64,000 nucleotides of DNA from Rikenellaceae bacterium (lineage in GTDB: Bacteria; Bacteroidota; Bacteroidia; Bacteroidales; Rikenellaceae). The DNA lies in the NCBI GenBank assembly GCA_015059945.1, contig SUZJ01000006.1, positions 62,001 to 126,000 on the forward strand, written 5' to 3'. Position numbers and translations under genes: made by a program. The notes beneath the pieces were generated by a model. That model did no database searches. It saw only the letters and a list, made by a program, of their open reading frames with translations, and was not told where the DNA came from. Below, in pieces: positions 1 to 64,000 of this stretch. Position 1 is the first letter of the stretch. Each line of letters opens with the position of its first letter.

Positions 1-1
1 T

Positions 2-427
2 GTGCTGACCAACTATCCCGCAACTTGTGGTGTGGCTATCGAGAGTAGTGTAGAGGGGGGTAAGGCTGTGGTTACGGCCAAGATTACCTCGAACACCAAC
101 ACCAAGTACCGCTATATGATATTCTTGCTCGAAGACGGAATTGAGTATACACAGTTGGGCGTGTCGGGCACATACGTTCACAACAACGTGGTGGTTGAGG
201 CCTCGTCGGGCGAGATGTTTGGCGACAAGGTGGCCTCGGGTGCCAAGTTGCAGGTGGGTGTTGAGTATACCGAGACTCGTATGTTTGAACGGCTCGGTGG
301 CGAGTGGCCTGCCGAGAATATGAGGGTAGTGGTGGCTGCCCTGAGCGCCTATGGCGATGCCTATATTGTCAATAACGCTGCCGAGTGCAAGCTGGGCGAG
401 AGCGTAGACTATGTGATTGAGAATTGA
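2..427 (+). CDS. Omp28-type surface lipoprotein, C-terminal part (5' cut by window edge)
   Basis: Only the last ~141 codons are present; the start lies left of the window. The remaining part has beta-rich text (IFLLEDGIEYTQLG, then YVHNN and a tail naming ALSAYGDAYIVNNAAE). It matches in order the C-terminal third of the next gene (VYVVEDNIKSPQLDG, then YNHRHVV, then AMVIDSTGTVNNVAVC), so the two are paralogues of the Omp28 family. No signal peptide can be judged. The stop codon TGA (425-427) falls inside a tandem heptamer array (416-464), so the last residues (IEN) are encoded by the repeat. The family is an outer-membrane lipoprotein group of Bacteroidetes; its precise role is unknown. Confidence 0.75.
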   Translation: MLTNYPATCGVAIESSVEGGKAVVTAKITSNTNTKYRYMIFLLEDGIEYTQLGVSGTYVHNNVVVEASSGEMFGDKVASGAKLQVGVEYTETRMFERLGGEWPAENMRVVVAALSAYGDAYIVNNAAECKLGESVDYVIEN

Positions 428-464
428 GAATTGAGAATTGAGAATTGAGAATTGAGAATTGAGA
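416..464. repeat. Seven tandem copies of ATTGAGA
   Basis: Seven exact copies of the heptamer ATTGAGA run without interruption and overlap the last codons and stop of the upstream gene. Because 7 is not a multiple of 3 and the unit contains TGA, the array carries a stop in every + frame. The reverse complement of the same unit recurs at 10783-10816. Confidence 0.95.
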
Positions 465-513
465 AACGGCTCATAACTCCTTTCTGTTAGAGAGGAAAAG
501 TATTGCAAGAGAG

Positions 514-1596
514 ATGATTAAGAACTGTTTGAGATATATCGCTATGCTGGTGGCAGTGATGCTGGTGGCAGTGGGTTGCGGCCCCAAAGAGGAGGTCGAG
601 CGCCCAGTGTTGAGCGCCAGTGCCGAGAGCGTAGTGGCCGATGGTGTAGAGAGCGTAATCTTTACGGTGAGCTATGGCGGCGAGGATGTTAGTGCCAAAG
701 CACAGGTGTGGTGCAAGACCAGTGGCGAGCAGCTTGCTGCGCCCGAGTTTAAGACCACTGCCGAGGGCGACTATGAGTTCTATGCTGTTTACAATGGCGT
801 GCAGTCCAATAGTGTGGCAGTTAGCGCCACCGAGTATGTTGCCCCAGGGCCCCACGTTTCGCGTTTCGAGCGCCACGTCTGCCTGATGGACCTGACGGGT
901 ACGGGTTGCTCGTTCTGCCCCAAGGGCTACCGCAATATTGTGCTGAACGTGACCAACAACTTCATCTACTCGGGCTTTGTGCACGTTTTGGGCTTCCACG
1001 ATGCCAACTCGAAGCTCAATGACGTGACCGACCCAATGGCTATCGGCGTTACCACCCAGTTGCTCGACGACTTTAAGGTTACGGGTACCCCCTGGTTTAT
1101 TGTAGACCTGCGCGATGGTGGCAGCCTGACCGACAATGTTGGCGAAATGAGCGAGGCCATAGACCGCTCGACCGAGGAGTATGGCGCCCACTCTGACGTG
1201 GCTATCAAGACCACCTTCAATAAGGATGCACAGAGCTGTAAGGTAGATGTGAAGGTCTTTGCCGAGACCACCGACGACTACCGAGTGGCTGTATATGTGG
1301 TCGAGGACAACATCAAGTCGCCCCAGTTGGACGGCTCGGTGGTGATTGAGGACTACAACCATCGCCACGTTGTGCGCCAGATGCTCAGTGGCTCGTACAA
1401 GGGCGACAGCCTGGGCCGATTGAAGGCCGAGAGCGAGGCTCAGAAGAGCTACGAGTTTGCTATTGGCGATGGTGGCTGGAAGGTAGAGAACTTGCAGATT
1501 TATGCAATGGTAATCGACAGCACAGGTACGGTCAATAACGTGGCTGTATGTGATGTCAATAATGGCGAGGTGGACTATAAGTACCTGGCTAATTAG
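514..1596 (+). CDS. Omp28-family outer-membrane lipoprotein
   Basis: The protein has 360 residues. A short hydrophobic signal peptide ends in a lipobox (VAVGC, acylated Cys about residue 22), so it is predicted to be a lipoprotein. A linker and an Ig-like stretch follow. Near residue 132 comes the Omp28 hallmark, a thioredoxin-like segment LTGTGCSFCPKG with a CxxC pair. A C-terminal beta domain is paralogous to the truncated gene just upstream. Omp28 proteins are Bacteroidetes outer-membrane lipoproteins; the CxxC suggests a redox or thioredoxin-fold ancestry, but no enzymatic role is established here. It lies 37 nt before the next lipoprotein gene on the same strand, so co-transcription is plausible. 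Confidence 0.85.
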   Translation: MIKNCLRYIAMLVAVMLVAVGCGPKEEVERPVLSASAESVVADGVESVIFTVSYGGEDVSAKAQVWCKTSGEQLAAPEFKTTAEGDYEFYAVYNGVQSNSVAVSATEYVAPGPHVSRFERHVCLMDLTGTGCSFCPKGYRNIVLNVTNNFIYSGFVHVLGFHDANSKLNDVTDPMAIGVTTQLLDDFKVTGTPWFIVDLRDGGSLTDNVGEMSEAIDRSTEEYGAHSDVAIKTTFNKDAQSCKVDVKVFAETTDDYRVAVYVVEDNIKSPQLDGSVVIEDYNHRHVVRQMLSGSYKGDSLGRLKAESEAQKSYEFAIGDGGWKVENLQIYAMVIDSTGTVNNVAVCDVNNGEVDYKYLAN

Positions 1597-1633
1597 TGTC
1601 TGATGACAGAGTTGAAAAAACTTATAAATAAAT

Positions 1634-4105
1634 ATGACTATGAAAAGAAAACTTTTTGCACTGATGGCTATTGCGCTGATGGCAATGTTTGCTGTGTCGC
1701 TGACCGCTTGCGACAAGCAGAAACCCGACGAACCCAATACAGAGGAGCCTGGTGAGAACCCTGGCGACGAGCCTGGTGATGAGCCTGGTGACCAACCCGG
1801 TGATGAACCCGGGGATGAGCCCGGTGACGAGCCCGGAGATGACCCCAACCACGGTGTGCAGGTGCCCGACAAGATTCCTACCCCCATCAAGTGGGAGGTT
1901 GAGAAGGTTGAGGCTACCGACGATGGTGTGAGCTTGGAGGTTACACGAGTTGAGAACAAGAACTTTGTGTTTGTGGCTCGCCCAGGTGCAAATGTAGCTT
2001 CGTATAGGCTCGATGTATTCCCCTTGTGCCGTCTGTACAACTCGCTCTTCGAGCAGATGCGCTCGGAGGGTATGGACCCTGCAACCGAGGTGGCCAGCGA
2101 GGACCAGATTGAGGAGTGGATACTGAGCTATGTATTCAACTCGCAGGGCGCAGGTGCTTACACCTTCTCGAGCGACCAGTTGGGTGACGAGTTTTATAAC
2201 AAAGAGTTCGACTGGGCCAACTCGCAGTACGACCAGGCCAAGGTTGCTCCCGACTGTGAGTATGTTATCGTGGCAGTAGGCTGCTTCGACAAGGATGGCT
2301 CGGAGAATCAGGCAGGCGATATGTCTATCTGCTATGTTAAGACCACCGGCGAGGAGCTGATTGGTCAGCCCAAAGTGGATATTGAGGTTAAGACCAACTA
2401 TACCGCTATGCAGATTACCCACCTGCCCAATGCCGACACCAAGTATATCTACCACTGGTGCTCGAACGAGGACGATCTGATGCCCTATATCAACACCTAT
2501 GGCCCCAAACAGTATATCGACTTTATGCGTAACACCGTTTACGATGCCCCCTCGGTTGATAATCCAGATAACTTGGGCTACTATGTAAACTTTGGCGCAG
2601 CGACCGATGTTAAGATTATGGCTACCGCAGTTGGCTGCGACGCTAACGAAACACCCTCGACCGAGTTCCAGAGCAACGTATTTACGCTCAAACAGGCTCC
2701 CGAGGAGAGGCTGCCCGGTAAGGCTACCGTAGAGGTAGACCCCGACCACATTGGCGCTTCGATGTTTAGGATTAACTACACTATCGAGCGTAATAGCTGG
2801 GCTATGTTCTTCAAGGTTATGCGCAAAGATATTGCAGATGGTTATAAAGATGCCGACGAGTCACAGCTGAAAGCTCTGGGCCTTGAGTTGCGTAACGATG
2901 GCTGGGGTGTGAACAACCACAAGTATCGCTACGACATTGATGAGGACGAGCTGTGGGGCGACTCCGATAGCGGCTCTGAGACTTGGATGGTAGATGTTGC
3001 CCCCGAGACCGAGTATGTGATTGCCTATACCGCTGTGAACCAGTATAGCGACATTGCTCCTGTTGAGTTCAGCGAGCCCTTCACCACCAAAGCTCTGGTG
3101 CTCGATGCTCCCGAGAGTTGCGAGGCCGAAATCAACTTGGAGATGACCACTCTGGGTGTTGATGGTATCAAGACCGCCTTCACCTTCAATCCCGATAAGA
3201 CCGCACAGTTCCACTTTGCCTTCATTCAGGGCGATGTAGCATTCCCCGTACCCGAGAATGCCAGCCGCGAGGTGCTCATTGCTGCTACCTATGGTGGTAC
3301 CTACAACGGTGGCGACACCTATGCCAACCACTGGCCCGCAACCCCCAATGGTAGCGACGAGTACTCGTGGTTTGCCTTTACTCCCGCAACCCGCTATGTT
3401 GTGGCCTATGTTGCCGAGGACTGGAATGGTGTGCTGGGCGAGATTAAGTTTGCCGAGGCAACTACCGATCCTCTGGTGGGTGGCCCCAACCCCGAGGTTA
3501 GCCTCTCGACCGTTCAGGATGAGGAGGGCAACTGGTACTACCAGTTCGACAACGTACAGGATTGCTATATGATGTACTACGCAGTTCTGTCGGCCGACCA
3601 GTACGAGAATCTCAACCTTGTTGGTAGGGACGGTAGCTACGACTATTGGTACAAAGATATGTATGCCTTCTTTGTAAACCAGGGCGCATATATGTCTACT
3701 TATCGCAAGTCGTTCACCCAGCGTGTTGCAGAGGGCCGCTACTCACTGGCTCTGGCTATTGGTTGGGGTAAGGATGCCGACGGCAACGACCTGCCTACCA
3801 AGATGCACACCCTCATCTATAACCAGAAGGAGAACAGCTTCAAGAGCTTGGAGGAGATTTATCCCAACGCCAACCACTACGTTAGCGCCAAGGGCAACCA
3901 GCAGAGCAACCAGCAGGCAGCTGTGCTGAATGTTGCAAGGGGTGCCCAGAGTAGGGTAGTGAAGGCTGCCGATGTGGTAGTTCCCGAACTGGCTCCCGTG
4001 AGGATTGACCTCAACGAGTGGTTTGACGAGGCCGAGGCTAAGGGCATTAAGCTGATACCCATCGACATACACAAACTTGGTGCTCACCCCCACGCAACTA
4101 TGTAG
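1634..4105 (+). CDS. Large surface lipoprotein with Pro-Gly-Asp/Glu linker and Fn3-like modules
   Basis: The protein has 823 residues. A signal peptide with lipobox SLTAC (Cys about residue 26) is followed by an acidic, proline-rich linker of PGDE/PGDQ tetrads at residues ~38-72. I take the linker as a flexible stalk holding the body away from the outer membrane. The rest is beta-rich, with repeated stretches such as TEYVIAYTAV and TRYVVAYVAED that look like edges of fibronectin-III/Ig-like domains, and many Trp/Tyr residues. I do not recognise a catalytic motif, so a binding role is only a guess. The start could also be the Met two codons later (1640). It probably shares expression with the Omp28 gene upstream. 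Confidence 0.8.
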   Translation: MTMKRKLFALMAIALMAMFAVSLTACDKQKPDEPNTEEPGENPGDEPGDEPGDQPGDEPGDEPGDEPGDDPNHGVQVPDKIPTPIKWEVEKVEATDDGVSLEVTRVENKNFVFVARPGANVASYRLDVFPLCRLYNSLFEQMRSEGMDPATEVASEDQIEEWILSYVFNSQGAGAYTFSSDQLGDEFYNKEFDWANSQYDQAKVAPDCEYVIVAVGCFDKDGSENQAGDMSICYVKTTGEELIGQPKVDIEVKTNYTAMQITHLPNADTKYIYHWCSNEDDLMPYINTYGPKQYIDFMRNTVYDAPSVDNPDNLGYYVNFGAATDVKIMATAVGCDANETPSTEFQSNVFTLKQAPEERLPGKATVEVDPDHIGASMFRINYTIERNSWAMFFKVMRKDIADGYKDADESQLKALGLELRNDGWGVNNHKYRYDIDEDELWGDSDSGSETWMVDVAPETEYVIAYTAVNQYSDIAPVEFSEPFTTKALVLDAPESCEAEINLEMTTLGVDGIKTAFTFNPDKTAQFHFAFIQGDVAFPVPENASREVLIAATYGGTYNGGDTYANHWPATPNGSDEYSWFAFTPATRYVVAYVAEDWNGVLGEIKFAEATTDPLVGGPNPEVSLSTVQDEEGNWYYQFDNVQDCYMMYYAVLSADQYENLNLVGRDGSYDYWYKDMYAFFVNQGAYMSTYRKSFTQRVAEGRYSLALAIGWGKDADGNDLPTKMHTLIYNQKENSFKSLEEIYPNANHYVSAKGNQQSNQQAAVLNVARGAQSRVVKAADVVVPELAPVRIDLNEWFDEAEAKGIKLIPIDIHKLGAHPHATM

Positions 4106-4226
4106 TGGGCTGCAATAAGCTAAATGCCAATAACAAACAGATAAAACGACCACAAAAATTATTAAACAAAACCAACCAATTAACTTCAAACAATTAACCA
4201 ATTTTATTAACTAAACACAAACAACT

Positions 4227-7200
4227 ATGAAAAGGATTTTTACAAATCTGAAAGCTTATGCAAGCGTAGCTATGGCTATTGCTGTAATGGGCGTTGCAGC
4301 GTTGGGCGTATCGTGTAAGTATGACGATACCGCTATTTACGACGAGATCGAGAGTGTTAAAGGCGACCTTGACGGTGTTAAGGGCGACTTGGCCGAGCTC
4401 GAGGAGCGTGTTGCAAAGTTGGAGACCAAAGTAAATACCGAGGTTGCCGCTCTGCAAGCACTGGTTGTAACTGCAAAGACCGAGATTCTTGACGAGGTTG
4501 ACGACAAATTTGCTGTTGTTAACGGTACCGTTGAGGAGATCGAGGCTGCTTTGGCAGAGAAGTATGCCGAGTTGGCTGCAAAAGACAAAGAGCTGGCTGA
4601 CCAGTTGGCTACTATGGAGGCAGCTATCGGTAAGGTTATCACTGCACAGCAGAAAGCCACTGGCGAGTGGGTTCTGACTCTGTCGGATGGTAAAGAGATT
4701 ACCGTTTACCCCCAGTTCAAACAGGACTACAAGGGTATGGTTACCGTAAAAGAGGAGAACGGCGTTTACTACTGGGCACAGTACAACGAGAAAGGCGTTG
4801 TTAACTTCCTGAAAGATGCCGAGGGCAACAAATATCCTCTGCACCACGCAACTCCCGTAGTTGATATGGATGTTATCAATGGCAACGTAAACGACGCTGT
4901 TACCGAGGCTATGAAAGACATCCAGCTCCGCGTTAACGAGGAGGGTGTAACCGAGATGACCCTTGATGGTGGTCTGACTTGGACTCCTCTGGCAGGTGGC
5001 GACGCTGGTATGTTCACCGAGGTTAGCCAGGATTTGGCTGCTGGTACTGCTACCTTCACTCTGGTAGGTGGCGAGGAGATTACCGTTGCTTTGGCCAAAG
5101 AGGAGGAGCCCGAGATGCTGTTTGCTATCAAGTCGGGTAAACTCCACTTCGCTAACGATCAGGTACAGGAGATCAAACTGGCTGCCGAGTTGGTTGCGGA
5201 GGTATTCGTTCTGAGCCAGCCCGCAGGTTGGGAGGTTGAGTACAATGGCAAGAACCTTGTAGTTACCGCTCCTTCGTATGCCGACGTAGTTGATACCGAG
5301 ACCGCAGCCGAGGAGGGTTGGATCAAAGTTTTGGCTACCGGTACCGACAAAGGCGCTGTTGTTGCAAAGGTTAAAGTTTCGGTTTCGGAGCTTGGTCTGT
5401 TCATCCAGCTCTTGGGCGATGGTACCTTCAACATCCACAACACTATGGTTGTAGAGGATTATGGCCAAACCTACGCTATGCCTTACTACTACGGTATCGC
5501 TCCTGCTGAGGGTTTCAGCGCAGAGTGGTTGGCTAACGCAGTTGAGAACTACGAGGTTCAGCCTATGCAGGAGATGTTGGCAGACTTCGAGGAGCCTATG
5601 GACTTGAACTACCTCTATGGCAGTATGAATGTCTACTTCGATATGGATCTGATGCAGTGGGTTGAGCCCCAGATGGAAATGGGCGAGAGCTACATCATTT
5701 GGGCAGCTGCTCAGAACTTTACCACCTATGCTCCCGACTGGGAGAACCTCACTTATGTTGAGTTTAAGAATGTGGTTGCAAGTGCAGAGGTTGTTAAGAC
5801 CTACTTCAACGACGTTGACCTGAAAGTAGTTATGGGTGGTTACGATGGTTACTACCTGAACCTCTACGAGAGCCAGTATGCCGACAACGTTGCTGATGAC
5901 TTGGCACAGGCTCTGATGTATATTCAGTGGGGCTTCAGCTTCGGTGTATACTGCGAGGATGAGGGCTTCGAGGGCTCGCTTGTAGAGACTATGTATCAGG
6001 AGGTTCTTCCCGGTACCGCTTACACTCTCTACATCCTGCCTTGGGATGCAGCAGCCGATCCTACCGAGATTACCGTTGACGACCTGATGAAGGTTGAGTT
6101 CACCACTACCGCTCTGAGCGCAGGTGGCGAGGGCGTTCCTACCTTTGCTGTAAATGAGGAGAAGACCAACTATACCACCGTTGCTGGTAAACTGACTCCT
6201 GCCGAGGGTACCGTTTTGACCTACTACAAGTGGTATACCGAGGAGGAGATGGCAGACTTGACTGGCGATGCAGCTATTGTTGAGAATCTGTTGGCAGGTT
6301 TGTCGGATTGGATGAATCCTACCCTTATGATTAACGAGGCTACCGACGTTCAGAAGAATCAGCTCAAACAGGGTACTACTATGTATCTGGCAGCTATCTC
6401 GATTGATGCCGATGGTAAATATGGTCAGTTGCTCAAAACTTCTATTACCACCAAACAGGTTACTTACAGCGACGTTGTTCTTACTTTGAGCGACGGTCAG
6501 AAATCGGCCGATGGTCTGAGCTACTCGTTCAAACTGACTGGCGATATGAGCAAAGTTTACTACGAGTGGGCCGACAACTCGTCGAACTACTCTCGTTGGA
6601 AAGGTACTTATAAGGGCTCGGTTGACGAGGCTTCGCTCTTTATGGCTACCAACAGCGATAACACCTACTACATCAAAGAGGCTCCCGCTGCCAACGAGCA
6701 CGGTTTCATCACCCTCAATCTCCCCGCATTCAACAAGGATTATATGCTGGTTGTAGGTGGTCTTGACGCCAATGGTGCTCCCGTTAAAGCTGTTGCTGTC
6801 GAGGTTGATACCACTTTCGAGGCTAATGTTATCAAACAGTACCTCGATGATGGCGTTACCATCAACCCCGATTGGGAGGCTTCCAAACCCATTGTTAATG
6901 TTACCGCACAGACCGATCCCGAGGTTCCCACTTTGACCGAGGTTAAGATTTCGGTTACCCCCGGTGCAGGTGCTGTTAAGTGCTGGATGAACAAGTTCTA
7001 TGTTTACGGCACCCAGTTGGCAAGTGCTAAGGTTTCGAATATGCTGAGCAGCTGGATTAACGGTGGCTACGAGACTATGGAGGTTGCCGGTGTTTACGGT
7101 GCAGGTGTGTTCACCGACGAGGTTGAGATTACCTACTCGATGAGCAAAGGCTACCACATCCACATCCTGTGGGTAGACGCAGATGGCAACTACTACGAGC

Positions 7201-7253
7201 CCTACTGCTACCAGCTGCCTACTGAGGAGGGTGACGAGCCCGAGCTTGCATAA
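4227..7253 (+). CDS. DUF4988-type (PL29 N-terminal-like) coiled-coil surface lipoprotein
   Basis: The protein has 1008 residues. A signal peptide ends in GVSC (Cys30), followed by KYDD and then alpha-helical heptads (DLAELEERVAKLETKV, residues ~38-75, and a second helical run ~105-140). This is the usual start of DUF4988 lipoproteins, which often form trimeric stalks. After it comes GEWVLTLSDGKEITVYP, the short beta motif typical of that family, then several hundred residues of beta-sandwich-like sequence without recognisable catalytic residues. Codons are strongly biased to GTT, GGT, CGT, AAC and ACC relative to neighbours, suggesting high expression. An A/C-rich leader without Shine-Dalgarno precedes it, and a terminator follows at 7331-7370. 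Substrate unknown. Confidence 0.8.
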   Translation: MKRIFTNLKAYASVAMAIAVMGVAALGVSCKYDDTAIYDEIESVKGDLDGVKGDLAELEERVAKLETKVNTEVAALQALVVTAKTEILDEVDDKFAVVNGTVEEIEAALAEKYAELAAKDKELADQLATMEAAIGKVITAQQKATGEWVLTLSDGKEITVYPQFKQDYKGMVTVKEENGVYYWAQYNEKGVVNFLKDAEGNKYPLHHATPVVDMDVINGNVNDAVTEAMKDIQLRVNEEGVTEMTLDGGLTWTPLAGGDAGMFTEVSQDLAAGTATFTLVGGEEITVALAKEEEPEMLFAIKSGKLHFANDQVQEIKLAAELVAEVFVLSQPAGWEVEYNGKNLVVTAPSYADVVDTETAAEEGWIKVLATGTDKGAVVAKVKVSVSELGLFIQLLGDGTFNIHNTMVVEDYGQTYAMPYYYGIAPAEGFSAEWLANAVENYEVQPMQEMLADFEEPMDLNYLYGSMNVYFDMDLMQWVEPQMEMGESYIIWAAAQNFTTYAPDWENLTYVEFKNVVASAEVVKTYFNDVDLKVVMGGYDGYYLNLYESQYADNVADDLAQALMYIQWGFSFGVYCEDEGFEGSLVETMYQEVLPGTAYTLYILPWDAAADPTEITVDDLMKVEFTTTALSAGGEGVPTFAVNEEKTNYTTVAGKLTPAEGTVLTYYKWYTEEEMADLTGDAAIVENLLAGLSDWMNPTLMINEATDVQKNQLKQGTTMYLAAISIDADGKYGQLLKTSITTKQVTYSDVVLTLSDGQKSADGLSYSFKLTGDMSKVYYEWADNSSNYSRWKGTYKGSVDEASLFMATNSDNTYYIKEAPAANEHGFITLNLPAFNKDYMLVVGGLDANGAPVKAVAVEVDTTFEANVIKQYLDDGVTINPDWEASKPIVNVTAQTDPEVPTLTEVKISVTPGAGAVKCWMNKFYVYGTQLASAKVSNMLSSWINGGYETMEVAGVYGAGVFTDEVEITYSMSKGYHIHILWVDADGNYYEPYCYQLPTEEGDEPELA

Positions 7254-7330
7254 TCGGAGCACTCAAAAATCCACACCCCACCACTGGTGCCCTGCATAAG
7301 GGGCGCAGATAGTGTGAGGTGAAAAACCCA

Positions 7331-7370
7331 CGAGAGGTCGAACATTGCTGTTCGGCCTCTCGCTTTTTTT
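7331..7370 (+). terminator. Intrinsic terminator after the 4227-7253 gene
   Basis: A 13-bp stem (7331-7343 with 7350-7362, one G:T wobble) with a 6-nt loop is followed by a run of seven T. It ends the upstream lipoprotein transcript just before the promoter of the next gene. Confidence 0.9.
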
Positions 7371-7373
7371 GCC

Positions 7374-7381
7374 TATCTTTG
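7374..7381 (+). promoter_or_regulatory. Bacteroidetes -7 box TATCTTTG, 4 nt before the HAD start codon
   Basis: TATCTTTG fits the Bacteroidetes primary sigma -7 consensus TAnnTTTG. Only GCGCT-sized spacing separates it from the ATG at 7386, so transcription should start at or within a few bases of the start codon, giving a leaderless or near-leaderless mRNA. The -33 region would lie inside the preceding terminator stem. Confidence 0.7.
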
Positions 7382-7385
7382 CGCT

Positions 7386-8063
7386 ATGACTCAGAAACGA
7401 CTCGTTATTTTTGACCTCGACGGCACACTGCTCAACACCATTGCCGACCTTGCGCAGGCCGTAAATCAGGCTCTGGTGGCGTGTGGCTTTGAGCCCCACC
7501 CAACCGAGGCCTACCGCTTCTTTGTGGGCGACGGCGTGGCCAAGCTCTTTGAGCGCGCACTGCCGCCCGAGCACCGCTCGGCCGACGACATTGCCAACAT
7601 ACGCAGCCACTTTATGCCCTACTACGAGGCCCACAATGCCGACTTGAGCCGCCCCTACGACGGGGTGGTGGAGCTACTGGCCGAGCTTACAGCCCGAGGA
7701 GTGGCCGTAGCCGTTGCGTCGAACAAGTACGATGCCGCAACCCAAAAGTTGGTGGCCCACTACTTCGGCTCGACCACCTTTGCGGCGGTCTTTGGACAGC
7801 GCGAAGGGGTGCCCGTAAAGCCCAACCCCCAGATTGTGGCCGATGTGGTCCAAAAAGCGGCCGAAAATGGCAAATTGGAGGGTTTACGCCCCGAAGAGGT
7901 GCTCTACGTCGGCGACTCGAATGTAGATATGCTCACCGCCCACAATGCAGGGGTAGATGTGGTGGGGGTGTCGTGGGGCTTCCGCCCCCGCGAGGAGCTT
8001 GCCGCCCACTCGCCTATGGCAATCATCGACCACCCAATGGAGTTGCTCGATTGGATAAGTTGA
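7386..8063 (+). CDS. HAD-superfamily phosphatase, phosphoglycolate-phosphatase-like
   Basis: The protein has 225 residues, the usual size of the Gph/PGMB-type HAD subfamily with a helical cap. Motif I is FDLDGTLLNT at residues 9-18, where the first Asp is the nucleophile and the second the general acid. Motif II is in AVASNKYD, the motif III lysine is in VPVKPNPQ, and motif IV is YVGDSNVDMLTA. It probably hydrolyses a small sugar- or glycolate-phosphate in the cytoplasm; the exact substrate cannot be read from sequence. Its own promoter abuts the start codon. Its stop codon sits in a short heptamer repeat facing the convergent peptidase gene. Confidence 0.88.
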   Translation: MTQKRLVIFDLDGTLLNTIADLAQAVNQALVACGFEPHPTEAYRFFVGDGVAKLFERALPPEHRSADDIANIRSHFMPYYEAHNADLSRPYDGVVELLAELTARGVAVAVASNKYDAATQKLVAHYFGSTTFAAVFGQREGVPVKPNPQIVADVVQKAAENGKLEGLRPEEVLYVGDSNVDMLTAHNAGVDVVGVSWGFRPREELAAHSPMAIIDHPMELLDWIS

Positions 8064-8071
8064 GAATTGAA
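8058..8071. repeat. Two degenerate heptamers (AGTTGAG AATTGAA) over the stop codon
   Basis: Two units of the TTGAGAA-type heptamer overlap the TGA stop (8061-8063) and lie directly before the terminator. On its own this is weak; it matters because similar arrays occur at the other convergent junctions. Confidence 0.5.
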
Positions 8072-8072
8072 A

Positions 8073-8107
8073 AAACGCCCTGCTCAATCACATTGAGCAG
8101 GGCGTTT
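8073..8107. terminator. Bidirectional intrinsic terminator between convergent genes
   Basis: A perfect 13-bp stem (8076-8088 with 8092-8104) with a 3-nt loop has an A run on the left and T residues on the right, so it can stop transcripts from both sides. Confidence 0.9.
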
Positions 8108-8129
8108 GCATTGTTGCCGTAGGGTGTGC

Positions 8130-9491
8130 TTACTCGGCGAAGTGTTTGTAGAAGCGGATGATGGTCTCGATGCCGCGATAGAAGTTCTCCAAGCCGTAAC
8201 TCTCGTTGGGCGAGTGGATTGCATCCCTCGACAGGCCAAAGCCAATCAAGATTGACTTCATACCCAAAATGCTCTCGAAGCCACTGACGATTGGAATACT
8301 GCCACCCGAGTAGAAGGGCAGAGGTTTAACCCCAAAGGTGTCCTCCACCGCAGCCTCGGCAGCCCTATAAGCCTTCATATCGGTAGGCGAAACGTAGGGC
8401 TGTCCACCGTGAAGAGCCTCTACCTTAACCTTAACAGTTGGGGGCGCAATCTGGCGGAAGTAATCCTCAAACAGCACCGCAATCTTCTTCCAATCTTGAT
8501 TGGGCACAAGGCGCATCGAAATCTTGGCCGATGCCTTCGAGGGGATGATGGTCTTGGTACCCTCAAGAGTATAGCCACCCCAAATACCATTTACATCCAG
8601 ACTGGGGCGCACACCAGTACGCTCGATGGTGGTATAGCCAGCCTCGCCTGCAAGCTCCTCTACGCCAACACCTTTCATATACTCCTCTTTGTTGTAGGGG
8701 GCCTTGTTGAAGCCCACGCGCTCCTGCTCGGTCAGCTCCCTCACGTCGTCGTAGAAGCCGGGGATGGTAACGCGGCCATTCTCGTCAACCAGCTTGGTGA
8801 TAAGGTTTGCCAACACGTTTGCGGGGTTGGCCACAGCACCACCAAAGAGGCCCGAGTGGAGGTCTTTGTCGGGGCCGGTAACCTCTACCTGCATATAGCA
8901 CAAGCCCCTAAGACCACAGGTAATCGAGGGCTGCTCCCACGATACCATACTGGTATCCGAAACCAATATGATGTCGCCCTTTACGAGCTCCTTATTCTCC
9001 TCGCACCAAGCGTAGAGGCTGGGTGAGCCAATCTCCTCCTCGCCCTCGAGCATAAACTTCACGTTGCAAGGCAGCTCACCCGTAGCCACCATAGCCTCGA
9101 AGGCTTTGGCGTGCATATAGAGCTGGCCCTTGTCGTCGTCGGCACCGCGGCACCAGATGCGGCCATCTTTGATTACGGGCTCAAAGGGGTCGGTGAGCCA
9201 CTCGTCCTTGGGGTCCTCGGGCATCACGTCATAGTGGCCATAGACCACTACGGTAGGCTTTGCGGGGTCGATAATCTTTTCGGCATAGACCACAGGGTTG
9301 CCTGCGGTGGGCATAACCTCGGCACGGTCGGCACCCGCTTTGAGCAGTGCCTCACGCAGCCACTCGGCAGTGCGTACCATATCGGGTTTGTGCTCGCTCT
9401 GGGCACTCACAGAGGGGATACGGAGCAGGTCGAAAAGCTCCTCCAAGAAACGCTCTTTGTTGCTGACAACAAACTCTTGACTCTTTTTCAT
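8130..9491 (-). CDS. M20-family metallo-dipeptidase
   Basis: The protein has 453 residues from the ATG at 9491; an in-frame GTG 33 nt upstream is less likely because the family starts close to the KKSQEFVVSNKERF text. M20 motifs are in order: VVYGHYDVMPED (metal-binding His and catalytic Asp), CRGADDDKGQ (bridging Asp), LEGEEEIGS (catalytic and metal-binding Glu pair), and a C-terminal histidine in the RDAIHSPNE region. A lid/dimerisation domain is inserted in the middle. The enzyme should cleave dipeptides or small acylated amino acids in the cytoplasm with two Zn ions. It has no signal peptide. It is transcribed alone and converges on the HAD gene. Confidence 0.92.
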   Translation of the reverse strand: MKKSQEFVVSNKERFLEELFDLLRIPSVSAQSEHKPDMVRTAEWLREALLKAGADRAEVMPTAGNPVVYAEKIIDPAKPTVVVYGHYDVMPEDPKDEWLTDPFEPVIKDGRIWCRGADDDKGQLYMHAKAFEAMVATGELPCNVKFMLEGEEEIGSPSLYAWCEENKELVKGDIILVSDTSMVSWEQPSITCGLRGLCYMQVEVTGPDKDLHSGLFGGAVANPANVLANLITKLVDENGRVTIPGFYDDVRELTEQERVGFNKAPYNKEEYMKGVGVEELAGEAGYTTIERTGVRPSLDVNGIWGGYTLEGTKTIIPSKASAKISMRLVPNQDWKKIAVLFEDYFRQIAPPTVKVKVEALHGGQPYVSPTDMKAYRAAEAAVEDTFGVKPLPFYSGGSIPIVSGFESILGMKSILIGFGLSRDAIHSPNESYGLENFYRGIETIIRFYKHFAE

Positions 9492-9524
9492 AGCAATTAA
9501 GGTTCGATTATACAATTTTTTCAC

Positions 9525-9532
9525 TATTTTTG
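9525..9532 (+). promoter_or_regulatory. -7 box TATTTTTG for the nucleoside phosphorylase gene
   Basis: The box matches TAnnTTTG and lies ~106 nt upstream of the ATG at 9638 in the divergent gap to the dipeptidase gene. It predicts a leader of about 100 nt. Confidence 0.5.
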
Positions 9533-9637
9533 TAGTTAGTCAGTCGGCAGTGCCCTACTGGGGTAGGGACCGCAGACCTTACAAATTTACAAATTTAGTA
9601 GCAAACAAAAAAATAAACAGACACATTTTATACCACT

Positions 9638-10513
9638 ATGAGAGTTATTCCATCTTCGGAGCTTATCATCAATGCTGATGGCTCTATCTTCCACCTCCAC
9701 CTGCGCCCCGAGCAACTGGCCGATGTGGTTATGTTGGTTGGCGACCCCGGTCGTGTGGATATGATTGCAAGCTATTTCGACAATATCGAGTGCACCGTCG
9801 AGAGCCGCGAATTCCGTACTGTTACAGGCACCTACAAGGGGCGTCGTATGAGCGCAATCTCTACGGGTATTGGTACCGACAATATCGATATTGTGGTTAC
9901 CGAGCTCGATGCGCTGGCCAATATCGACTTCGAGAGCCGCACCGAGAAACCCGTCAAAAAACAGCTTACTCTGCTGCGCTTGGGTACCTCGGGAGCCATT
10001 CAGCCCGACATTCCACTGGGTTCGTTTGTCTTTGCCCGCACCTCGGTAGGCTTCGATGGTCTGCTGAACTACTACGCCGGCCGTAACGAGGTGTGCGACT
10101 TGGCCTTTGAGAAGGCTTTTGTGGAGCACACAGGTTGGAACCCACTGCTGCCTGCGCCATACTTTGTCGATGCCAGCAAAGAGTTGTTCGACCACTTTGC
10201 CGATGCAGTTGTTGATGGCGTAACTATCGCAGCTCCGGGATTTTATGGTCCTCAGGGCCGCTGGGTGCGCATCTCGCCTGCTGACCCCAAGTTGAACGAG
10301 AAGATTGAGAGCTTCAACTATAATGGCCGCCGCATCACCAACTTCGAGATGGAGAGTAGTGCACTGGCCGGCTTGGCAGCACTTATGGGCCACAGGGCAG
10401 GTACTATCTGCACCATCATTGCCCAGCGTGCCGTCAAAGATATGAACACCGACTATAAGCCCTTTGTGCGCCAGATGGTAGAGCTGGCCCTTGATAGGCT
10501 TGCCCAGTTGTAG
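9638..10513 (+). CDS. Nucleoside phosphorylase (uridine-phosphorylase-like)
   Basis: The protein has 291 residues of the PNP/UDP phosphorylase superfamily. Seen motifs are MLVGDPGRVDM near residue 32 (phosphate-binding loop), STGIGTDNIDI, LLRLGTSGAIQPD (phosphate and base pocket), and TNFEMESSALAGL, whose Met-Glu binds ribose. It should split a nucleoside with phosphate into base and (deoxy)ribose-1-phosphate for pyrimidine or purine salvage. The MES motif and length fit uridine phosphorylase, but specificity is not certain. It is cytoplasmic. It stands alone with its own promoter and no gene close behind it on the same transcript. Confidence 0.85.
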   Translation: MRVIPSSELIINADGSIFHLHLRPEQLADVVMLVGDPGRVDMIASYFDNIECTVESREFRTVTGTYKGRRMSAISTGIGTDNIDIVVTELDALANIDFESRTEKPVKKQLTLLRLGTSGAIQPDIPLGSFVFARTSVGFDGLLNYYAGRNEVCDLAFEKAFVEHTGWNPLLPAPYFVDASKELFDHFADAVVDGVTIAAPGFYGPQGRWVRISPADPKLNEKIESFNYNGRRITNFEMESSALAGLAALMGHRAGTICTIIAQRAVKDMNTDYKPFVRQMVELALDRLAQL

Positions 10514-10557
10514 TTAGAATAGATACGCATACCGCATATGAGGTAGAATAGACACAA

Positions 10558-10585
10558 TTTTGCATTTTGAATTTTGCATTTTGAA
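10558..10585. repeat. 14-bp tandem duplication built of two related heptamers
   Basis: TTTTGCATTTTGAA occurs twice in a row and each unit is itself two heptamers (TTTTGCA, TTTTGAA). It lies just upstream of the tRNA promoter and may supply part of its -33 region. Confidence 0.85.
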
Positions 10586-10594
10586 TTTATTTAC

Positions 10595-10602
10595 TACTTT
10601 TG
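10595..10602 (+). promoter_or_regulatory. -7 box TACTTTTG of the tRNA gene
   Basis: The box matches TAnnTTTG and ends 17 nt before the mature 5' end of the tRNA, with TTG triplets near the expected upstream spacing. Confidence 0.6.
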
Positions 10603-10619
10603 TGGGCTGAAAATGCGTT

Positions 10620-10695
<76 letters not shown>

Positions 10696-10696
<1 letters not shown>

Positions 10697-10745
10697 AAAC
10701 TAAACGAAAGTCCTGACTTGCGAGTTGGGACTTTCGTTTAGTTTT
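10696..10745 (+). terminator. Long intrinsic terminator after the tRNA
   Basis: An 18-bp perfect inverted repeat (10696-10713 with 10728-10745) starts at the last base of the CCA end and closes on a T-rich arm. It terminates the tRNA transcript. Confidence 0.85.
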
Positions 10746-10782
10746 CGTAAGGAGGATATGAGTTTTTTGACTGTATCGTAAA

Positions 10783-10816
10783 AATTCTCAATTCTCAATT
10801 CTCGATTCTCAATTCT
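10783..10816. repeat. Heptamer array AATTCTC (4 copies plus partial)
   Basis: Three exact AATTCTC units, one GATTCTC and a partial unit follow each other. The unit is the reverse complement of the 416-464 array. It lies between the tRNA terminator and the dnaN promoter. The rest of the 10697-10933 gap holds only that promoter and a GC-rich untranslated leader. Confidence 0.9.
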
Positions 10817-10822
10817 TTTTTA

Positions 10823-10830
10823 TATATTTG
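10823..10830 (+). promoter_or_regulatory. -7 box TATATTTG of dnaN
   Basis: The box fits TAnnTTTG and lies about 104 nt before the dnaN ATG. The predicted leader holds a GC-rich stretch (10851-10893) that could fold. Confidence 0.55.
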
Positions 10831-10933
10831 GAGGTTAAATAGGCGTAATGTATGCGTATGTCCACACGCGGGCGCGCACACAAGGCCGCTGGGTAAGACA
10901 AATAACAAACGTAAAACTATAAAAATCAACACT

Positions 10934-12061
10934 ATGAAATTTACAATCTCTTCGTCGGCACTGCTTTCGGTGCTCTCGGCTACCGGCAAGGTGGTTAGCA
11001 GCAAAAACACCCTTCCCATTCTCGACTTCTTCCTCTTTGACCTGAAAAATGGCCAGTTGAAGGTTACTGCATCGGACTTGGAAACTACTCTGGTTAGTAC
11101 TATCGCCGTAGATAATGTTGAGCGCGAGGGTATCATCGCAGCACCTGTTAAACTGATGCTCGACTCGCTCAAAGAGTTCTCGGAGCAGCCCCTGACCATC
11201 GAGGCCGATGAGAATACTTGGGAGATTTCGGTAAACTGGAAGAGCGGTTCGATTAAGATTCCCGGCTCGTCGGGTCTGGGCTATCCCGCACTGCCCGAGC
11301 TGTCGGACGAGAAAACCGAGCTCGATATGGATGTTGATATGATGATTTGTGGTATCAACAAGACCATCTTTGCTACTGCCGACGACGACCTGCGCCCCGT
11401 GATGAACGGTGTGTTCGTGAACTTGGTGCCTGGCAATGTTACCTTCGTAGCCACCGATGCTCACAAACTGGTTAAGTACTCGGCCGAGGCTGCTCAGGTA
11501 GAGGCAACCTCGTCGTTCATCCTGCCCAAGAAGCCCGCAGCTCTGTTGCGCGGTCTGCTGCTCAAAGAGGATGATGCAGTGAAGGTGGGCTTTGACAAGA
11601 AGAATGTGGTATTCCAGCTGAAGAACAGCACCCTGGTGTGCCGCCTTATTGAGGGCGTTTACCCCAACTACAACGCAGTTATCCCCACTGCCAACCCCAA
11701 CAAGGTGATTGTTGATCGCATCGAGCTGCTCAACGCCATTAAACGTGTGGCTGTCTGCTCAAATCAGGCTACCAACCTTGTGGAGTTGAAGATTACCAAC
11801 AATATGATTGAGTTGGCTACCAAAGACCTCGACTTCTCGTACTCGGCTTACGAGACCTTGTCGTGCGCCTACGAGGGCCAGCCTATCACCATCGGCTTCA
11901 AATCGACCTATATGGTTGATATCTTCTCGAACATCGACACCCCAAGTGTTATGATTGAGCTGGCCGACTCGACAAGGGCAGGCGTGTTCAAACCCATCTA
12001 CGACGAGCCCCAGAGCGCCGAGACTCTGATGCTGCTGATGCCTATGATGATTAACGCATAG
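10934..12061 (+). CDS. dnaN: DNA polymerase III subunit beta (sliding clamp)
   Basis: The protein has 375 residues, the normal clamp length, as three repeated domains of ~120 residues. Characteristic text includes the N-terminal MKFTISSSALLSVLSATGKVV, TLPILDFFLF, TASDLETTLVS, the central LRPVMNGVF and ATDAHKLVKYS, and a C-terminal domain ending in a methionine-rich LMLLMPMMINA, the usual position of the conserved MPM(R/M) tail. It forms the dimeric ring that tethers DNA polymerase III and other repair enzymes to DNA. A DnaQ-like exonuclease gene follows 44 nt later, a replication pairing common in Bacteroidetes. Moderate bias to GTT/GCT codons suggests good expression. Confidence 0.97.
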   Translation: MKFTISSSALLSVLSATGKVVSSKNTLPILDFFLFDLKNGQLKVTASDLETTLVSTIAVDNVEREGIIAAPVKLMLDSLKEFSEQPLTIEADENTWEISVNWKSGSIKIPGSSGLGYPALPELSDEKTELDMDVDMMICGINKTIFATADDDLRPVMNGVFVNLVPGNVTFVATDAHKLVKYSAEAAQVEATSSFILPKKPAALLRGLLLKEDDAVKVGFDKKNVVFQLKNSTLVCRLIEGVYPNYNAVIPTANPNKVIVDRIELLNAIKRVAVCSNQATNLVELKITNNMIELATKDLDFSYSAYETLSCAYEGQPITIGFKSTYMVDIFSNIDTPSVMIELADSTRAGVFKPIYDEPQSAETLMLLMPMMINA

Positions 12062-12105
12062 GGCATTGTGCTGCAAAACACACAGATATACAGAGAGAAT
12101 AAACG

Positions 12106-12888
12106 ATGAAACTGAACCTCAAAAATCCTATTGTATTCCTCGACCTCGAAACTACGGGTATAGATGTGGCTACCGACCGCATTGTGGAGATTTCGCTGGT
12201 GAAGGTTATGCCCGATAGCGAAGAGCCCATTGTTCGCACAAGGCGCATACGCCCTGTCGATGACCAAGGGCAGACTATGCACATCCCCGAGGAGGCTACG
12301 GCTGTTCACCACATTACCGACGCAGATGTGGCCGACGCACCTACGTTCCGCCAGATTGCCAAGTCGTTGGCCGAGCATATCAAGGGGTGCGACCTGGGTG
12401 GTTTCAACTCCAATAGGTTTGATATCCCTATGCTGGCCGAGGAATTTCTGAGGGCGGGGGTGGATATCGACCTCAGGAAGCGCAAGTTTGTAGATGTGCA
12501 GACTATCTTCCACAAAAAGGAGGAGCGCACTCTGTCGGCAGCCTATAAGTTCTACTGCGGTCAGGACTTGGAGGGTGCCCACTCGGCCGAGGCCGACACG
12601 CTGGCTACTTACGAGGTACTCAAAGCTCAGCTCGACAAGTATCCCGATTTGGAGAACGATATCAACTTCTTGTCGGAGTATAGCTGCCGCACCCGCAATG
12701 TCGATTATGCGGGCCGTATTGTGCTGAACGACAAGGATGTTGAGGTTTTCAACTTTGGCAAACACAGAGGGGTGGCCGTAGAGGAGGTTTTCCGCAAGGA
12801 GCCTTCGTACTACGACTGGATTATGAACGGCAACTTTACGCTTGATACCAAGCAGGTGGTTAGCCGCATCAAAACACAAATGAAGTAG
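12106..12888 (+). CDS. DnaQ-like DEDDh 3'-5' exonuclease
   Basis: The protein has 260 residues. Exo I is FLDLETTG at about residues 11-18 with the Asp-x-Glu pair; Exo II is GGFNSNRFDIPML with its Asp; Exo III is GAHSAEADTLAT, the DEDDh form with catalytic His and Asp. A C-terminal tail, FNFGKHRGVAVEEVFRKEP and YYDWIM, matches the small module found at the end of exonuclease-X-like proteins. The location behind dnaN suggests a proofreading (epsilon) or repair role, but no obvious clamp-binding pentapeptide is visible, so I leave the symbol open. It is cytoplasmic. Confidence 0.88.
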   Translation: MKLNLKNPIVFLDLETTGIDVATDRIVEISLVKVMPDSEEPIVRTRRIRPVDDQGQTMHIPEEATAVHHITDADVADAPTFRQIAKSLAEHIKGCDLGGFNSNRFDIPMLAEEFLRAGVDIDLRKRKFVDVQTIFHKKEERTLSAAYKFYCGQDLEGAHSAEADTLATYEVLKAQLDKYPDLENDINFLSEYSCRTRNVDYAGRIVLNDKDVEVFNFGKHRGVAVEEVFRKEPSYYDWIMNGNFTLDTKQVVSRIKTQMK

Positions 12889-12959
12889 CCCCACCACAAG
12901 GCGCTGCAATACAACTGTAAAGAGAAAGAGTTTAACCGAAACGATACAAACAGAGGCTT

Positions 12960-14795
12960 ATGAATAGAGGCATTAGGAGCATATTGTTCACCGCACTTGC
13001 GACCCTGTTGTGGGGTGTTGGGGGTACCTTGTGGGCCCAAGAGCAGGTGCGCTCGGAGGTTGTGCTCTGCATCGACTCGTACAACTACTACATCCACACC
13101 GTTGGGGCTCAGCAGGGCATCGATGATGTGGCGGCCATCTATGGGCTTTCGAGTGGCGAGGTGTGTCAGGCCAACCAGATAGCCCCCACCGACTCGCTTG
13201 TTGAGGGTAGGGTGCTGAGGGTGCCTTGCTATGAGCGTACCACTAAGTTGGCGCCCCGTCGTGGCGACAAACGCTTCGAGAGGTATGCCGTAGGTCGTGG
13301 CGAGAGCTTGTTTGATGTGGCTGTGGCCAATGCCATTTCGCTCGATACTCTGGTGGTTGATAATTCGGGCGTGGATATTACCGACATCAGCGCCAAACGC
13401 ACAATCAATGTGCGCAAGAGTGCCAAGGGACTGACTCAACTGCCCGAGATAGAGAGGAGTAGCCGCCGATTTGCCGAGCTGCTCAATGGCCTTTCGATGG
13501 TCTATGAGTACTTTGTGGTCGAGGCGGGCCAGACGCTCTATTCGCTGGGAGTTAAACACTGCTCGGGAGTAGATGTACTGGCCGAGGAGAATGGCTTTCC
13601 GGAGGTTATCCACGCGGGCCAGGTGCTCAAATGCGCCCACGCACACGTGGAGCCTTTGGCCGAGGTGTTGGTAAGCGAGATAGACCAACTGCTCGCAATT
13701 GAGCCCGATAGCGTAGATGTTGCAGGCGAGGGCGAGATGGTGTTGAGAGAGTTCGACGACCAGGTGCTTACGGTGGCTATGATGCTGCCACTGACCAATC
13801 ACGGCAAGGTGAGGGGCAACTTTGTGGAGTTCTATCAGGGGGCGCTGCTGGCTGCCGAGGATATTAAGGCCGAGGGACGCTCGATGGATTTGAGGCTCTT
13901 TGACGTGGCTCACAACCCCCAGCAGGTGGCCGATATTATTGCCCAAGACTCTGTAGCAGGGGGCGAGATTGACCTCTTTGTGGGCCCAGTGTACGAGGAA
14001 GATGTGGCTGCTGTGGCAAGCGTAGAAAGGCCTGTGGTACTGCCCCTTACGAGCAAACTCGACAGCATCAAGGGCCGACACCTCTACCGCTTGGCGCCAA
14101 CGGCTGCGAGCCGCGCCGACAAACTGGCGGGGCTGATTGCTCCTACGACCAACGTGATAATGGTCTATACCTCAAAGGTAGACCAAGATATGGAACGCGA
14201 GATGCTCGATATTATTGGCGACCACCCCTACGGCAAGGTTATCTATAATGAGGCTTTCGAGGTCGATTCGTTGCAGAGTAGGCCCATCGAGGAGCTGATG
14301 ACCGTCGATGATAACCTGTTTGTGGTGCTGGCCGACAACGAGATAGAGACCGACCGCAGTCTGGCAATTATTAGCTCTATTATGAATAGCCGCCAGCCCA
14401 AGTATGGCACCAATAGGGTGCCCGTGAGGGTTGTGGGTAGTGCCGAGTGGGCTCGCTACCGCAATATGGACAAAAACCTGCTCTTCAAGTTGGATGTGAG
14501 CTTCCTGACCAACTACCACGCCGATAGGGGCAACGAGGCGGTGAAGGCCTTTGATAGGAGGTTTATTGCGGCCTTTGGTCGCCAACCTTCGACCTTTGCA
14601 TATAGGGCCTATGATGCTGTGAGGTTGTTTGCTACGGCAATGTTTGCAGGGGGCGACCTTACGACGGAGCTCAACGGCTCGGTTACGCCACTGTTGCAGG
14701 TGCCTTATAGCTTCACCGAGGAGGAGGGCATAATGGTCAATGACTCGTGGGCACTGGTCAACTACCGCCCCAACTACACGATAGAGGTGAAGTGA
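12960..14795 (+). CDS. LysM-repeat protein fused to a periplasmic-binding-protein-like domain
   Basis: The protein has 611 residues. A signal peptide ends at ...GGTLWAQ (~residue 26). Three LysM-like modules follow at about 44-90, 105-152 and 183-226 (YYIHTVGAQQGIDDVAAIYG; RYAVGRGESLFDVA; YFVVEAGQTLYSLGVKH). From ~268 on the sequence has the type-I periplasmic-binding fold seen in branched-chain amino-acid receptors (VAMMLPLTNHG, FYQGALLAAEDI, LFVGPVYEEDV). No transporter genes accompany it. The combination suggests a peptidoglycan-anchored periplasmic sensor or a cell-wall synthesis accessory (compare LpoA logic), which is inference. Confidence 0.85.
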   Translation: MNRGIRSILFTALATLLWGVGGTLWAQEQVRSEVVLCIDSYNYYIHTVGAQQGIDDVAAIYGLSSGEVCQANQIAPTDSLVEGRVLRVPCYERTTKLAPRRGDKRFERYAVGRGESLFDVAVANAISLDTLVVDNSGVDITDISAKRTINVRKSAKGLTQLPEIERSSRRFAELLNGLSMVYEYFVVEAGQTLYSLGVKHCSGVDVLAEENGFPEVIHAGQVLKCAHAHVEPLAEVLVSEIDQLLAIEPDSVDVAGEGEMVLREFDDQVLTVAMMLPLTNHGKVRGNFVEFYQGALLAAEDIKAEGRSMDLRLFDVAHNPQQVADIIAQDSVAGGEIDLFVGPVYEEDVAAVASVERPVVLPLTSKLDSIKGRHLYRLAPTAASRADKLAGLIAPTTNVIMVYTSKVDQDMEREMLDIIGDHPYGKVIYNEAFEVDSLQSRPIEELMTVDDNLFVVLADNEIETDRSLAIISSIMNSRQPKYGTNRVPVRVVGSAEWARYRNMDKNLLFKLDVSFLTNYHADRGNEAVKAFDRRFIAAFGRQPSTFAYRAYDAVRLFATAMFAGGDLTTELNGSVTPLLQVPYSFTEEEGIMVNDSWALVNYRPNYTIEVK

Positions 14796-14801
14796 TAGTC
14801 A

Positions 14802-14829
14802 AACGTCCAATGTCGAACGTCTAACGACA
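14802..14829. repeat. Four degenerate heptamers between stop codon and terminator
   Basis: AACGTCC, AATGTCG, AACGTCT and AACGACA lie head to tail seven nt after the TGA stop (14793-14795) and eight nt before the terminator stem. Confidence 0.7.
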
Positions 14830-14836
14830 AAATACA

Positions 14837-14873
14837 AACACCCCCCATTTTGGTAGAATGGGGGGTGTTTTTT
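14837..14873. terminator. Bidirectional intrinsic terminator between convergent genes
   Basis: A perfect 13-bp stem (14837-14849 with 14857-14869) with six G:C pairs at its core and a T run on the right; A residues on the left make it usable from the other strand. Confidence 0.92.
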
Positions 14874-14880
14874 ATTAGGA

Positions 14881-15540
14881 TTAAAGGGCTTGCAATTGTG
14901 CGAGGGTTAGTGGCTCGAAGTTGGGTACCACAAGGTCGGGCTTCACTTTGGCCAACAGCTCGTCGGCAGTGTGGGTGGTGGTGAGGGCCACGACCTTCAT
15001 ACCTGCGGCTTGGGCTGCCATAATGCCCGACACGGCGTCCTCAAACACCAAACACTCCTCGGGCTCGAGGCCCAAGCAGTCGGCTGCGGTGAGGAAAATC
15101 TCGGGATCGGGCTTGCACTTGGTAACCATATCGCCACTGATGCGGGCCGCAAAGAAACGCTCAATACCGCAGTGGCGCAGCACGAACCCTACATTCTCGC
15201 TCGGCCCCGATGAACCTACGGCGCAGGGTATGCCGGCAGCCTCCAACTCCTCCAAGAGCGCCACAAGGCCGACATTTGGCTCGATGGTGGCCTCGAAAAT
15301 CTGGCGATAGATGGCCTCTTTCTCGCGCCCCAGAGCCTCTACTCCGTGAGCTTCGACAATCTCGGCAGGAACGAGGGCACGAATTACATCTTCGTTGCCA
15401 CGCCCATTGAGCGAGCCGAAATCTTTGCAGGGACTCTCGGTAATGTGGTATCGCTTGGCCAACTCGGCAAAGGCCTCAAAGTGGGCTCGCATATTGTCTA
15501 CGAGCACTCCGTCCATATCGAAAATTACTCCTTTTATCAT
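14881..15540 (-). CDS. HAD-superfamily hydrolase, beta-phosphoglucomutase-like
   Basis: The protein has 219 residues from the ATG at 15540. A longer frame to 15564 is rejected because its first codons overlap the predicted promoter. Motif I is FDMDGVLVDN, the cap region follows, motif II is AVGSSGPSENV, the motif III lysine lies in VTKCKPDPEIF, and motif IV is FEDAVSGIMAA. This PGMB/Gph-like group hydrolyses or isomerises sugar phosphates; specificity is not evident. It is divergent from rex with two back-to-back promoters in 81 nt. Confidence 0.88.
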   Translation of the reverse strand: MIKGVIFDMDGVLVDNMRAHFEAFAELAKRYHITESPCKDFGSLNGRGNEDVIRALVPAEIVEAHGVEALGREKEAIYRQIFEATIEPNVGLVALLEELEAAGIPCAVGSSGPSENVGFVLRHCGIERFFAARISGDMVTKCKPDPEIFLTAADCLGLEPEECLVFEDAVSGIMAAQAAGMKVVALTTTHTADELLAKVKPDLVVPNFEPLTLAQLQAL

Positions 15541-15561
15541 AGCGCGTAGGTATTGTAGCGA

Positions 15562-15569
15562 CAAATTTA
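15562..15569 (-). promoter_or_regulatory. -7 box TAAATTTG for the HAD gene
   Basis: On the minus strand TAAATTTG matches TAnnTTTG and lies 21 nt before the chosen ATG at 15540, which decides that start. Confidence 0.6.
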
Positions 15570-15580
15570 AGAAAAATTAT

Positions 15581-15588
15581 TACCTTTG
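15581..15588 (+). promoter_or_regulatory. -7 box TACCTTTG for rex
   Basis: TACCTTTG matches TAnnTTTG, 33 nt before the rex ATG and only 11 nt from the oppositely oriented box, so the two promoters overlap in their upstream regions. Confidence 0.6.
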
Positions 15589-15621
15589 TTGATGTTCGCG
15601 TAACGAAAATTACTGAGATTT

Positions 15622-16266
15622 ATGCCACAGATATCTTCACTCCCCGAAAAGACCGTCGAGCGACTGAGCGAGTACCGTCGCACCCTGTTGCGCTGCCAAA
15701 AGCAGGGCATTACCCACATTTTCTCACACGTGCTGGCCGGTATGCACGGCATTACGGCTGTGCAGGTTAGGCGCGATTTGATGCTCATAGGCTTTTCGAG
15801 TGACACCAAAAAGGGCTATGATGTGAAGGTGCTGGCCGACTTTATAAGCGACATTCTCGACTCGCAGCAGCCAATGAACATTGGCGTTATAGGTATGGGC
15901 CACTTGGGACAGGCCATTACCAAGTACTTCAACAGCAAGGGGTTGAAGCTGAAAATTGTGGCCGCCTTCGATATTGACCCCGAAAAGGTGGGTACCACCA
16001 TTGATGATATCCCTTGCCTGTCGATGGATGACTTTGAGGCATCGGTGGCCGAGTTGGACATCAACATTGTCATTATCTCGTGCCCCACCAGCAAGGCCGA
16101 GCAGACCGTTGTGCCTATCGTAAATGCGGGTATCAAGGGGGTACTCAACTTCACCTCCAAGCCGCTTAACTTCCCCCTCGGCATTGTGGTCGAGAACTAC
16201 GACATTACCACCCTGCTCGAAAAAGTGGCCTACTTCGTAAAGGAGCAGGAGAACTCGGATATTTAA
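15622..16266 (+). CDS. rex: Redox-sensing transcriptional repressor Rex
   Basis: The protein has 214 residues, the normal Rex length. An N-terminal winged helix (residues ~1-80) carries SLPEKTVERLSEYRRTL and the recognition text GITAVQVRRDLMLIGFSS. A Rossmann domain begins at NIGVIGMGHLGQAITKY, the NADH-binding Gly-rich loop, and closes with the C-terminal swap helix (LLEKVAYFVKEQE). Rex represses fermentation and NADH-reoxidation genes when NAD+ dominates and lets go on NADH binding. The next two genes, an FAD synthetase and a thioesterase, follow closely and may share its transcript. I found no clear Rex operator at its own promoter. Confidence 0.95.
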   Translation: MPQISSLPEKTVERLSEYRRTLLRCQKQGITHIFSHVLAGMHGITAVQVRRDLMLIGFSSDTKKGYDVKVLADFISDILDSQQPMNIGVIGMGHLGQAITKYFNSKGLKLKIVAAFDIDPEKVGTTIDDIPCLSMDDFEASVAELDINIVIISCPTSKAEQTVVPIVNAGIKGVLNFTSKPLNFPLGIVVENYDITTLLEKVAYFVKEQENSDI

Positions 16267-16306
16267 TCCCACTGTATTATTAAAAAATTTTAATAACCCA
16301 GAAAAG

Positions 16307-16879
16307 ATGCGTGTCCACTACGGCTTTGACAACCTGCCCACAATCGAGCGCCCTGTCGTTACGATAGGGTCGTTTGATGGCGTTCACTTGGGCCACCGAG
16401 CCCTGCTCGCGAGGGTGCAGAGCGAGGCCGAGCGCATAGGGGGTAGTAGCGTGGTGGTTACCTTTTCGCCCCACCCACGCGAGGTGCTGCCCCGAGGTGG
16501 CGGTAGTGAGTTTAGGCTGCTTACCTCGCTCGAACACAAGTTGCAACTACTTGATGCGCTGGGCATTGATGAGGTTGTGGTGGTGGAGTTCACTATGCAG
16601 TTTGCTGCCCTCACTGCCGAGCAGTTTGTAGGCTCCCTGCTTGTGGATAAGTTGGGTATGGCGGCTCTGGTGGTAGGCTACAACCACCGCTTTGGCCACG
16701 ATAGGGATATCCCCTCCGACCACTTCGAGCAGTTGGGCAGCAAGTACGGCTTCGAGGTCCTTAGGGCAGAGGCATTCACCCTGCCCAACGGGGGCAAAAT
16801 CAGCTCGTCGGTAATACGCAAGCTCATCGAACAAGGAGATATACAACAAGCCGAGCAACTGCTTGGCCACAAGTTATAA
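16307..16879 (+). CDS. FAD synthetase (FMN adenylyltransferase) domain protein lacking riboflavin kinase
   Basis: The protein has 190 residues and corresponds only to the N-terminal nucleotidyltransferase half of bifunctional RibF (about 310 residues). Signatures are TIGSFDGVHLGHRAL (ATP-binding), TFSPHPREVL, VVGYNHRFGHDRD and the ISSSVIRKLIE motif near residue 167. The riboflavin-kinase domain that should follow ISSSxIR is absent; the gene ends at LLGHKL and the next gene starts 11 nt later. It should make FAD from FMN and ATP, or act on a related substrate. A full-length RibF is likely elsewhere in the genome. It is co-oriented with rex. Confidence 0.88.
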   Translation: MRVHYGFDNLPTIERPVVTIGSFDGVHLGHRALLARVQSEAERIGGSSVVVTFSPHPREVLPRGGGSEFRLLTSLEHKLQLLDALGIDEVVVVEFTMQFAALTAEQFVGSLLVDKLGMAALVVGYNHRFGHDRDIPSDHFEQLGSKYGFEVLRAEAFTLPNGGKISSSVIRKLIEQGDIQQAEQLLGHKL

Positions 16880-16890
16880 AGCCAGAATTT

Positions 16891-17307
16891 ATGGAAGACA
16901 AAATCATCTACGAACAGGATATTCAGCTCCGCGTCAGGTACAAAGAGACCGACCAGATGGGCGTTGTTCACCACTCAAACTACCCAGTCTACTACGAGTA
17001 CGCCCGTACCGAGCTGCTCCGCACTAAGGGCTTTACATACAAGATGATGGAGGATGGTGGTGTGATGATGCCTGTGCGCGAGGTGGGTATGAAGTTCCTC
17101 ACCCCCGCCCGCTACGACGACCTGCTGACCATCAAGGTCAAGATGCACGAACTCAAAGGGGCACGCCTGCGCTTCGACCACGAAATTCACAACCAAGAGG
17201 GCCAACTGGTCAATACGGGCTTTGTCGAACTGGTCTTTGTAAACGCGACCACCCGCCGCCCCTGCCACGCCCCCGAGTGGTTTGCCAACCTCTTCGCCAC
17301 CGAGTAG
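16891..17307 (+). CDS. Acyl-CoA thioesterase, 4-hydroxybenzoyl-CoA thioesterase (YbgC/FadM) family
   Basis: The protein has 138 residues with a single hotdog fold. The active-site region RYKETDQMGVVHHSNYPVYY carries the family Asp and the helix that follows it (YEYARTELLR). Later strands include TPARYDDLLTIKV and RFDHEIHN. It should hydrolyse short acyl-CoA or aromatic-CoA thioesters in the cytoplasm; the real substrate is unknown. It starts 11 nt behind the FAD synthetase, so they are surely co-transcribed. Confidence 0.9.
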   Translation: MEDKIIYEQDIQLRVRYKETDQMGVVHHSNYPVYYEYARTELLRTKGFTYKMMEDGGVMMPVREVGMKFLTPARYDDLLTIKVKMHELKGARLRFDHEIHNQEGQLVNTGFVELVFVNATTRRPCHAPEWFANLFATE

Positions 17308-17425
17308 CTTTTTTTGCCTTCGGCGAGGGGACTGTCGCTTTTTATAAAAAGCTCCGCAAAAATTTTTAGTGCATTGCCTTTGCGTTGAGTCTGGGAGTGG
17401 TACCCTAACGGGCTTACAACAAACA

Positions 17426-17478
17426 ATAATAGCACCATTCTGGAAGTAAACTTCCGTCTGGTGCTATTATCATTTTTT
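17426..17478 (+). terminator. Strong intrinsic terminator
   Basis: A 12-bp outer stem (17426-17437 with 17459-17470) and a 5-bp inner stem (17442-17446 with 17451-17455), separated by a small internal loop, are followed by six T residues. It probably ends the rex-FAD synthetase-thioesterase transcript, more than 100 nt after its last stop. Confidence 0.88.
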
Positions 17479-17544
17479 GCATCCTATTCGGATGCTCCCA
17501 CTCTCATCCTCACCGATGAAAGCTATTCAGTTGTCACTATTCAG

Positions 17545-17619
17545 TCCTATATCTCCTATAAATCCTATAAGAGCAATAGGAGTTATAAGGACTTTAAGGT
17601 TCCTAAGGCCCTTAAATAA
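17545..17619. repeat. Two nonamer series (TCCTATANN and NNTAAGGNN)
   Basis: Three TCCTATA-led 9-nt units (17545-17571) and four 9-nt units with a TAAGG/TAAAT core (17584-17619) keep strict 9-nt phase. A related TTAGG/TTAAGG series occurs at 50513-50541. Confidence 0.75.
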
Positions 17620-17638
17620 CTCTCAACTTTCAATTTAC

Positions 17639-18103
17639 CTATTGCTCTGCGCCTGCAATCTCGGCAGGGATGTCGGCACGTTTGTAGGTGCTCACATCTT
17701 CGGGGTTGCCCTCTGCCTGCCAAATCATCTCGTTGGCAGTGAGGCTCGTTACGATGTAGCGGTTGTTCCACTCGCCCACGCCGTGGTCGTAGTTGCCACG
17801 AATAACGGCCTTGCCCATCTCGTCAATCTCGATGTAGTAGCGGCCCGTAAGGGTGCGGGTGTAGTGGCTGTCCATATTCTGGTACATTGTGTAGGTGCGG
17901 CCCGAGCGCACGAGGTCCAAGTAGACGTAGCTACCCTCTGCCAGAGGCTTGCCCATCCAATAGGTCAATTTCCAACTACCGGCCACATTGTTGGGCGTAA
18001 CTTCCAATTGAGGTGGTGCCTGTGGCTCCTCAATGGGCTGACAACCTACGGCCATCATCAGACCTGCGGCCATTGCTACTAATGTTTTGAAAAATCTGCT
18101 CAT
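17639..18103 (-). CDS. Small lipocalin-like lipoprotein
   Basis: The protein has 154 residues. The signal peptide ends in MAVGC (Cys21) and a Pro-rich linker follows. A beta-barrel-like body begins with VAGSWKLTYWMGKPL, the GxW opening usual in lipocalin-like domains of Bacteroidetes, and continues in alternating strands (YVYLDLVRSGRTYTMYQ, GRYYIEID, RYIVTSLTANEMIWQ). Predicted to sit in a membrane as a lipoprotein; ligand unknown. It is the last gene of the SusCD operon, 59 nt behind the DUF1573 gene. Two heptamers follow its stop. Confidence 0.78.
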   Translation of the reverse strand: MSRFFKTLVAMAAGLMMAVGCQPIEEPQAPPQLEVTPNNVAGSWKLTYWMGKPLAEGSYVYLDLVRSGRTYTMYQNMDSHYTRTLTGRYYIEIDEMGKAVIRGNYDHGVGEWNNRYIVTSLTANEMIWQAEGNPEDVSTYKRADIPAEIAGAEQ

Positions 18104-18162
18104 AACTAATGTTTATTTGTTTTTTTGTTTTTTCTCTCTCTTCTTTTCCTTGCCCCTGACGG

Positions 18163-18957
18163 CTACTCCTCGGTGCGCAGTATGACCTCAATCTGTCGCT
18201 TGCGTGGTGCAAGTTGCAGCCCCTTGAGGTAGAGCAGCAGGGGAGTACCCTTGCTCTGCTCCGCTGGGCGGTACTCTATCACCAAGTCGCCCTCCTGCCC
18301 GGGGGCAAGTGTCTGGGGCTCGGTGTAGGCTCTTAGCTCGGGGCTTGTGAGCCTGCCGTCGTGGCCTATGGTCAGGGGTGCCGCCCCGCCATTCATCACA
18401 GCAATGCGCTCGCTCTGCACACCCTCGGTGGCCGCAAAGCTGACCGCACTCTGCATCATCAGCAGTGGACCGCAAGAGTGTTGATAGAGCCCACTTGGGT
18501 CGGCCGAGGGGGTTACCCTGCCGCGCAGGTGGACTATTGCGGTGGGGTGGGTGTCGGAGAGGGTGGTGTAGACCATCAGTCGCTGCTCTACGCTGCCAAT
18601 CCTCCCTTTGGGCACAAAGCTAACCTCAATAACTCCTCGCTCGCCACTACCAATGGGGCGCTTGCCGAAGGTGGCTTTCACACAACTGCACGTGCTCTGC
18701 ACTCGGGTTATGGCAAGGGGTTTTTGGCCCTTGTTGGTCCACCCGATAGAGCCGCTCCACTGGGGCAAATCCTCGCTTACGGTGCCTATCTCTATCACCC
18801 CTTCGCCCTCGAAGACCATCTGGTCTGCGCCTACGGTGGTGGGGTTGGCCACTTGGTTGATGCGGCTTTGTGGAATTATGGTCAGCTGTGCGTGGGCTGC
18901 CGACAGCGTTGCCACCGCCAGAGCTACCACACCACATACCACTCGCCTCCACAACAT
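18163..18957 (-). CDS. Secreted DUF1573 protein
   Basis: The protein has 264 residues with a signal peptide ending near AAHAQ. Two Ig-like DUF1573 modules are visible. The first has the diagnostic VQSTCSCVKATFGKRPIGSG stretch with the paired cysteines and then GVIEVSFVPKGRIG. The second (VMNGGAAPLTIGHDG through EYRPAEQSKGTPL) lacks the cysteines. Such ASPM/SPD-2-like domains are common in exported Bacteroidetes proteins of unknown function. It follows the subtilisin-like gene by 39 nt and is probably a periplasmic partner of the operon. Confidence 0.85.
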   Translation of the reverse strand: MLWRRVVCGVVALAVATLSAAHAQLTIIPQSRINQVANPTTVGADQMVFEGEGVIEIGTVSEDLPQWSGSIGWTNKGQKPLAITRVQSTCSCVKATFGKRPIGSGERGVIEVSFVPKGRIGSVEQRLMVYTTLSDTHPTAIVHLRGRVTPSADPSGLYQHSCGPLLMMQSAVSFAATEGVQSERIAVMNGGAAPLTIGHDGRLTSPELRAYTEPQTLAPGQEGDLVIEYRPAEQSKGTPLLLYLKGLQLAPRKRQIEVILRTEE

Positions 18958-18996
18958 ATCGCCTTGTATGGTATTATATCAGTTCGCAAATAAACT

Positions 18997-21045
18997 CTAC
19001 AACCAGCCGCTGCCGTCGGCACCCTTCCTTACGGTAATGGTGAAGGTGTGCTGCTCGGTGGTGGTGCCTTTGGCGATGAGGGTTGCGGTGGTGGTACCAC
19101 TCTTCAAGCCCTCGAATACCAACTTGCCACCCTCCTGACTGCAACTTGCTATCTGGCTGTCGGCAATGGTCACACTGAAGGTCATCTGCTCTCCCCCAAC
19201 GAAGTAGTGGGCGGGCACTACGGCACACTTCTGCCCCTCGCCAACATAGATGTTGGGGAATCGCATAGGCACGCCTACGCCATCGATTGCTGCCAACAGC
19301 TTGGTGGCGTTCACCTGGCCGTTACCCATCTGGCCACGATAGCTGTCGAGGTTCATCGACATAGGCTGAATGGGGCCAATATCGGCTACATAGCGGCGGT
19401 AAATCTTGGTGCCGGTCATATAGTCGTCGATGGGGGTAGTGTTCTCTTTGGCAATGAGCAACTCGCGCAGCTCGGTTGCTTTGAGGTGTATGCGCTTGTC
19501 GGCAGCATACGAAATGGCCAGCGCAGCCACGCCCGAAACGTGAGGACAAGCCATAGAGGTACCCTCCATATAGCCGTAGCCGCTCTCGCTAATGTTGTAG
19601 GGCAGGGTAGAGAGGATGCAACCCTCTTCGCCATAGTTCTGCCCCTCGTTTTGATAGTTCCAATAGTAGTCTTGGTCGCCACCAGGGGCTGCGATGACCG
19701 AGCCTTTGCCGTAGTTGGTGTAGGTGGCGGGGGTAAAGTCGGCCGAGGTGGCGGTTACTGCCACAGCCCAGTCCGAAGCACCGGGGTAGCCTGCAGCAGG
19801 GGCGCTCTCGTTGCCTGCTGCAAAGATTGCTATACCACCCTCAATGGGGCCATTGGCCGAGCCTGCGGTGTGGGTAAAGTAGTCGAAGGCCTCTTTTTCC
19901 AGAGGTGCGCCCTGCTCCCACTCCTCCTGAGTGTGGAAGCCCTGCTCGTTCCAGTCGTAGATGTTGGCCTCGCCCGAAATGTAGCCCCAGCTACACTGGG
20001 CCACTACTGCGCCATTGTCGGCGGCATATTTGATTGCTCGGCATACTGCCAGTGCGCTACTGCCCGTAACTCCCGAGAAAATCTGGCACGACATAATCTT
20101 CACGCCCGAGTCGGCAGTGCCGTTGCCACCTGCAATAGAGCTGATGCCCAAGCCGTTGTTGTTCACTGCGGCAATAACACCTGCAACGTGTGAGCCGTGG
20201 CCACTGTCGTAGGCATCGTCGGTAGTGATGGTACCGGTGCCCTTGACAAAGTTGTAGCCGTGCAGGTCGCCAGCGTAGCCGTTGCCGTCGTTGTCGTTGG
20301 TCGAGAACTCAATCTCGCCCTCGTTTACCCACATATTGGCTTTCAGGTCGGGGTGGTTGTAGTAAACGCCCTCGTCGAGCACTGCAACAATCACCTGCGA
20401 GTTGCCCGTACTCTTCTGCCAAGCGCCCTCTACCTGCACATCGGCATCCTTAATCGACTTGATGTAGCCGTCTTTGAGGAACATATCACCCTCGTTAATC
20501 AGATTCCACTGCTTACCCAACAGGGGGTCGTTTATCGCACCACTGAGTGCCGAACGGGTGGCGGCATTGCTCACCAGCAGGGGCATAGCCTTGCTGTTGT
20601 AGGCGCGATAGATGCGACGGTTGGGATTGACCTTCTGCACCTCGCCCAGCGCCTCAAACTTACGGGCCACAGCATCTATGCTCTCGCCCTCAAACCTGAC
20701 TACATACCACAGGTGCAGCCCCCTCTGACGGCTCTGCTCCTCGGTGCGCTTGTCTACGGGGAATACCCTCTCCAACTGGTAGCCACCTACGGTCTCCATC
20801 ACCTGGTCAAAGCTGGGGATACCGCTACGGGTTGCAGCTCCGCCGCTACGGGTTACTGCATCGAGCATAGCCTCTACCTCTGGCGAGAACTTAACAATCA
20901 GCTCGCCCTCGACGTATGGGTTTTGAGGTTGTGTCTGCTCCTGCTCGGGTGTGGGTACGGTGTCAATCTCGTTCACACAGCCGCCCAGCACAAGTGCTAC
21001 GGCCATTGTCGCACCCATCAAAAATTTATTAGCCTTGATAAACAT
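18997..21045 (-). CDS. Surface S8 (subtilisin-like) serine endopeptidase lipoprotein
   Basis: The protein has 682 residues. The lipobox is VLGGC (Cys23). Residues ~43-165 form a prodomain-like part (ELIVKFSPEVEAML) with ATRS-type arginine sites. The catalytic domain carries the triad: Asp224 (AVLDEGVYYNHPD), His283 (SGHGSHVAG) and Ser497 (GTSMACPHVSG), with oxyanion Asn412 (FAAGNES). A C-terminal Ig-like (Big) domain follows. All key residues are present, so it should be active, cleaving proteins at the cell surface. Its place behind SusC/SusD and LRR lipoproteins suggests it feeds peptides to that transporter (inference). Confidence 0.92.
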   Translation of the reverse strand: MFIKANKFLMGATMAVALVLGGCVNEIDTVPTPEQEQTQPQNPYVEGELIVKFSPEVEAMLDAVTRSGGAATRSGIPSFDQVMETVGGYQLERVFPVDKRTEEQSRQRGLHLWYVVRFEGESIDAVARKFEALGEVQKVNPNRRIYRAYNSKAMPLLVSNAATRSALSGAINDPLLGKQWNLINEGDMFLKDGYIKSIKDADVQVEGAWQKSTGNSQVIVAVLDEGVYYNHPDLKANMWVNEGEIEFSTNDNDGNGYAGDLHGYNFVKGTGTITTDDAYDSGHGSHVAGVIAAVNNNGLGISSIAGGNGTADSGVKIMSCQIFSGVTGSSALAVCRAIKYAADNGAVVAQCSWGYISGEANIYDWNEQGFHTQEEWEQGAPLEKEAFDYFTHTAGSANGPIEGGIAIFAAGNESAPAAGYPGASDWAVAVTATSADFTPATYTNYGKGSVIAAPGGDQDYYWNYQNEGQNYGEEGCILSTLPYNISESGYGYMEGTSMACPHVSGVAALAISYAADKRIHLKATELRELLIAKENTTPIDDYMTGTKIYRRYVADIGPIQPMSMNLDSYRGQMGNGQVNATKLLAAIDGVGVPMRFPNIYVGEGQKCAVVPAHYFVGGEQMTFSVTIADSQIASCSQEGGKLVFEGLKSGTTTATLIAKGTTTEQHTFTITVRKGADGSGWL

Positions 21046-21125
21046 AATTTTCTTTATGCTATTGTGTATGTTGTATTTCTTCTTCTCTCTCTCTTGCGTT
21101 GTCTGTTTCCTCTTTGGCTACTCTG

Positions 21126-22766
21126 CTACTCTTCGCCCGTATCGCCCGTAGGCTGATTTTTGAAGGGGTAGAGCTTGTAGTAGTAGTCGAGATTTACGGG
21201 CTCGTTGCTGAAACCGGCCGAGTTGCCCTCGCGGTCTTTGCCCTCCTGGGGGAATACCAGACTGAATGGTACCCAAATGTCCAACGAGGGGTGATAGAGC
21301 AACCAGTCGGGCAGGGTGCCCACCAGTCGGTTGTGGTTAATCGACAGTCGCTTGGTGTTGGGCGATACCTTCTTAACCTTGTTTACGAGCATCTCGGGCA
21401 GTGTGTCATTCGAGTTGCGCCTATCCTCGTCGGTGTAGTAGGGCACACTTGGGTCGTCGTCAAACGAGGGCAGACGGCCCTGCAAGTAGTTTACCGACAG
21501 TACCAGAGTGTCCAAATTCCACAGCAACAAATCTTTGGGGAACTCTTTCTCCTCCGAGAAACCGCCAATGTTCTGACGTGTGTCGTTGCTCAGGTCGTAG
21601 ATTGCGTGCCTCTGGTTGGCGTTCAGAATGAGTGTGCGCAACTTGGGGAAGTTCTCTTTGGTGAGCACGTCGGGCACGGTGTTGAAGTTGTTGGCACAGA
21701 GGTTCAGGTGCTCGAGATTCTTCAACTTGGCCAGCGACTTGTCTACATCGTCAAGACCATAGCTACCTACGGTGAGCCTCTTGAGCTGTGTGAGCTCGGT
21801 AATCGACTCGCCCAGTTCGAGGTGTTTCAAGAAGGTATTGGCGTTACCAAAGATATAAATCTCCTCGGCAGCGGTCAGATACCTAAACTCGTAGGGCAGG
21901 GGCTCGTTGGTGTTGAAGAGCAAGAACTCGACATACTTAACGCGGCCCTTCTTGTCGGGGGTGTAGCCGTTCATACTCTCGTCCCAGAGCACCACGTTGT
22001 TCCAGTTCTCCATTGCCACCGACGTATCCCAACTCGACATAGTCTGCATAGCCCTCTGAATGCTTATCAGAGCCACCGAGTCGCCCTGACGGGTGTTCTC
22101 GACAATGGGCTCGCTGGCAGCCTGAACCACCTTCAATACATCCTGACGGGCCATAACCTCGCCCTCTTTGGGCACAAAGTTCACACTTGCGGTGCGTTCG
22201 CTTGCGGTGGTGTTGATATCCCACTCAAAGTCTATCTTCACCTGTCTGGGGCGCTTGCCTCGGGGCAAATCAACCTCGTATTTCTTATTGGTGAGCCACT
22301 TCGAGTCAATCTCTACGTCGAAGTCTACGTTGGTCGTAACCACCACGCTGAAATTCCTCTGACCATAGGCCTTGAAGTTGGCAATCTTCACCTCTGGCTC
22401 CTCCAACTCGATTGTGTGGGCAAAACCCTCCTGATTTACGCTTATGCGCTTGGTCTGGTGGGTGGCCAGGTTCTCAATCAGCACCTCGCCACTACGTGGA
22501 GTGTCGAGCAGGGCCGAGTCGATAGATATGCTACACTCTCGGCTGCCACGACCATTGGCGGGCGAAATGGTAATCCAGGGCTTGTCGGTCGAGGCAATCC
22601 AGTTCTCTTCAGCATCGATTTTAACCCTCTCTACGCCACCTACGGCACCCATCTCAATTTTGTCGGCTGAGGTGCCAAAGTCTACTTTCACGTCGGGCTG
22701 GCAACCCACTGCTGCGAAGGCTGCTGCCACCATTGCTATATATACTCTTGCGTTTTTCATCTTCAT
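21126..22766 (-). CDS. Leucine-rich-repeat lipoprotein with BACON-like domains
   Basis: The protein has 546 residues. The lipobox is FAAVGC (Cys22). Two BACON-like beta domains occupy ~25-235 (IDAEENWIASTDKPWITISP; VDFDVEIDSKWLTNKK). From ~300 on there are LRR units such as LTQLKRLTVGSYGL, LKNLEHLNLCANNF and FPKLRTLILNANQ, ending in SINHNRLVGTLPDWLLYH. BACON domains generally bind carbohydrates or proteins; LRRs bind proteins. It is likely an outer-surface capture protein working with the second LRR protein encoded just upstream. A start two codons later (22760) is possible. Confidence 0.87.
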   Translation of the reverse strand: MKMKNARVYIAMVAAAFAAVGCQPDVKVDFGTSADKIEMGAVGGVERVKIDAEENWIASTDKPWITISPANGRGSRECSISIDSALLDTPRSGEVLIENLATHQTKRISVNQEGFAHTIELEEPEVKIANFKAYGQRNFSVVVTTNVDFDVEIDSKWLTNKKYEVDLPRGKRPRQVKIDFEWDINTTASERTASVNFVPKEGEVMARQDVLKVVQAASEPIVENTRQGDSVALISIQRAMQTMSSWDTSVAMENWNNVVLWDESMNGYTPDKKGRVKYVEFLLFNTNEPLPYEFRYLTAAEEIYIFGNANTFLKHLELGESITELTQLKRLTVGSYGLDDVDKSLAKLKNLEHLNLCANNFNTVPDVLTKENFPKLRTLILNANQRHAIYDLSNDTRQNIGGFSEEKEFPKDLLLWNLDTLVLSVNYLQGRLPSFDDDPSVPYYTDEDRRNSNDTLPEMLVNKVKKVSPNTKRLSINHNRLVGTLPDWLLYHPSLDIWVPFSLVFPQEGKDREGNSAGFSNEPVNLDYYYKLYPFKNQPTGDTGEE

Positions 22767-22795
22767 CTTTCTCTCTTAAATTGTGATTAAGTGGG

Positions 22796-25444
22796 TTATT
22801 CGAGCATATAGCTGCAATTCAGAATGTTTTGACTCTTGTCATAAATCAGTATGTAGGCACCATTCATCCACGCGTAGCAGATGTCGGCTGCGTCGAAGAT
22901 GATGTTTGGGTTGTCGCTGATATCGAGGTAGTATATCAGCGTCGAAATGGTATCCTCAATCTTGCGCAGGTCGTTAGAGCCCAAGTAGAGGCCCCTCAGA
23001 CCCTTGTGCTGGAAGATACCGGTGGGCCACTCCCTGAGTGTACGCTTGCCGTTTTTGTCGCGCTGGCTGCGAACTGCAAGCACCGTCAGGCCCGAGCTGT
23101 CCAGTGGCTCGTATGGGAATTCGCTGAACGAGTTGAACGACAGGTCTACGCCATAGAGGTAGGGCATATTGCCTGCGTGCATCTCGCGGGGCAGGTCGGT
23201 CAGGTAGTTGTACGACAGGTCGAGCGACATAAGGTCAATTGTCGAGCTGCTTGTGAACGAGTCCTTAGGAATCTCTGTAATCTGGCAAGCCCTAAGGATT
23301 ATGTACGATACCAGCGAGTTGGTCTCGGCCAAGCACTTTGGATAGCGTTCCAGAGGGTTTTGTGCCAGAGTGAAGGTATCTACCTTTATACCCTTGTAGG
23401 TGCCATCCTCTTCGCCCTCGAAGCCCGTAATCTGGTTGCCCGAGAAGTCTACGCTCTTGATGGTGTAGATAGCATCGGCCGAGAAGATATTGGGCACCTT
23501 GGTCAGTTTGTTGAACGAGAACGAGAGTGTCTCGGCATCGTCGTAGCCACAGAAGTAACCATCGGCATCTTTGGGCAGCTCGCTAATGTTGTTGTGGTCG
23601 AGATATAGCTGTACGGGGGCGACCTCTTTGCCCAGGGGGTGCAGCTTCTCAATCTTGTTGTAGGCCAAGTCGAGCAGACCAATCTTCTTCATATTCCTAA
23701 ACTCGGCAGGCAGCTCTTTGAGGTTGTTCTGGTGGGCGTAGAGAATCTGTATCTTCTCGTTGCTGGGGCCCTCGGCCAGAGCCTTCATACCTTTGAATAC
23801 CTCGTCGGCCGACCATTGGGCGTTGTTCGAGAGGTTGAGCGATACCAGTTCGGGCATTTGGGTTATTGCCATAGGGAACTTGGTCATCTTGGGGCAGTTG
23901 TAAATCTCCAAGTCGGTACAAGCGGTCAGCTGGGCCACCTCGGCGGGCAGCTCCTTCAACTCGCTGTTGGCGATATATAGGTACTCCAACTTTTTCAGAT
24001 TGCCAATCTCTTTGGGCAGCGAGCGCAGACCATTGTTAAGCCTACCGTGCGAGGTGTCCATCTTGCGGATGGTACGCTGGTGGCCTTTGGCATCGAAAAT
24101 CTGCTTCTCGGTCATCTCTTTGTAGAGTTTGGTCGCCTCAATCTCTATGCCGTGCTCGGCCAGTGCTCTGGCGCAAGGCTCGGACATCTGTGTAGGAACG
24201 TGGATTGTGCGCAACCACTCGCCGTGCAGCTCCATACGGTTGCGGCTCCTCTCCGAGAGCGACTTGTTGGGGTCGAGGGTGGGGTCGTAGGTCGAGTTGC
24301 TGGCGTCGTTGTGGGTGCCCAGATAGAGCTCTACCAGTTCGGTCAGTTGGCCCAAAGCTGCGGGCATATCGCCTCGGAAGGCAAACTCGCTAATATCGAG
24401 CCTTGCCACACGACCGTTGGAGTGGAGCTCGACACCGGGTTGGTCGCCCCACAGGTCTACATCTTTGTTGAAATTCCAGTTGGCACCCTTGTTGAAGTTC
24501 TCGCCAACGTAGTACCAGTTCTGGCCATCGAGGGCCTCCCAAATGGCGCGCAGAGCATAGTAGTCCTGAATATACTCGTCGGCCTCGTAGAGCGTCAGTT
24601 TCACTTTGGCTTCGGTGGTGGCGTTGTCGCTCACGCTAAAAGTACTCTGAGCAGGGCGCTTGTTGTTTTCGAGCAGCACACCGCTTGCATCGTAGACATC
24701 ATAGGCGGCCACTTTGTAGCTGCCTGCGGGTATCCACACCAGCGAGTCGCATTTGAGCGATGAGGTCTTGTAGCCGTCGGCCACATCGTCGTCTTCGTTG
24801 AAGTGGATGTCAAACTCGCACTTCAACTCATCAATCTCTATCTGCTCGCCGGTGATGGTGTGCTCGATAGTGAGGTCTACCTTCTTCACCTCGTCAAAGG
24901 TGTAGGTGCGACTAACGGCACGCTTGTCAAGAAAGCCGCCATCCTTGCCAAAGGTAAACCTAACCCTACCTTTGGGTGCAACATTCACAGTAATATCGTG
25001 TACCGTAAGGCCGTTGTCTACCACCTCGAAGGAGCTCTCCTGCTCGGGCGAATTGACATAAATCAGTTCGTCCTCGGCATCGTAGAGCTGAATGGCAATC
25101 AGCTGGTACTCGCCCGAGAGAAGCTGCAACTTGTCGCTGCGCATACCAAACTCGGCAGCGTCGCCCTCGGGTTGGTTGATGGTCAGGGTTTGGGTAATGG
25201 TGGTACCCTCAAAGAGCAGGGTAACCTGTACCTTGTGAGCCTGCGATAGCAGGTCTAATTGCTCGACAATCTCGCTGGCCCTGGTCTTGGCAACTGTGGG
25301 CTGATAGGAGGCAGCCTTGTAGAGCTTAAACTGCACATAGCCGTAGCCCTCACCAATGGTGGGCTCGACGTTGTCGTTGGTGCAGCTTGTGGCCAACAAA
25401 GCAAGGCCCATAGCCAACGTAGCAATCAATCGTGTTAGTTTCAT
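22796..25444 (-). CDS. Large LRR surface lipoprotein with DUF4458-type N-terminus
   Basis: The protein has 882 residues from the ATG at 25444, the first that places the signal peptide (MKLTRLIATL) at the N-terminus; an open frame 84 nt longer adds only charged residues that spoil it. The lipobox is LLATSC (Cys21). GYGYVQFKLYKAASY resembles the DUF4458 domain seen in front of Bacteroidales LRR proteins. From ~330 on there are many LRRs of the LxxLxLxxNxLxxLP type (LEYLYIANSELKELPAEV, IGLLDLAYNKIEKL, LMSLDLSYNYLTDLP). No catalytic motif is seen. It should display a curved protein-binding surface outside the cell and belongs to the SusCD operon. Confidence 0.87.
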   Translation of the reverse strand: MKLTRLIATLAMGLALLATSCTNDNVEPTIGEGYGYVQFKLYKAASYQPTVAKTRASEIVEQLDLLSQAHKVQVTLLFEGTTITQTLTINQPEGDAAEFGMRSDKLQLLSGEYQLIAIQLYDAEDELIYVNSPEQESSFEVVDNGLTVHDITVNVAPKGRVRFTFGKDGGFLDKRAVSRTYTFDEVKKVDLTIEHTITGEQIEIDELKCEFDIHFNEDDDVADGYKTSSLKCDSLVWIPAGSYKVAAYDVYDASGVLLENNKRPAQSTFSVSDNATTEAKVKLTLYEADEYIQDYYALRAIWEALDGQNWYYVGENFNKGANWNFNKDVDLWGDQPGVELHSNGRVARLDISEFAFRGDMPAALGQLTELVELYLGTHNDASNSTYDPTLDPNKSLSERSRNRMELHGEWLRTIHVPTQMSEPCARALAEHGIEIEATKLYKEMTEKQIFDAKGHQRTIRKMDTSHGRLNNGLRSLPKEIGNLKKLEYLYIANSELKELPAEVAQLTACTDLEIYNCPKMTKFPMAITQMPELVSLNLSNNAQWSADEVFKGMKALAEGPSNEKIQILYAHQNNLKELPAEFRNMKKIGLLDLAYNKIEKLHPLGKEVAPVQLYLDHNNISELPKDADGYFCGYDDAETLSFSFNKLTKVPNIFSADAIYTIKSVDFSGNQITGFEGEEDGTYKGIKVDTFTLAQNPLERYPKCLAETNSLVSYIILRACQITEIPKDSFTSSSTIDLMSLDLSYNYLTDLPREMHAGNMPYLYGVDLSFNSFSEFPYEPLDSSGLTVLAVRSQRDKNGKRTLREWPTGIFQHKGLRGLYLGSNDLRKIEDTISTLIYYLDISDNPNIIFDAADICYAWMNGAYILIYDKSQNILNCSYMLE

Positions 25445-25490
25445 ATATTTATGCTTTTTTTCTTGTCTGGGGTTCTTTGTGTCCGTTTCT

Positions 25491-27578
25491 CTACTCAACA
25501 GTATAGACAACCTGCAACTGTACGGCAATGGAGTTGTCGGGGTCGTTGGGCTTGTAATAGCTGATGTTACCCGTTACCGACTTGTCCGAATCGACATTTA
25601 CGTAGGTGTACTTGCCGTCGGCCGACTGCTCGGTGGTGATGGCGCTGTTGTACGACCATACCATAGCATACTCGGGCAGTATCAAGGCAATGCTCTTGCT
25701 CTTGGGGGTGAGGTAGAGGCGGTACTGCAATGTGCCGTGAGCGGCCATATCCTTGTCGTAGCTCTCATCCTCGGGTGCCATCACCTCTAACACAGCACCT
25801 TTGGTTGCTGCATCAGTTGGGTTGGCAAACTTGACATCGCCCTCGGCACCGGTGATGGTCGATAGCGTTGGATCCATAACGCAGTAGATCATTGCGTAGG
25901 CAACACCGCTTGCATCGTAGAACACAAAGGTGGCCTCGTTCTCGCCATCGGGGCCTGCCAGAGTGTTGGGGTACTCCTCGCCCAGGCGCATCTCAATCCT
26001 GTAGCAGTGCTCCTCGCCACGTGGGTTGTCATCTACCTTCACAATCCTAATCCAGCACTTGTCGGTATCCTCATACTTGGTCTTGGCGTCGAAGCCGTAA
26101 ATCTCGTAGCTCTCAAATGGGAAGGTGAATACCAAATCGCCCGTCGATTCATTCGACTTGTAGGTCAGCTTGTAAGCATTTGGAATCTCGGCCCAATCGC
26201 CCATCCAAGGCCACATACCCTCGGGCATAGTTTGGAACGTGGCGTTGAAGGCAGCCATAACGCCTTCTTCGTAGGGAACAATGGTGTCGTTCTCGAGCGA
26301 AACGGCATCCTGAGTGATGGTCGAGGCGATATACCGGGCATACTGCTCTTTGATTGCACCGCCCTCAATCAGGTTGGCTTTGCCACCCAACTGCTCGGCT
26401 ACGGGCTTGGGCAGGATGATAATCTGTGCCGAGCGCTCGCTCAGAATGGTGTTCTCGGCAACCTCGATGCTAAAATGGTGGAGCCACAGACCTACGCCCT
26501 GCGACTCGGCGGGCCACTCCTCCTCGGTAATGGTCACCCAAGCGGTGTCGCTCTCCTCTACCGAGGCGCTACCGTCGGCCAGCAGTGCAACCTTGTGGAT
26601 TGCAGCGCCCTTGGGGGCCTTGATGGTGGCATTTACGATGTCGTACTCCGAGCCACTCATACTCTGATAGTAGAGGCCCTTGTCGTTGAAGTTGATAGTG
26701 CTTTCCAACTCGACGGTCAAGTCGTTCTGGCAACCTGCAAGGGTACCCTCGAGCGAGCCGAAGGTGCGCACGTCATCTTCGGTAATCTGGCCGTCGCCAT
26801 TGGCATCGCTGATGTCGCAGAACGAGAGGGTAAACTGCTCGTCGGCCAGGGGGTAGAGCTCCTCGTCGATACGAATAAAAAGCTCGGTACGGCCAGCCTT
26901 GCCGCTACCCGTAAATATCTTATTCTCGCCTTTGTCGTTCAGGGCGGTGATAATCATCCACTCGGGTGCGCCACGCAGGGTCCACTTAAAGTTGGCATCC
27001 ACTGCCAAGCGCTGCATCCACTGGTTGTTGCACCACACAAAGTCAAACTTCTGCATAGCCTCGGTGCTATAACTCCAACCTCCCTCGACATTCTCGACAA
27101 ATGCCTCTTCGGTGGTGTCAAACTCGGCTGCAAAAGCCTCTACACTACGCTCTTTGGCGGCTCTGGTGAGCTCGGCAATAATCTGCTCCTGGCCATCCAT
27201 CTTGAGGGTTACTACACACACCCTGGGGGTATCGAACTCCTCTTTCTCGGCCACCTGAACGGTAATCTCGTGCTTGCCGGCCTCGCCATACAGCGTAAAG
27301 CGCGAGCTCTCGCCATCGAGCAGCTTAAAGTAGCTGGCCACCTCGAGCGGAATACTCAACTCCCAATCCATATTGGGCTCGATAGTGAACTTAAAGCTCT
27401 CGCCAGGGGCTACGTTGGCCACAATCTTCTCGGGGAAGTTGGGCTCAACCACCTCGTTGCCAGGTTTATCGCCTGGGTTAACAGGCTCGTCGGGGGTCTC
27501 GGGGGTTTGACAAGCGGTCATAACCCAAGCCATTGCAACCACTGCGCCGGCCAACAGACTCAAATAACTCCTTTTCAT
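25491..27578 (-). CDS. Surface lipoprotein, DUF5003-like, with an EF-hand-type loop
   Basis: The protein has 695 residues. The lipobox is VMTAC (Cys23), then a Pro-rich linker and a BACON-like strand set with NVAPGESFKFTIEPNMDWELS. A loop DANGDGQITEDD (~263-274) has the spacing of calcium-binding EF-hand/dockerin loops. Tandem beta domains follow, ending in YYKPNDPDNSIAVQLQVVY. The DUF5003 name is from memory of similar operons and is tentative. It is third after SusD and may sit on top of the SusCD complex as an extra binding subunit. No enzyme motif is visible. Confidence 0.75.
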   Translation of the reverse strand: MKRSYLSLLAGAVVAMAWVMTACQTPETPDEPVNPGDKPGNEVVEPNFPEKIVANVAPGESFKFTIEPNMDWELSIPLEVASYFKLLDGESSRFTLYGEAGKHEITVQVAEKEEFDTPRVCVVTLKMDGQEQIIAELTRAAKERSVEAFAAEFDTTEEAFVENVEGGWSYSTEAMQKFDFVWCNNQWMQRLAVDANFKWTLRGAPEWMIITALNDKGENKIFTGSGKAGRTELFIRIDEELYPLADEQFTLSFCDISDANGDGQITEDDVRTFGSLEGTLAGCQNDLTVELESTINFNDKGLYYQSMSGSEYDIVNATIKAPKGAAIHKVALLADGSASVEESDTAWVTITEEEWPAESQGVGLWLHHFSIEVAENTILSERSAQIIILPKPVAEQLGGKANLIEGGAIKEQYARYIASTITQDAVSLENDTIVPYEEGVMAAFNATFQTMPEGMWPWMGDWAEIPNAYKLTYKSNESTGDLVFTFPFESYEIYGFDAKTKYEDTDKCWIRIVKVDDNPRGEEHCYRIEMRLGEEYPNTLAGPDGENEATFVFYDASGVAYAMIYCVMDPTLSTITGAEGDVKFANPTDAATKGAVLEVMAPEDESYDKDMAAHGTLQYRLYLTPKSKSIALILPEYAMVWSYNSAITTEQSADGKYTYVNVDSDKSVTGNISYYKPNDPDNSIAVQLQVVYTVE

Positions 27579-27619
27579 ATCTCTCTTTATATCTTTTTAT
27601 TCTATTGTGTATGTGTGCT

Positions 27620-28531
27620 TTACTGGAAGTCGGGGCGCATCGACTCGGCCTCCTCGTCGCTAATCCACTCGATAATGTTGTAGAAGTGGCCCATAGTGCC
27701 CACAGGCTCGCCCAAGTCCTCGACGTATGCCTGCAACCAGAGCACTACAAACCTTTGGCACGAGTTGAAATACGAGTCGTAGTAGGGGCTGTTGGTGCCC
27801 AAAATATGGTTGTCGCCCAACACCCAACCCAGTACCGAGGCCTCGTCGCTCAACACTTGGTCGGCCTCCATCTCCACCAGCGGGAATTCGGGGTCGTCGC
27901 CCTTGAAGGTGAGTGTAACATCATAGCCGTCATAGAAAGCCTCGCGGATGATGATGGTGTTCTCCTTTGTGGGGTGCAACTCGGTCTTGACCAGTCGCTG
28001 GTAGTAGGCGTTCTCGCCCGGGTAGTCCCTCAGCAGCATCGACGATAGTATTGCCCAACCCGTAAAGTCGTTCACGTCATAGGGGCAACTCTTGTACATC
28101 ACCACCTTGCTCTCGGTGCTATTCTCATAGAGGTCCCACTTCTTCTGTTCGGGCACCACCAGACGGAGCACAAAGCCCAACGAATCGGTAGGGGTTAGGT
28201 TCTCATACAATCCCTTTACCTTTACCTCGGTAGCCAGTTCGCCCGCAGGAATGGTAACCGTATTAGACAGCAGTCGGTAGTGAACACCCTCAATGGCGTT
28301 GCTACCATTGTCGATAACCTCCACCGCAAAGGTGCGGTCTTTGTCCGCAGGCTGTGTAGCCGAAACCTTCACGCCAAAGTACTCTTGGTCCTCCAACACG
28401 AGGTAGTACTGCTCGGCCTCGGCAAACATAATATAGTCGGGCCCCTGGTAGGTGGTATACTGCTGCTCGCACGAGGTGGTTGCAGCCATCATCAGGCCCA
28501 ATGCCAATAATATAATAGGTATGCGTTTCAT
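27620..28531 (-). CDS. SusD-adjacent surface lipoprotein (DUF4984/Calx-beta-like)
   Basis: The protein has 303 residues. The lipobox is AATTSC (Cys21). The N-terminal half resembles a Calx-beta module (AIEGVHYRLLSNTVTIPAGE, the usual G-x-DY-xx...-TIPAG pattern). The C-terminal half has a lipocalin-like beta text (CPYDVNDFTGWAIL, then TLTFKGDDPEFPLVEM). Proteins of this kind are encoded directly after susD in Bacteroidales loci; the DUF4984 label is tentative. Likely an outer-surface binding subunit. It lies 30 nt from susD and 41 nt from the next gene. Confidence 0.78.
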   Translation of the reverse strand: MKRIPIILLALGLMMAATTSCEQQYTTYQGPDYIMFAEAEQYYLVLEDQEYFGVKVSATQPADKDRTFAVEVIDNGSNAIEGVHYRLLSNTVTIPAGELATEVKVKGLYENLTPTDSLGFVLRLVVPEQKKWDLYENSTESKVVMYKSCPYDVNDFTGWAILSSMLLRDYPGENAYYQRLVKTELHPTKENTIIIREAFYDGYDVTLTFKGDDPEFPLVEMEADQVLSDEASVLGWVLGDNHILGTNSPYYDSYFNSCQRFVVLWLQAYVEDLGEPVGTMGHFYNIIEWISDEEAESMRPDFQ

Positions 28532-28561
28532 ATCCGTTTGTCTATGTGGTATGGTGTGGTG

Positions 28562-30133
28562 TTAGTCGCTAATTTTGTTGCTCTCGTTGGGTGCCACCTG
28601 CGAGCCAGGGGCCTCAATCTCGTGCTGAGGGATGGGCCATACAAACAGGGGGTGGTCGGCCTTCACTTCGAGCGAGCTGCCCTCGGCAAGCGAGTTCAGC
28701 TGAGGAGTACGCTTAAAGCCCTCGCCATTGTTGTAGAGCTTGCCCCAACGTTTGAGGTCTATCAGGCGGTGGCCCTCCATATAGAGCTCCCTAACCCTCT
28801 CGTCGGCAAGCTGCTCTATGTAGTTGTCGGCAGTGAGCGAGAGTGAGCCGCCACTTGCCAGACGTGTCTGGCGCAGAGCCGAAATGTCCTTCGAGGCGTT
28901 TGCAAAGTCGGGGCTCTCCTTGCGGCACAGAGCCTCGGCACGAATCAGGTACTGCTCGGCCAGACGGAAGGGCTTGGGCATATTGACGTGGTAAATCATA
29001 TTGGGTATGAAGTTCTGCTGGTTGCCATAGTACTTAACCAACAGAGGCCAAGTCAAACCGTGAGTGTGGCCCGTAGTGAGCGTTGCAAAGTAGCTGTTGT
29101 AGCGCAAGTCGCCCGACGAGTAGAGGTCGAGCACCCACTGGGCGGGTACGTAGTCGGGGTAGTAGTAATAGTAGTCGGTCGTAAAGTTCAGGAACACCTG
29201 ACCCAGCGCGCCACCATACGAAGTGGGGGTAAAGCCAATCTCCCACAGCACCTCGGTTGCCAAGTCGTAGTTCCACATATAGTCGAAGTAGCTCATATCG
29301 GCTGTATAGGCCACGTTGGCTGCCGAGAGAGCATAAGCCCCGTTGGGGTGGTCTATTACGGCTGTCGAGTGCTCGATTGCCGACTCCCAGTCCTGCATAT
29401 AGAGTGCTACCCTTGCGTGCAGAGCGTGAGCTACGCCATTGGTCATATAGTAGCTGCTATACTGGTCGTAGTCTTTGTCCAGAATCTCCTCGGCTCTCTC
29501 CAAGTCCTTCACTACAAACTCATAAGAGTCGTAGAGCGAAGCCCTTACGGCCTCCTCCTGCTCCGAGAACCCCTTGCGCAATACTACGCCCAACTGCTCG
29601 GTGGCTCTGGCGGGGTCGTAGGCCTCGCAGTAGAGTTTCAGCAGCTCCGAGTAGCACAAGGCCCTAATGGTATAGACCTCGCCGGTGTACTGTTCGAGGG
29701 CAGTGATACGGTCGTCGTCGGTCTGCAACCTAATGACCTCATCAACCCTCTCCAAGAAGAAGTTACACTGGGCAATAACGCCATAGAGCGAGGCGTATAC
29801 GGCCTCAATCTCCGAGTTGGTCGAGCGGATGTCCCACTGCCAGTGCTGTCCGTAGGTGTTGGTGTAGCCGTCTACGGCATACACCAGGTCGGCCTGGATG
29901 TCGGGCAGCAGGGTGATAAGGCCGCTCCACAGAGCCGAGCTCTTCATCAGTCCATAGATACCCGTTACTATCTGGTCGGCCTCTTCATAGCTCTTCATAG
30001 CCTCGTCTACGGGTATTGCCGAGCCGGGCATCTTGTCGAGGCACGAGGTGGTGGCCAGCGCTGTGGCTGCCACAACTGCAAATATCTTTACTCTCTTTGC
30101 TATCATTTTCATCATCATCTTCATAGTCGGCAT
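28562..30133 (-). CDS. RagB/SusD-family nutrient-binding outer-membrane lipoprotein
   Basis: The protein has 523 residues with lipobox ATTSC (Cys31 from the first Met; a start at one of the clustered downstream Met codons is equally possible). TPR-like helices are visible (YTIRALCYSELLKLYCEAYDP, MTNGVAHALHARVALYMQDW), and the C-terminus carries the SusD signature DERVRELYMEGHRLIDLKRW. SusD forms the lid on its SusC barrel and captures the nutrient. It begins 1 nt behind the susC stop, so the pair is translationally linked. The substrate is not a polysaccharide by context, as no glycoside hydrolase is nearby. Confidence 0.95.
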   Translation of the reverse strand: MPTMKMMMKMIAKRVKIFAVVAATALATTSCLDKMPGSAIPVDEAMKSYEEADQIVTGIYGLMKSSALWSGLITLLPDIQADLVYAVDGYTNTYGQHWQWDIRSTNSEIEAVYASLYGVIAQCNFFLERVDEVIRLQTDDDRITALEQYTGEVYTIRALCYSELLKLYCEAYDPARATEQLGVVLRKGFSEQEEAVRASLYDSYEFVVKDLERAEEILDKDYDQYSSYYMTNGVAHALHARVALYMQDWESAIEHSTAVIDHPNGAYALSAANVAYTADMSYFDYMWNYDLATEVLWEIGFTPTSYGGALGQVFLNFTTDYYYYYPDYVPAQWVLDLYSSGDLRYNSYFATLTTGHTHGLTWPLLVKYYGNQQNFIPNMIYHVNMPKPFRLAEQYLIRAEALCRKESPDFANASKDISALRQTRLASGGSLSLTADNYIEQLADERVRELYMEGHRLIDLKRWGKLYNNGEGFKRTPQLNSLAEGSSLEVKADHPLFVWPIPQHEIEAPGSQVAPNESNKISD

Positions 30134-30134
30134 T

Positions 30135-33074
30135 TTAGAAGGTTAGGTCAAGACCAAAGGTGTACTGGCGAGCCATAGGATACTGGGCTGCATAGATGTT
30201 GGTCGTACCCTCGGGATCGAGGCCCGAGAAGCGGGTCCAAGTGAGCAAGTTCTGCGCCTGAGCATAGATGCGTGCGCCACTGAACACTCGGCTCCACTCG
30301 GTGGGCAGGGTGTAGCTGAGCATCACATTTTTGAGCCTCAGGAACGAAGCATCTTCGAGCAGTCGGCTGTCAAACTCGGTGTACTCGCCGTGACGTGGGA
30401 TGTCGGTCACATCGCCAGGCTCTTTCCACCTGTCGAGCAGTCGGTTAGACTGGTTGTAGTTGGCAAAGCGACCATTCGACTCGTCGAAGTAGCGGTCGTT
30501 GTTGAGCATCCACCTGTCGGCAACCCAGCTAAACTGGGCGCTCAGCGACAAGCCCTTGTAGCTCAACTGGGTACCAAAACCGCCCTGCCAAGGTGCAATG
30601 TAGGTCTTGCCAACCAATACCTTGTCGTCGTCGCGCAACTCGGTTGTCAAGTTGCCATTTTTGTCATACCACAGTGCGTCGCCATTTGCGGGGTTTACGC
30701 CTGCGTAGCGGTTGATGTAGAACTCGCCCAGAGGGTGACCAACCACCAGCTTGGTGTTGGTGCCCGAGCGCTCATACTCGGTTACGTTGTTGTAGAGCTC
30801 GGTAATCTCGTTGTGGTTGTACGACACGTTGGCATTGACGCTCCACAGCAGGTCGTCGGTAGCCACCAGTGTAGTATTTACATTCAGCTCAACACCTGCA
30901 TTTATCATCTCGCCCACGTTGTCCCAATAGTAGCCGTAGCCACTGGTCGAGTAGGGCAGAGGTACCTCCATCAACATATCCGAGGTCTGCTTGTAGTAGA
31001 GCTCCAAGTCGGCATTTACCCTATTCCACAAGCCTGCGTGGAAGGCCAGGTTGGTAGTCCAGGGCTTCTCCCAGCTGAGGTTCTCGTTGCCGGGTTGCGC
31101 CAGACCAATGCCCGCGTTATCGACATAGTCCAGTCCGCCACCTATCAGAGCCAAGTGCTCATAGTTGGGGATTGTAGAGTTGCCACTCGTACCTGTCGAG
31201 AGCTGCACCTGTGCATTGGTCAGCCAGTGCGAGGTGCCTGCCATAAAGGCCTCTCTTCTGAGGTCCCACATAAAGCCCAGCGACCAGAAACCTGCCCAGC
31301 GGCTGTTGCGACCAAAGCGGCTCGAGCCGTCGGCCCTCAGAGCCAACTCTACGTAGTACTTGCGGTCGTAGTTGTACTCGCCACGGGTGAAGAACGAAAC
31401 AAAGCCGTAGTCCGAGTCGGTCGTATCATCCCACGAGGTGGCCCTTGTACCGGTCGAAATGTTGGTCAGTCGGTCGTTGTTCTGGCCACGAGTCAGCAGG
31501 CTGAAGGCCTCGTAGTGGTAGTCGATACCCTCTTGACCTGCCAGAATGGTGAAGTTGTGCAGGTTGTCGATATCGAAGTTATAGGTGGCCGTATTGGTAA
31601 TTGTAAGGTTGTAGCCATCGGTACTGCTGCGCGATGCCGAGCCCTGATTTTGGTTGGGGGCATAGCTTGGGTACGACACGCCAAAGCCGGTGGTGTGCGA
31701 GTAGTCTACGCCAAATTGGGTACGCAGCGTAAGCCCCTCGATAGGTTTGGCCTCGGCAAAGGCGGTAGTGATGACTTTGTATTTCTGATAGTGTACGGGG
31801 TTGGCCTCGAGCCACTCGAGGGGGTTCTGGCCGTTGCCCTTCCAGCTGCCGTCGCTAATCGAGGCGAGCGAGCCGTCGGCCCTGCGGGGATTCCAGTAGG
31901 GGAGCATAAACCTTGCGGCCGAAATGGGGGTTACAAGGTTATACGAGCCCTCATCGGCCTGCTCGATGCGCTGATAGTTGAGCATAGTGTTGGTACCTAT
32001 GGTGAGCCACTCGGCAGCCTTGCGCTGCAAGTTGGCCCTGAACGAAAAACGCTCAAAGCCCGAGCCTACGGCAGTACCATCTTGGCTATAGAAGCCGCCC
32101 GAAACGTAGTAGTTGGTCTTTTCGTCTGCACCCGAAACCGACAACTCATAGTTCTGCAATGGAGCGGTAGAGTTGAATACCTCGTCCATCCAGTTTACGC
32201 TAATCTGCTCCAACAGGGGGTAGTTTTGCCCTGCGGTGAGTCCAATCTCCTTTTCGTACTGAATACGCTCGGCGGTGGTCATCAGGTCCCAGTTGTTGTC
32301 GTTGGCCTGCGAGAAGCCCAGCTGCATACGATACTCGATGCGTGGGCGGTCGGCCACCTTACCTTTCTTAGTAGTGATGACAATAACGCCATTGGCAGCC
32401 CTGGCACCATAAATCGAGGTCGATGAGGCATCTTTTAGCACCGAGAGCGACTCGATGTCGGCAGGGTTGATGGTGTTGAAGTCGCTGGCCGAGATGGGTA
32501 CACCGTCGAGGATGTACAGTGGAGCGGTACCCGAGTTGATAGAGTTGGTACCACGAATGGTCATTGTGGCTGCGGCACTTGGCTCGCCCGTGTTGGACAG
32601 TACGGTCAGACCTGCCACCTGACCCTGCAACGCTTGGTCAAAGGCTGCGGTGGGGGTGTTCTCGATCTTCTCGCTTTTGACGGTCGATACCGAGCCTGCC
32701 ACTGTACCCTTCTTACGCACACCATAGGCAATCACCACAACATCTTCGAGCACCTCGCTGTCGCTCTGCATCGAAAGGTTGTAGAGTGCCTCGGCTGCCC
32801 CTGCGGGAATGGTCCAGACAACCTCTTTGTATCCCATATAGGAGAACGTGAGGCTCTGGCCTGCATTGGCGGTGATGGTGTAGGTGCCGTCGTAGGAGGT
32901 CGATACGCCTTGCATCGTGTCGGTCAAGACTGTTACACCAATTAGTGGTTCGCCGCTGTCGGCATCGACAACGGTACCATTGACTGTTACTCTCTGCTCT
33001 TGTGCATAAGAGATTGAGGGTGCGAGCACTAACAAGAGTGCTGCTGTAAGGATATGGGTTAATATACGTTTCAT
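30135..33074 (-). CDS. RagA/SusC-family TonB-linked outer-membrane transporter
   Basis: The protein has 979 residues from the ATG at 33074; an upstream TTG at 33083 lies inside the promoter box and is rejected. A signal peptide ends at ISYAQ. A carboxypeptidase-D-like regulatory domain follows (TVNGTVVDADSGEPLIGVTV), then the SusC-type plug (VLEDVVVIAYGVRKKGTVAGSV; PLYILDGVPIS; SVLKDASSTSIYGARAANGV) and a 22-strand barrel ending in an aromatic C-terminus (FGLDLTF). It moves substrate over the outer membrane with TonB energy together with SusD. It heads a nine-gene operon. Confidence 0.96.
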   Translation of the reverse strand: MKRILTHILTAALLLVLAPSISYAQEQRVTVNGTVVDADSGEPLIGVTVLTDTMQGVSTSYDGTYTITANAGQSLTFSYMGYKEVVWTIPAGAAEALYNLSMQSDSEVLEDVVVIAYGVRKKGTVAGSVSTVKSEKIENTPTAAFDQALQGQVAGLTVLSNTGEPSAAATMTIRGTNSINSGTAPLYILDGVPISASDFNTINPADIESLSVLKDASSTSIYGARAANGVIVITTKKGKVADRPRIEYRMQLGFSQANDNNWDLMTTAERIQYEKEIGLTAGQNYPLLEQISVNWMDEVFNSTAPLQNYELSVSGADEKTNYYVSGGFYSQDGTAVGSGFERFSFRANLQRKAAEWLTIGTNTMLNYQRIEQADEGSYNLVTPISAARFMLPYWNPRRADGSLASISDGSWKGNGQNPLEWLEANPVHYQKYKVITTAFAEAKPIEGLTLRTQFGVDYSHTTGFGVSYPSYAPNQNQGSASRSSTDGYNLTITNTATYNFDIDNLHNFTILAGQEGIDYHYEAFSLLTRGQNNDRLTNISTGTRATSWDDTTDSDYGFVSFFTRGEYNYDRKYYVELALRADGSSRFGRNSRWAGFWSLGFMWDLRREAFMAGTSHWLTNAQVQLSTGTSGNSTIPNYEHLALIGGGLDYVDNAGIGLAQPGNENLSWEKPWTTNLAFHAGLWNRVNADLELYYKQTSDMLMEVPLPYSTSGYGYYWDNVGEMINAGVELNVNTTLVATDDLLWSVNANVSYNHNEITELYNNVTEYERSGTNTKLVVGHPLGEFYINRYAGVNPANGDALWYDKNGNLTTELRDDDKVLVGKTYIAPWQGGFGTQLSYKGLSLSAQFSWVADRWMLNNDRYFDESNGRFANYNQSNRLLDRWKEPGDVTDIPRHGEYTEFDSRLLEDASFLRLKNVMLSYTLPTEWSRVFSGARIYAQAQNLLTWTRFSGLDPEGTTNIYAAQYPMARQYTFGLDLTF

Positions 33075-33080
33075 AGCGCG

Positions 33081-33088
33081 CAAATTTA
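33081..33088 (-). promoter_or_regulatory. -7 box TAAATTTG of the SusCD operon, abutting the start codon
   Basis: TAAATTTG on the minus strand matches TAnnTTTG and is followed by six nt and the ATG at 33074. Transcription should therefore begin at or next to the start codon. There is no other good box in the 190-nt gap. Confidence 0.65.
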
Positions 33089-33190
33089 TTACTTTTCTGC
33101 GAGGTTTCCTAATAGTTTTTTTAATTATATTAAAAATATCACCATTTTTTAGCCCACAGCCTTTGGGTGGTTACTTGGGGCTGACGATAT

Positions 33191-33229
33191 AAAAACGCAC
33201 CCCCGCAATGGCGTAGTATTGCGGGGGTG
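33191..33229 (-). terminator. Intrinsic terminator after the superoxide dismutase gene
   Basis: A 12-bp stem (33198-33209 with 33218-33229) with five G:C pairs at its core is followed, read on the minus strand, by a T run (33195-33191). Confidence 0.88.
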
Positions 33230-33264
33230 ACGGATGAAGTTGTATGTAGGTGTGCGGGTAGGCA

Positions 33265-33876
33265 TTAGCGCAGGCGCTTTTCGACTATGGCCCAGTCGAT
33301 TAGCTCCCACACCGAGTTGAGGTAGTCGGCCCTGCGATTGCGGTAGTCGATGTAGTAGGCGTGTTCCCAAACATCTACAACCAGTAGCGGATTGAGCTCT
33401 TCGCGCAGGGGTGTCTGGGCGTTGTGGGTCGAGAGCAGCATCAGGCGGTCGTGGCTATCCTGAGCCAGCCACACCCAGCCCGAGCCGAACAGCGCCATTG
33501 CGGTCTTGTTGAAGTCGGTCAAAAACTGTCCCACCGAGCCGAAATAGTGGTCGATGAGGGCTTTCAGTCGGTCGGTTGGAGCCTTCTTGGGGGTGGGCGA
33601 GAGGGTGTCGAAAAAGAATGTGTGGTTCCACGCCTGAGCGGCATTGTTGAACAGAGGGCCCTCGGCCTCTTTGACAATCTCTTCGAGCGTGTGCCCCTCG
33701 AAGCGTGTGCCCTGCACCAGGCGGTTGGTCTGGTCTACATAGGCTTTGAGGTGTTTGTTGTAGTGGTAGTCCATAGCCTCGTGGCTCAGGTGGGGCGCAA
33801 GCGAGCCAAGCTCGTAGCCCAAGTGTGGCATACGAGCCACAGCAGCAGTGGTGTTGTTGTCGTTAGGTGTACTCAT
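33265..33876 (-). CDS. Superoxide dismutase, Fe-type (or cambialistic)
   Basis: The protein has 203 residues from the ATG at 33876; a longer frame adds 22 residues not typical of the family. Metal ligands are His38 (YHYNKH), His85 (NHTFFF), Asp168 and His172 (DVWEHAYY). The second-sphere glutamine sits at residue 81 in NNAAQAWNH, the position used by Fe-dependent enzymes, while Mn enzymes carry theirs in the GSGW region, here GSGWVWL. It removes superoxide in the cytoplasm. In Bacteroidales such enzymes can accept Mn as well (family knowledge). Transcribed alone, with its own terminator. Confidence 0.95.
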   Translation of the reverse strand: MSTPNDNNTTAAVARMPHLGYELGSLAPHLSHEAMDYHYNKHLKAYVDQTNRLVQGTRFEGHTLEEIVKEAEGPLFNNAAQAWNHTFFFDTLSPTPKKAPTDRLKALIDHYFGSVGQFLTDFNKTAMALFGSGWVWLAQDSHDRLMLLSTHNAQTPLREELNPLLVVDVWEHAYYIDYRNRRADYLNSVWELIDWAIVEKRLR

Positions 33877-33980
33877 AAGGTTGAAATGCTTTATTTGGTT
33901 AAAAAGAGTTGGTTGGTCGGAACATAGCTTAGGGCTGAACAAAATGTGTGCAAAACTGCTCGCCCTGTGGATAGTTTTTT

Positions 33981-33988
33981 TATCTTTG
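33981..33988 (+). promoter_or_regulatory. -7 box TATCTTTG for the alpha/beta hydrolase gene
   Basis: The box matches TAnnTTTG and lies 31 nt before the ATG at 34020. Confidence 0.6.
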
Positions 33989-34019
33989 CAGGGCTGATAC
34001 GGAACATTACTGATACACT

Positions 34020-35006
34020 ATGAAAAGACTCGTACTTGTGTTGGCTGCCGCTCTGGTGGCCCTCTGTGGCTCGGCCACCGAGATAGAGAAAAAGACATAT
34101 ACCTTCACCACCCACGCAGGACAGGATATGATGCTCGACTACTACTCTGCCTCGGAGCAGGAGCAGCCCTGTCTGATTTTTGTCTTTGGCGGAGCTTTCC
34201 TTACGGGTAGTCGCTACGAGCCCGAGCAGGTGCCCGTCTTTGAGGCCTTTGCCGAGCAGGGGTGGAAGGTGGTGGCTATCGACTACCGCCTGGGCCTCAA
34301 ACCGCTGGTCGATGAGCCCGATGTCGAGCGCAATATGTTCGACATAAGGCGTATGCTCATAGATGCCGTAGATGTGGCAACGGAAGATTTGTTGGCCGCT
34401 ACGGGCTATGTTGTGCGCAATGCCAAGTCGCTGGCTATCAATCCCGAGCAGATTGTGGTCTTGGGCTCGAGTGCAGGTGCTATTACCGCCTGTCAAGCCG
34501 AGTATGCCATTTGCAACGGCTGGGAGGTTGCCCGCCGACTGGTGCCTGCCGACTTCAACTACGCAGGCGTTATCTCTATGGCCGGTGCCATTATGGACAA
34601 TGGTCGCAAGCTCACCTGGGCCAAGAGCCCTTGCCCGATAATGATGTTCCACGGCAACTCCGATACCAACGTGCCCTATGAGAAGATTTCGCTCCTCGGC
34701 ACCCGTATGTTCGGCTCGAAAGAGATTGCCGCCTCGCTCGACAGAGTGGGCACGCCCTACTGGTTCTATGCAGCCAACAATGTGGGCCATAGCCTCTCGT
34801 GGAAACCTATGTACATTATGCGCGAGAAGATGCAGGAGTTTGCTGACCGCGTAGCCTTTGGGGGCGAGAGGTTGCAGCTCTTTGAGTGGGTAGATGACCT
34901 CAGCTTGGAGGAGCTCGAACACGACTTTGGGCTTACCGACTTCATCAAGGCCAACTTTGCTCGCGACGTGGAGCACACCGCCGAGAGTGCAGCGCAGTTG
35001 AATTAG
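34020..35006 (+). CDS. Secreted alpha/beta hydrolase (carboxylesterase-like)
   Basis: The protein has 328 residues with an N-terminal signal peptide (MKRLVLVLAAALVALCGSAT). The oxyanion motif FVFGGAFLTG (HGG-like), nucleophile elbow LGSSAG (Ser151), an acid at Asp215 (HGNSDTNVPY) and His257 (NNVGHSL) are all in order. The fold is that of lipase/esterase (BD-FAE-like) enzymes acting on small acyl esters in the periplasm. The natural substrate is unknown. It has its own promoter and is followed by a terminator at 35056. Confidence 0.88.
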   Translation: MKRLVLVLAAALVALCGSATEIEKKTYTFTTHAGQDMMLDYYSASEQEQPCLIFVFGGAFLTGSRYEPEQVPVFEAFAEQGWKVVAIDYRLGLKPLVDEPDVERNMFDIRRMLIDAVDVATEDLLAATGYVVRNAKSLAINPEQIVVLGSSAGAITACQAEYAICNGWEVARRLVPADFNYAGVISMAGAIMDNGRKLTWAKSPCPIMMFHGNSDTNVPYEKISLLGTRMFGSKEIAASLDRVGTPYWFYAANNVGHSLSWKPMYIMREKMQEFADRVAFGGERLQLFEWVDDLSLEELEHDFGLTDFIKANFARDVEHTAESAAQLN

Positions 35007-35055
35007 CTGCGGTGTTGCCTCTGAACAAAGCGCACAAAAATCTCAAAAACGTGTA

Positions 35056-35079
35056 AAAAAGGGCTCTCGGGCCCTTTTT
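35056..35079 (+). terminator. Intrinsic terminator after the alpha/beta hydrolase
   Basis: A 9-bp stem (35056-35064 with 35071-35079), four of its pairs G:C, with a 6-nt loop, ends in five T residues. Confidence 0.82.
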
Positions 35080-35116
35080 GTGTAGGTTGTGGGTTGCACA
35101 TTCGTACAAAAATTGC

Positions 35117-35124
35117 TACATTTG
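35117..35124 (+). promoter_or_regulatory. Promoter: TTG (35094-35096), 20-nt spacer, TACATTTG
   Basis: Both halves of the Bacteroidetes promoter (TTG and TAnnTTTG at 20 nt) are present, 46 nt before the ATG at 35171. Confidence 0.7.
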
Positions 35125-35170
35125 GGGACTAATCACAAGATTATTTTTAACAACACACACTATATCAGCT

Positions 35171-37117
35171 ATGATTTCCAGAACTGTACTGCCCGCAGAC
35201 GGCGGACTTAGGGAGAACGAAACCCCCTATGACATTATCCATCGTTTCGAGAAAATTCCTACCAAAGTCTACACCTCGGATAGCGAGGCTGTGAAAGCCA
35301 TTGCCGACAAGATTGTCGCTGCCATCAACGACTTTACCCAGAGCCCCGTCGATGACTATGGTATGGAGGAGAAAACCTTTGCACTGGGCCTGACCACCGG
35401 TCGTACACCCGTGGGCCTCTATCACGAGTTGGCCGAGCGTTGTGCGCGTGGCGAGGTTAGCTTCCGCAGAGTATCGGTCTACTCGCTCGACGAGTTCTAT
35501 CCCATCACCGCACAGGAGCAGCAGAGCCGTAACTACCGTATTCACGAAGAGTTGGTTAATCATATCGACATCAAGCCCGAAAATGTGCATCTGATTGATG
35601 CCGACCTCGAAAAGGCCGACTTGGAGCGTTACTGCGCCATCTACGACAAGATGGCCAGCAAGATTGACCTGATGGTCGTAGGCGTGGGCGAACAGGGACA
35701 GATTGGCTTCAACGACACAGGCGTTAATCCCAAGAGCAAAACCCGTATGGTGCAGCTCTCGCACAATACCCGCACTGTGCTGTCGAGCCTCTTCTTTGGC
35801 GACGGCAACACCCCCCGAATGGGTATCACGCTGGGTATCGGTACCGTTATGAAAGCCAAACAGATACTGCTGATGGCTTGGGGCGAGGACAAGGCCCAGG
35901 CTGTGAAGGATATCGTTGAGGGCGAGTGCTCGAGTGTTGTGCCTGCATCGTTGCTGCAAGAGCACCCCAATATTGCAGTCTATATCGACGAGAATGCCGC
36001 CTCGCTGCTGACACGTCGCCAGACCCCCTGGCTGGTGGGCTCGTGCGACTGGACTCCCAAGTTTGTGCGCAAGGCTGTGGTGTGGCTCTGCGAAAAAGTG
36101 GGCAAGCCTATCTTGAAACTCACCTACAACGATTATATCCAAAACTCGCTGGGCGAATTGCTCGAGGTGCGTGGCTCGTATGACCAGATTAACATCGACG
36201 TGTTCAACGACTTGCAGCACACCATTACAGGCTGGCCCGGTGGCAAACCCAATGCCGACGACTCGACAAGGCCCGTAAGTTCGAGTCCCTATCCAAAGAG
36301 GGTTATCATCTTCTCGCCTCACCCCGACGACGATGTAATCTCGATGGGTGGTACCTTCCACCGACTGGTTAAGCAGGGCCACGACGTACACGTTGCCTAC
36401 GAAACGTCGGGCAATGTGGCTGTCTATGACGACGTGGTGTTGCAGAACCTCGACACTGCCAAAGAACTCGGCCTGGGCGACCGCTACGATGAGGTGGTAG
36501 AGATAATTAAAAATAAGGTGAAGGGACAGCCCGAGCCACGACCACTGCTCGACATTAAGGGTGCCATACGTCGTGCCGAGGCCAAGGCCGCTTGCCGCTC
36601 GCTGGGACTTAACGACCGCACCAACTGCCACTTCCTCAATCTGCCTTTCTACGAGACTGGCGGTATCAAGAAGGGTGAACTGACCGAGGCCGACATCGAG
36701 ATAATCATCGACCTGCTCCACAATGTTAAACCTCACCAGGTTTATGTTGCTGGCGACCTGACCGATCCCCACGGTACCCACCGACTTTGTACCGAGGCTG
36801 TATTTGAGGCTATGGCCCGCACTGCCGATGAGGATTGGAACAAGGAGTGCCACATCTGGCTCTACCGAGGTGCTTGGCAGGAGTGGAACTTGGGTATGGT
36901 AGATATGGCTGTGCCCCTGAGCCCCGAGGAGATTATTGCCAAACGCCACGCTATCTACCGCCACTTGTCGCAGAAAGACATTGTGCCCTTCCCCGGAGCC
37001 GACAAGAGGGAGTTCTGGCAGAGGGCCGAGGATAGGACCCAGAATACTGCCCGCCTTTACGATGCACTGGGTATGGCCGAGTATCAGGCCATAGAGGTCT
37101 TTGTGAAGATGAGGTAA
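35171..37117 (+). CDS. NagB-like (glucosamine-6-phosphate deaminase-like) domain fused to a PIG-L deacetylase domain
   Basis: The protein has 648 residues from the ATG at 35171; the longer frame starts before the promoter. Residues ~30-290 form a NagB/6-phosphogluconolactonase-type Rossmann domain (LGLTTGRTPVGLYHEL; YSLDEFYP; GVGEQGQIGFND). Residues ~377-648 form a PIG-L/LmbE deacetylase domain with zinc motif SPHPDDD (384-388) and the distal DPHGTHR. Bacteroidetes have this two-domain protein annotated as glucosamine-6-phosphate deaminase. However, the NagB catalytic positions Asp141/His143/Glu148 (E. coli numbers) appear as Gln/Gln/Asp, so the deaminase activity is doubtful. The PIG-L half looks intact and may deacetylate an N-acetyl sugar. 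Confidence 0.85.
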   Translation: MISRTVLPADGGLRENETPYDIIHRFEKIPTKVYTSDSEAVKAIADKIVAAINDFTQSPVDDYGMEEKTFALGLTTGRTPVGLYHELAERCARGEVSFRRVSVYSLDEFYPITAQEQQSRNYRIHEELVNHIDIKPENVHLIDADLEKADLERYCAIYDKMASKIDLMVVGVGEQGQIGFNDTGVNPKSKTRMVQLSHNTRTVLSSLFFGDGNTPRMGITLGIGTVMKAKQILLMAWGEDKAQAVKDIVEGECSSVVPASLLQEHPNIAVYIDENAASLLTRRQTPWLVGSCDWTPKFVRKAVVWLCEKVGKPILKLTYNDYIQNSLGELLEVRGSYDQINIDVFNDLQHTITGWPGGKPNADDSTRPVSSSPYPKRVIIFSPHPDDDVISMGGTFHRLVKQGHDVHVAYETSGNVAVYDDVVLQNLDTAKELGLGDRYDEVVEIIKNKVKGQPEPRPLLDIKGAIRRAEAKAACRSLGLNDRTNCHFLNLPFYETGGIKKGELTEADIEIIIDLLHNVKPHQVYVAGDLTDPHGTHRLCTEAVFEAMARTADEDWNKECHIWLYRGAWQEWNLGMVDMAVPLSPEEIIAKRHAIYRHLSQKDIVPFPGADKREFWQRAEDRTQNTARLYDALGMAEYQAIEVFVKMR

Positions 37118-37135
37118 AAGTACCGACAGATGCTA

Positions 37136-37174
37136 AAAGATAGGGCTTCCGAAACTCGGAAGCCCTATCTTTTT
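37136..37174. terminator. Bidirectional intrinsic terminator between convergent genes
   Basis: A perfect 17-bp stem (37136-37152 with 37156-37172) with a 3-nt loop has A residues on the left and T residues on the right. Confidence 0.92.
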
Positions 37175-37199
37175 AGTTATCAGTTATCAGTTGTCAGTT
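37175..37199. repeat. Heptamer array AGTTATC (2 exact, 1 variant, 1 partial)
   Basis: AGTTATC AGTTATC AGTTGTC AGTT runs directly after the terminator stem. The stop codon of the minus-strand gene (37194-37196) is inside the third unit. Confidence 0.85.
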
Positions 37200-37754
37200 T
37201 ACGATAGGTGCTGTTACGGGCACTTTTTCGTAGCGATAGCCGAGGCGTTTGAGTTGCAGGGTTACGCCTGCGCGGAACATCACTCGGGCCGAGCGAGCCA
37301 AGATATAGAATGCGCGGGTGGTCTGCTTTTCGATATCCTCGTGCATTATGGCGGTCATAACCGTATGGGCCAGCGTGCGCAACGACTCTTCAATCTCTTC
37401 ACGCTCGGGGCTTTCGGGCTCAACTCCAATGACTGCTTTGAGTATGTACTCGTCGATGGTGTCAAAACCTCCACCCAGGCGGCTCAGGTCGGCATAGGTG
37501 GTGGCTTTGTGGGCATTCCAATTCTTGTCCCACCAGGTTGCCAGGGCCATACCCACATAGGCGGGTACTGCCAGGGTGAAGGCGGGGTAGCTGTTGATTT
37601 GCGACACCGCATCGGCCATATACTCGGGGGCCATATCGTGCCAACGCTCTTCGAGCTCGTCGATATCCATCAGGCGGCCCTCGCTACCCTGTAACGATGC
37701 CACTAAGGCTTCGAGTCGCTGCTCGTAGTGCTCCAAATACTCTCTCTCTTCCAT
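37194..37754 (-). CDS. Conserved hypothetical protein, mostly helical
   Basis: The protein has 186 residues from the ATG at 37754; an in-frame ATG at 37790 would add 12 residues but a promoter-like GATATTTG lies between them. There is no signal peptide. The sequence begins EEREYLEHYEQRLEALV, is rich in charged helices, and has Trp-rich text (MALATWWDKNW) near the middle and a positively charged C-terminus. I do not recognise the family. It stands alone between the NagB-like gene and the exporter operon. Confidence 0.65.
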   Translation of the reverse strand: MEEREYLEHYEQRLEALVASLQGSEGRLMDIDELEERWHDMAPEYMADAVSQINSYPAFTLAVPAYVGMALATWWDKNWNAHKATTYADLSRLGGGFDTIDEYILKAVIGVEPESPEREEIEESLRTLAHTVMTAIMHEDIEKQTTRAFYILARSARVMFRAGVTLQLKRLGYRYEKVPVTAPIVN

Positions 37755-37820
37755 AACTTTTGCTCTTTTCAGGCTGCAAATATCGGCCAATGTAGCGAGA
37801 TTTCCAAATCGTGTGGTCCA

Positions 37821-39026
37821 CTATTGCCCATTTAGCGCTTGGTTTACGACTCGGCGCAGGGTTGCGCGCAGCATTATCACCGCTATGACAAAGTAGCCGA
37901 GGGCTTGGGCCCATAGGGTTGCAATGTGGGTGCCGACCTCGGCAGAGGTGGCTCCCATCGAGGCTGCCTTGATGTAGCCCAGTATAGCTGTGGGGGCGGG
38001 CAGTATGTAGTGAACGGCTCGCCAAAGGGGTGGCAGCAGAGTTGTGGGGTAGGACATCCCCGATAGAAACAAGAGCCCCACCGAGAAGAAAGCTATCAGC
38101 AGCAGAGCCCCCTCGCTGTCGCGAAACAGCAGCCCAAAGGCTTGACCGAGCAAGGCTGTGGCTATCAGAAATGGCACTATCAATGCGGTGATTGTTAGTG
38201 GGTTGCCCAATCTTGGCAGGTCGAACACCACAGGCAACAACCCCAATAGAAATAGCGCAAAAATGGCATACAACACCACATAGACCACTCCTCGGCCCAT
38301 CACCACAATAGCCACGCTCGACCACTCCGTACCTCGGCGTGCGTAGTGAATGAGCCCCCTTCGCTCGCGCTCGCTACCGGTGCGAATGGCTATGGCCATC
38401 AGCATCGTCTGGAACAGTATGGCCACCAACACCGCAGGCATCAGATAGTCGGCATACCCTCGGGTGGGATTGTAGAGAGCTGCCCCCACAACCTCTATCG
38501 GCTTGGCCAGTAGCAGCTTTTGCGCCACGTCGGCGGGCAGATGGGCTACGGCATTGGCGCGTAACTGGCTGTCGGCAAACTGCATAGCCCCAAGAGCTCC
38601 GCTCTGTATGGCCTCGTAGTTGAGGAACTGGTTGGTAGAGCCTATGGCCACAAATAGGGCCTGCTCGCCTCGGTGTAGCCGCTCGCCCAGGTCGTGGGGT
38701 ATCAATATGGCCCCCTCGGCAATGCCTTGTGCCACAGCTTGTTGGGCCGAGTGGAGGTCGTCGAGGCTCTCGACAATATGCACTCTGGGCGAGGCGTCAA
38801 TCAGCTCCGTAAGCCTTCGCGAGGCCTCGCTGCGCGATAGGTCTACCACCACCGTTGGCACCTCGTTTACTACGTTTGGCCGATAGAGCAGGTTGTAGAG
38901 CAACCCGTAGGCTACAACTCCGCCCAGTAGTACCAAAACCGTTGACAACGAGCGCGATATGCCCCTAATCTCGTCATAGATGGTCTGAGTGAGCAGGGAT
39001 GTGCGACTAACCAATCTTCTCTTCAT
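37821..39026 (-). CDS. ABC-2-type membrane permease (second subunit)
   Basis: The protein has 401 residues with one N-terminal membrane helix (~25-48), a ~150-residue periplasmic domain (PTVVVDLSRSEASRRL ... LFVAIGSTNQFLNYE) and five or so C-terminal helices from ~190 on, the ABC2_membrane_3 layout of YhhJ/YbhR-type exporters. It overlaps the first permease by 20 nt and is the last gene of the tolC-hlyD-permease-permease operon. It has no ATPase domain. It should form the inner-membrane channel of a three-part efflux pump, substrate unknown. Confidence 0.88.
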   Translation of the reverse strand: MKRRLVSRTSLLTQTIYDEIRGISRSLSTVLVLLGGVVAYGLLYNLLYRPNVVNEVPTVVVDLSRSEASRRLTELIDASPRVHIVESLDDLHSAQQAVAQGIAEGAILIPHDLGERLHRGEQALFVAIGSTNQFLNYEAIQSGALGAMQFADSQLRANAVAHLPADVAQKLLLAKPIEVVGAALYNPTRGYADYLMPAVLVAILFQTMLMAIAIRTGSERERRGLIHYARRGTEWSSVAIVVMGRGVVYVVLYAIFALFLLGLLPVVFDLPRLGNPLTITALIVPFLIATALLGQAFGLLFRDSEGALLLIAFFSVGLLFLSGMSYPTTLLPPLWRAVHYILPAPTAILGYIKAASMGATSAEVGTHIATLWAQALGYFVIAVIMLRATLRRVVNQALNGQ

Positions 39027-40194
39027 ATTTGCGCGATATTATTGCCCTTCGCAGGCGTGGAAGTAGAGGCAGTGGTAGCAGACCGAATGCCATCAGAGCC
39101 ACTATGTGTGGCCACTCGGCCGAGGGGACAGATATTGCATAGGGCTCGCCCTGCAACAGCAACATAAAGTGGCGTATGGGAAGCGCCAGAGCCAACTGCT
39201 CCACAAAGGGAGCCATTGCCCCCAGCGGAAAGGTTACGCCACACAGGGTTGCCCCTAGCGAGCCCACCATCGACACCACACTGATTGTCAGCCCCATAGC
39301 GGGATATATTGCAAATATGGCCAGTGCAAGTGCCTGGCTTGCAACGACCAACAGCACCACATAGAGCACTGTCAGCGGCCACCTCTCGCCTATTGGCACT
39401 GCTCCGCCAATGCTCAATATAGCCACCCCAAGCAGGGCCATTGCCGACAGTGCAAGGGCTTGGGGCAGCAGTTTGCCCACCACCGCCTTGCCAATATTGC
39501 CACCTGCGCTCGAAAGCCACTCGACAGCTGTGCCAAACTTTATCTCCTCGCCAACCGAGTAGACCGTAAGCAGTAGCACAACTATCTGTAACATAACAAA
39601 AAAGAATGGTAGCGACAGATAGACCGAGTAGTCTAACGAGGGGTTAAACAGTGGCTCCGAGTCGGCTGTTATGGGCATCAACAGGGCCTCAATCTCGCCG
39701 GGCGGCAGGGCCATTGCCGAGGCCACAACCACAACGGGCTCGGTGGCCAGAGTTTTAAGTATCACCTCCAACGAGGTGGCCACCTGAGCTCCTGCACTCA
39801 GCAGGGCGTACTGGTAGTAGTAGCCAATCTTGGGCCCTATGCCTGCTGCGGCATCGTCGGCGAAGTTGCGGGGAATGACCACAAAGCCGTAAATGCGGCC
39901 CCTGCGAAGGTCGCTCAGAGCCTCCTCGGTCGAGGTGTAATGCTCCGCTACGGCCAGCGTGGGCGACGAGTCGAGGTGGCGCACAACCTTGCGCGAGGAG
40001 GCTGTAAAGTCGTGGTCTACAACGCCTATGGGTAGGTCGGTCATCTGTCCGTCGCCAAATATGGTGGCCATAAAGAGGGCACAAAATAGCGGTACACCAA
40101 AGCAGACCACCCGATAAAGTGGTCGGCTGCCGAGCCTGCTGACCTCGCGCCAAAAACAGTGGCCAAAACCGCCCCCTTTGCTCCCTCGGCTCAT
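39007..40194 (-). CDS. ABC-2-type membrane permease (first subunit)
   Basis: The protein has 395 residues from the ATG at 40194. That start overlaps the hlyD stop as ATGA, which favours it over a longer frame whose first 45 residues come from hlyD's own codons. The layout is as in its partner: one N-terminal helix (LYRVVCFGVPLFCALFMA), a periplasmic domain (IGVVDHDFTASSRKVVRHL) and a helical bundle after ~190. It forms a heterodimeric permease with the downstream gene product. Confidence 0.88.
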   Translation of the reverse strand: MSRGSKGGGFGHCFWREVSRLGSRPLYRVVCFGVPLFCALFMATIFGDGQMTDLPIGVVDHDFTASSRKVVRHLDSSPTLAVAEHYTSTEEALSDLRRGRIYGFVVIPRNFADDAAAGIGPKIGYYYQYALLSAGAQVATSLEVILKTLATEPVVVVASAMALPPGEIEALLMPITADSEPLFNPSLDYSVYLSLPFFFVMLQIVVLLLTVYSVGEEIKFGTAVEWLSSAGGNIGKAVVGKLLPQALALSAMALLGVAILSIGGAVPIGERWPLTVLYVVLLVVASQALALAIFAIYPAMGLTISVVSMVGSLGATLCGVTFPLGAMAPFVEQLALALPIRHFMLLLQGEPYAISVPSAEWPHIVALMAFGLLPLPLLPRLRRAIISRKYEEKIG

Positions 40195-41201
40195 AATTCG
40201 GTGGCGCTGTGGGGTAGGGTTAGGAGCACCGACATACCTGCCCGTAGCCCTTCGATTGGCTCGGTTGGTCGGGCGTGAATCTCGAAGGTGCGCATATCGT
40301 AGCCACCGCTCTGGCGAGTGGCTCGCCAAGTGGCATAGCTGCCCAGAGGGGCTATGTAGTAGACCTCAAACTCCACTTGCTCGGCTCCAATGGCGGGCAC
40401 CGCGGCCTCAAAGCGGCTGCCAACCCTAAACCTTGGCATCAACTCTTCGCGTACCATCAGCACGGCATAGGCCCTCGCCAAATCGACAATCTCCACAAGC
40501 GGAGTGCCCACGCCTACCAGCTCGCCCTCGGTGGGGTATATGGCCGACACTATGCCCCCTTGCGGAGCTCTCAGGTGGCTATCTTGCAGTACTGCATCCA
40601 CTTGGCCCACCACCCCTGCGGCGGCCTCGACCATCGCTTGGGCGCTCTTGCGGTCCTCGGCCTGGGCCCCCGCAACGGCCATCAGATACTGCTGGCGGGC
40701 AACACTCTCGGCAGCTTGGGCGCTCTGGTAGAGAGCCAAGCCTTCGTCGCGCCTTTGGAGCGACACAACGCTGTCGGCCCATAGGCGCTCGATGCGCTGG
40801 TAACTCTTCTCGGCCAGAGCGAGTTGGGCCTTTGCCCCCTGCCACGCTTGCTCGGCCGAGCGCACAATCTCGCTGCGCGTTCCGCGGTCAATCTTTTGGC
40901 TCTGGTAGCGAGCGGCACTCTCCAACGCCTCGGCCTGTTGCTGCTTGGCCACAGCCTCGGGCGAGAGTATCGACACCAGCGTATCGCCCCGCTCAATATG
41001 GTCGCCCTCGGCAACATAGATGCTGTCTATTCGCCCAGCCAACTTGCCCGCCACCATCACTTGGTAGGCTTCAATCTGCCCCTGTATTACCACAGGGCGC
41101 TTGGTGGTTAGAGCCAGCCCTGCGACCGACACCACCGCCACAATGCCCACAACCACAAAGAACAAAACCTCCAAAACCTTATCTCTTCTGCTTCTGCTCA
41201 T
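40191..41201 (-). CDS. HlyD-type periplasmic adaptor (membrane fusion protein)
   Basis: The protein has 336 residues. One N-terminal membrane helix (VLFFVVVGIVAVVSVAGLAL), a biotinyl-lipoyl-like half (VMVAGKLAGRIDSIYVAEGDHIERGDTLVSIL split over the hairpin), a long Ala/Gln-rich coiled-coil hairpin (~80-195) and the closing lipoyl half (LRAPQGGIVSAIYPTEGEL) are visible. A beta-barrel domain follows. It bridges the ABC-2 permeases to the TolC channel. Starts and stops overlap both neighbours by 4 nt (ATGA type). Confidence 0.92.
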   Translation of the reverse strand: MSRSRRDKVLEVLFFVVVGIVAVVSVAGLALTTKRPVVIQGQIEAYQVMVAGKLAGRIDSIYVAEGDHIERGDTLVSILSPEAVAKQQQAEALESAARYQSQKIDRGTRSEIVRSAEQAWQGAKAQLALAEKSYQRIERLWADSVVSLQRRDEGLALYQSAQAAESVARQQYLMAVAGAQAEDRKSAQAMVEAAAGVVGQVDAVLQDSHLRAPQGGIVSAIYPTEGELVGVGTPLVEIVDLARAYAVLMVREELMPRFRVGSRFEAAVPAIGAEQVEFEVYYIAPLGSYATWRATRQSGGYDMRTFEIHARPTEPIEGLRAGMSVLLTLPHSATEL

Positions 41202-42622
41202 AGGTCTGCTAAACTTATGTAATCCAATATATTATCTCCCTGGCCGCAGAGGGCCAACAATGCTGCCAACGAGGTGTCGATTAGGTATAATGCGGCCAAT
41301 CGGCCCAACTTGGCTTCGGCCAACATAACCTCGGCATCGACCACCTCGGCCGAGGTGGCCACACCCTCGGCAAAGGCCTTTGTGCGCGAGCGTACCAACT
41401 CGGCCGCCAACTGCTCGGTCGCCTCGAGTGTGGCCGACTCGTAGATGGCTGTCGTTATGCCGTTGTAGAGTTTTTCGACCGCCAACATCAGGTTGCTGTG
41501 GGCTTGCGATTTGGCTGCTTCGGTGGTCTGTCGGGCCGCCTTGCTGCGGGCTATGCGCCCCTCGCGCCCCAGTCCGTCGAAGAGGGTCCAACTAACCCCC
41601 ACGCCCACAAATGTGCGCGGGAAAAGCCCGTCGTCGAGCCCCTTGTCCCACAACCTCTGGCTGGCCAGTAGTGCCACTTGGGGTAGATAGCCGCCCTGCT
41701 CGATGCGTATCTGCTGACTGGTTATATCGTGCTGAATATCAATGGCTCGCAAGGTGTTGTTACCCACTGCTACCGCTTGGGCAAAGTACTCCTCGCTCGG
41801 CAGCCCTCGGGGCATAAAGAGTGGTGTGGTGGGCTGCCAGTTGCACTCCTCGTCGCCCAGAGTGGTGCATAGGTTTCGGTGAGCCAGGGCCAACTCGCCC
41901 TGGGCTTGTTGCAGGGCTGCAAGAGCCTGCTGCACCGCCACCTCGGCCACCAGACTCTCGGCGTGGGTTATCATCCCCTCGGCATAGAGCCGCTTGGTCT
42001 GGCGTAAGTGTGTTTCGAGCGACTTGTGTTGCCCCTTGCGGACAGCCACAACCTGCTCGGCCAGAGCTACGCCAAAGTATGCCCCGACCACTTGTGAGGC
42101 CACCTGGGCCAGCGTCTGCGAGTGTTGCTCCTCGGCCAAGTCTACCACTCGCCCCGCAATCTTAGAGCCCCCAATCCTGCGCCCGCCACTAAACACCGGC
42201 CACACCAAGTCTACCCCCACCGAGGCGGTGTTGCGGGGCACAAGGTCAAGGGCTATGGTGGTTTGGCCCACTTGCTCCAATATGTTCAGTATGAATGGAT
42301 TGTTGGCAAAGAGAGGGGCTATGTCGGCCAGTGCTCCGCCCGTCATTTCGCCCACATTGGCCGAGAGGCCTATGGGGCTTGTGGTGTGGCTCCACTCGCC
42401 TGCGACCATCAGCGTTGGGTACCACGTAGACTCAATCACCCTCTGCTCGGCCCTTGCAGCCTCAATGCCGCTTGTGGCCACAGCTACCGAGGGATTGTTG
42501 CTTTGCGCCATCGACAGAGCCTCGGCAAGCGAGAGTGGGGTGGTGGTAGTCTGTTGAGCCACTGCCGATAATGCCCCTGACGTAAGGGCACACGCTATGG
42601 TCAAAAATCTTATCTTTCTCAT
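41198..42622 (-). CDS. TolC-family outer-membrane efflux channel
   Basis: The protein has 474 residues from the ATG at 42622 (a GTG 12 nt upstream is less likely). A signal peptide ends at LSAVAQ. Two OEP repeats follow, with PLSLAEALSMAQSNNPSVA at the N-terminus and long amphipathic helices (EEQHSQTLAQVASQVVGAYFGVA; EVVDAEVMLAEAKLGRLAALY). It forms the trimeric channel for the adaptor and permeases encoded behind it. It is first in the operon, and no TetR or other regulator lies next to it. Confidence 0.93.
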   Translation of the reverse strand: MRKIRFLTIACALTSGALSAVAQQTTTTPLSLAEALSMAQSNNPSVAVATSGIEAARAEQRVIESTWYPTLMVAGEWSHTTSPIGLSANVGEMTGGALADIAPLFANNPFILNILEQVGQTTIALDLVPRNTASVGVDLVWPVFSGGRRIGGSKIAGRVVDLAEEQHSQTLAQVASQVVGAYFGVALAEQVVAVRKGQHKSLETHLRQTKRLYAEGMITHAESLVAEVAVQQALAALQQAQGELALAHRNLCTTLGDEECNWQPTTPLFMPRGLPSEEYFAQAVAVGNNTLRAIDIQHDITSQQIRIEQGGYLPQVALLASQRLWDKGLDDGLFPRTFVGVGVSWTLFDGLGREGRIARSKAARQTTEAAKSQAHSNLMLAVEKLYNGITTAIYESATLEATEQLAAELVRSRTKAFAEGVATSAEVVDAEVMLAEAKLGRLAALYLIDTSLAALLALCGQGDNILDYISLADL

Positions 42623-42670
42623 AATTCGGTACACACTTTTGCTCTACTTTCCATTCGCAAAGTGCATACC

Positions 42671-42710
42671 AAAAAAAGAGCGAGAGGAACACACGTCGTG
42701 TTCCTCTCGC
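42671..42710 (-). terminator. Intrinsic terminator of the uppS-bamA-skp-skp operon
   Basis: A perfect 13-bp stem (42680-42692 with 42698-42710) is followed on the minus strand by a T run (A residues at 42671-42678 on +). It separates the envelope operon from tolC. Confidence 0.92.
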
Positions 42711-42755
42711 CCTTACATATATATAAATATATGTGTGTGTCGCTCTTGGCTTAGA

Positions 42756-43313
42756 CTACTGAGCAGGGGTTGCTGCGGCCTCGGCTGCGGGAGCGTCGGT
42801 AATGCCCAGCTCTTTCTTAACCATAGGAGCCAAGTCGGTCATCTGGTTCTCGTCCCAGTAAGCCAACGAGCCAACTGCCATATCAAATACAGCGGTAAAA
42901 CCACCCTCGGCAGCTACTTTGTCAATGGCGGCTTTGGCCTTGTCGATAACGGGTTTCATCAGCTCGGCCTGTTTGGTCTGCATCTCTGCCGAACCTGCCT
43001 TGCCCAGCTCCTCATAGCGCTGCTGGAGGCTCATAAGCTCCTGCTCTTTGCTCTGGCGGATAGCATCCGAGTAGGTAGCGGCCTTCTGCTGATAGTCGGC
43101 AGCCAGTTTGTTGTACTCTACCTGGATGTATTCCAGCTGCTCCGACAGGTCTTTCTCCAACTGCTCGAGCTGCAACTGTACCTGCTGAATCTCGGGCATT
43201 GCGAAGATTACCTCCTGCGAGTTGATGTAACCAAATTTGGGTTGAGCCTGGCCTACTGCGGTTGCACAGAAGAGTGCTGCCATTGCCAGCGAAATTTTTG
43301 TAAGCAATTTCAT
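42756..43313 (-). CDS. Periplasmic chaperone, Skp/OmpH family (second copy)
   Basis: The protein has 185 residues: signal peptide to VGQAQ, the strand PKFGYINSQEVIFAMPEIQ, then long coiled-coil arms (~40-125) and a return strand (GFTAVFDMAVGSLAYWDE). The C-terminal tail is Ala/Pro-rich. Skp trimers hold unfolded outer-membrane proteins in the periplasm for BamA. It follows a paralogue (43357-43890) and bamA in one operon, the usual Bacteroidetes arrangement. Confidence 0.92.
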   Translation of the reverse strand: MKLLTKISLAMAALFCATAVGQAQPKFGYINSQEVIFAMPEIQQVQLQLEQLEKDLSEQLEYIQVEYNKLAADYQQKAATYSDAIRQSKEQELMSLQQRYEELGKAGSAEMQTKQAELMKPVIDKAKAAIDKVAAEGGFTAVFDMAVGSLAYWDENQMTDLAPMVKKELGITDAPAAEAAATPAQ

Positions 43314-43356
43314 AAAAAGGTTTTTTCTTTTGGATGTTTGTGTTTATACTTGATTT

Positions 43357-43890
43357 TTACTTCTTGATTGTCTTGATAATGGCGTCGGTCACGTCAATCT
43401 TCTCCGAGTAGAAGGGTACGCTGGTGGTAGCCAAGTCGATAAGCAGGTCGAGGCCATTGGCTACGGCATAGTCGTTCATAGCTTTGGCAACCTTCTCCTG
43501 GAAGGGGGTAATCAGTTCGTCTTGTTTCTTGGCAATGATGCCGTCGGCGCCAAATACGCTCTGCTGATACTTGGTGATTTTTGCTTCGTTGTCTATGATA
43601 GCCTGCTCGCGCGACTGCTGGTCGGCAACCGAAAGACCCTCTTTGGCAACCATATAGTTGTTATACATCTCTTCGAGCTTTTTGTAGGCCTCGTCTACGT
43701 TGTTCTGATACGAGGTTGCGAGCGAGTCGAGTTCGGCAATGGCTGCGGCATAGTCGTCCATAGCCTCGTAAATCTTCTGGCTATTGACTACTGCGATATT
43801 CAGTCTGTTGGCTATTGCAATGCTCTGCTGTGCTGCTGCACCCCAGCATACCGCTACGGTGGCAATCAAAATGGTGATTATTTTTTTCAT
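43357..43890 (-). CDS. Periplasmic chaperone, Skp/OmpH family (first copy)
   Basis: The protein has 177 residues: signal peptide ending near GAAAQ, then RLNIAVVNSQKIYEAMDDY, coiled-coil arms (~50-125), and NGLDLLIDLATTSVPFYSEKIDVT at the C-terminus. It resembles the next gene only moderately, so the two may form distinct trimers or a mixed one. It lies 53 nt behind bamA. Confidence 0.92.
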   Translation of the reverse strand: MKKIITILIATVAVCWGAAAQQSIAIANRLNIAVVNSQKIYEAMDDYAAAIAELDSLATSYQNNVDEAYKKLEEMYNNYMVAKEGLSVADQQSREQAIIDNEAKITKYQQSVFGADGIIAKKQDELITPFQEKVAKAMNDYAVANGLDLLIDLATTSVPFYSEKIDVTDAIIKTIKK

Positions 43891-43943
43891 AACTGTACTA
43901 AATTATGTTAGGTTATACACTCTTCTGTCTTGTTGTATTGTGT

Positions 43944-46556
43944 TTAGAACTGCTGGCCGATTACGAAGTGGAACTGGCTGCCGCTCACTGTGCTCTGGCC
44001 AAATGGGTGGTCGAAGCCGTAGCCCCAGTCGATACCCAGCAGACCAATCATAGGCAGGTATATGCGCAGACCTGCACCCAACGACCTCTTGAGCTGGAAG
44101 GGGTTGAACTCCTTCCACGAGAGCCAACCGTTACCGGCCTCGGCAAATAACAGTGCGTAAATCTGGCTCGAAGGCTCCATAATCAGCGGGTAGCGCAACT
44201 CGGCGGTGTACTTGTTATATACGTTTGCATAGGTGTAGCTGCTGCTACTTGGGGTAAGCGTACCGTCCTCATAACCACGCATCGAGATAATGTCTACACC
44301 ATACACGTTGTAGCCCGACATACCGTCACCACCCACGTCAAATCCCTCGAAGGGCGACTGCTTGCCCTCGGTGTAGTTGCCCAGGTAACCCATCTCTGCC
44401 CTTGTCATAACAACAAGTTTGCCATCGTTGGTCAGGGGGTAGTACCACTTGTAGCTCAGCAACCACTTGTGGTACTCGATCCACTTGTACTTCTCCTCGT
44501 CGGGCATCTTGGCGTAGTCCTTCTCGGGGCCAAAGAGCGAGTAGGGGGGAGTAAGTGTCAGCGAGAACGAGAACTCCGAACCGCTACGGGGATAGATGGG
44601 CGAGTCGGTAGAGTTACGCGACAGCAACGTGCGGAAGGTGATGATGTTAGACCTACCATTCTTCAACAAGAAGTAGTTCCAGTCGTTCATATCGTAAGCC
44701 GTGTAGGCCAACTCGTTGTAAATCGTAAAGTATTGGTCGGGCCAGTTGAGCCTGCGGCCCAAGCCTGCGCTCACACCCATTGCGCGGAAGTACTGACCAT
44801 TGTCAACCAAGCCTGTGTAGGCCGAGTAGTAGTTGGTGGTCTGCTCTGACCAGTAGCCGCCAATAGTGAGCGAGTTGGGCTTCTTGCCACCCAACCAGGG
44901 CTCGGTAAAGCTGGCCGAGAACGAGCTGTAATAGGTACCGTTGGTCTGGCCCCTGATAGACAACTGCTGGTTGTCGCCCTGGGGATAGGGCCTCCAAGCA
45001 TCCTTGTTGAATACGTTGCGCATACTCATATTGGTAAACACAACGCCCAACGAGCCCACAAACATACCGGCACCCCAACCGCCGCTAATCTCAAACTTGT
45101 CCGAGGCCTTTTCGCTCAAGCCCCAAGTTACGTCTACCGCCTCGTTCGATACGGGCTGGATGTTGGGCATAATTTGGGTTTCGTCGAAGTGGCCCATTGC
45201 GGCCAACTGGCGCATTGTCTGCATAATAAGTGCTCGGTTGTAGAGCTCACCAGGGCGAGTGTAAATCTCCCTGCGGATAACCTCGTCGTTTACCTTGTTG
45301 TTGCCGGTGATGTTCACATTGTTGAACCTATACTGCTGGCCCTCAAAAATTTTAATCTCCAAGTCAATCGAGTCGCTACCGATAATAATCTCGGTGGGCG
45401 AGATTTGCGAGGCCAGGTAACCCTCGTTCTGGTAGAGCGAGTTTACGGTCGAAACATCCTCGGGGTCATCCTCCTTGCCTACGCCCAAGCGCTCGTAGAG
45501 AGTCTTTTTGTCATAGGCATCGCCCTTTTTGAGGCCCAGCATCTGGTCCAATTGCTCGGTCGAGTATTTGCTGTTGCCCACCCACTTGATGTTGCGGTAG
45601 TAGAACTTGTTGCCCTCGTCAACGGTAATCACCAAGCCAATGCGCTCGGGGTTGATTACATATACCGAGTCTTTGACAATCATTGCATTACGATAACCCT
45701 TCGAGTGATAGAAGTCGATGATATTCGTAAAGTCCTCCTCCAACTCGTCTTGGCGCAACTTGGTGTTGTGGAAGATGTTGATACTCTTCTTGTGAATCTT
45801 CTTCATCACCTTGCGCAACTGCTTGTCGGTAAATACCTCGTTGCCCTCGAAGTCGAGTTCGCCGATGCGTACTTTTTCGTTCTTGCTCACCTCGAAGGTT
45901 ACGTTCACAGCGTTCTTAATCACGCTATCGTTCTCGATACGGGGCGTAACGGTCACATTGCGGAAGCCCTTGTCAATATAGTGCTCCTTAATCTGGTGTA
46001 CCCTCTTTTGCACTGCATAGTCGCTCAGCGCCTCGGTACCACGTTTTAGTTTGAGGTCCTCGGTGAGCGATGTTGCGGCACTCTTGCTGATGCCGTCAAA
46101 CAGCCAGCGGAAGATTCGTGGGCGCTCGGCCAACACGAAGTTGATATCTACGCTGTCGCCATCGATGGTCGTTACGGCCTTGATGTCCGAGAAGTACTGC
46201 TTGGTCCACATACGGGCAATGGCCTGCGAAATCTCGCTACCAGGAATCGAAATCTCGTCGCCTACGGCCAGGCCGGTCGAATTGACCTGCAACTGAGGGT
46301 CAAGGAAACGTATGCCCGATGCGTCGAGCGAGCGGATGATATACTTCTTGGGGTTGGTGTAGTCGGCCATAGGGGCATCGACATCTACCGAGTCGGGCAC
46401 TGTGGCCTCTAAGTTGTTGATGTCATAGGCGGGGGCCTCGGCTCTCAGCGAGTCGGTCTGCGCCTTGAAACCCTCGGCCTCCACCGCAGCCTCTTGTGCC
46501 TTGATGGTGGTTGCGCCCAGCAGCGCAAGGGTGAGTATAAGGAATTTTCTATTCAT
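43944..46556 (-). CDS. bamA: Outer-membrane protein assembly factor BamA
   Basis: The protein has 870 residues. After a signal peptide (TTIKAQ) and an ~70-residue acidic extension come five POTRA modules (e.g. RIGELDFEGNEVFTDKQLRKVM; FNNVNITGNNKVNDEVIRREIYT) to about residue 500. A 16-strand Omp85 barrel follows, ending in FHFVIGQQF. The conserved loop-6 VRGF motif appears as MRGYEDG. It inserts beta-barrel proteins such as the SusC protein of this window. It is encoded between uppS and two skp genes; the close spacing supports one transcript. Confidence 0.96.
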   Translation of the reverse strand: MNRKFLILTLALLGATTIKAQEAAVEAEGFKAQTDSLRAEAPAYDINNLEATVPDSVDVDAPMADYTNPKKYIIRSLDASGIRFLDPQLQVNSTGLAVGDEISIPGSEISQAIARMWTKQYFSDIKAVTTIDGDSVDINFVLAERPRIFRWLFDGISKSAATSLTEDLKLKRGTEALSDYAVQKRVHQIKEHYIDKGFRNVTVTPRIENDSVIKNAVNVTFEVSKNEKVRIGELDFEGNEVFTDKQLRKVMKKIHKKSINIFHNTKLRQDELEEDFTNIIDFYHSKGYRNAMIVKDSVYVINPERIGLVITVDEGNKFYYRNIKWVGNSKYSTEQLDQMLGLKKGDAYDKKTLYERLGVGKEDDPEDVSTVNSLYQNEGYLASQISPTEIIIGSDSIDLEIKIFEGQQYRFNNVNITGNNKVNDEVIRREIYTRPGELYNRALIMQTMRQLAAMGHFDETQIMPNIQPVSNEAVDVTWGLSEKASDKFEISGGWGAGMFVGSLGVVFTNMSMRNVFNKDAWRPYPQGDNQQLSIRGQTNGTYYSSFSASFTEPWLGGKKPNSLTIGGYWSEQTTNYYSAYTGLVDNGQYFRAMGVSAGLGRRLNWPDQYFTIYNELAYTAYDMNDWNYFLLKNGRSNIITFRTLLSRNSTDSPIYPRSGSEFSFSLTLTPPYSLFGPEKDYAKMPDEEKYKWIEYHKWLLSYKWYYPLTNDGKLVVMTRAEMGYLGNYTEGKQSPFEGFDVGGDGMSGYNVYGVDIISMRGYEDGTLTPSSSSYTYANVYNKYTAELRYPLIMEPSSQIYALLFAEAGNGWLSWKEFNPFQLKRSLGAGLRIYLPMIGLLGIDWGYGFDHPFGQSTVSGSQFHFVIGQQF

Positions 46557-46622
46557 TGTCTGTCTTGAACGATATTTCTTCTTTGCAGTGTGTTGTGATT
46601 CTCTCTTTCTGTTTAGGGGGCT

Positions 46623-47345
46623 CTACTTGACCAGTCCAAAGCGGCGATTGCGCTGTGCGTAGGCCTCTAAGGCCTCGTCGAACGACGTTTTGTCAAAGTC
46701 GGGCCACAGGGTGGGAGTGAAGTAGAGCTCGCTGTATGCAGCTTGCCACATCAGGAAGTTGCTGAGCCTATACTCGCCACCAGTGCGTATCACCAAGTCG
46801 GGGTCAGGATAGTTGCGCGAGTAGAGGTGGGCCGAAATGTAGTCGGCATCTATCTGCTCGGGACTCAGTTTGCCCTCGGCAGCCTGCGCCACCAACTGGC
46901 GCACTGTGTCGGTAATCTCGTAACGCGAGCTGTAATTCATAGCCAATACCAGCGTGAGGTTGGTACCCCCTGCGGTTTCGCCCTCAATCTTGTCGATATA
47001 GCTGTTTACCTTATCCGAGAAAGCTACTCTATCGCCCATCAGCTTTACCTCCACGCCCTGCTCTTTCAGCTCGGGGGCCTCGGCAATTACGCTGCGGCAG
47101 AAGAGCTCCATAATGGCGTTTACCTCTTCGGCGGGCCTACCCCAGTTCTCGGTCGAGAAGGTGTAGAGTGTCAGGTAGCGAACACCACGATTTACTGCGG
47201 CCTTAACCACACGACGCACGCTCTCAACCCCCGCAATGTGTCCTTCGGGGCGGTCAAGACCGCGCTGTTGAGCCCAACGGCCATTGCCATCCATAATGAT
47301 TGCAACGTGCTGTGGGATTTTGCTCTCGTTACTATTTTGTGCCAT
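46623..47345 (-). CDS. uppS: Isoprenyl transferase (undecaprenyl diphosphate synthase)
   Basis: The protein has 240 residues from the ATG at 47345. An in-frame start at 47408 is rejected because a promoter box (47365-47372) lies inside it. The catalytic Asp19 is in IIMDGNGRWAQQRGL, followed by the RPEGHIAGVESVRR stretch, TLYTFSTENWGRP, and the C-terminal LVIRTGGEYRLSNFLMWQ with the diphosphate-binding Arg. It makes the C55 lipid carrier used for peptidoglycan and glycan synthesis. It is first in the uppS-bamA-skp-skp operon. Confidence 0.96.
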   Translation of the reverse strand: MAQNSNESKIPQHVAIIMDGNGRWAQQRGLDRPEGHIAGVESVRRVVKAAVNRGVRYLTLYTFSTENWGRPAEEVNAIMELFCRSVIAEAPELKEQGVEVKLMGDRVAFSDKVNSYIDKIEGETAGGTNLTLVLAMNYSSRYEITDTVRQLVAQAAEGKLSPEQIDADYISAHLYSRNYPDPDLVIRTGGEYRLSNFLMWQAAYSELYFTPTLWPDFDKTSFDEALEAYAQRNRRFGLVK

Positions 47346-47364
47346 ACTTTTCCAATTAAACGCG

Positions 47365-47372
47365 CAAATATA
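47365..47372 (-). promoter_or_regulatory. -7 box TATATTTG of the uppS-bamA operon
   Basis: TATATTTG on the minus strand matches TAnnTTTG and lies 19 nt before the uppS ATG. It decides that start. Confidence 0.65.
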
Positions 47373-47445
47373 AAACATTTTTGCGACTATCCCATAGGGA
47401 TAGCCCACAATTTAGCACATATTGCAGTAAAGTATTCGGGATGTT

Positions 47446-48330
47446 CTATTTGGACTCTCTGCTGTCCAATCCCCACATCATCTTCTCTTTTAACGTATCG
47501 TAGAACGATATATTTTGCAGCTTGACCAGAAAAACTTGCTCTTCGGCACGGGTAATCTCAAACGAGGCTCCGTTGCTGATGGTGTAGCTCTCGTTGTCGA
47601 TACCTGCCAGAGCGTGCAGGTCGCGAGCGTCGATGGTCAGACGTATGGTGCTGCTGTCGGGAATTACGATGGGGCGCATCGTGAAGTTGTGGGGCGCAAT
47701 GGGTGTAAGTATCAGGCAGTTGCACGTTGGCGCAACAATGGGCCCTCCTGCGCTGAGCGAGTAGGCGGTCGAACCCGTTGGGGTGGCAATCAGCGCACCG
47801 TCGCTCCAATAGTTGGCTGCCAGACGACCGTCAATCTCGACCTTTATGCCAATCATACCCATATGGCTGCGCTGTATAGAGAACTCGTTGAAGGCCAGTG
47901 GAAAGGTTACGGGCACATCAAAATCGCCCTCGATGCGCAACATCGACCTCTGCTCGATGCAGTAGTTGCCCTCGGCCAGCGCGTCGAGCGCCACGTCAAA
48001 CTCCTCTTTCGATACTGTGGCCAAAAAACCCAGTCTGCCCGAGTTGATGCCCAAGATTGGGGTGGGGGCTCCGCCCAGACTGCGAACAGCGCTCAGCAGG
48101 GTGCCGTCGCCACCGTAGGAGATGACCACCGAGTTGGGTGTAACTACGTCGGCTATTGCATCATAGCAGCGCTCGGCCGAGGTGGCTACAACGCCCCTTT
48201 CGGCCAGCCATTCGGCAGCCGAACTATTTACTACCCACTCGAAATTGTGGGCCTCGATACTCCTCAAAAGTGCCCCAAAATTCTCGACAGAACTCTTTTC
48301 TGTGGGGCGAGAAAACAAAATTATTTTCAT
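47446..48330 (-). CDS. nadK: NAD kinase
   Basis: The protein has 294 residues from the ATG at 48330 (an upstream in-frame codon at 48363 overlaps the promoter). The ATP/NAD-kinase motif [12 protein letters not shown] (Gly73-Asp75) and the downstream [28 protein letters not shown] and [15 protein letters not shown] segments are all present. It phosphorylates NAD+ to NADP+ in the cytoplasm. It is divergent from pdxJ with a 69-nt shared control region that holds a 16-bp palindrome. Confidence 0.96.
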
Positions 48331-48331
48331 T

Positions 48332-48347
48332 TCACAAGAATTTGTGA
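48332..48347. promoter_or_regulatory. 16-bp palindrome TCACAA-GAAT-TTGTGA in the nadK/pdxJ control region
   Basis: A 6-4-6 perfect inverted repeat lies just upstream of a -7-like TACCTTTA (48348-48355) for pdxJ and inside the predicted nadK leader. Its position suits an operator for both genes; the binding factor is unknown. Confidence 0.5.
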
Positions 48348-48360
48348 TACCTTTACATCG

Positions 48361-48368
48361 CAAAAATA
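48361..48368 (-). promoter_or_regulatory. -7 box TATTTTTG for nadK
   Basis: TATTTTTG on the minus strand fits TAnnTTTG, 30 nt before the nadK ATG. Confidence 0.55.
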
Positions 48369-48399
48369 CCGAAAAACTTCAAATAATACCTCAAATGTT

Positions 48400-49113
48400 A
48401 TGACAAAATTGAGTGTAAACATAAACAAAATTGCCGTTATACGCAATTCGCGTGGCGGTAATATGCCCAATGTGCTGTTGGCTGCCGAGAATATCGAGCG
48501 CTTTGGGGCGCAGGGCATTACTGTTCACCCCCGCCCCGATGGTCGCCACATTCGCTACGACGATGTGCGTGCTCTGAAGGGGCTTGTTACGACCGAGCTG
48601 AACATAGAGGGTAACCCCATCGACTCGTTCACCGACTTGGTCTTGGAGGTTGTGCCTCATCAGGTTACGCTCGTACCCGATGCAGCAAATGCTATTACCT
48701 CCAATGCGGGCTGGGATACCATTGCCAACCGCGAGTTTTTGACCCAGAAGATTGCGCAGTTCAAGGCTAAGGGTATAAGAGTGTCGATTTTTGTAGACCC
48801 TGTGGTTGAGATGGTTAGGGGCGCAGCCGAGTGTGGTGCCGACCGCATAGAGCTCTACACCGAGGCCTATGCCCGCGACTATTCGGCCAATCGCGAGGAG
48901 GCCATTGCGCCCTATGTTACCGCCGCTGCCGAGGCCCACGCACTGGGGCTGGGCATAAATGCAGGCCACGACCTCAATCTGGAGAATCTGCACTACTTCG
49001 TTGAGCGCATACCCTATGTCGATGAGGTGTCGATTGGCCACGCACTCATCTCCGATGCACTCTACTATGGCTTGGAGAACACTGTGCAACTCTACCTCCG
49101 TGAATTGAAATAG
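48400..49113 (+). CDS. pdxJ: Pyridoxine 5'-phosphate synthase
   Basis: The protein has 237 residues from the ATG at 48400; the frame is open far upstream, but that part is antisense to nadK and is not protein-like. Conserved TIM-barrel text: [75 protein letters not shown] and the closing [12 protein letters not shown]. It condenses 1-deoxyxylulose-5-phosphate with aminoacetone phosphate to pyridoxine phosphate. The cca gene follows by 15 nt. Confidence 0.96.
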
Positions 49114-49128
49114 ACCGAAAAAGATAGA

Positions 49129-50541
49129 ATGGAATCTCCTCTTTCGCTACCCATCTTTGGGCAGATACAAAAGATTGTCGACCGCTTAGGGCTGAGGGCC
49201 TATGTGGTGGGCGGCTATGTGCGCGACTACTACCTGTGCCGTCCCTCGACCGACATAGATGTTGTGGTGGTCGGCAGCGGTATCGAGGTGGCCAAAGCTT
49301 TGGGGAAGCAACTGCATACCAAAGTGTCGATTTTCAAGACCTTTGGCACCGCAATGCTGCACGATAGCGAGGGGCGCGAAATTGAGTTTGTGGGGGCTCG
49401 CAAAGAGTCCTACTCGCCCGACTCGCGCAAGCCTGCGGTAGAGGAGGGAACTATCGAGGATGACCAGCTCAGGCGCGACTTTACCATCAACGCACTGGCT
49501 TGGTCGCTCAATGCCGACAGCTTTGGCGAACTGCTTGACAGCTTTGGCGGTATGGACGACCTCGAGCGACTGATTATCCGCACCCCCACCGATCCCGATG
49601 TAACCTTCTCCGACGACCCATTGAGGATGATTAGGGGCATTAGGTTTGCCACCCAGTTGGGCTTTGACCTTGCGCCCGAAACCTTCGACGCCATTGTTCG
49701 CAACCGCGAGCGCATAGCCATTGTGTCCAAAGAGCGCATCATCACCGAGCTGAACAAAATTATGCTCTCGCCCGTTCCGTCAATAGGCTTCGAGCTGCTC
49801 TCGATGACGGGTCTGTTGCCACTTATCTTTCCCGAAGTGGAAGCTCTACGAGGGGTTGAGGTAAGGAATGGTAAAGGCCACAAAGATAACTTTGTACATA
49901 CAATGAAGGTTCTGGACAATGTGGCCAAAAAGAGCGACAATCTGTGGCTCCGCTGGGCCGCCTTGTTGCACGACATTGCCAAGCCCCGCACCAAGGCTTT
50001 CGATGCCCGCGTGGGGTGGTCGTTCCACGGCCACGAGGTGGTGGGCAGCAAGATGGTGCCCGAGATTTTCCGACGTATGAAACTGCCCCTCAACGAGCAT
50101 ATGAAGTATGTGCGCAAGATGGTCTTTTTGCACCTGAGGCCCATAATTCTCTCGGAGGATGAGGTTACCGATTCGGCCGTGAGGAGGTTGCTCTTCGAGG
50201 CGGGCGACGATGTAGAGGATCTGATGACACTCTGCGAGGCCGACATAACCTCGGGCATCGACTCGAAGGTGCAGCGCTACTTGCGCAACTTTGCTCTGGT
50301 GAGGGTGAAGATGAAAGAGATAGAGGAGAAAGACCGCATCCGCAACTTCCAGCCCCCCATTACGGGCGAGATAATTATGAGCACCTATGGACTGGAGCCT
50401 TGCTCGTTGGTGGGCGAGATTAAGGCTATCATAAAAGATGCAATCCTCGACGGAGTTATCCCCAACGACTACGATGCCGCCTTTGAACTGATGGACAAAA
50501 TCGCCGCCGAAAAGGGCCTTAGGGACCTTAAGGCTCCTTAA
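49129..50541 (+). CDS. cca: CCA tRNA nucleotidyltransferase / poly(A) polymerase family with HD domain
   Basis: The protein has 470 residues. The nucleotidyltransferase head has YVVGGYVRDYYL and DIDVVVVG (metal-binding Asp pair), then RRDFTINALAW and FSDDPLRMIRGIRFATQL of the neck. An HD domain follows (LLHDIAKPRT). It adds or repairs the 3' CCA end of tRNAs; the HD part can remove phosphates. The final residues (GLRDLKAP) and stop are written in a 9-nt repeat. It is co-transcribed with pdxJ and ends at the terminator 50546-50582. Confidence 0.93.
   Translation: MESPLSLPIFGQIQKIVDRLGLRAYVVGGYVRDYYLCRPSTDIDVVVVGSGIEVAKALGKQLHTKVSIFKTFGTAMLHDSEGREIEFVGARKESYSPDSRKPAVEEGTIEDDQLRRDFTINALAWSLNADSFGELLDSFGGMDDLERLIIRTPTDPDVTFSDDPLRMIRGIRFATQLGFDLAPETFDAIVRNRERIAIVSKERIITELNKIMLSPVPSIGFELLSMTGLLPLIFPEVEALRGVEVRNGKGHKDNFVHTMKVLDNVAKKSDNLWLRWAALLHDIAKPRTKAFDARVGWSFHGHEVVGSKMVPEIFRRMKLPLNEHMKYVRKMVFLHLRPIILSEDEVTDSAVRRLLFEAGDDVEDLMTLCEADITSGIDSKVQRYLRNFALVRVKMKEIEEKDRIRNFQPPITGEIIMSTYGLEPCSLVGEIKAIIKDAILDGVIPNDYDAAFELMDKIAAEKGLRDLKAP
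50513..50541. repeat. Nonamer-like repeat that encodes the end of Cca
   Basis: CCTTAGGGA, CCTTAAGGCT and CCTTAAA follow each other at 9-10 nt spacing and supply the last codons and the TAA stop of cca. The text is close to the 17584-17619 series. Confidence 0.65.
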
Positions 50542-50545
50542 AATA

Positions 50546-50582
50546 AAAACAAGCGAACCACGCAATATGGTTCGCTTGTTTT
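50546..50582. terminator. Bidirectional intrinsic terminator between convergent genes
   Basis: A perfect 15-bp stem (50546-50560 with 50568-50582) with a 7-nt loop is bordered by A on the left and T on the right. Confidence 0.92.
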
Positions 50583-50615
50583 GTAATATCCCTCCCGCTT
50601 GCTCTTGGGGGGCGG

Positions 50616-50942
50616 CTAAATCTCGTCGCGCAGGTTGTCGATATCCTCGTCCTCGTCGTTCTGGTCGGCCAACTCGTCGGCACCTTTCAGGTCGTCGTCG
50701 TAGTAGTCGCGGTCCTCCTCCTCGATGTGGTCGTCAATCTTGACGTCAATCTTAACAAGGTAGCTCACTGCCTCGGTCTCGAAGGGTACGGCATAGAAAA
50801 AGTCGCCATTGGGCTTGTCGATACGCATCATTGCCTCGGTGTAGCCGTAGGGGTAGAGTTTTCTTACCTCCTCCTGCAACTCGGGTGCGAGGTTCATAAA
50901 ACTCACAATAGAACGTGGTTTGTTGCTCTTTTTGGTAATCAT
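50616..50942 (-). CDS. Small acidic conserved protein
   Basis: The protein has 108 residues from the ATG at 50942 (a longer open frame adds an unlikely N-terminus). It starts with a basic stretch (MITKKSNKPRSIVSF), has a conserved-looking core (LAPELQEEVRKLYPYGYTE; RIDKPNGDFFYAVPFETE) and ends in ~40 residues rich in Asp and Glu. There is no signal peptide. Similar short proteins occur across Bacteroidales without assigned function as far as I recall. The charge split suggests a nucleic-acid- or protein-binding mimic, which is a guess. Confidence 0.7.
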   Translation of the reverse strand: MITKKSNKPRSIVSFMNLAPELQEEVRKLYPYGYTEAMMRIDKPNGDFFYAVPFETEAVSYLVKIDVKIDDHIEEEDRDYYDDDLKGADELADQNDEDEDIDNLRDEI

Positions 50943-51090
50943 ATTTCGTGTATTTGTGGTTTGCTGTGCAAAATTTCTGCAATTATAAGTCAAATTTTCA
51001 TATTCGACACACCCGACAAGAAAATTTTTCAAAAAAAATGCATTTTTTGATTTTTCGTGCTCAGAGTTTGGTCTGAATGGGATTTGTTTT

Positions 51091-51098
51091 TATTTTTG
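51091..51098 (+). promoter_or_regulatory. ligA promoter: TTTG (51067-51070), 20-nt spacer, TATTTTTG
   Basis: Both elements match the Bacteroidetes consensus with the ideal spacing, 47 nt before the ligA ATG. This is the clearest promoter in the window. Confidence 0.75.
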
Positions 51099-51136
51099 TA
51101 GTAGCATCCGCTACGTATTTATTTGGCCAAATCTAA

Positions 51137-53248
<2,112 letters not shown>

Positions 53249-53284
53249 GCGATGAACAAATTAAATTGATAGAAGTGGCGGAGA

Positions 53285-53305
53285 ATATATGATAAAATCA
53301 TATAT
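53285..53305. promoter_or_regulatory. 9-3-9 palindrome overlapping the dapA -7 box
   Basis: ATATATGAT-AAA-ATCATATAT is a perfect inverted repeat whose right end covers the first bases of the -7 box. It is A/T-rich, so chance is not excluded. Confidence 0.4.
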
Positions 53306-53310
53306 CTTTG
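53303..53310 (+). promoter_or_regulatory. -7 box TATCTTTG for dapA
   Basis: The box fits TAnnTTTG and lies 64 nt before the dapA ATG. Confidence 0.6.
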
Positions 53311-53374
53311 TGGAGAGTTTGGCCCACACACTGAGGGGGCCAAAGAAGGAACAGAGAACAAAAACATAAACCAT

Positions 53375-54262
53375 ATGAAATCCAAATTAACAGGTCTGGG
53401 AGTTGCTCTGGTAACCCCATTTACCGACAATGGCGAGATTGATTTTGCGGCACTCAACCGAGTGGTAGACAATGTGATAGAGGGTGGGGTGGACTATCTG
53501 GTTGTGATGGGCACTACGGGCGAAACCCCTACGCTGTCGATGCCCGAGAGGGTGGCCCTGCTGCGAGCCGTCAAGGAACGCAACGCTGGCCGACTGCCCA
53601 TAGTCGTAGGCGTGGGTGGCAACGACACTGCCCGAGTGGTGGAACTCATCAACCAGACCAACTTAGACGGTGTGGATGCCATTCTGAGCGTAACCCCATT
53701 CTACAACAAACCCTCGCAGAGGGGCCTTTTTGAGCACTACAAGTATATCGCAGAGCGCTCGCCCAGGCCAATTATCCTCTACAACGTGCCCGGTCGCACG
53801 GGTGTAAATATGGAGGCCGAAACTACGCTGCGCATAGCTCGCGAGTGCCCCAATGTGATTGCTACCAAAGAGGCCAGTGGCAATATCGAGCAGATTAAGG
53901 CCATAATTGATGCCGCCCCCGAGGATTTTATGGTCATCTCGGGCGACGACTCGTTGGCTCTGCCAATTATCAAGGCTGGCGGCTATGGCGTTATCTCGGT
54001 GGCTGCCAACGCCTTCCCACGCTATTTCAGCCGTATGATTGGCGACCAGTTCGAGGGCAAGTACGACGAAACCGAAGCTATGTTTGAGCGCATAAGGCCT
54101 ACAGTAAAGATGCTCTTTGCCGAGGGTAACCCCCCGGGAGTGAAGGCTGCAATGGCTGTTAAGGGACTGCTGCGCAACAATTTACGACTGCCACTGGTGC
54201 CCGTGAGCGATGAACTGTATGGCTCAATCGAGGCGACCATCAAGGCCGAGGGTTTCGAGTAG
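53375..54262 (+). CDS. dapA: 4-hydroxy-tetrahydrodipicolinate synthase
   Basis: The protein has 295 residues, the family length. Active-site residues are present: Lys165 for the Schiff base (VIATKEASG), Tyr136 (ILYNVPGRTG) with Arg141, and Thr47-Thr48 and Tyr110 of the proton relay (MGTTGETPTLS; SVTPFYNKPSQ). It condenses pyruvate with aspartate semialdehyde on the way to diaminopimelate and lysine. The gene has its own promoter with an overlapping palindrome. The DUF4919 gene follows by 58 nt. Confidence 0.96.
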   Translation: MKSKLTGLGVALVTPFTDNGEIDFAALNRVVDNVIEGGVDYLVVMGTTGETPTLSMPERVALLRAVKERNAGRLPIVVGVGGNDTARVVELINQTNLDGVDAILSVTPFYNKPSQRGLFEHYKYIAERSPRPIILYNVPGRTGVNMEAETTLRIARECPNVIATKEASGNIEQIKAIIDAAPEDFMVISGDDSLALPIIKAGGYGVISVAANAFPRYFSRMIGDQFEGKYDETEAMFERIRPTVKMLFAEGNPPGVKAAMAVKGLLRNNLRLPLVPVSDELYGSIEATIKAEGFE

Positions 54263-54320
54263 TTGTTTCTATTTGCATAGGGGTAATAAATCCTTCCGCT
54301 CGGGCGTTTTGTTGGTAGTT

Positions 54321-55082
54321 ATGAAAGCAATCAGGTTAATTCTTTTTTCGATGGTGGTACTTGTAGCCTCGTTGGGTGCTGTGGCTCAGGAGGTTGAGCA
54401 GGTGGCCGACCCCATGTGTGTACCCTCTGAGGAGGAAATTTTGCAGCGCACCATCGACTCTACGTCGCCATATTATTTGCCACGCCTGTTGGGACTCTAC
54501 CTGTCGGGCGAAAGGCCACTCACGTTGGAGGAGTATCACTACCTCTATTACGGCTACGCCTATACCGATGATTACAAACCCCTTGAGCCCATCGAGGCCG
54601 AGACCGAGGTGCTGGTGGCTATGGAGAAGGTTATGGCCGAGGCGAGTGGAGAGAATATAGACCAACTCATAGGGGCCGCCCTGAGGGTTATGGAGAGCGA
54701 CCCGTTCAGCCCCAAGAACTTGAACTTTCTGGTCTACGCCTACGGACTGCTGGGCGACAAGGAGAACGAACAACTATGCTATGACCGATTGGACAAGGTG
54801 TTGCGCACCATCGAGCGCTCGGGTAGCGGTACCAAGGAGAGCGAGCCCAAGCACGTGCTGAGGTTTTCGCACGCAGCCGATATGCTCTATGCGCGTGGCG
54901 TGGAGATTAAACGCCGTGAGGTGGTGTCGCGCACTGCCGAGTTTATATTCCTTACCCAGAAAGACAGCTTTGGGCAGCAGGGCTACTACTTCGACTTCTC
55001 GAGGGTATATTGGAACAAGCCCGAGGGCGAGCCTAAACCGCAAAAACGCGGCTGGACACTGAATAATGTGCCACTCAAATAG
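54321..55082 (+). CDS. Secreted DUF4919 protein
   Basis: The protein has 253 residues from the ATG at 54321, which gives a clean signal peptide (LILFSMVVLVASLGAVAQ). The longer open frame starts inside dapA. The body has the DUF4919 opening (YYLPRLLGLYLSGERPLTLE, then EYHYLYYGYAY), helical repeats in the middle and VYWNKPEGEPKP near the end. The family is Bacteroidetes-specific with unknown function. A C11 peptidase gene starts 4 nt after its stop, so the two products are made together. Confidence 0.85.
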   Translation: MKAIRLILFSMVVLVASLGAVAQEVEQVADPMCVPSEEEILQRTIDSTSPYYLPRLLGLYLSGERPLTLEEYHYLYYGYAYTDDYKPLEPIEAETEVLVAMEKVMAEASGENIDQLIGAALRVMESDPFSPKNLNFLVYAYGLLGDKENEQLCYDRLDKVLRTIERSGSGTKESEPKHVLRFSHAADMLYARGVEIKRREVVSRTAEFIFLTQKDSFGQQGYYFDFSRVYWNKPEGEPKPQKRGWTLNNVPLK

Positions 55083-55086
55083 TGAT

Positions 55087-56430
55087 ATGAATATAAAGGT
55101 GTTGTTACGCAAAGGGTTGATAACGAGCGTTGTGGCTGTGGTGGCTGCGATGCTTGGCTCGTGTGCGGCCGACCCCGAAGGTGGGTGGGTTGAGCTACCC
55201 GAGGGCCACAGCGAACATACACTGGTGATGTATATGTTTGCCGACAACAACCTGCGTGGCGATATGATTAAGAACATCATCAGCGCCGAGAAGGGGCTGG
55301 CCAAGTCGATGCCCTCGGCACGAGTGGTGGTCTATATCGATATGGCCGACTCGACGGTGCTGTGCCAGATGCGACACCTGCCATACGGCGCAGAGGAACA
55401 CATACACCACTTCGATATACTCAAAGAGTACCCCAATCAGGACTCCTCGGACCCCGCAGTTATGCGAGCCGTTATGGCCGATGTGCGCAACTTGGCCCCA
55501 AGTGAGAGCTATGGACTGGTAGTTTCGGGGCACGGAACGGGTTGGTTTCCAGTTAGCTCGGTTGGTACATCGTATAACGACCAAAGGGTGGGTGCCAAGC
55601 CTGGCGTTGAGCCGAGTGGAGTGGGAGCCGAGTATACCTTCCCCCACTTGGGCGAGGGGAGTATGACCCGCTTTGTGGGCTACGACAACTACAATAGCGA
55701 CGATAGTATGACCTCGGCCGAGCTGGTCGATGGATTGCGCGAGATGCACTTCGACTATATTTTGTTTGATGCCTGCTTTATGGGCTCGGTCGAGTTTGTC
55801 TACGACCTACGCACTGTGGCCGACTATATTGTGGCCTCGCCAGTGGAGGTTATGAGCGCAGGTATGCCCTACGAAGATATTGTGCCACTGATGTTTGCAC
55901 CAGGGCGCGACATCTGCAAGGTGGCCGAAAAGGTGGTCGATGTCTATGTCAATACGGGCTTTTCGACCAAAAGGTCGGTAGCTATGGTGGTGGTCGATTG
56001 TGCAAAGCTCGACCAACTGGCCGAATGTATGGCATATATTTATAGGTTTGCCAAGGGCGATAGTGACAAGGGATGCGTAGAGGTGCTTGCCGAGAAGGTA
56101 AATGTGGGCCGCCTGCAACAGCTCGACAGGGTGGTGCCTACGGCGTTTTACGACCTCGAGGACTTGGGCTTGGAACTGTGCGGTGGCGATAAGGAGTTGG
56201 AGGCCAAGTGGCAGGATGCACTTTCGGAGGCCGTAATCTACTCGGGACACTCGGATGATATATGGTCGGCACGCAGTGCGTATGACTATTGGTGGCTTGA
56301 GCAGAAGGTCGATGGCGTGTTGGACTTGTGTGGCCTTAGCGGCTACCTGCCAATAGCCTCGGCACCCATTACCGCAAAGCACTATTTCGAGAGTAATTGG
56401 GCTAAAAAAGTTTATAGCGAGCCCCTATAA
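55087..56430 (+). CDS. Clostripain-like (C11) cysteine peptidase lipoprotein
   Basis: The protein has 447 residues from the ATG at 55087. The lipobox is MLGSC (Cys26), so the protein is membrane-anchored outside the cytoplasm. The caspase-like core has TLVMYMFADNNL, the catalytic His149 in VVSGHGTGW and Cys230 in LFDACFMGSVEF. C11 enzymes usually cut after Arg or Lys and activate by self-cleavage. Its partner may be the DUF4919 protein just upstream. A terminator follows at 56484. Confidence 0.9.
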   Translation: MNIKVLLRKGLITSVVAVVAAMLGSCAADPEGGWVELPEGHSEHTLVMYMFADNNLRGDMIKNIISAEKGLAKSMPSARVVVYIDMADSTVLCQMRHLPYGAEEHIHHFDILKEYPNQDSSDPAVMRAVMADVRNLAPSESYGLVVSGHGTGWFPVSSVGTSYNDQRVGAKPGVEPSGVGAEYTFPHLGEGSMTRFVGYDNYNSDDSMTSAELVDGLREMHFDYILFDACFMGSVEFVYDLRTVADYIVASPVEVMSAGMPYEDIVPLMFAPGRDICKVAEKVVDVYVNTGFSTKRSVAMVVVDCAKLDQLAECMAYIYRFAKGDSDKGCVEVLAEKVNVGRLQQLDRVVPTAFYDLEDLGLELCGGDKELEAKWQDALSEAVIYSGHSDDIWSARSAYDYWWLEQKVDGVLDLCGLSGYLPIASAPITAKHYFESNWAKKVYSEPL

Positions 56431-56483
56431 AAACTCTACAATACCTCTACAAACGACATTTTGTGCGTAAATGTATTTGTGAT

Positions 56484-56516
56484 ATAACCACCTAATTCTT
56501 AGGTGGTTATTTGTTT
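56484..56516 (+). terminator. Intrinsic terminator after the C11 peptidase gene
   Basis: An 11-bp stem (56484-56494 with 56500-56510), mostly A/T with six G:C pairs, and a T-rich tail. Confidence 0.78.
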
Positions 56517-56577
56517 ATCGCAGGTGGGTGGTGCTACTCTACAAGCTGGAATTGTGGCACTACAACCAACTTTTTTA

Positions 56578-56595
56578 CTATCTTTGTAAAGATAG
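56578..56595 (+). promoter_or_regulatory. Promoter of the phosphate-themed cluster with 8-2-8 palindrome
   Basis: The -7 box TATCTTTG (56579-56586) is embedded in the perfect inverted repeat CTATCTTT-GT-AAAGATAG (56578-56595), 26 nt before the DUF47 gene. A protein bound there would block the promoter; the HTH protein encoded two genes on is a natural candidate (inference). Confidence 0.65.
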
Positions 56596-56620
56596 CAAAA
56601 CGACTAACCGAAATTTTACT

Positions 56621-57271
56621 ATGCTTTTCAGGAATAAAAAGGCCGATATTTTGGTCGAAAACATCGACAAGTTTTTCAACACTATCGATAGCGCACTGCT
56701 GGTCTTTAAGGATGGTGTTCGCAACTATCTATACTCGAATACCGAGGCCTTTAACGAAAATCTGCAAACAATGTCACACCTGGCTACCGAGGCTGCAATG
56801 TTGCGTCGTACGGTAGAGAACGACCTCTATACCCAGACCGCTCTGGTGCGTTCGAGGGGCGATATTATGCGCCTGCTCGAAAAGATGGGGCATATTGCAA
56901 TAACGCTCAATGACAGCTTGTTGCAGTTTGAAATCGAAAACCCGTTTGTGCCTGCCGAGCTGAATAACGATTTTCTGAAATTGACCGAACTATCGACTCT
57001 GGCGGTAGAGACGGCTCTGCCCTCGGCTAAGGCCTATTTCCGTGCCCCCGAAGATGTGGCCGAGAAGATTCAGAGGGTATATTTCTATGAGAGCGAAACG
57101 AACAAGTGTGCCCAGGCCATTAAGCGCAAGGTGTTCCACGAGATGATGAATATCAAGTTGAGCGAAAAGTTCCACCTTCGTTACTTTGCTCTGCATATCG
57201 AAAACCTGTCGGATGCCGCAGTGAGCGTGGCCGACCAGCTGTCGGTTATGGCCATTAAACGCAATTTTTAG
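56621..57271 (+). CDS. DUF47 (PhoU-like) phosphate-permease partner
   Basis: The protein has 216 residues from the ATG at 56621, the size of the DUF47/TIGR00153 family. It is all-helical: FRNKKADILVENIDKFFNTID at the start, FKDGVRNYLYSN, then RRTVENDLY and LLEKMGHIAITLND, and MNIKLSEKFHLRYFALHIE near the end, as in two PhoU-type three-helix bundles. DUF47 proteins are typically encoded next to PiT phosphate permeases and act as their cytoplasmic regulators. The next gene, 27 nt on, encodes a PiT-like protein with a DNA-binding tail, which suggests a signalling couple. Confidence 0.85.
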   Translation: MLFRNKKADILVENIDKFFNTIDSALLVFKDGVRNYLYSNTEAFNENLQTMSHLATEAAMLRRTVENDLYTQTALVRSRGDIMRLLEKMGHIAITLNDSLLQFEIENPFVPAELNNDFLKLTELSTLAVETALPSAKAYFRAPEDVAEKIQRVYFYESETNKCAQAIKRKVFHEMMNIKLSEKFHLRYFALHIENLSDAAVSVADQLSVMAIKRNF

Positions 57272-57298
57272 AATCGGAAAACCCACTCTCCAACGACT

Positions 57299-58921
57299 AT
57301 GAACATTGCCTTGTCAGTACTCGTTATTGTTGTGATTCTCTGGTGGTTACTCGCCAGGGAGTTGCCTGTGCTGTTTGGGGCTTTGGTATCGACCGGGGCA
57401 CTCAAACGCAACAAGTTCGATGTGTTGGTGGGGGTGGTTGTTGTGGCTGCCATTGTTGCAGGGCTGATGTTGCCCCTCTATGGTCATCTGACGGCTACCT
57501 ATTCGCCTATGCCGAGCAGCCTGCTGGTGGTGGTTGTGGTTTTGGCTTTTGGAGTGGTGCTGCTGTTGGAGCGACTGGGGACAATGCCCTCGCTGATGGT
57601 GGCTCTACTGGCGATGGTCGAGTGTTATAGGGTGCTGAATGTAGACGGTGCTGCGATTGACTATAAATTGTTGATTAGCTGGTGTGTAGCCCCTGTGATG
57701 TCGGCTCTGCTGTCGGCTCTGCTCTATTGGGTGAATAGGGTGGGCTTTGGTAAGTCGCACCTTCACATCATCAAGCACGCGGGCTACCTGCGCTATGTCG
57801 TGATTTTAGGCATTGCGCTGGCGGCTGCGGCAGTGGGGCTCAACTGTGGCCCTGTGTTGGTGTGGCTCACCGGAGGAGCGGTATATAACGGTATCGGAGT
57901 AGGCATAGTGGCAGTGGCCTTTGTGGCTCTGTTTGTGCTGCTTAGGAAGGCTATACATAAGCAGGTCGATGCTAATGCCGAGCACTACCTCGACTTCTCG
58001 AGTCAGGCGGTGTGTGCCATTTGCTATGCTGCATCTACTACACTGCTGCTCTTCTCGACCAGTGCGGTGGAGGTTGTGGGACTGAGGCCCACTCCTCTGG
58101 GCGTTGCCTCGCCTCTGTATGGTGCAATGGTGGGCGTGGCTCTGGTTAGGCGCAGGGCTATGTATGAGGGTGGTACGATTGGCCGAGTGGCTGTGGGTGT
58201 GGTGGTAACACCCTTGCTGTCAATGGCTTGCTACTACCTGCTGTCGTCGTTGTTCAGCGATGAAGTTATGGCCAACGACCTGTGGAACGCTACTATTGTG
58301 GTGATATTGCTGCTGTTGGGCCTGTTGGTTGTGTTTGCCCGCTATGTGCGCAAGCAGGAGAGTCTGAAACAGTCTACACGCAAACTGCTGCTGAGCCAGC
58401 AACAACAGCTTTTCGAGAACCAAAAGGCGCTCAACGACCTCGAATTGAAGGCTATCTTGGCCGAAAATCAGAGCCTTCACGGCACATTGGAACTGAAACG
58501 CAAAGAGATTGTAAATGTGGCACTTGGCATTAGCGAGCAGAAGGAGTTTTTGGAGATGCTGGCCGAGAAGGTGAGGGTGGCAGCCAAGAGTTCGAGCAGC
58601 GAGGCCAAAGACAAGATAATTGCCGAGTTGCAGAACGACCTGAGTCAGCGCATCAACTCATCGAGCGAGATTGACGAGTTCTACGCTCAGGCCGAGCAGT
58701 TGCACAAAGATTTTAGTGTCAAATTGACCGAGGAGTTCCCCCACCTTACAACCTCCGAGCGCCGACTGGCTACGCTGTTGCGACTGGGCTTCTCGTCGAA
58801 GTACATCGCTACGCTTATGAACATCTCGCCCAAGAGCGTGGAGATAAGCCGCTACCGACTGCGCCAAAAACTGGGCTTGCAGAAGGGCGACAACCTGATA
58901 AATTTCATAAAATCAATTTAA
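57299..58921 (+). CDS. PiT-like membrane domain fused to coiled coil and LuxR-type HTH
   Basis: The protein has 540 residues. Residues 1-350 have about eight to ten hydrophobic helices whose text follows a PiT permease in two halves (RELPVLFGALVSTGALKRN; GTMPSLMVALLAMVECYRV ... ISWCVAPVMSALLSALLYWV; TPLGVASPLYGAMVGVALV). The PiT signature motifs with Asn-Asp and Ala-Asn are not recognisable, so transport is doubtful. Residues ~350-480 form a charged coiled coil (SQQQQLFENQKALNDLELKA). Residues 483-540 are a LuxR-type HTH (LTTSERRLATLLRLGFSSKY, NISPKSVEISRYRLRQKLGL). It is probably a membrane-bound phosphate-sensing regulator; no phospho-receiver is present. Confidence 0.82.
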   Translation: MNIALSVLVIVVILWWLLARELPVLFGALVSTGALKRNKFDVLVGVVVVAAIVAGLMLPLYGHLTATYSPMPSSLLVVVVVLAFGVVLLLERLGTMPSLMVALLAMVECYRVLNVDGAAIDYKLLISWCVAPVMSALLSALLYWVNRVGFGKSHLHIIKHAGYLRYVVILGIALAAAAVGLNCGPVLVWLTGGAVYNGIGVGIVAVAFVALFVLLRKAIHKQVDANAEHYLDFSSQAVCAICYAASTTLLLFSTSAVEVVGLRPTPLGVASPLYGAMVGVALVRRRAMYEGGTIGRVAVGVVVTPLLSMACYYLLSSLFSDEVMANDLWNATIVVILLLLGLLVVFARYVRKQESLKQSTRKLLLSQQQQLFENQKALNDLELKAILAENQSLHGTLELKRKEIVNVALGISEQKEFLEMLAEKVRVAAKSSSSEAKDKIIAELQNDLSQRINSSSEIDEFYAQAEQLHKDFSVKLTEEFPHLTTSERRLATLLRLGFSSKYIATLMNISPKSVEISRYRLRQKLGLQKGDNLINFIKSI

Positions 58922-58959
58922 TACATTAACTCAAATTTTTAACCCAAAACAAAAATCAA

Positions 58960-60366
58960 ATGAAAAAGTTTTTACTTATTGCAGCCGTAGCTATCGTATC
59001 GATTTGCGGAGCACAGGCACAAGAGGCCGAGGTTACCTACAACCAGTATGGTCAGAAAGTTACTTCGCTTCCTATTAAGGCACAGGTACAGGACGGTATC
59101 TTGGTTTTCCAGAACAAAGATGCAGGCTACAAGATGTGGTTTGACGTTCGCGTTCAGGGCGATGCAGCCGTTTACTTTGGCTACGACAAAAACCTCACCC
59201 AGATTGGTAACGGTATGAGCTTCCGCCGTACCCGTTTTGCCGTTAAGACCCAGATTAACAAAGATTGGTATGCCGAGTTGGATACCGACTGGTCGAGCGG
59301 TATTGTTGAGCTGAAAGATGCAATTTTGCAGTACGATGGTATTGAGAACTTGCAGATCAAGATGGGTAACTTCAAGGAGAACTTCTCGATTCAGCGTAAC
59401 TCAACCAGCCGCTACCTGCTCTTTATGGAGCGTGCAATGGTTACCTACTTGGCTCCCTCGCGCCATATGGGTGTAAACTTCCGTTACAGCACCCCCGCAC
59501 TGTGGGCTTCGTTTGGCGTTTTTGGTCCCGAGATCAAAGGTGCCGAGGAGCAGACCGCAATGGAGGATGGTAACAAAGACTACGGTCTGGATGCAGGTTT
59601 GAGCTACACCGGTAAACTGGTATGGCGCCCTCTGCACAAGATGGACAACGGCTCGTTGCACATTGGTGCCGCTGTTTCGTACCGCGAGCCTAAGGTGACT
59701 TCGACCGACGGTTACAACGCTATCCGCTATAGCACCCGTAACTCCACGAGCATCAACCGTAAGAAATTCCTCGATACCGATGCTATTCCTTACCTCGACC
59801 ACGAACTGTTGTGGACTGTTGAGCTCGCAGGTCACTATGAGTCTCTCCGCTATGAGGCTGCTTACATTTCGCGTCAGGCATTCATTGATGTAGAGAAGAA
59901 CCCTCAGGGCCAAGACCTTAGACCCGCAAGCGGTTGGTATGTTCAGGCAGGTTATATGCTCTTTGGTGGCAAACAGAACTACGATGCAGGTGGTGCAAAA
60001 TACACCCGTTGCACTCGCGGTAAAGACTGGGGTGATGTGGAGCTTGCAGCCCGTATCGACCAGATTAACCTGAACCTGAACAGATACTATATGGGTGGCT
60101 CGGCATTGCAGTACGCTCTGGGTATCAACTACTACCCAATTGAGAACGTGAAGTTTATGATCAACTACCAATTTGCAGACAACGATATCTTTGCAAATGG
60201 TAAAGGCGCGCAAGATGGTACCGACAAGACCGCTAAAGGTCCCTACCGCACCGGTTACGATGCAGACGGCAATGTTACCTATTTCCCTGCAAATGTTGAT
60301 AAAACCAAAGGTGCAAATGGTGTCGACTTCCATATGATTTCGTGCCGTTTCCAGGTTGCATTCTAA
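58960..60366 (+). CDS. OprO/OprP-type phosphate-selective porin
   Basis: The protein has 468 residues with a signal peptide ending at CGAQAQ. The Porin_O_P pattern is present: GNGMSFRRTRFAVKTQINKD, WYAELDTDW, then alternating strands with SGWYVQAGYMLF near residue 325 and NVKFMINYQFADNDI near the C-terminus, ending in FHMISCRFQVAF. It should form an outer-membrane channel with preference for phosphate or polyphosphate. It lies 38 nt after the PiT-HTH gene, with an A/C-rich leader, and its codons (GGT, CGT, GTT, AAC) point to high expression. Confidence 0.88.
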   Translation: MKKFLLIAAVAIVSICGAQAQEAEVTYNQYGQKVTSLPIKAQVQDGILVFQNKDAGYKMWFDVRVQGDAAVYFGYDKNLTQIGNGMSFRRTRFAVKTQINKDWYAELDTDWSSGIVELKDAILQYDGIENLQIKMGNFKENFSIQRNSTSRYLLFMERAMVTYLAPSRHMGVNFRYSTPALWASFGVFGPEIKGAEEQTAMEDGNKDYGLDAGLSYTGKLVWRPLHKMDNGSLHIGAAVSYREPKVTSTDGYNAIRYSTRNSTSINRKKFLDTDAIPYLDHELLWTVELAGHYESLRYEAAYISRQAFIDVEKNPQGQDLRPASGWYVQAGYMLFGGKQNYDAGGAKYTRCTRGKDWGDVELAARIDQINLNLNRYYMGGSALQYALGINYYPIENVKFMINYQFADNDIFANGKGAQDGTDKTAKGPYRTGYDADGNVTYFPANVDKTKGANGVDFHMISCRFQVAF

Positions 60367-60556
60367 AATCCTAACGAGGATATTAGTTTAATAAATTGTT
60401 AGAAAATCATTAAGGTTGCGTTAAATGTTCGCCAGTGGTGTCGAATGTTTTAATATGACTATTACTTTCGCAACCGAATTGTTGACCAAAACAACAGAAC
60501 AAACAAACCAATTAACACACTTTTTTTATTAACCAAATTAAACAAACAAAACAATT

Positions 60557-61180
60557 ATGAAAAAACTTTTTGTATTTGCAGCTATGGCTGCTATGGCTCT
60601 CACTTCGTGTGACAATAGCGACGATTTAGGTGTAACCGGTGGTGACGACTACAATGTAGGCGTTAAGGGTATCGTTCTGAACGAGCTTTCGGGTGCCGAC
60701 AAATTCATTGAGCTCTACAACACTACCGATGCTGAGGTTTCGCTCAGGGAGGTTTATCTCGTTAAGTACGACAGTACCAAAGATGGTGGCAAGAGCACCA
60801 CTTGGACCGGCGCTAAGGATATGGTTATCCCCGCTAAAGGTTATGTAGTTCTGGAGAGCTCGGACTTGGCTGACGAGGCTGAGGGTGGCGATCCTAACTA
60901 TGCTTACGAGAGCGAGAACCACGTTTTCAAAGGTGGTCTGTCGGGTAAGAAGAACGTATTCATCGAGCTCTACAATGCTAAGGATGAGAAGTTGAGCGAG
61001 TTCAAACGTGGCGAAGAGGGCGCAGGTTGGAACCAGGTAAGCGGCTTCACCAACAACAAGAAGGCTACCTTCTCGCGCGTACCCAACGGTACCGGTGATT
61101 GGGCATATGCAGCTCCCACCAAAGGCACTGCCAATGGTGAGAAGACCGGTGACATCGAGCAGACCCCCGTTGCAGAGTAA
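60557..61180 (+). CDS. Lamin-tail-domain lipoprotein
   Basis: The protein has 207 residues. The lipobox is MALTSC (Cys18). A lamin-tail Ig fold covers ~37-185 (GIVLNELSGADKFIELYNT, then VSLREVYLVKYD, IPAKGYVVLESSD, and ATFSRVPNGTGDWAY). In bacteria this domain is attached to surface nucleases, phosphatases and other exported enzymes, usually as a binding module; here it stands alone. A weak TACTTTCG box lies ~90 nt upstream. Its codons are strongly biased to highly expressed types. It may bind DNA or a phosphate-rich ligand outside the cell (inference). Confidence 0.85.
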   Translation: MKKLFVFAAMAAMALTSCDNSDDLGVTGGDDYNVGVKGIVLNELSGADKFIELYNTTDAEVSLREVYLVKYDSTKDGGKSTTWTGAKDMVIPAKGYVVLESSDLADEAEGGDPNYAYESENHVFKGGLSGKKNVFIELYNAKDEKLSEFKRGEEGAGWNQVSGFTNNKKATFSRVPNGTGDWAYAAPTKGTANGEKTGDIEQTPVAE

Positions 61181-61293
61181 TTCCGGTTTGGGATAATTTT
61201 TGCATTAACATTTTCTTGACGGATGGGCTCTGCCTGCAAAGGTCGGGCAGAGCCAATATCCGCCTTTTACCACACACATAAAAATCAAGAAAA

Positions 61294-61938
61294 ATGTCGA
61301 AAGAGAAAATGGAGATTGGAGCAATCTCGAAACCCCGTTTTGAGTTCCGCTCCTTCGGTCAGAACTTCGATGAGGCTCACGCCCGTATGGCTCGCCTGTC
61401 GGTGCCCGTGCCCGAGAAAGTATGGCGTCGTACCAGCGACGAGATTTACATCATCAGCCGCGCAAACGACATCAACAACACCAAAATCCGCGACGGTAAG
61501 ATGGATATCAAAACCTATGTTCAGACCGTAGACGGCTTGGAGCAGTGGAATCCCCTGATGAAGGGCGAGTTCCCCATCTCGCGCGAGGTTTTGGAGCAGG
61601 AGGTTTTCCCCGCCTTTATGGTAGAGATGCCCGCTCTGGACAAAGATACCTACACCTTTGAGGAGTTCCTCGCAATGGTAGAGGCCAACAAAGACCTCGC
61701 CGCTGTAAGGGTACACAAAGAGAGGTTCGGTTATATGGTTAACGACACCATCTGCGAGGTTGGTAACGTGCTTATCAACGGTGCAAAGGTTGTTACCATC
61801 AACTCGGAGTCGACCGAGATCGAGGATATCAAAAAGACCATCGCCGACTGCAAATTGGAGGGCGTAGAGAACATCAACTACCTGCAGGCTATCAAGCGCG
61901 TAATCGGTATGACCAAAAAACCCCTTGCAAACGAGTAA
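61294..61938 (+). CDS. CYTH-like protein (divergent)
   Basis: The protein has 214 residues with no signal peptide. Its strands follow a CYTH tunnel enzyme: RFEFRSFG at the start where ExExR/K is expected, EIYIISRAND, KIRDGKMDIKTYVQ (the usual arginine and the xxLK strand), AVRVHKERFGYMV, and the closing CEVGNV...TINSEST pattern. The match is weak and from memory, so treat it as a hypothesis. It starts 4 nt before a clear CYTH gene and is co-transcribed with it. Confidence 0.55.
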   Translation: MSKEKMEIGAISKPRFEFRSFGQNFDEAHARMARLSVPVPEKVWRRTSDEIYIISRANDINNTKIRDGKMDIKTYVQTVDGLEQWNPLMKGEFPISREVLEQEVFPAFMVEMPALDKDTYTFEEFLAMVEANKDLAAVRVHKERFGYMVNDTICEVGNVLINGAKVVTINSESTEIEDIKKTIADCKLEGVENINYLQAIKRVIGMTKKPLANE

Positions 61939-61942
61939 GACT

Positions 61943-62413
61943 ATGGCACAGGAAATTGAAAGGAAATTTTTGGTTGCAGGCGAGTTTAAGTCGCTGGCCA
62001 AAAAGGCAACCCGCATCACCCAGGGCTACCTCTCGTCGGTGCCCGAGCGCACTGTTCGCGTGAGGATCAAAGGCGACAAGGGCTTTATCACCATCAAAGG
62101 TATCGGCTCGGCAAGTGGTGCCAGCCGCTATGAGTGGGAGAAAGAGATTCCCGTAGCTGAGGTTGAGGAGCTGCTGAAAATTTGCGAGCCCGGTGTTATC
62201 GACAAAACCCGCTACTTGGTAGAGGCCGGTGAGCACACCTACGAGGTAGACGAGTTCTATGGCGACAACGAGGGCCTGACTGTAGCAGAGGTTGAGCTTT
62301 CGTCGGAGGAGGAAGCCTTCGTTAAACCCGAGTGGTTGGGCGATGAGGTTACCGGCGACGTTAAGTACTACAACTCGATGCTGATGAAAAACCCCTACAA
62401 AAACTGGAAATAG
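61943..62413 (+). CDS. CYTH-domain protein (triphosphate tunnel metalloenzyme)
   Basis: The protein has 156 residues from the ATG at 61943, the size of single-domain bacterial CYTH enzymes. The signature EIERKFLV opens it, followed by QGYLSSVPERTVRVRIKGDK, TIKGIG, YEWEKEIPV, DKTRYLVE, YEVDEFYGDNEGLTVAEVEL and WLGDEVTGDVKYYNSML. The acidic and basic residues that line the tunnel are in place. Family members hydrolyse triphosphates such as PPPi or ATP, and some make cAMP or polyphosphate. The gene 4 nt upstream is a probable divergent sister. Confidence 0.88.
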   Translation: MAQEIERKFLVAGEFKSLAKKATRITQGYLSSVPERTVRVRIKGDKGFITIKGIGSASGASRYEWEKEIPVAEVEELLKICEPGVIDKTRYLVEAGEHTYEVDEFYGDNEGLTVAEVELSSEEEAFVKPEWLGDEVTGDVKYYNSMLMKNPYKNWK

Positions 62414-62435
62414 GCACCAACTGGGGTGGAAGTGT

Positions 62436-62551
62436 GGCCTTTAATGTAATAAAAGGTGCACGACCAAAGCCTAAACAAAACATTGCACGACGCCCCCGCC
62501 GGCCGCTACTATGCAATACGGAAGCGACAGGCGGGTGGTGGTTGTGCCACC
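62436..62551 (+). promoter_or_regulatory. GC-rich, foldable leader upstream of the SLC13 permease gene
   Basis: Three hairpins can be drawn: CCTTT/AAAGG, CCCGCC (62495-62500) with GGCGGG (62530-62535) enclosing CGCT/AGCG, and GGTGG (62537-62541) with CCACC (62547-62551). The G/C richness stands out in an otherwise A/T-rich gap. TGCACGAC occurs twice. No riboswitch class is recognised. Confidence 0.35.
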
Positions 62552-62589
62552 AAAGCTGAAAATAATTTGACACAAAATATATAACAACA

Positions 62590-64000
62590 ATGGCTGAAAC
62601 TACTAATTTGAATCCCGAAGAGGAGCAGGTGTTCGATCCACTGGATATGAACAACTATAAGGTCGAGAAGCTGCCCAAGATGGAGAAGAGCGGCTTTGAG
62701 AAGTGGATGGCACGACTGGGTGGCCCACTGGCTATATTGGTCTTTGTGCTTATCTATTGGGTGCTCGACATCCCATTCTTGAACGATATTACCGAGGAGA
62801 GCCTGACGGGCGCCAAGGCCATAAAGAGGCTTGGCGAGGTTGGCTTGGCCGACTTTATCCGCAGCAACTACGCTATGCTGGCAATCTTTGCAGCGGCTAT
62901 TGTGCTGTGGGTTAGCGAGGCTATTCCCAACTACCTCACCTCGCTAATGCTCATTCTGGGCGTGGTGCTGATGAACGTAATGCCCCAGAAGGAGGCCTTT
63001 GCACAGTTGGGCCATCCCGTTATGTGGCTCAATATCTTGTCGTTTGTGCTGGCAAGTATGCTGGTTAAAACCCGCGTGGCTAAGAGGTTTGCGCTCTGGT
63101 TTGTGCTCAGGTTTGGCAAGAATGCAAGTGGTATTTTCTTTAGCTTCATAATTATCAACCTGGTGCTGTCGATGTTTATCTCGGCCACTACGGTTAAGGC
63201 TACCATCCTGCTGCCAATCTTTATGGTTGTGGCTGCAATCTATGGCGCAAGCAATGGCGAGCGTAACAACTTTGGCCGTAACTTGGTGCTGCAAAACTTG
63301 TTCCAGGTGAATATCGGTGCTAGTGGCTTTATGACCGGTTCGGGTGCCAACCTGCTGGCTGTGTCGATTATCGCAGGTGCAGTGGGTGGTTATAGCATCT
63401 CTTATTCCGACTGGCTGTCTGCAGCTCTGCCTCTGGCTCTGCTGCTGCTCTTCTTGGGCTGGTTTGTGGGTGTGAAGGTTATCTTCCCCCTGAAAAAAGA
63501 GGAGCAGAAACCCCAGATTGAGGGTGGTATGGAGCGCCTGCGCCAAGAGCTCAAAGCTATGGGCAAGGTGTCGTTCGACGAGATTAAGGCGGTGCTGGTG
63601 TTTGTGGGCGTACTGCTGCTGTGGGTTACCAAGAACTGGCACGGAATAGACGAAACCACCGTTGCATTTATCGGTGCTGTGGTGGCGCTGATGCCCGGCA
63701 TTGGCATTGTTAAGTGGAACGATGTGGATATCCCTTGGCACCTGATGCTCTTCTCGGCTGGTGCTTATGTGCTTGGCTCGGGACTGAATGCTACCGACCT
63801 GCACGTTACACTGGTAGATACCGTATTTGATAGTCTGGGCATTACCGATAACACCCCCTACTGGGTGCTCTATATTGTGCTTACGGGCTTGATGCTGCTG
63901 AGTGCGCTGCTCTTTTCGAGCAAGAATATGCGTACTATGATATTTGTGCCTATTGCTATTGCTACGGCCCAGAGGTTTGGCTACCCGATTATGAGCCTTG
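62590..64000 (+). CDS. SLC13/DASS-family anion permease (3' end beyond window)
   Basis: The first 470 codons are present and no stop is reached. A ~45-residue cytoplasmic N-terminus (MAETTNLNPEEEQVFDPLDM) precedes about ten membrane segments. Family text includes LWVSEAIPNYLTSLMLILGV, the SATTVKATILLPIFMV Ser-rich loop, ASGFMTGSGANLLAVSII, PWHLMLFSAGAYVLGSGL and SSKNMRTMIFVPIAI. SLC13-type carriers move dicarboxylates, citrate, sulfate or, in some eukaryotic relatives, phosphate with Na+. The substrate here is open; the cluster context makes a phosphate-linked anion worth testing. Confidence 0.88.
   Translation, partial: MAETTNLNPEEEQVFDPLDMNNYKVEKLPKMEKSGFEKWMARLGGPLAILVFVLIYWVLDIPFLNDITEESLTGAKAIKRLGEVGLADFIRSNYAMLAIFAAAIVLWVSEAIPNYLTSLMLILGVVLMNVMPQKEAFAQLGHPVMWLNILSFVLASMLVKTRVAKRFALWFVLRFGKNASGIFFSFIIINLVLSMFISATTVKATILLPIFMVVAAIYGASNGERNNFGRNLVLQNLFQVNIGASGFMTGSGANLLAVSIIAGAVGGYSISYSDWLSAALPLALLLLFLGWFVGVKVIFPLKKEEQKPQIEGGMERLRQELKAMGKVSFDEIKAVLVFVGVLLLWVTKNWHGIDETTVAFIGAVVALMPGIGIVKWNDVDIPWHLMLFSAGAYVLGSGLNATDLHVTLVDTVFDSLGITDNTPYWVLYIVLTGLMLLSALLFSSKNMRTMIFVPIAIATAQRFGYPIMSL

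Follow-up and report, generated by a model that had tools for sequence, protein, structure and literature searches.

Does a protein that joins a membrane domain resembling PiT phosphate permeases to a LuxR-type DNA-binding domain carry phosphate, or does it act on genes from the membrane? The question is raised by one gene of the window, the whole 64 kb stretch of Rikenellaceae DNA analysed here. Phosphate sensing outside the Pst-PhoU-PhoR-PhoB pathway is poorly understood, and we know of no clear job for the DUF47 proteins, one of which is encoded beside this gene. As far as titles and abstract openings in a largely open-access literature go, we found no description of a PiT-HTH fusion among the matches listed. 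Our main reading, which we consider fairly probable, is that a PiT phosphate permease gave rise to the encoded protein, a one-component regulator that sits in the membrane and controls the cluster to which its gene belongs. Judged from sequence comparisons, the fused protein is probably a switch for its own cluster in gut Bacteroidales, and in the window's lineage its transporter half seems to serve only as a sensor. The relatives discussed below either keep an intact PiT part ('intact' members) or, like the window protein, have lost the substrate-loop motifs ('decayed' members).

The fused gene is one open frame with an ATG start and no internal stops, in which the membrane part and the HTH are read together; receiver and kinase domains are absent, and response-regulator models hit the protein at its HTH end only (Table 1). 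The GerE HTH (PF00196) scores 28.6 bits at residues 483-529, over the cut-off of 23.5, and the corresponding score of the intact fused member L044 is 19.9, under the same cut-off. Since the same in-frame fusion recurs in independent genomes, the joining of HTH and membrane domain described in the first-pass annotation stands. The match to PHO4 (PF01384) is weak (18.7 bits against a cut-off of 33.7, E 9e-4) and pairs residues 173-360 with profile positions 24-161, so that the protein's second half falls on the first half of the profile. The helix at residues 328-346 sits outside the PiT core, with no K/R and three D/E in the 30 residues before it and seven K/R and two D/E in the 30 after it. 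Of the further members tested, all four decayed ones and two core intact ones likewise have a higher positive charge behind this helix than ahead of it, an excess not seen in L085 and L088; these topology readings come from simple hydropathy and charge, without a topology program. PiT proteins have both termini outside, and the addition of one helix to such a protein would place the coiled coil and HTH in the cytoplasm.

Table 1. Features of the fused gene and its neighbourhood, in window coordinates.
Feature	Position	Strand	Basis or remark
Distal tandem CTACA sites	56436..56451	+	56436-56440 and 56447-56451, 11 bp apart
Proximal CTACA sites	56539..56564	+	56539-56543 and 56560-56564, 21 bp apart
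Probable Bacteroidota -7 promoter element TATCTTTG	56579..56586	+	Sequence and spacing; likeness to Bacteroidota consensus
DUF47 / PhoU_div protein	56621..57271	+	PF01865, E 5.7e-9; ends 27 bp upstream of fused gene
Fused gene	57299..58921	+	PiT-derived membrane domain, extra TM, coiled coil and LuxR-type HTH; 540 aa
Decayed PiT membrane domain	57299..58276	+	About residues 1-326; profile comparisons (hhalign, PDB sequences)
Extra transmembrane helix	58280..58336	+	Residues 328-346, positive stretch after; hydropathy and charge
Coiled coil	58337..58732	+	About residues 347-478; sequence and alignment A1, without a coiled-coil program
LuxR/GerE HTH	58745..58885	+	Residues 483-529; Pfam profile
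Porin_O_P outer-membrane porin	58960..60366	+	PF07396, E 5.8e-36; starts 38 bp downstream of fused gene
Lipoprotein with lamin tail domain (LTD)	60557..61180	+	PF00932, E 1.6e-9
Conserved 214-aa protein, no family	61294..61938	+	No Pfam/NCBIfam match
CYTH / triphosphate tunnel protein	61943..62413	+	PF01928, E 1.2e-15
DASS-family symporter, runs off window	62590..63999	+	TIGR00785, 201.5 bits; last gene of conserved neighbourhood

Because the window protein taken alone falls under the PHO4 cut-off, the PiT origin of its membrane domain is settled by its relatives. A profile of the decayed domains aligns with a profile of the intact fused domains at a probability of 99.4 (hhalign A2-A4, E 1.5e-21), and the intact fused domains align in turn with canonical PiTs (E 2.3e-21). 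The direct comparison of decayed domain and canonical PiT (A2-A3) is collinear over profile positions 3-319 (E 7.9e-5, probability 61), and a negative control with DASS, another transporter family, reached a probability of 0.7 only, over 76 columns. A search of PDB sequences with the decayed profile, taken to E 1, matches TmPiT 6l85 only (E 2.1e-4); its best stretch pairs the first half of the query with the chain's second half, an offset open to proteins built of two repeats. Intact fused members cover PHO4 end to end (positions 2 to 349 or 350; 192.9 bits for L044) and match TmPiT 6l85 at E 2.8e-22, or at E 1.9e-34 by profile. Thus, descent from PiT, proposed at first from the residue pattern, holds along the whole domain through a chain from decayed to intact fused to canonical PiT. 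The stretches then quoted as PiT-like do align with PiT repeats: PSLMVALL with VSTSQAIVGA, SWCVAPVM with SWVTGPIL, and TPLGVASPLYGAMVGV with the repeat loop PVSSTQVVVGAVIGI.

How widespread is the fusion? Within the order, 295 genomes were searched with the protein and 291 with PHO4, which together yielded 17 genomes with a fused gene besides the window's. A search of 200 genomes of the family yielded eight, the window's included, and close relatives among these include three Tidjanibacter MAGs. The set studied comprises 25 fused loci from 25 genomes, nine decayed and 16 with an intact PiT part, of which 14 are complete. The fused gene of L041 (G075) is broken, the adjoining DUF47 and porin genes being open, and this locus was used for its upstream region and neighbours only and kept out of alignments. 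That of L087 is cut by the contig end before the HTH; L087 was left out of the substrate-loop comparison and, with L055, out of the tree of coiled coil and HTH (CC-HTH). In 395 genomes sampled across the phylum, with three candidates scored per genome and few Bacteroidales among the matches listed, a second fusion was not found at E 1e-40; 12 genomes match by the PiT part alone and 14 by the CC-HTH alone. A different arrangement was seen in G012, G023, G137 and G227, where PHO4 matches lie inside frames of about 950-990 aa, apparent tandem PiT fusions by their sequence; in G012 and G227 two PHO4 matches stand side by side in equal-length frames.

Outside the window's kin, fused genes more often than not lack decay: 16 of the 25 fused loci keep the PiT loops. 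Fusion and decay, the two sequence elements behind the idea of a transporter turned sensor, are confirmed, and the idea is refined in its reach, the decay belonging to a minority of fused loci. A membrane-domain tree was rejected for placing the decayed clade on account of its long branches, and the CC-HTH tree, rooted on TPR-type proteins and taking in five of the nine decayed members, was used in its place. These five group together (96/94) inside a clade of 16 fused rows (100/100). Such nesting among intact fused proteins suggests that a transporter with a DNA-binding domain came first and that the pure sensor branched off later. Another three fused rows (L053, L085 and L086) fall outside the 16-row clade without resolved placement, and for this reason the tree does not establish a single origin of the fusion. 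Close unfused cousins were also found, in an order that the membrane tree does not resolve. One of them (L088:5244-6611, 455 aa) consists of PiT, linker and extra helix with no HTH, and looks like a form of the protein without its output domain.

The four substrate-loop motifs GANDAAN, STSQ, GANNIAN and SSTQ are replaced in all nine decayed members, so that the suspected loss of transport residues extends to every loop. The first loop is kept in 13 of the 14 intact members shown, and clearly related forms of the other three in all 14. The two halves of the protein have diverged to different extents: median identity is 39% in the membrane part and 97% in the HTH for five members of the window's genus, 24% and 77% for all nine decayed members, and 71% and 63% for ten intact members. 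Values of dN/dS, which are rough given high dS, are 0.17 for the membrane part and 0.017 for the CC-HTH of the pair L035/L036, 0.15 for the membrane part of L143/L144 (dS saturated), and 0.04 for that of the intact pair L038/L039; pairs with the window protein give higher membrane values, 0.26 and 0.45. By these estimates purifying selection still acts on the decayed membrane domain. One serine and one asparagine of the former loops, S98 and N182, are invariant in both the 17-row and the 9-row alignment.

These figures bear on what the membrane domain is for. If it were an anchor only, the signal entering through DUF47 or the coiled coil and the membrane part sensing nothing, one would expect much of the above: the loss of all four motifs in every decayed member, the gap between 24% and 77% median identity, and the higher ratios in pairs with the window protein. 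Such a domain sits less well with the purifying selection in L035/L036 and, with saturated dS, in L143/L144, or with the retention of S98 and N182, and we regard this alternative as unlikely, if worth keeping in mind. The alternatives weighed here overlap with the main reading, and the likelihoods we attach to them need not sum to one.

If the fused protein is a regulator, what does it regulate? The neighbourhood described at first pass, with DUF47 upstream and a porin downstream, is conserved and no chance arrangement. DUF47 directly precedes the fused gene in 25 of 25 loci (one with a broken gene, one with a contig-end cut), and a Porin_O_P gene follows in 21 of the 22 loci with sequence behind, L086 being the exception and L042, L087 and L122 ending too early to be counted. 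LTD proteins occur at the matching position in L037, L038, L085 and L142, and genes for the 214-aa, CYTH and DASS proteins are present in most fused loci whose sequence reaches there. The 214-aa protein, possibly a phosphate or polyphosphate enzyme, is 71-98% identical across 19 other fused loci; a relative of 35-37% identity is encoded near unfused clusters outside the order (L145, L146). Three of the 12 PiT-only matches from the phylum were read. L147 has DUF47 and PiT; L145 and L146 hold DUF47, PiT, porin, 214-aa, CYTH and DASS genes with the HTH absent, which suggests that the gene cluster probably predates the fusion.

Upstream of DUF47, CTACA sites occur on the coding strand in all 25 fused clusters. 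In the window, the distal pair is the sole match to CTACA-N6-CTACA in 64 kb (0.06 expected; at least one in 5 of 100 shuffles), and the probable -7 promoter element TATCTTTG, identified by its likeness to a Bacteroidota consensus, has its TTTG 23 bp downstream of where the proximal site starts. With CTATACA counted too, the 25 clusters contain 72 sites against 10.3 expected from shuffles, compared with 7 against 3.6 on the other strand. In 12 DUF47-PiT clusters that lack the HTH there are 2 sites against 1.7 expected, and the regions before 98 further genes in these loci hold 13 sites in 18,019 bp, or 0.18 per 250 bp against 2.9. Visual inspection of all fused loci, the same set as counted, first brought up the motif; a k-mer ranking upstream of fused DUF47, which provides an unbiased check, puts CTACA top among 5-mers and CTCTACA top among 7-mers. 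DUF47 start codons were assigned manually, with a possible error of a few codons at some loci. In five genomes with both a fused and an unfused DUF47 gene (G116, G134, G179, G224, G271), the fused one has 3, 2, 4, 2 and 2 sites and the unfused one none in any of the five, and CTACA sites are likewise absent upstream of DUF47 in L088. Phylogeny, too, separates fused from unfused loci.

The sites are phased along the helix. Of 47 spacings between neighbouring sites, 32 are 11, 21-22, 32-33, 41-43 or 54-56 bp. With the period scanned and with site pairs inside one cluster not independent, R is 0.84 at 10.3 bp in the nine decayed clusters and 0.79 at 10.9 bp in all 16 intact ones; without L039, L047 and L144 (left out across all clusters, decayed too) the intact value was 0.89, falling to 0.79 on all. 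Pooling the 25 clusters lowers R to 0.43, the intact and decayed sets having different periods. In 12 of the 16 intact clusters the likely promoter TTTG follows the start of the nearest site by 60-72 bp; in the other four the distance is 47, 93 or 125 bp, or there is none. At 60-72 bp the site would be outside the transcript, positioned as for an activator. The earlier proposal that the protein regulates genes thus gains independent support from a site array linked to the HTH; gene control itself, and phosphate sensing, we infer.

Several wider roles for the motif were considered and rejected. A regulon beyond the cluster found no footing, the extra exact hits that were read lying at gene 3' ends (adk), in coding sequence, or in intergenic DNA close to hairpins, and in a 40-genome search the one-mismatch tandem pattern was not above its backward control in most genomes outside the window's genus. 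The upstream region of DASS was dropped as a target: one of its two counted sites is the CYTH coding end, and the relatives shown have no array. Exclusion of Pst by the fused gene was not clean either, because 11 unfused genomes are also without PstS, which was found in none of six fused and 6 of 17 unfused genomes of the genus (several incomplete). Upstream regions of ordinary PiT genes, readable in 7 of 17 loci, have single sites in fused and unfused genomes alike. Tandem CTCTACAA arrays were seen in the window's genus near positions 4953 of L172, 4549 of L174, 5580 of L176 and 1500 of L246, lying between genes, at 3' ends or beside hairpins, and in some fusion-free genomes. That arrays might be exclusive to fused members of the genus was suggested by 0 exact hits in six unfused genomes and refuted by 2 of 11 further unfused genomes that carry them. 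With arrays at promoterless places and in those two genomes, the CTACAA motif is not exclusive to the fused protein.

Could the CTACAA sites, then, belong to another regulator such as PhoB, with the fused HTH acting elsewhere or not at all? PhoB sites (Pho boxes) tend to be 11-bp direct repeats, which the tandem sites resemble, and the window genome encodes one OmpR-type regulator that by eye resembles PhoB; arrays in genomes that have no fusion would fit the same idea. Against this, the 12 HTH-less DUF47-PiT clusters lack an excess, the five genomes with both kinds of DUF47 gene have sites only at the fused one, and in the fused genomes the pstS upstream regions, of which 5 of 10 were readable, hold 1 site in all, a small sample. 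We consider ownership by another regulator unlikely.

It is also conceivable that the window protein still transports phosphate and that its HTH is merely accessory, as its PiT ancestry and the loops kept by intact relatives might suggest. Against this, its four loop motifs are replaced, as in every decayed member, and a separate ordinary PiT is encoded in all 16 genomes of the family checked (in the window genome one of 743 aa, on another contig), making continued transport very improbable. That the membrane part is an unrelated 7TM-type sensor domain, or that the HTH was joined through a sequencing error alone, is scarcely credible: the window protein by itself stays under the PHO4 cut-off and, at E 0.1, the profile misses four of the nine decayed members, but two pass (L036 with 53.3 bits, L142 with 38.2) and three are sub-threshold, the profile match to PiT is collinear, and the in-frame fusion recurs in independent genomes.

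We return to the reading of the fused protein as a one-component regulator of its own cluster. From the domain make-up, descent, decay, conserved cluster and HTH-linked sites, the following history and mechanism can be pictured. A complete permease would have gained one extra helix, bringing its C-terminus to the cytoplasm, and then a coiled coil and a LuxR-type HTH. The resulting protein could transport phosphate and also act on DNA, presumably still the state of most fused relatives read. In the window's lineage the substrate loops would then have decayed, leaving the membrane part as a sensor only. The coiled coil may pair the HTHs, and we infer that the protein binds the phased CTACAA sites upstream of the DUF47 promoter, with phosphate as the signal and activation under phosphate limitation. 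The controlled cluster would comprise DUF47, the fused gene itself, the porin and the lipoprotein, and probably those that follow. The DUF47 partner, presumably in contact with the membrane domain, would most likely report phosphate status to it. Given the ordinary 743-aa PiT elsewhere in the genome, the phosphate role of the fused protein rests on descent and neighbours. The weaker phasing over all clusters and the dN/dS of pairs with the window protein temper our confidence in this main reading.

More broadly, we lean, if narrowly, towards regarding these proteins as a phosphate transceptor family: complete permeases would bear a DNA-binding domain and act through it on a phased operator array of their own, with neither kinase nor response regulator. 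The family would also preserve a series, from plain PiT through PiT with an extra helix and PiT-HTH to decayed PiT-HTH, of a transporter turning into a pure sensor. The transceptor architecture, a transport-type domain with an output domain, is found in the intact relatives and not in the window protein. If this is true, transporter and transcription would be coupled in one bacterial polypeptide without a phosphorelay, and DUF47, permease and promoter would be tied together in one small unit. The occurrence of both intact and decayed forms bears on whether transport itself is the signal. What is new beyond the first-pass annotation is the history of fusion followed by decay, and the CTACA site array.

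How does this design compare with known systems? The membrane domain is homologous to the PiT / SLC20 permeases (PF01384; TmPiT 6l85), which intact relatives match at full length; unlike these permeases, fused proteins add the extra helix, coiled coil and HTH, and the window's lineage has lost the four loop motifs. The output module is of the type found in Bacteroidota TPR-TM-coiled coil-LuxR proteins (29-40% identity in the CC-HTH to L050, L051, L052 and L054), whose N-terminal part has no similarity to the permease and reads by eye as TPR repeats. Yeast Snf3 and Rgt2 are transporter relatives that lost transport and became sensors, as the window protein would have; to our knowledge, and unlike the window protein, they carry no DNA-binding domain. 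CadC and ToxR are membrane one-component regulators. We know of no transporter among the membrane parts of BcrR-, CadC- or ToxR-type regulators, whereas that of the fused protein derives from one. BcrR shares the one-component layout of the window protein, with membrane and DNA-binding domains in one protein and no phosphorelay (PMC3968067). The fused protein differs from these regulators in where its membrane part came from. Eggerthella has multi-helix LuxR regulators. The accessible portion of one paper in which we sought them makes no mention of LuxR (PMC7028382). CbrA of Pseudomonas, an SLC5 transporter-histidine kinase called a rare transceptor (PMC13022988), likewise combines a transporter domain and a signalling output in one protein. 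CbrA draws its membrane part from a different transporter family and relays its signal by way of a kinase and a response regulator, whereas the fused PiT carries its own DNA-binding domain.
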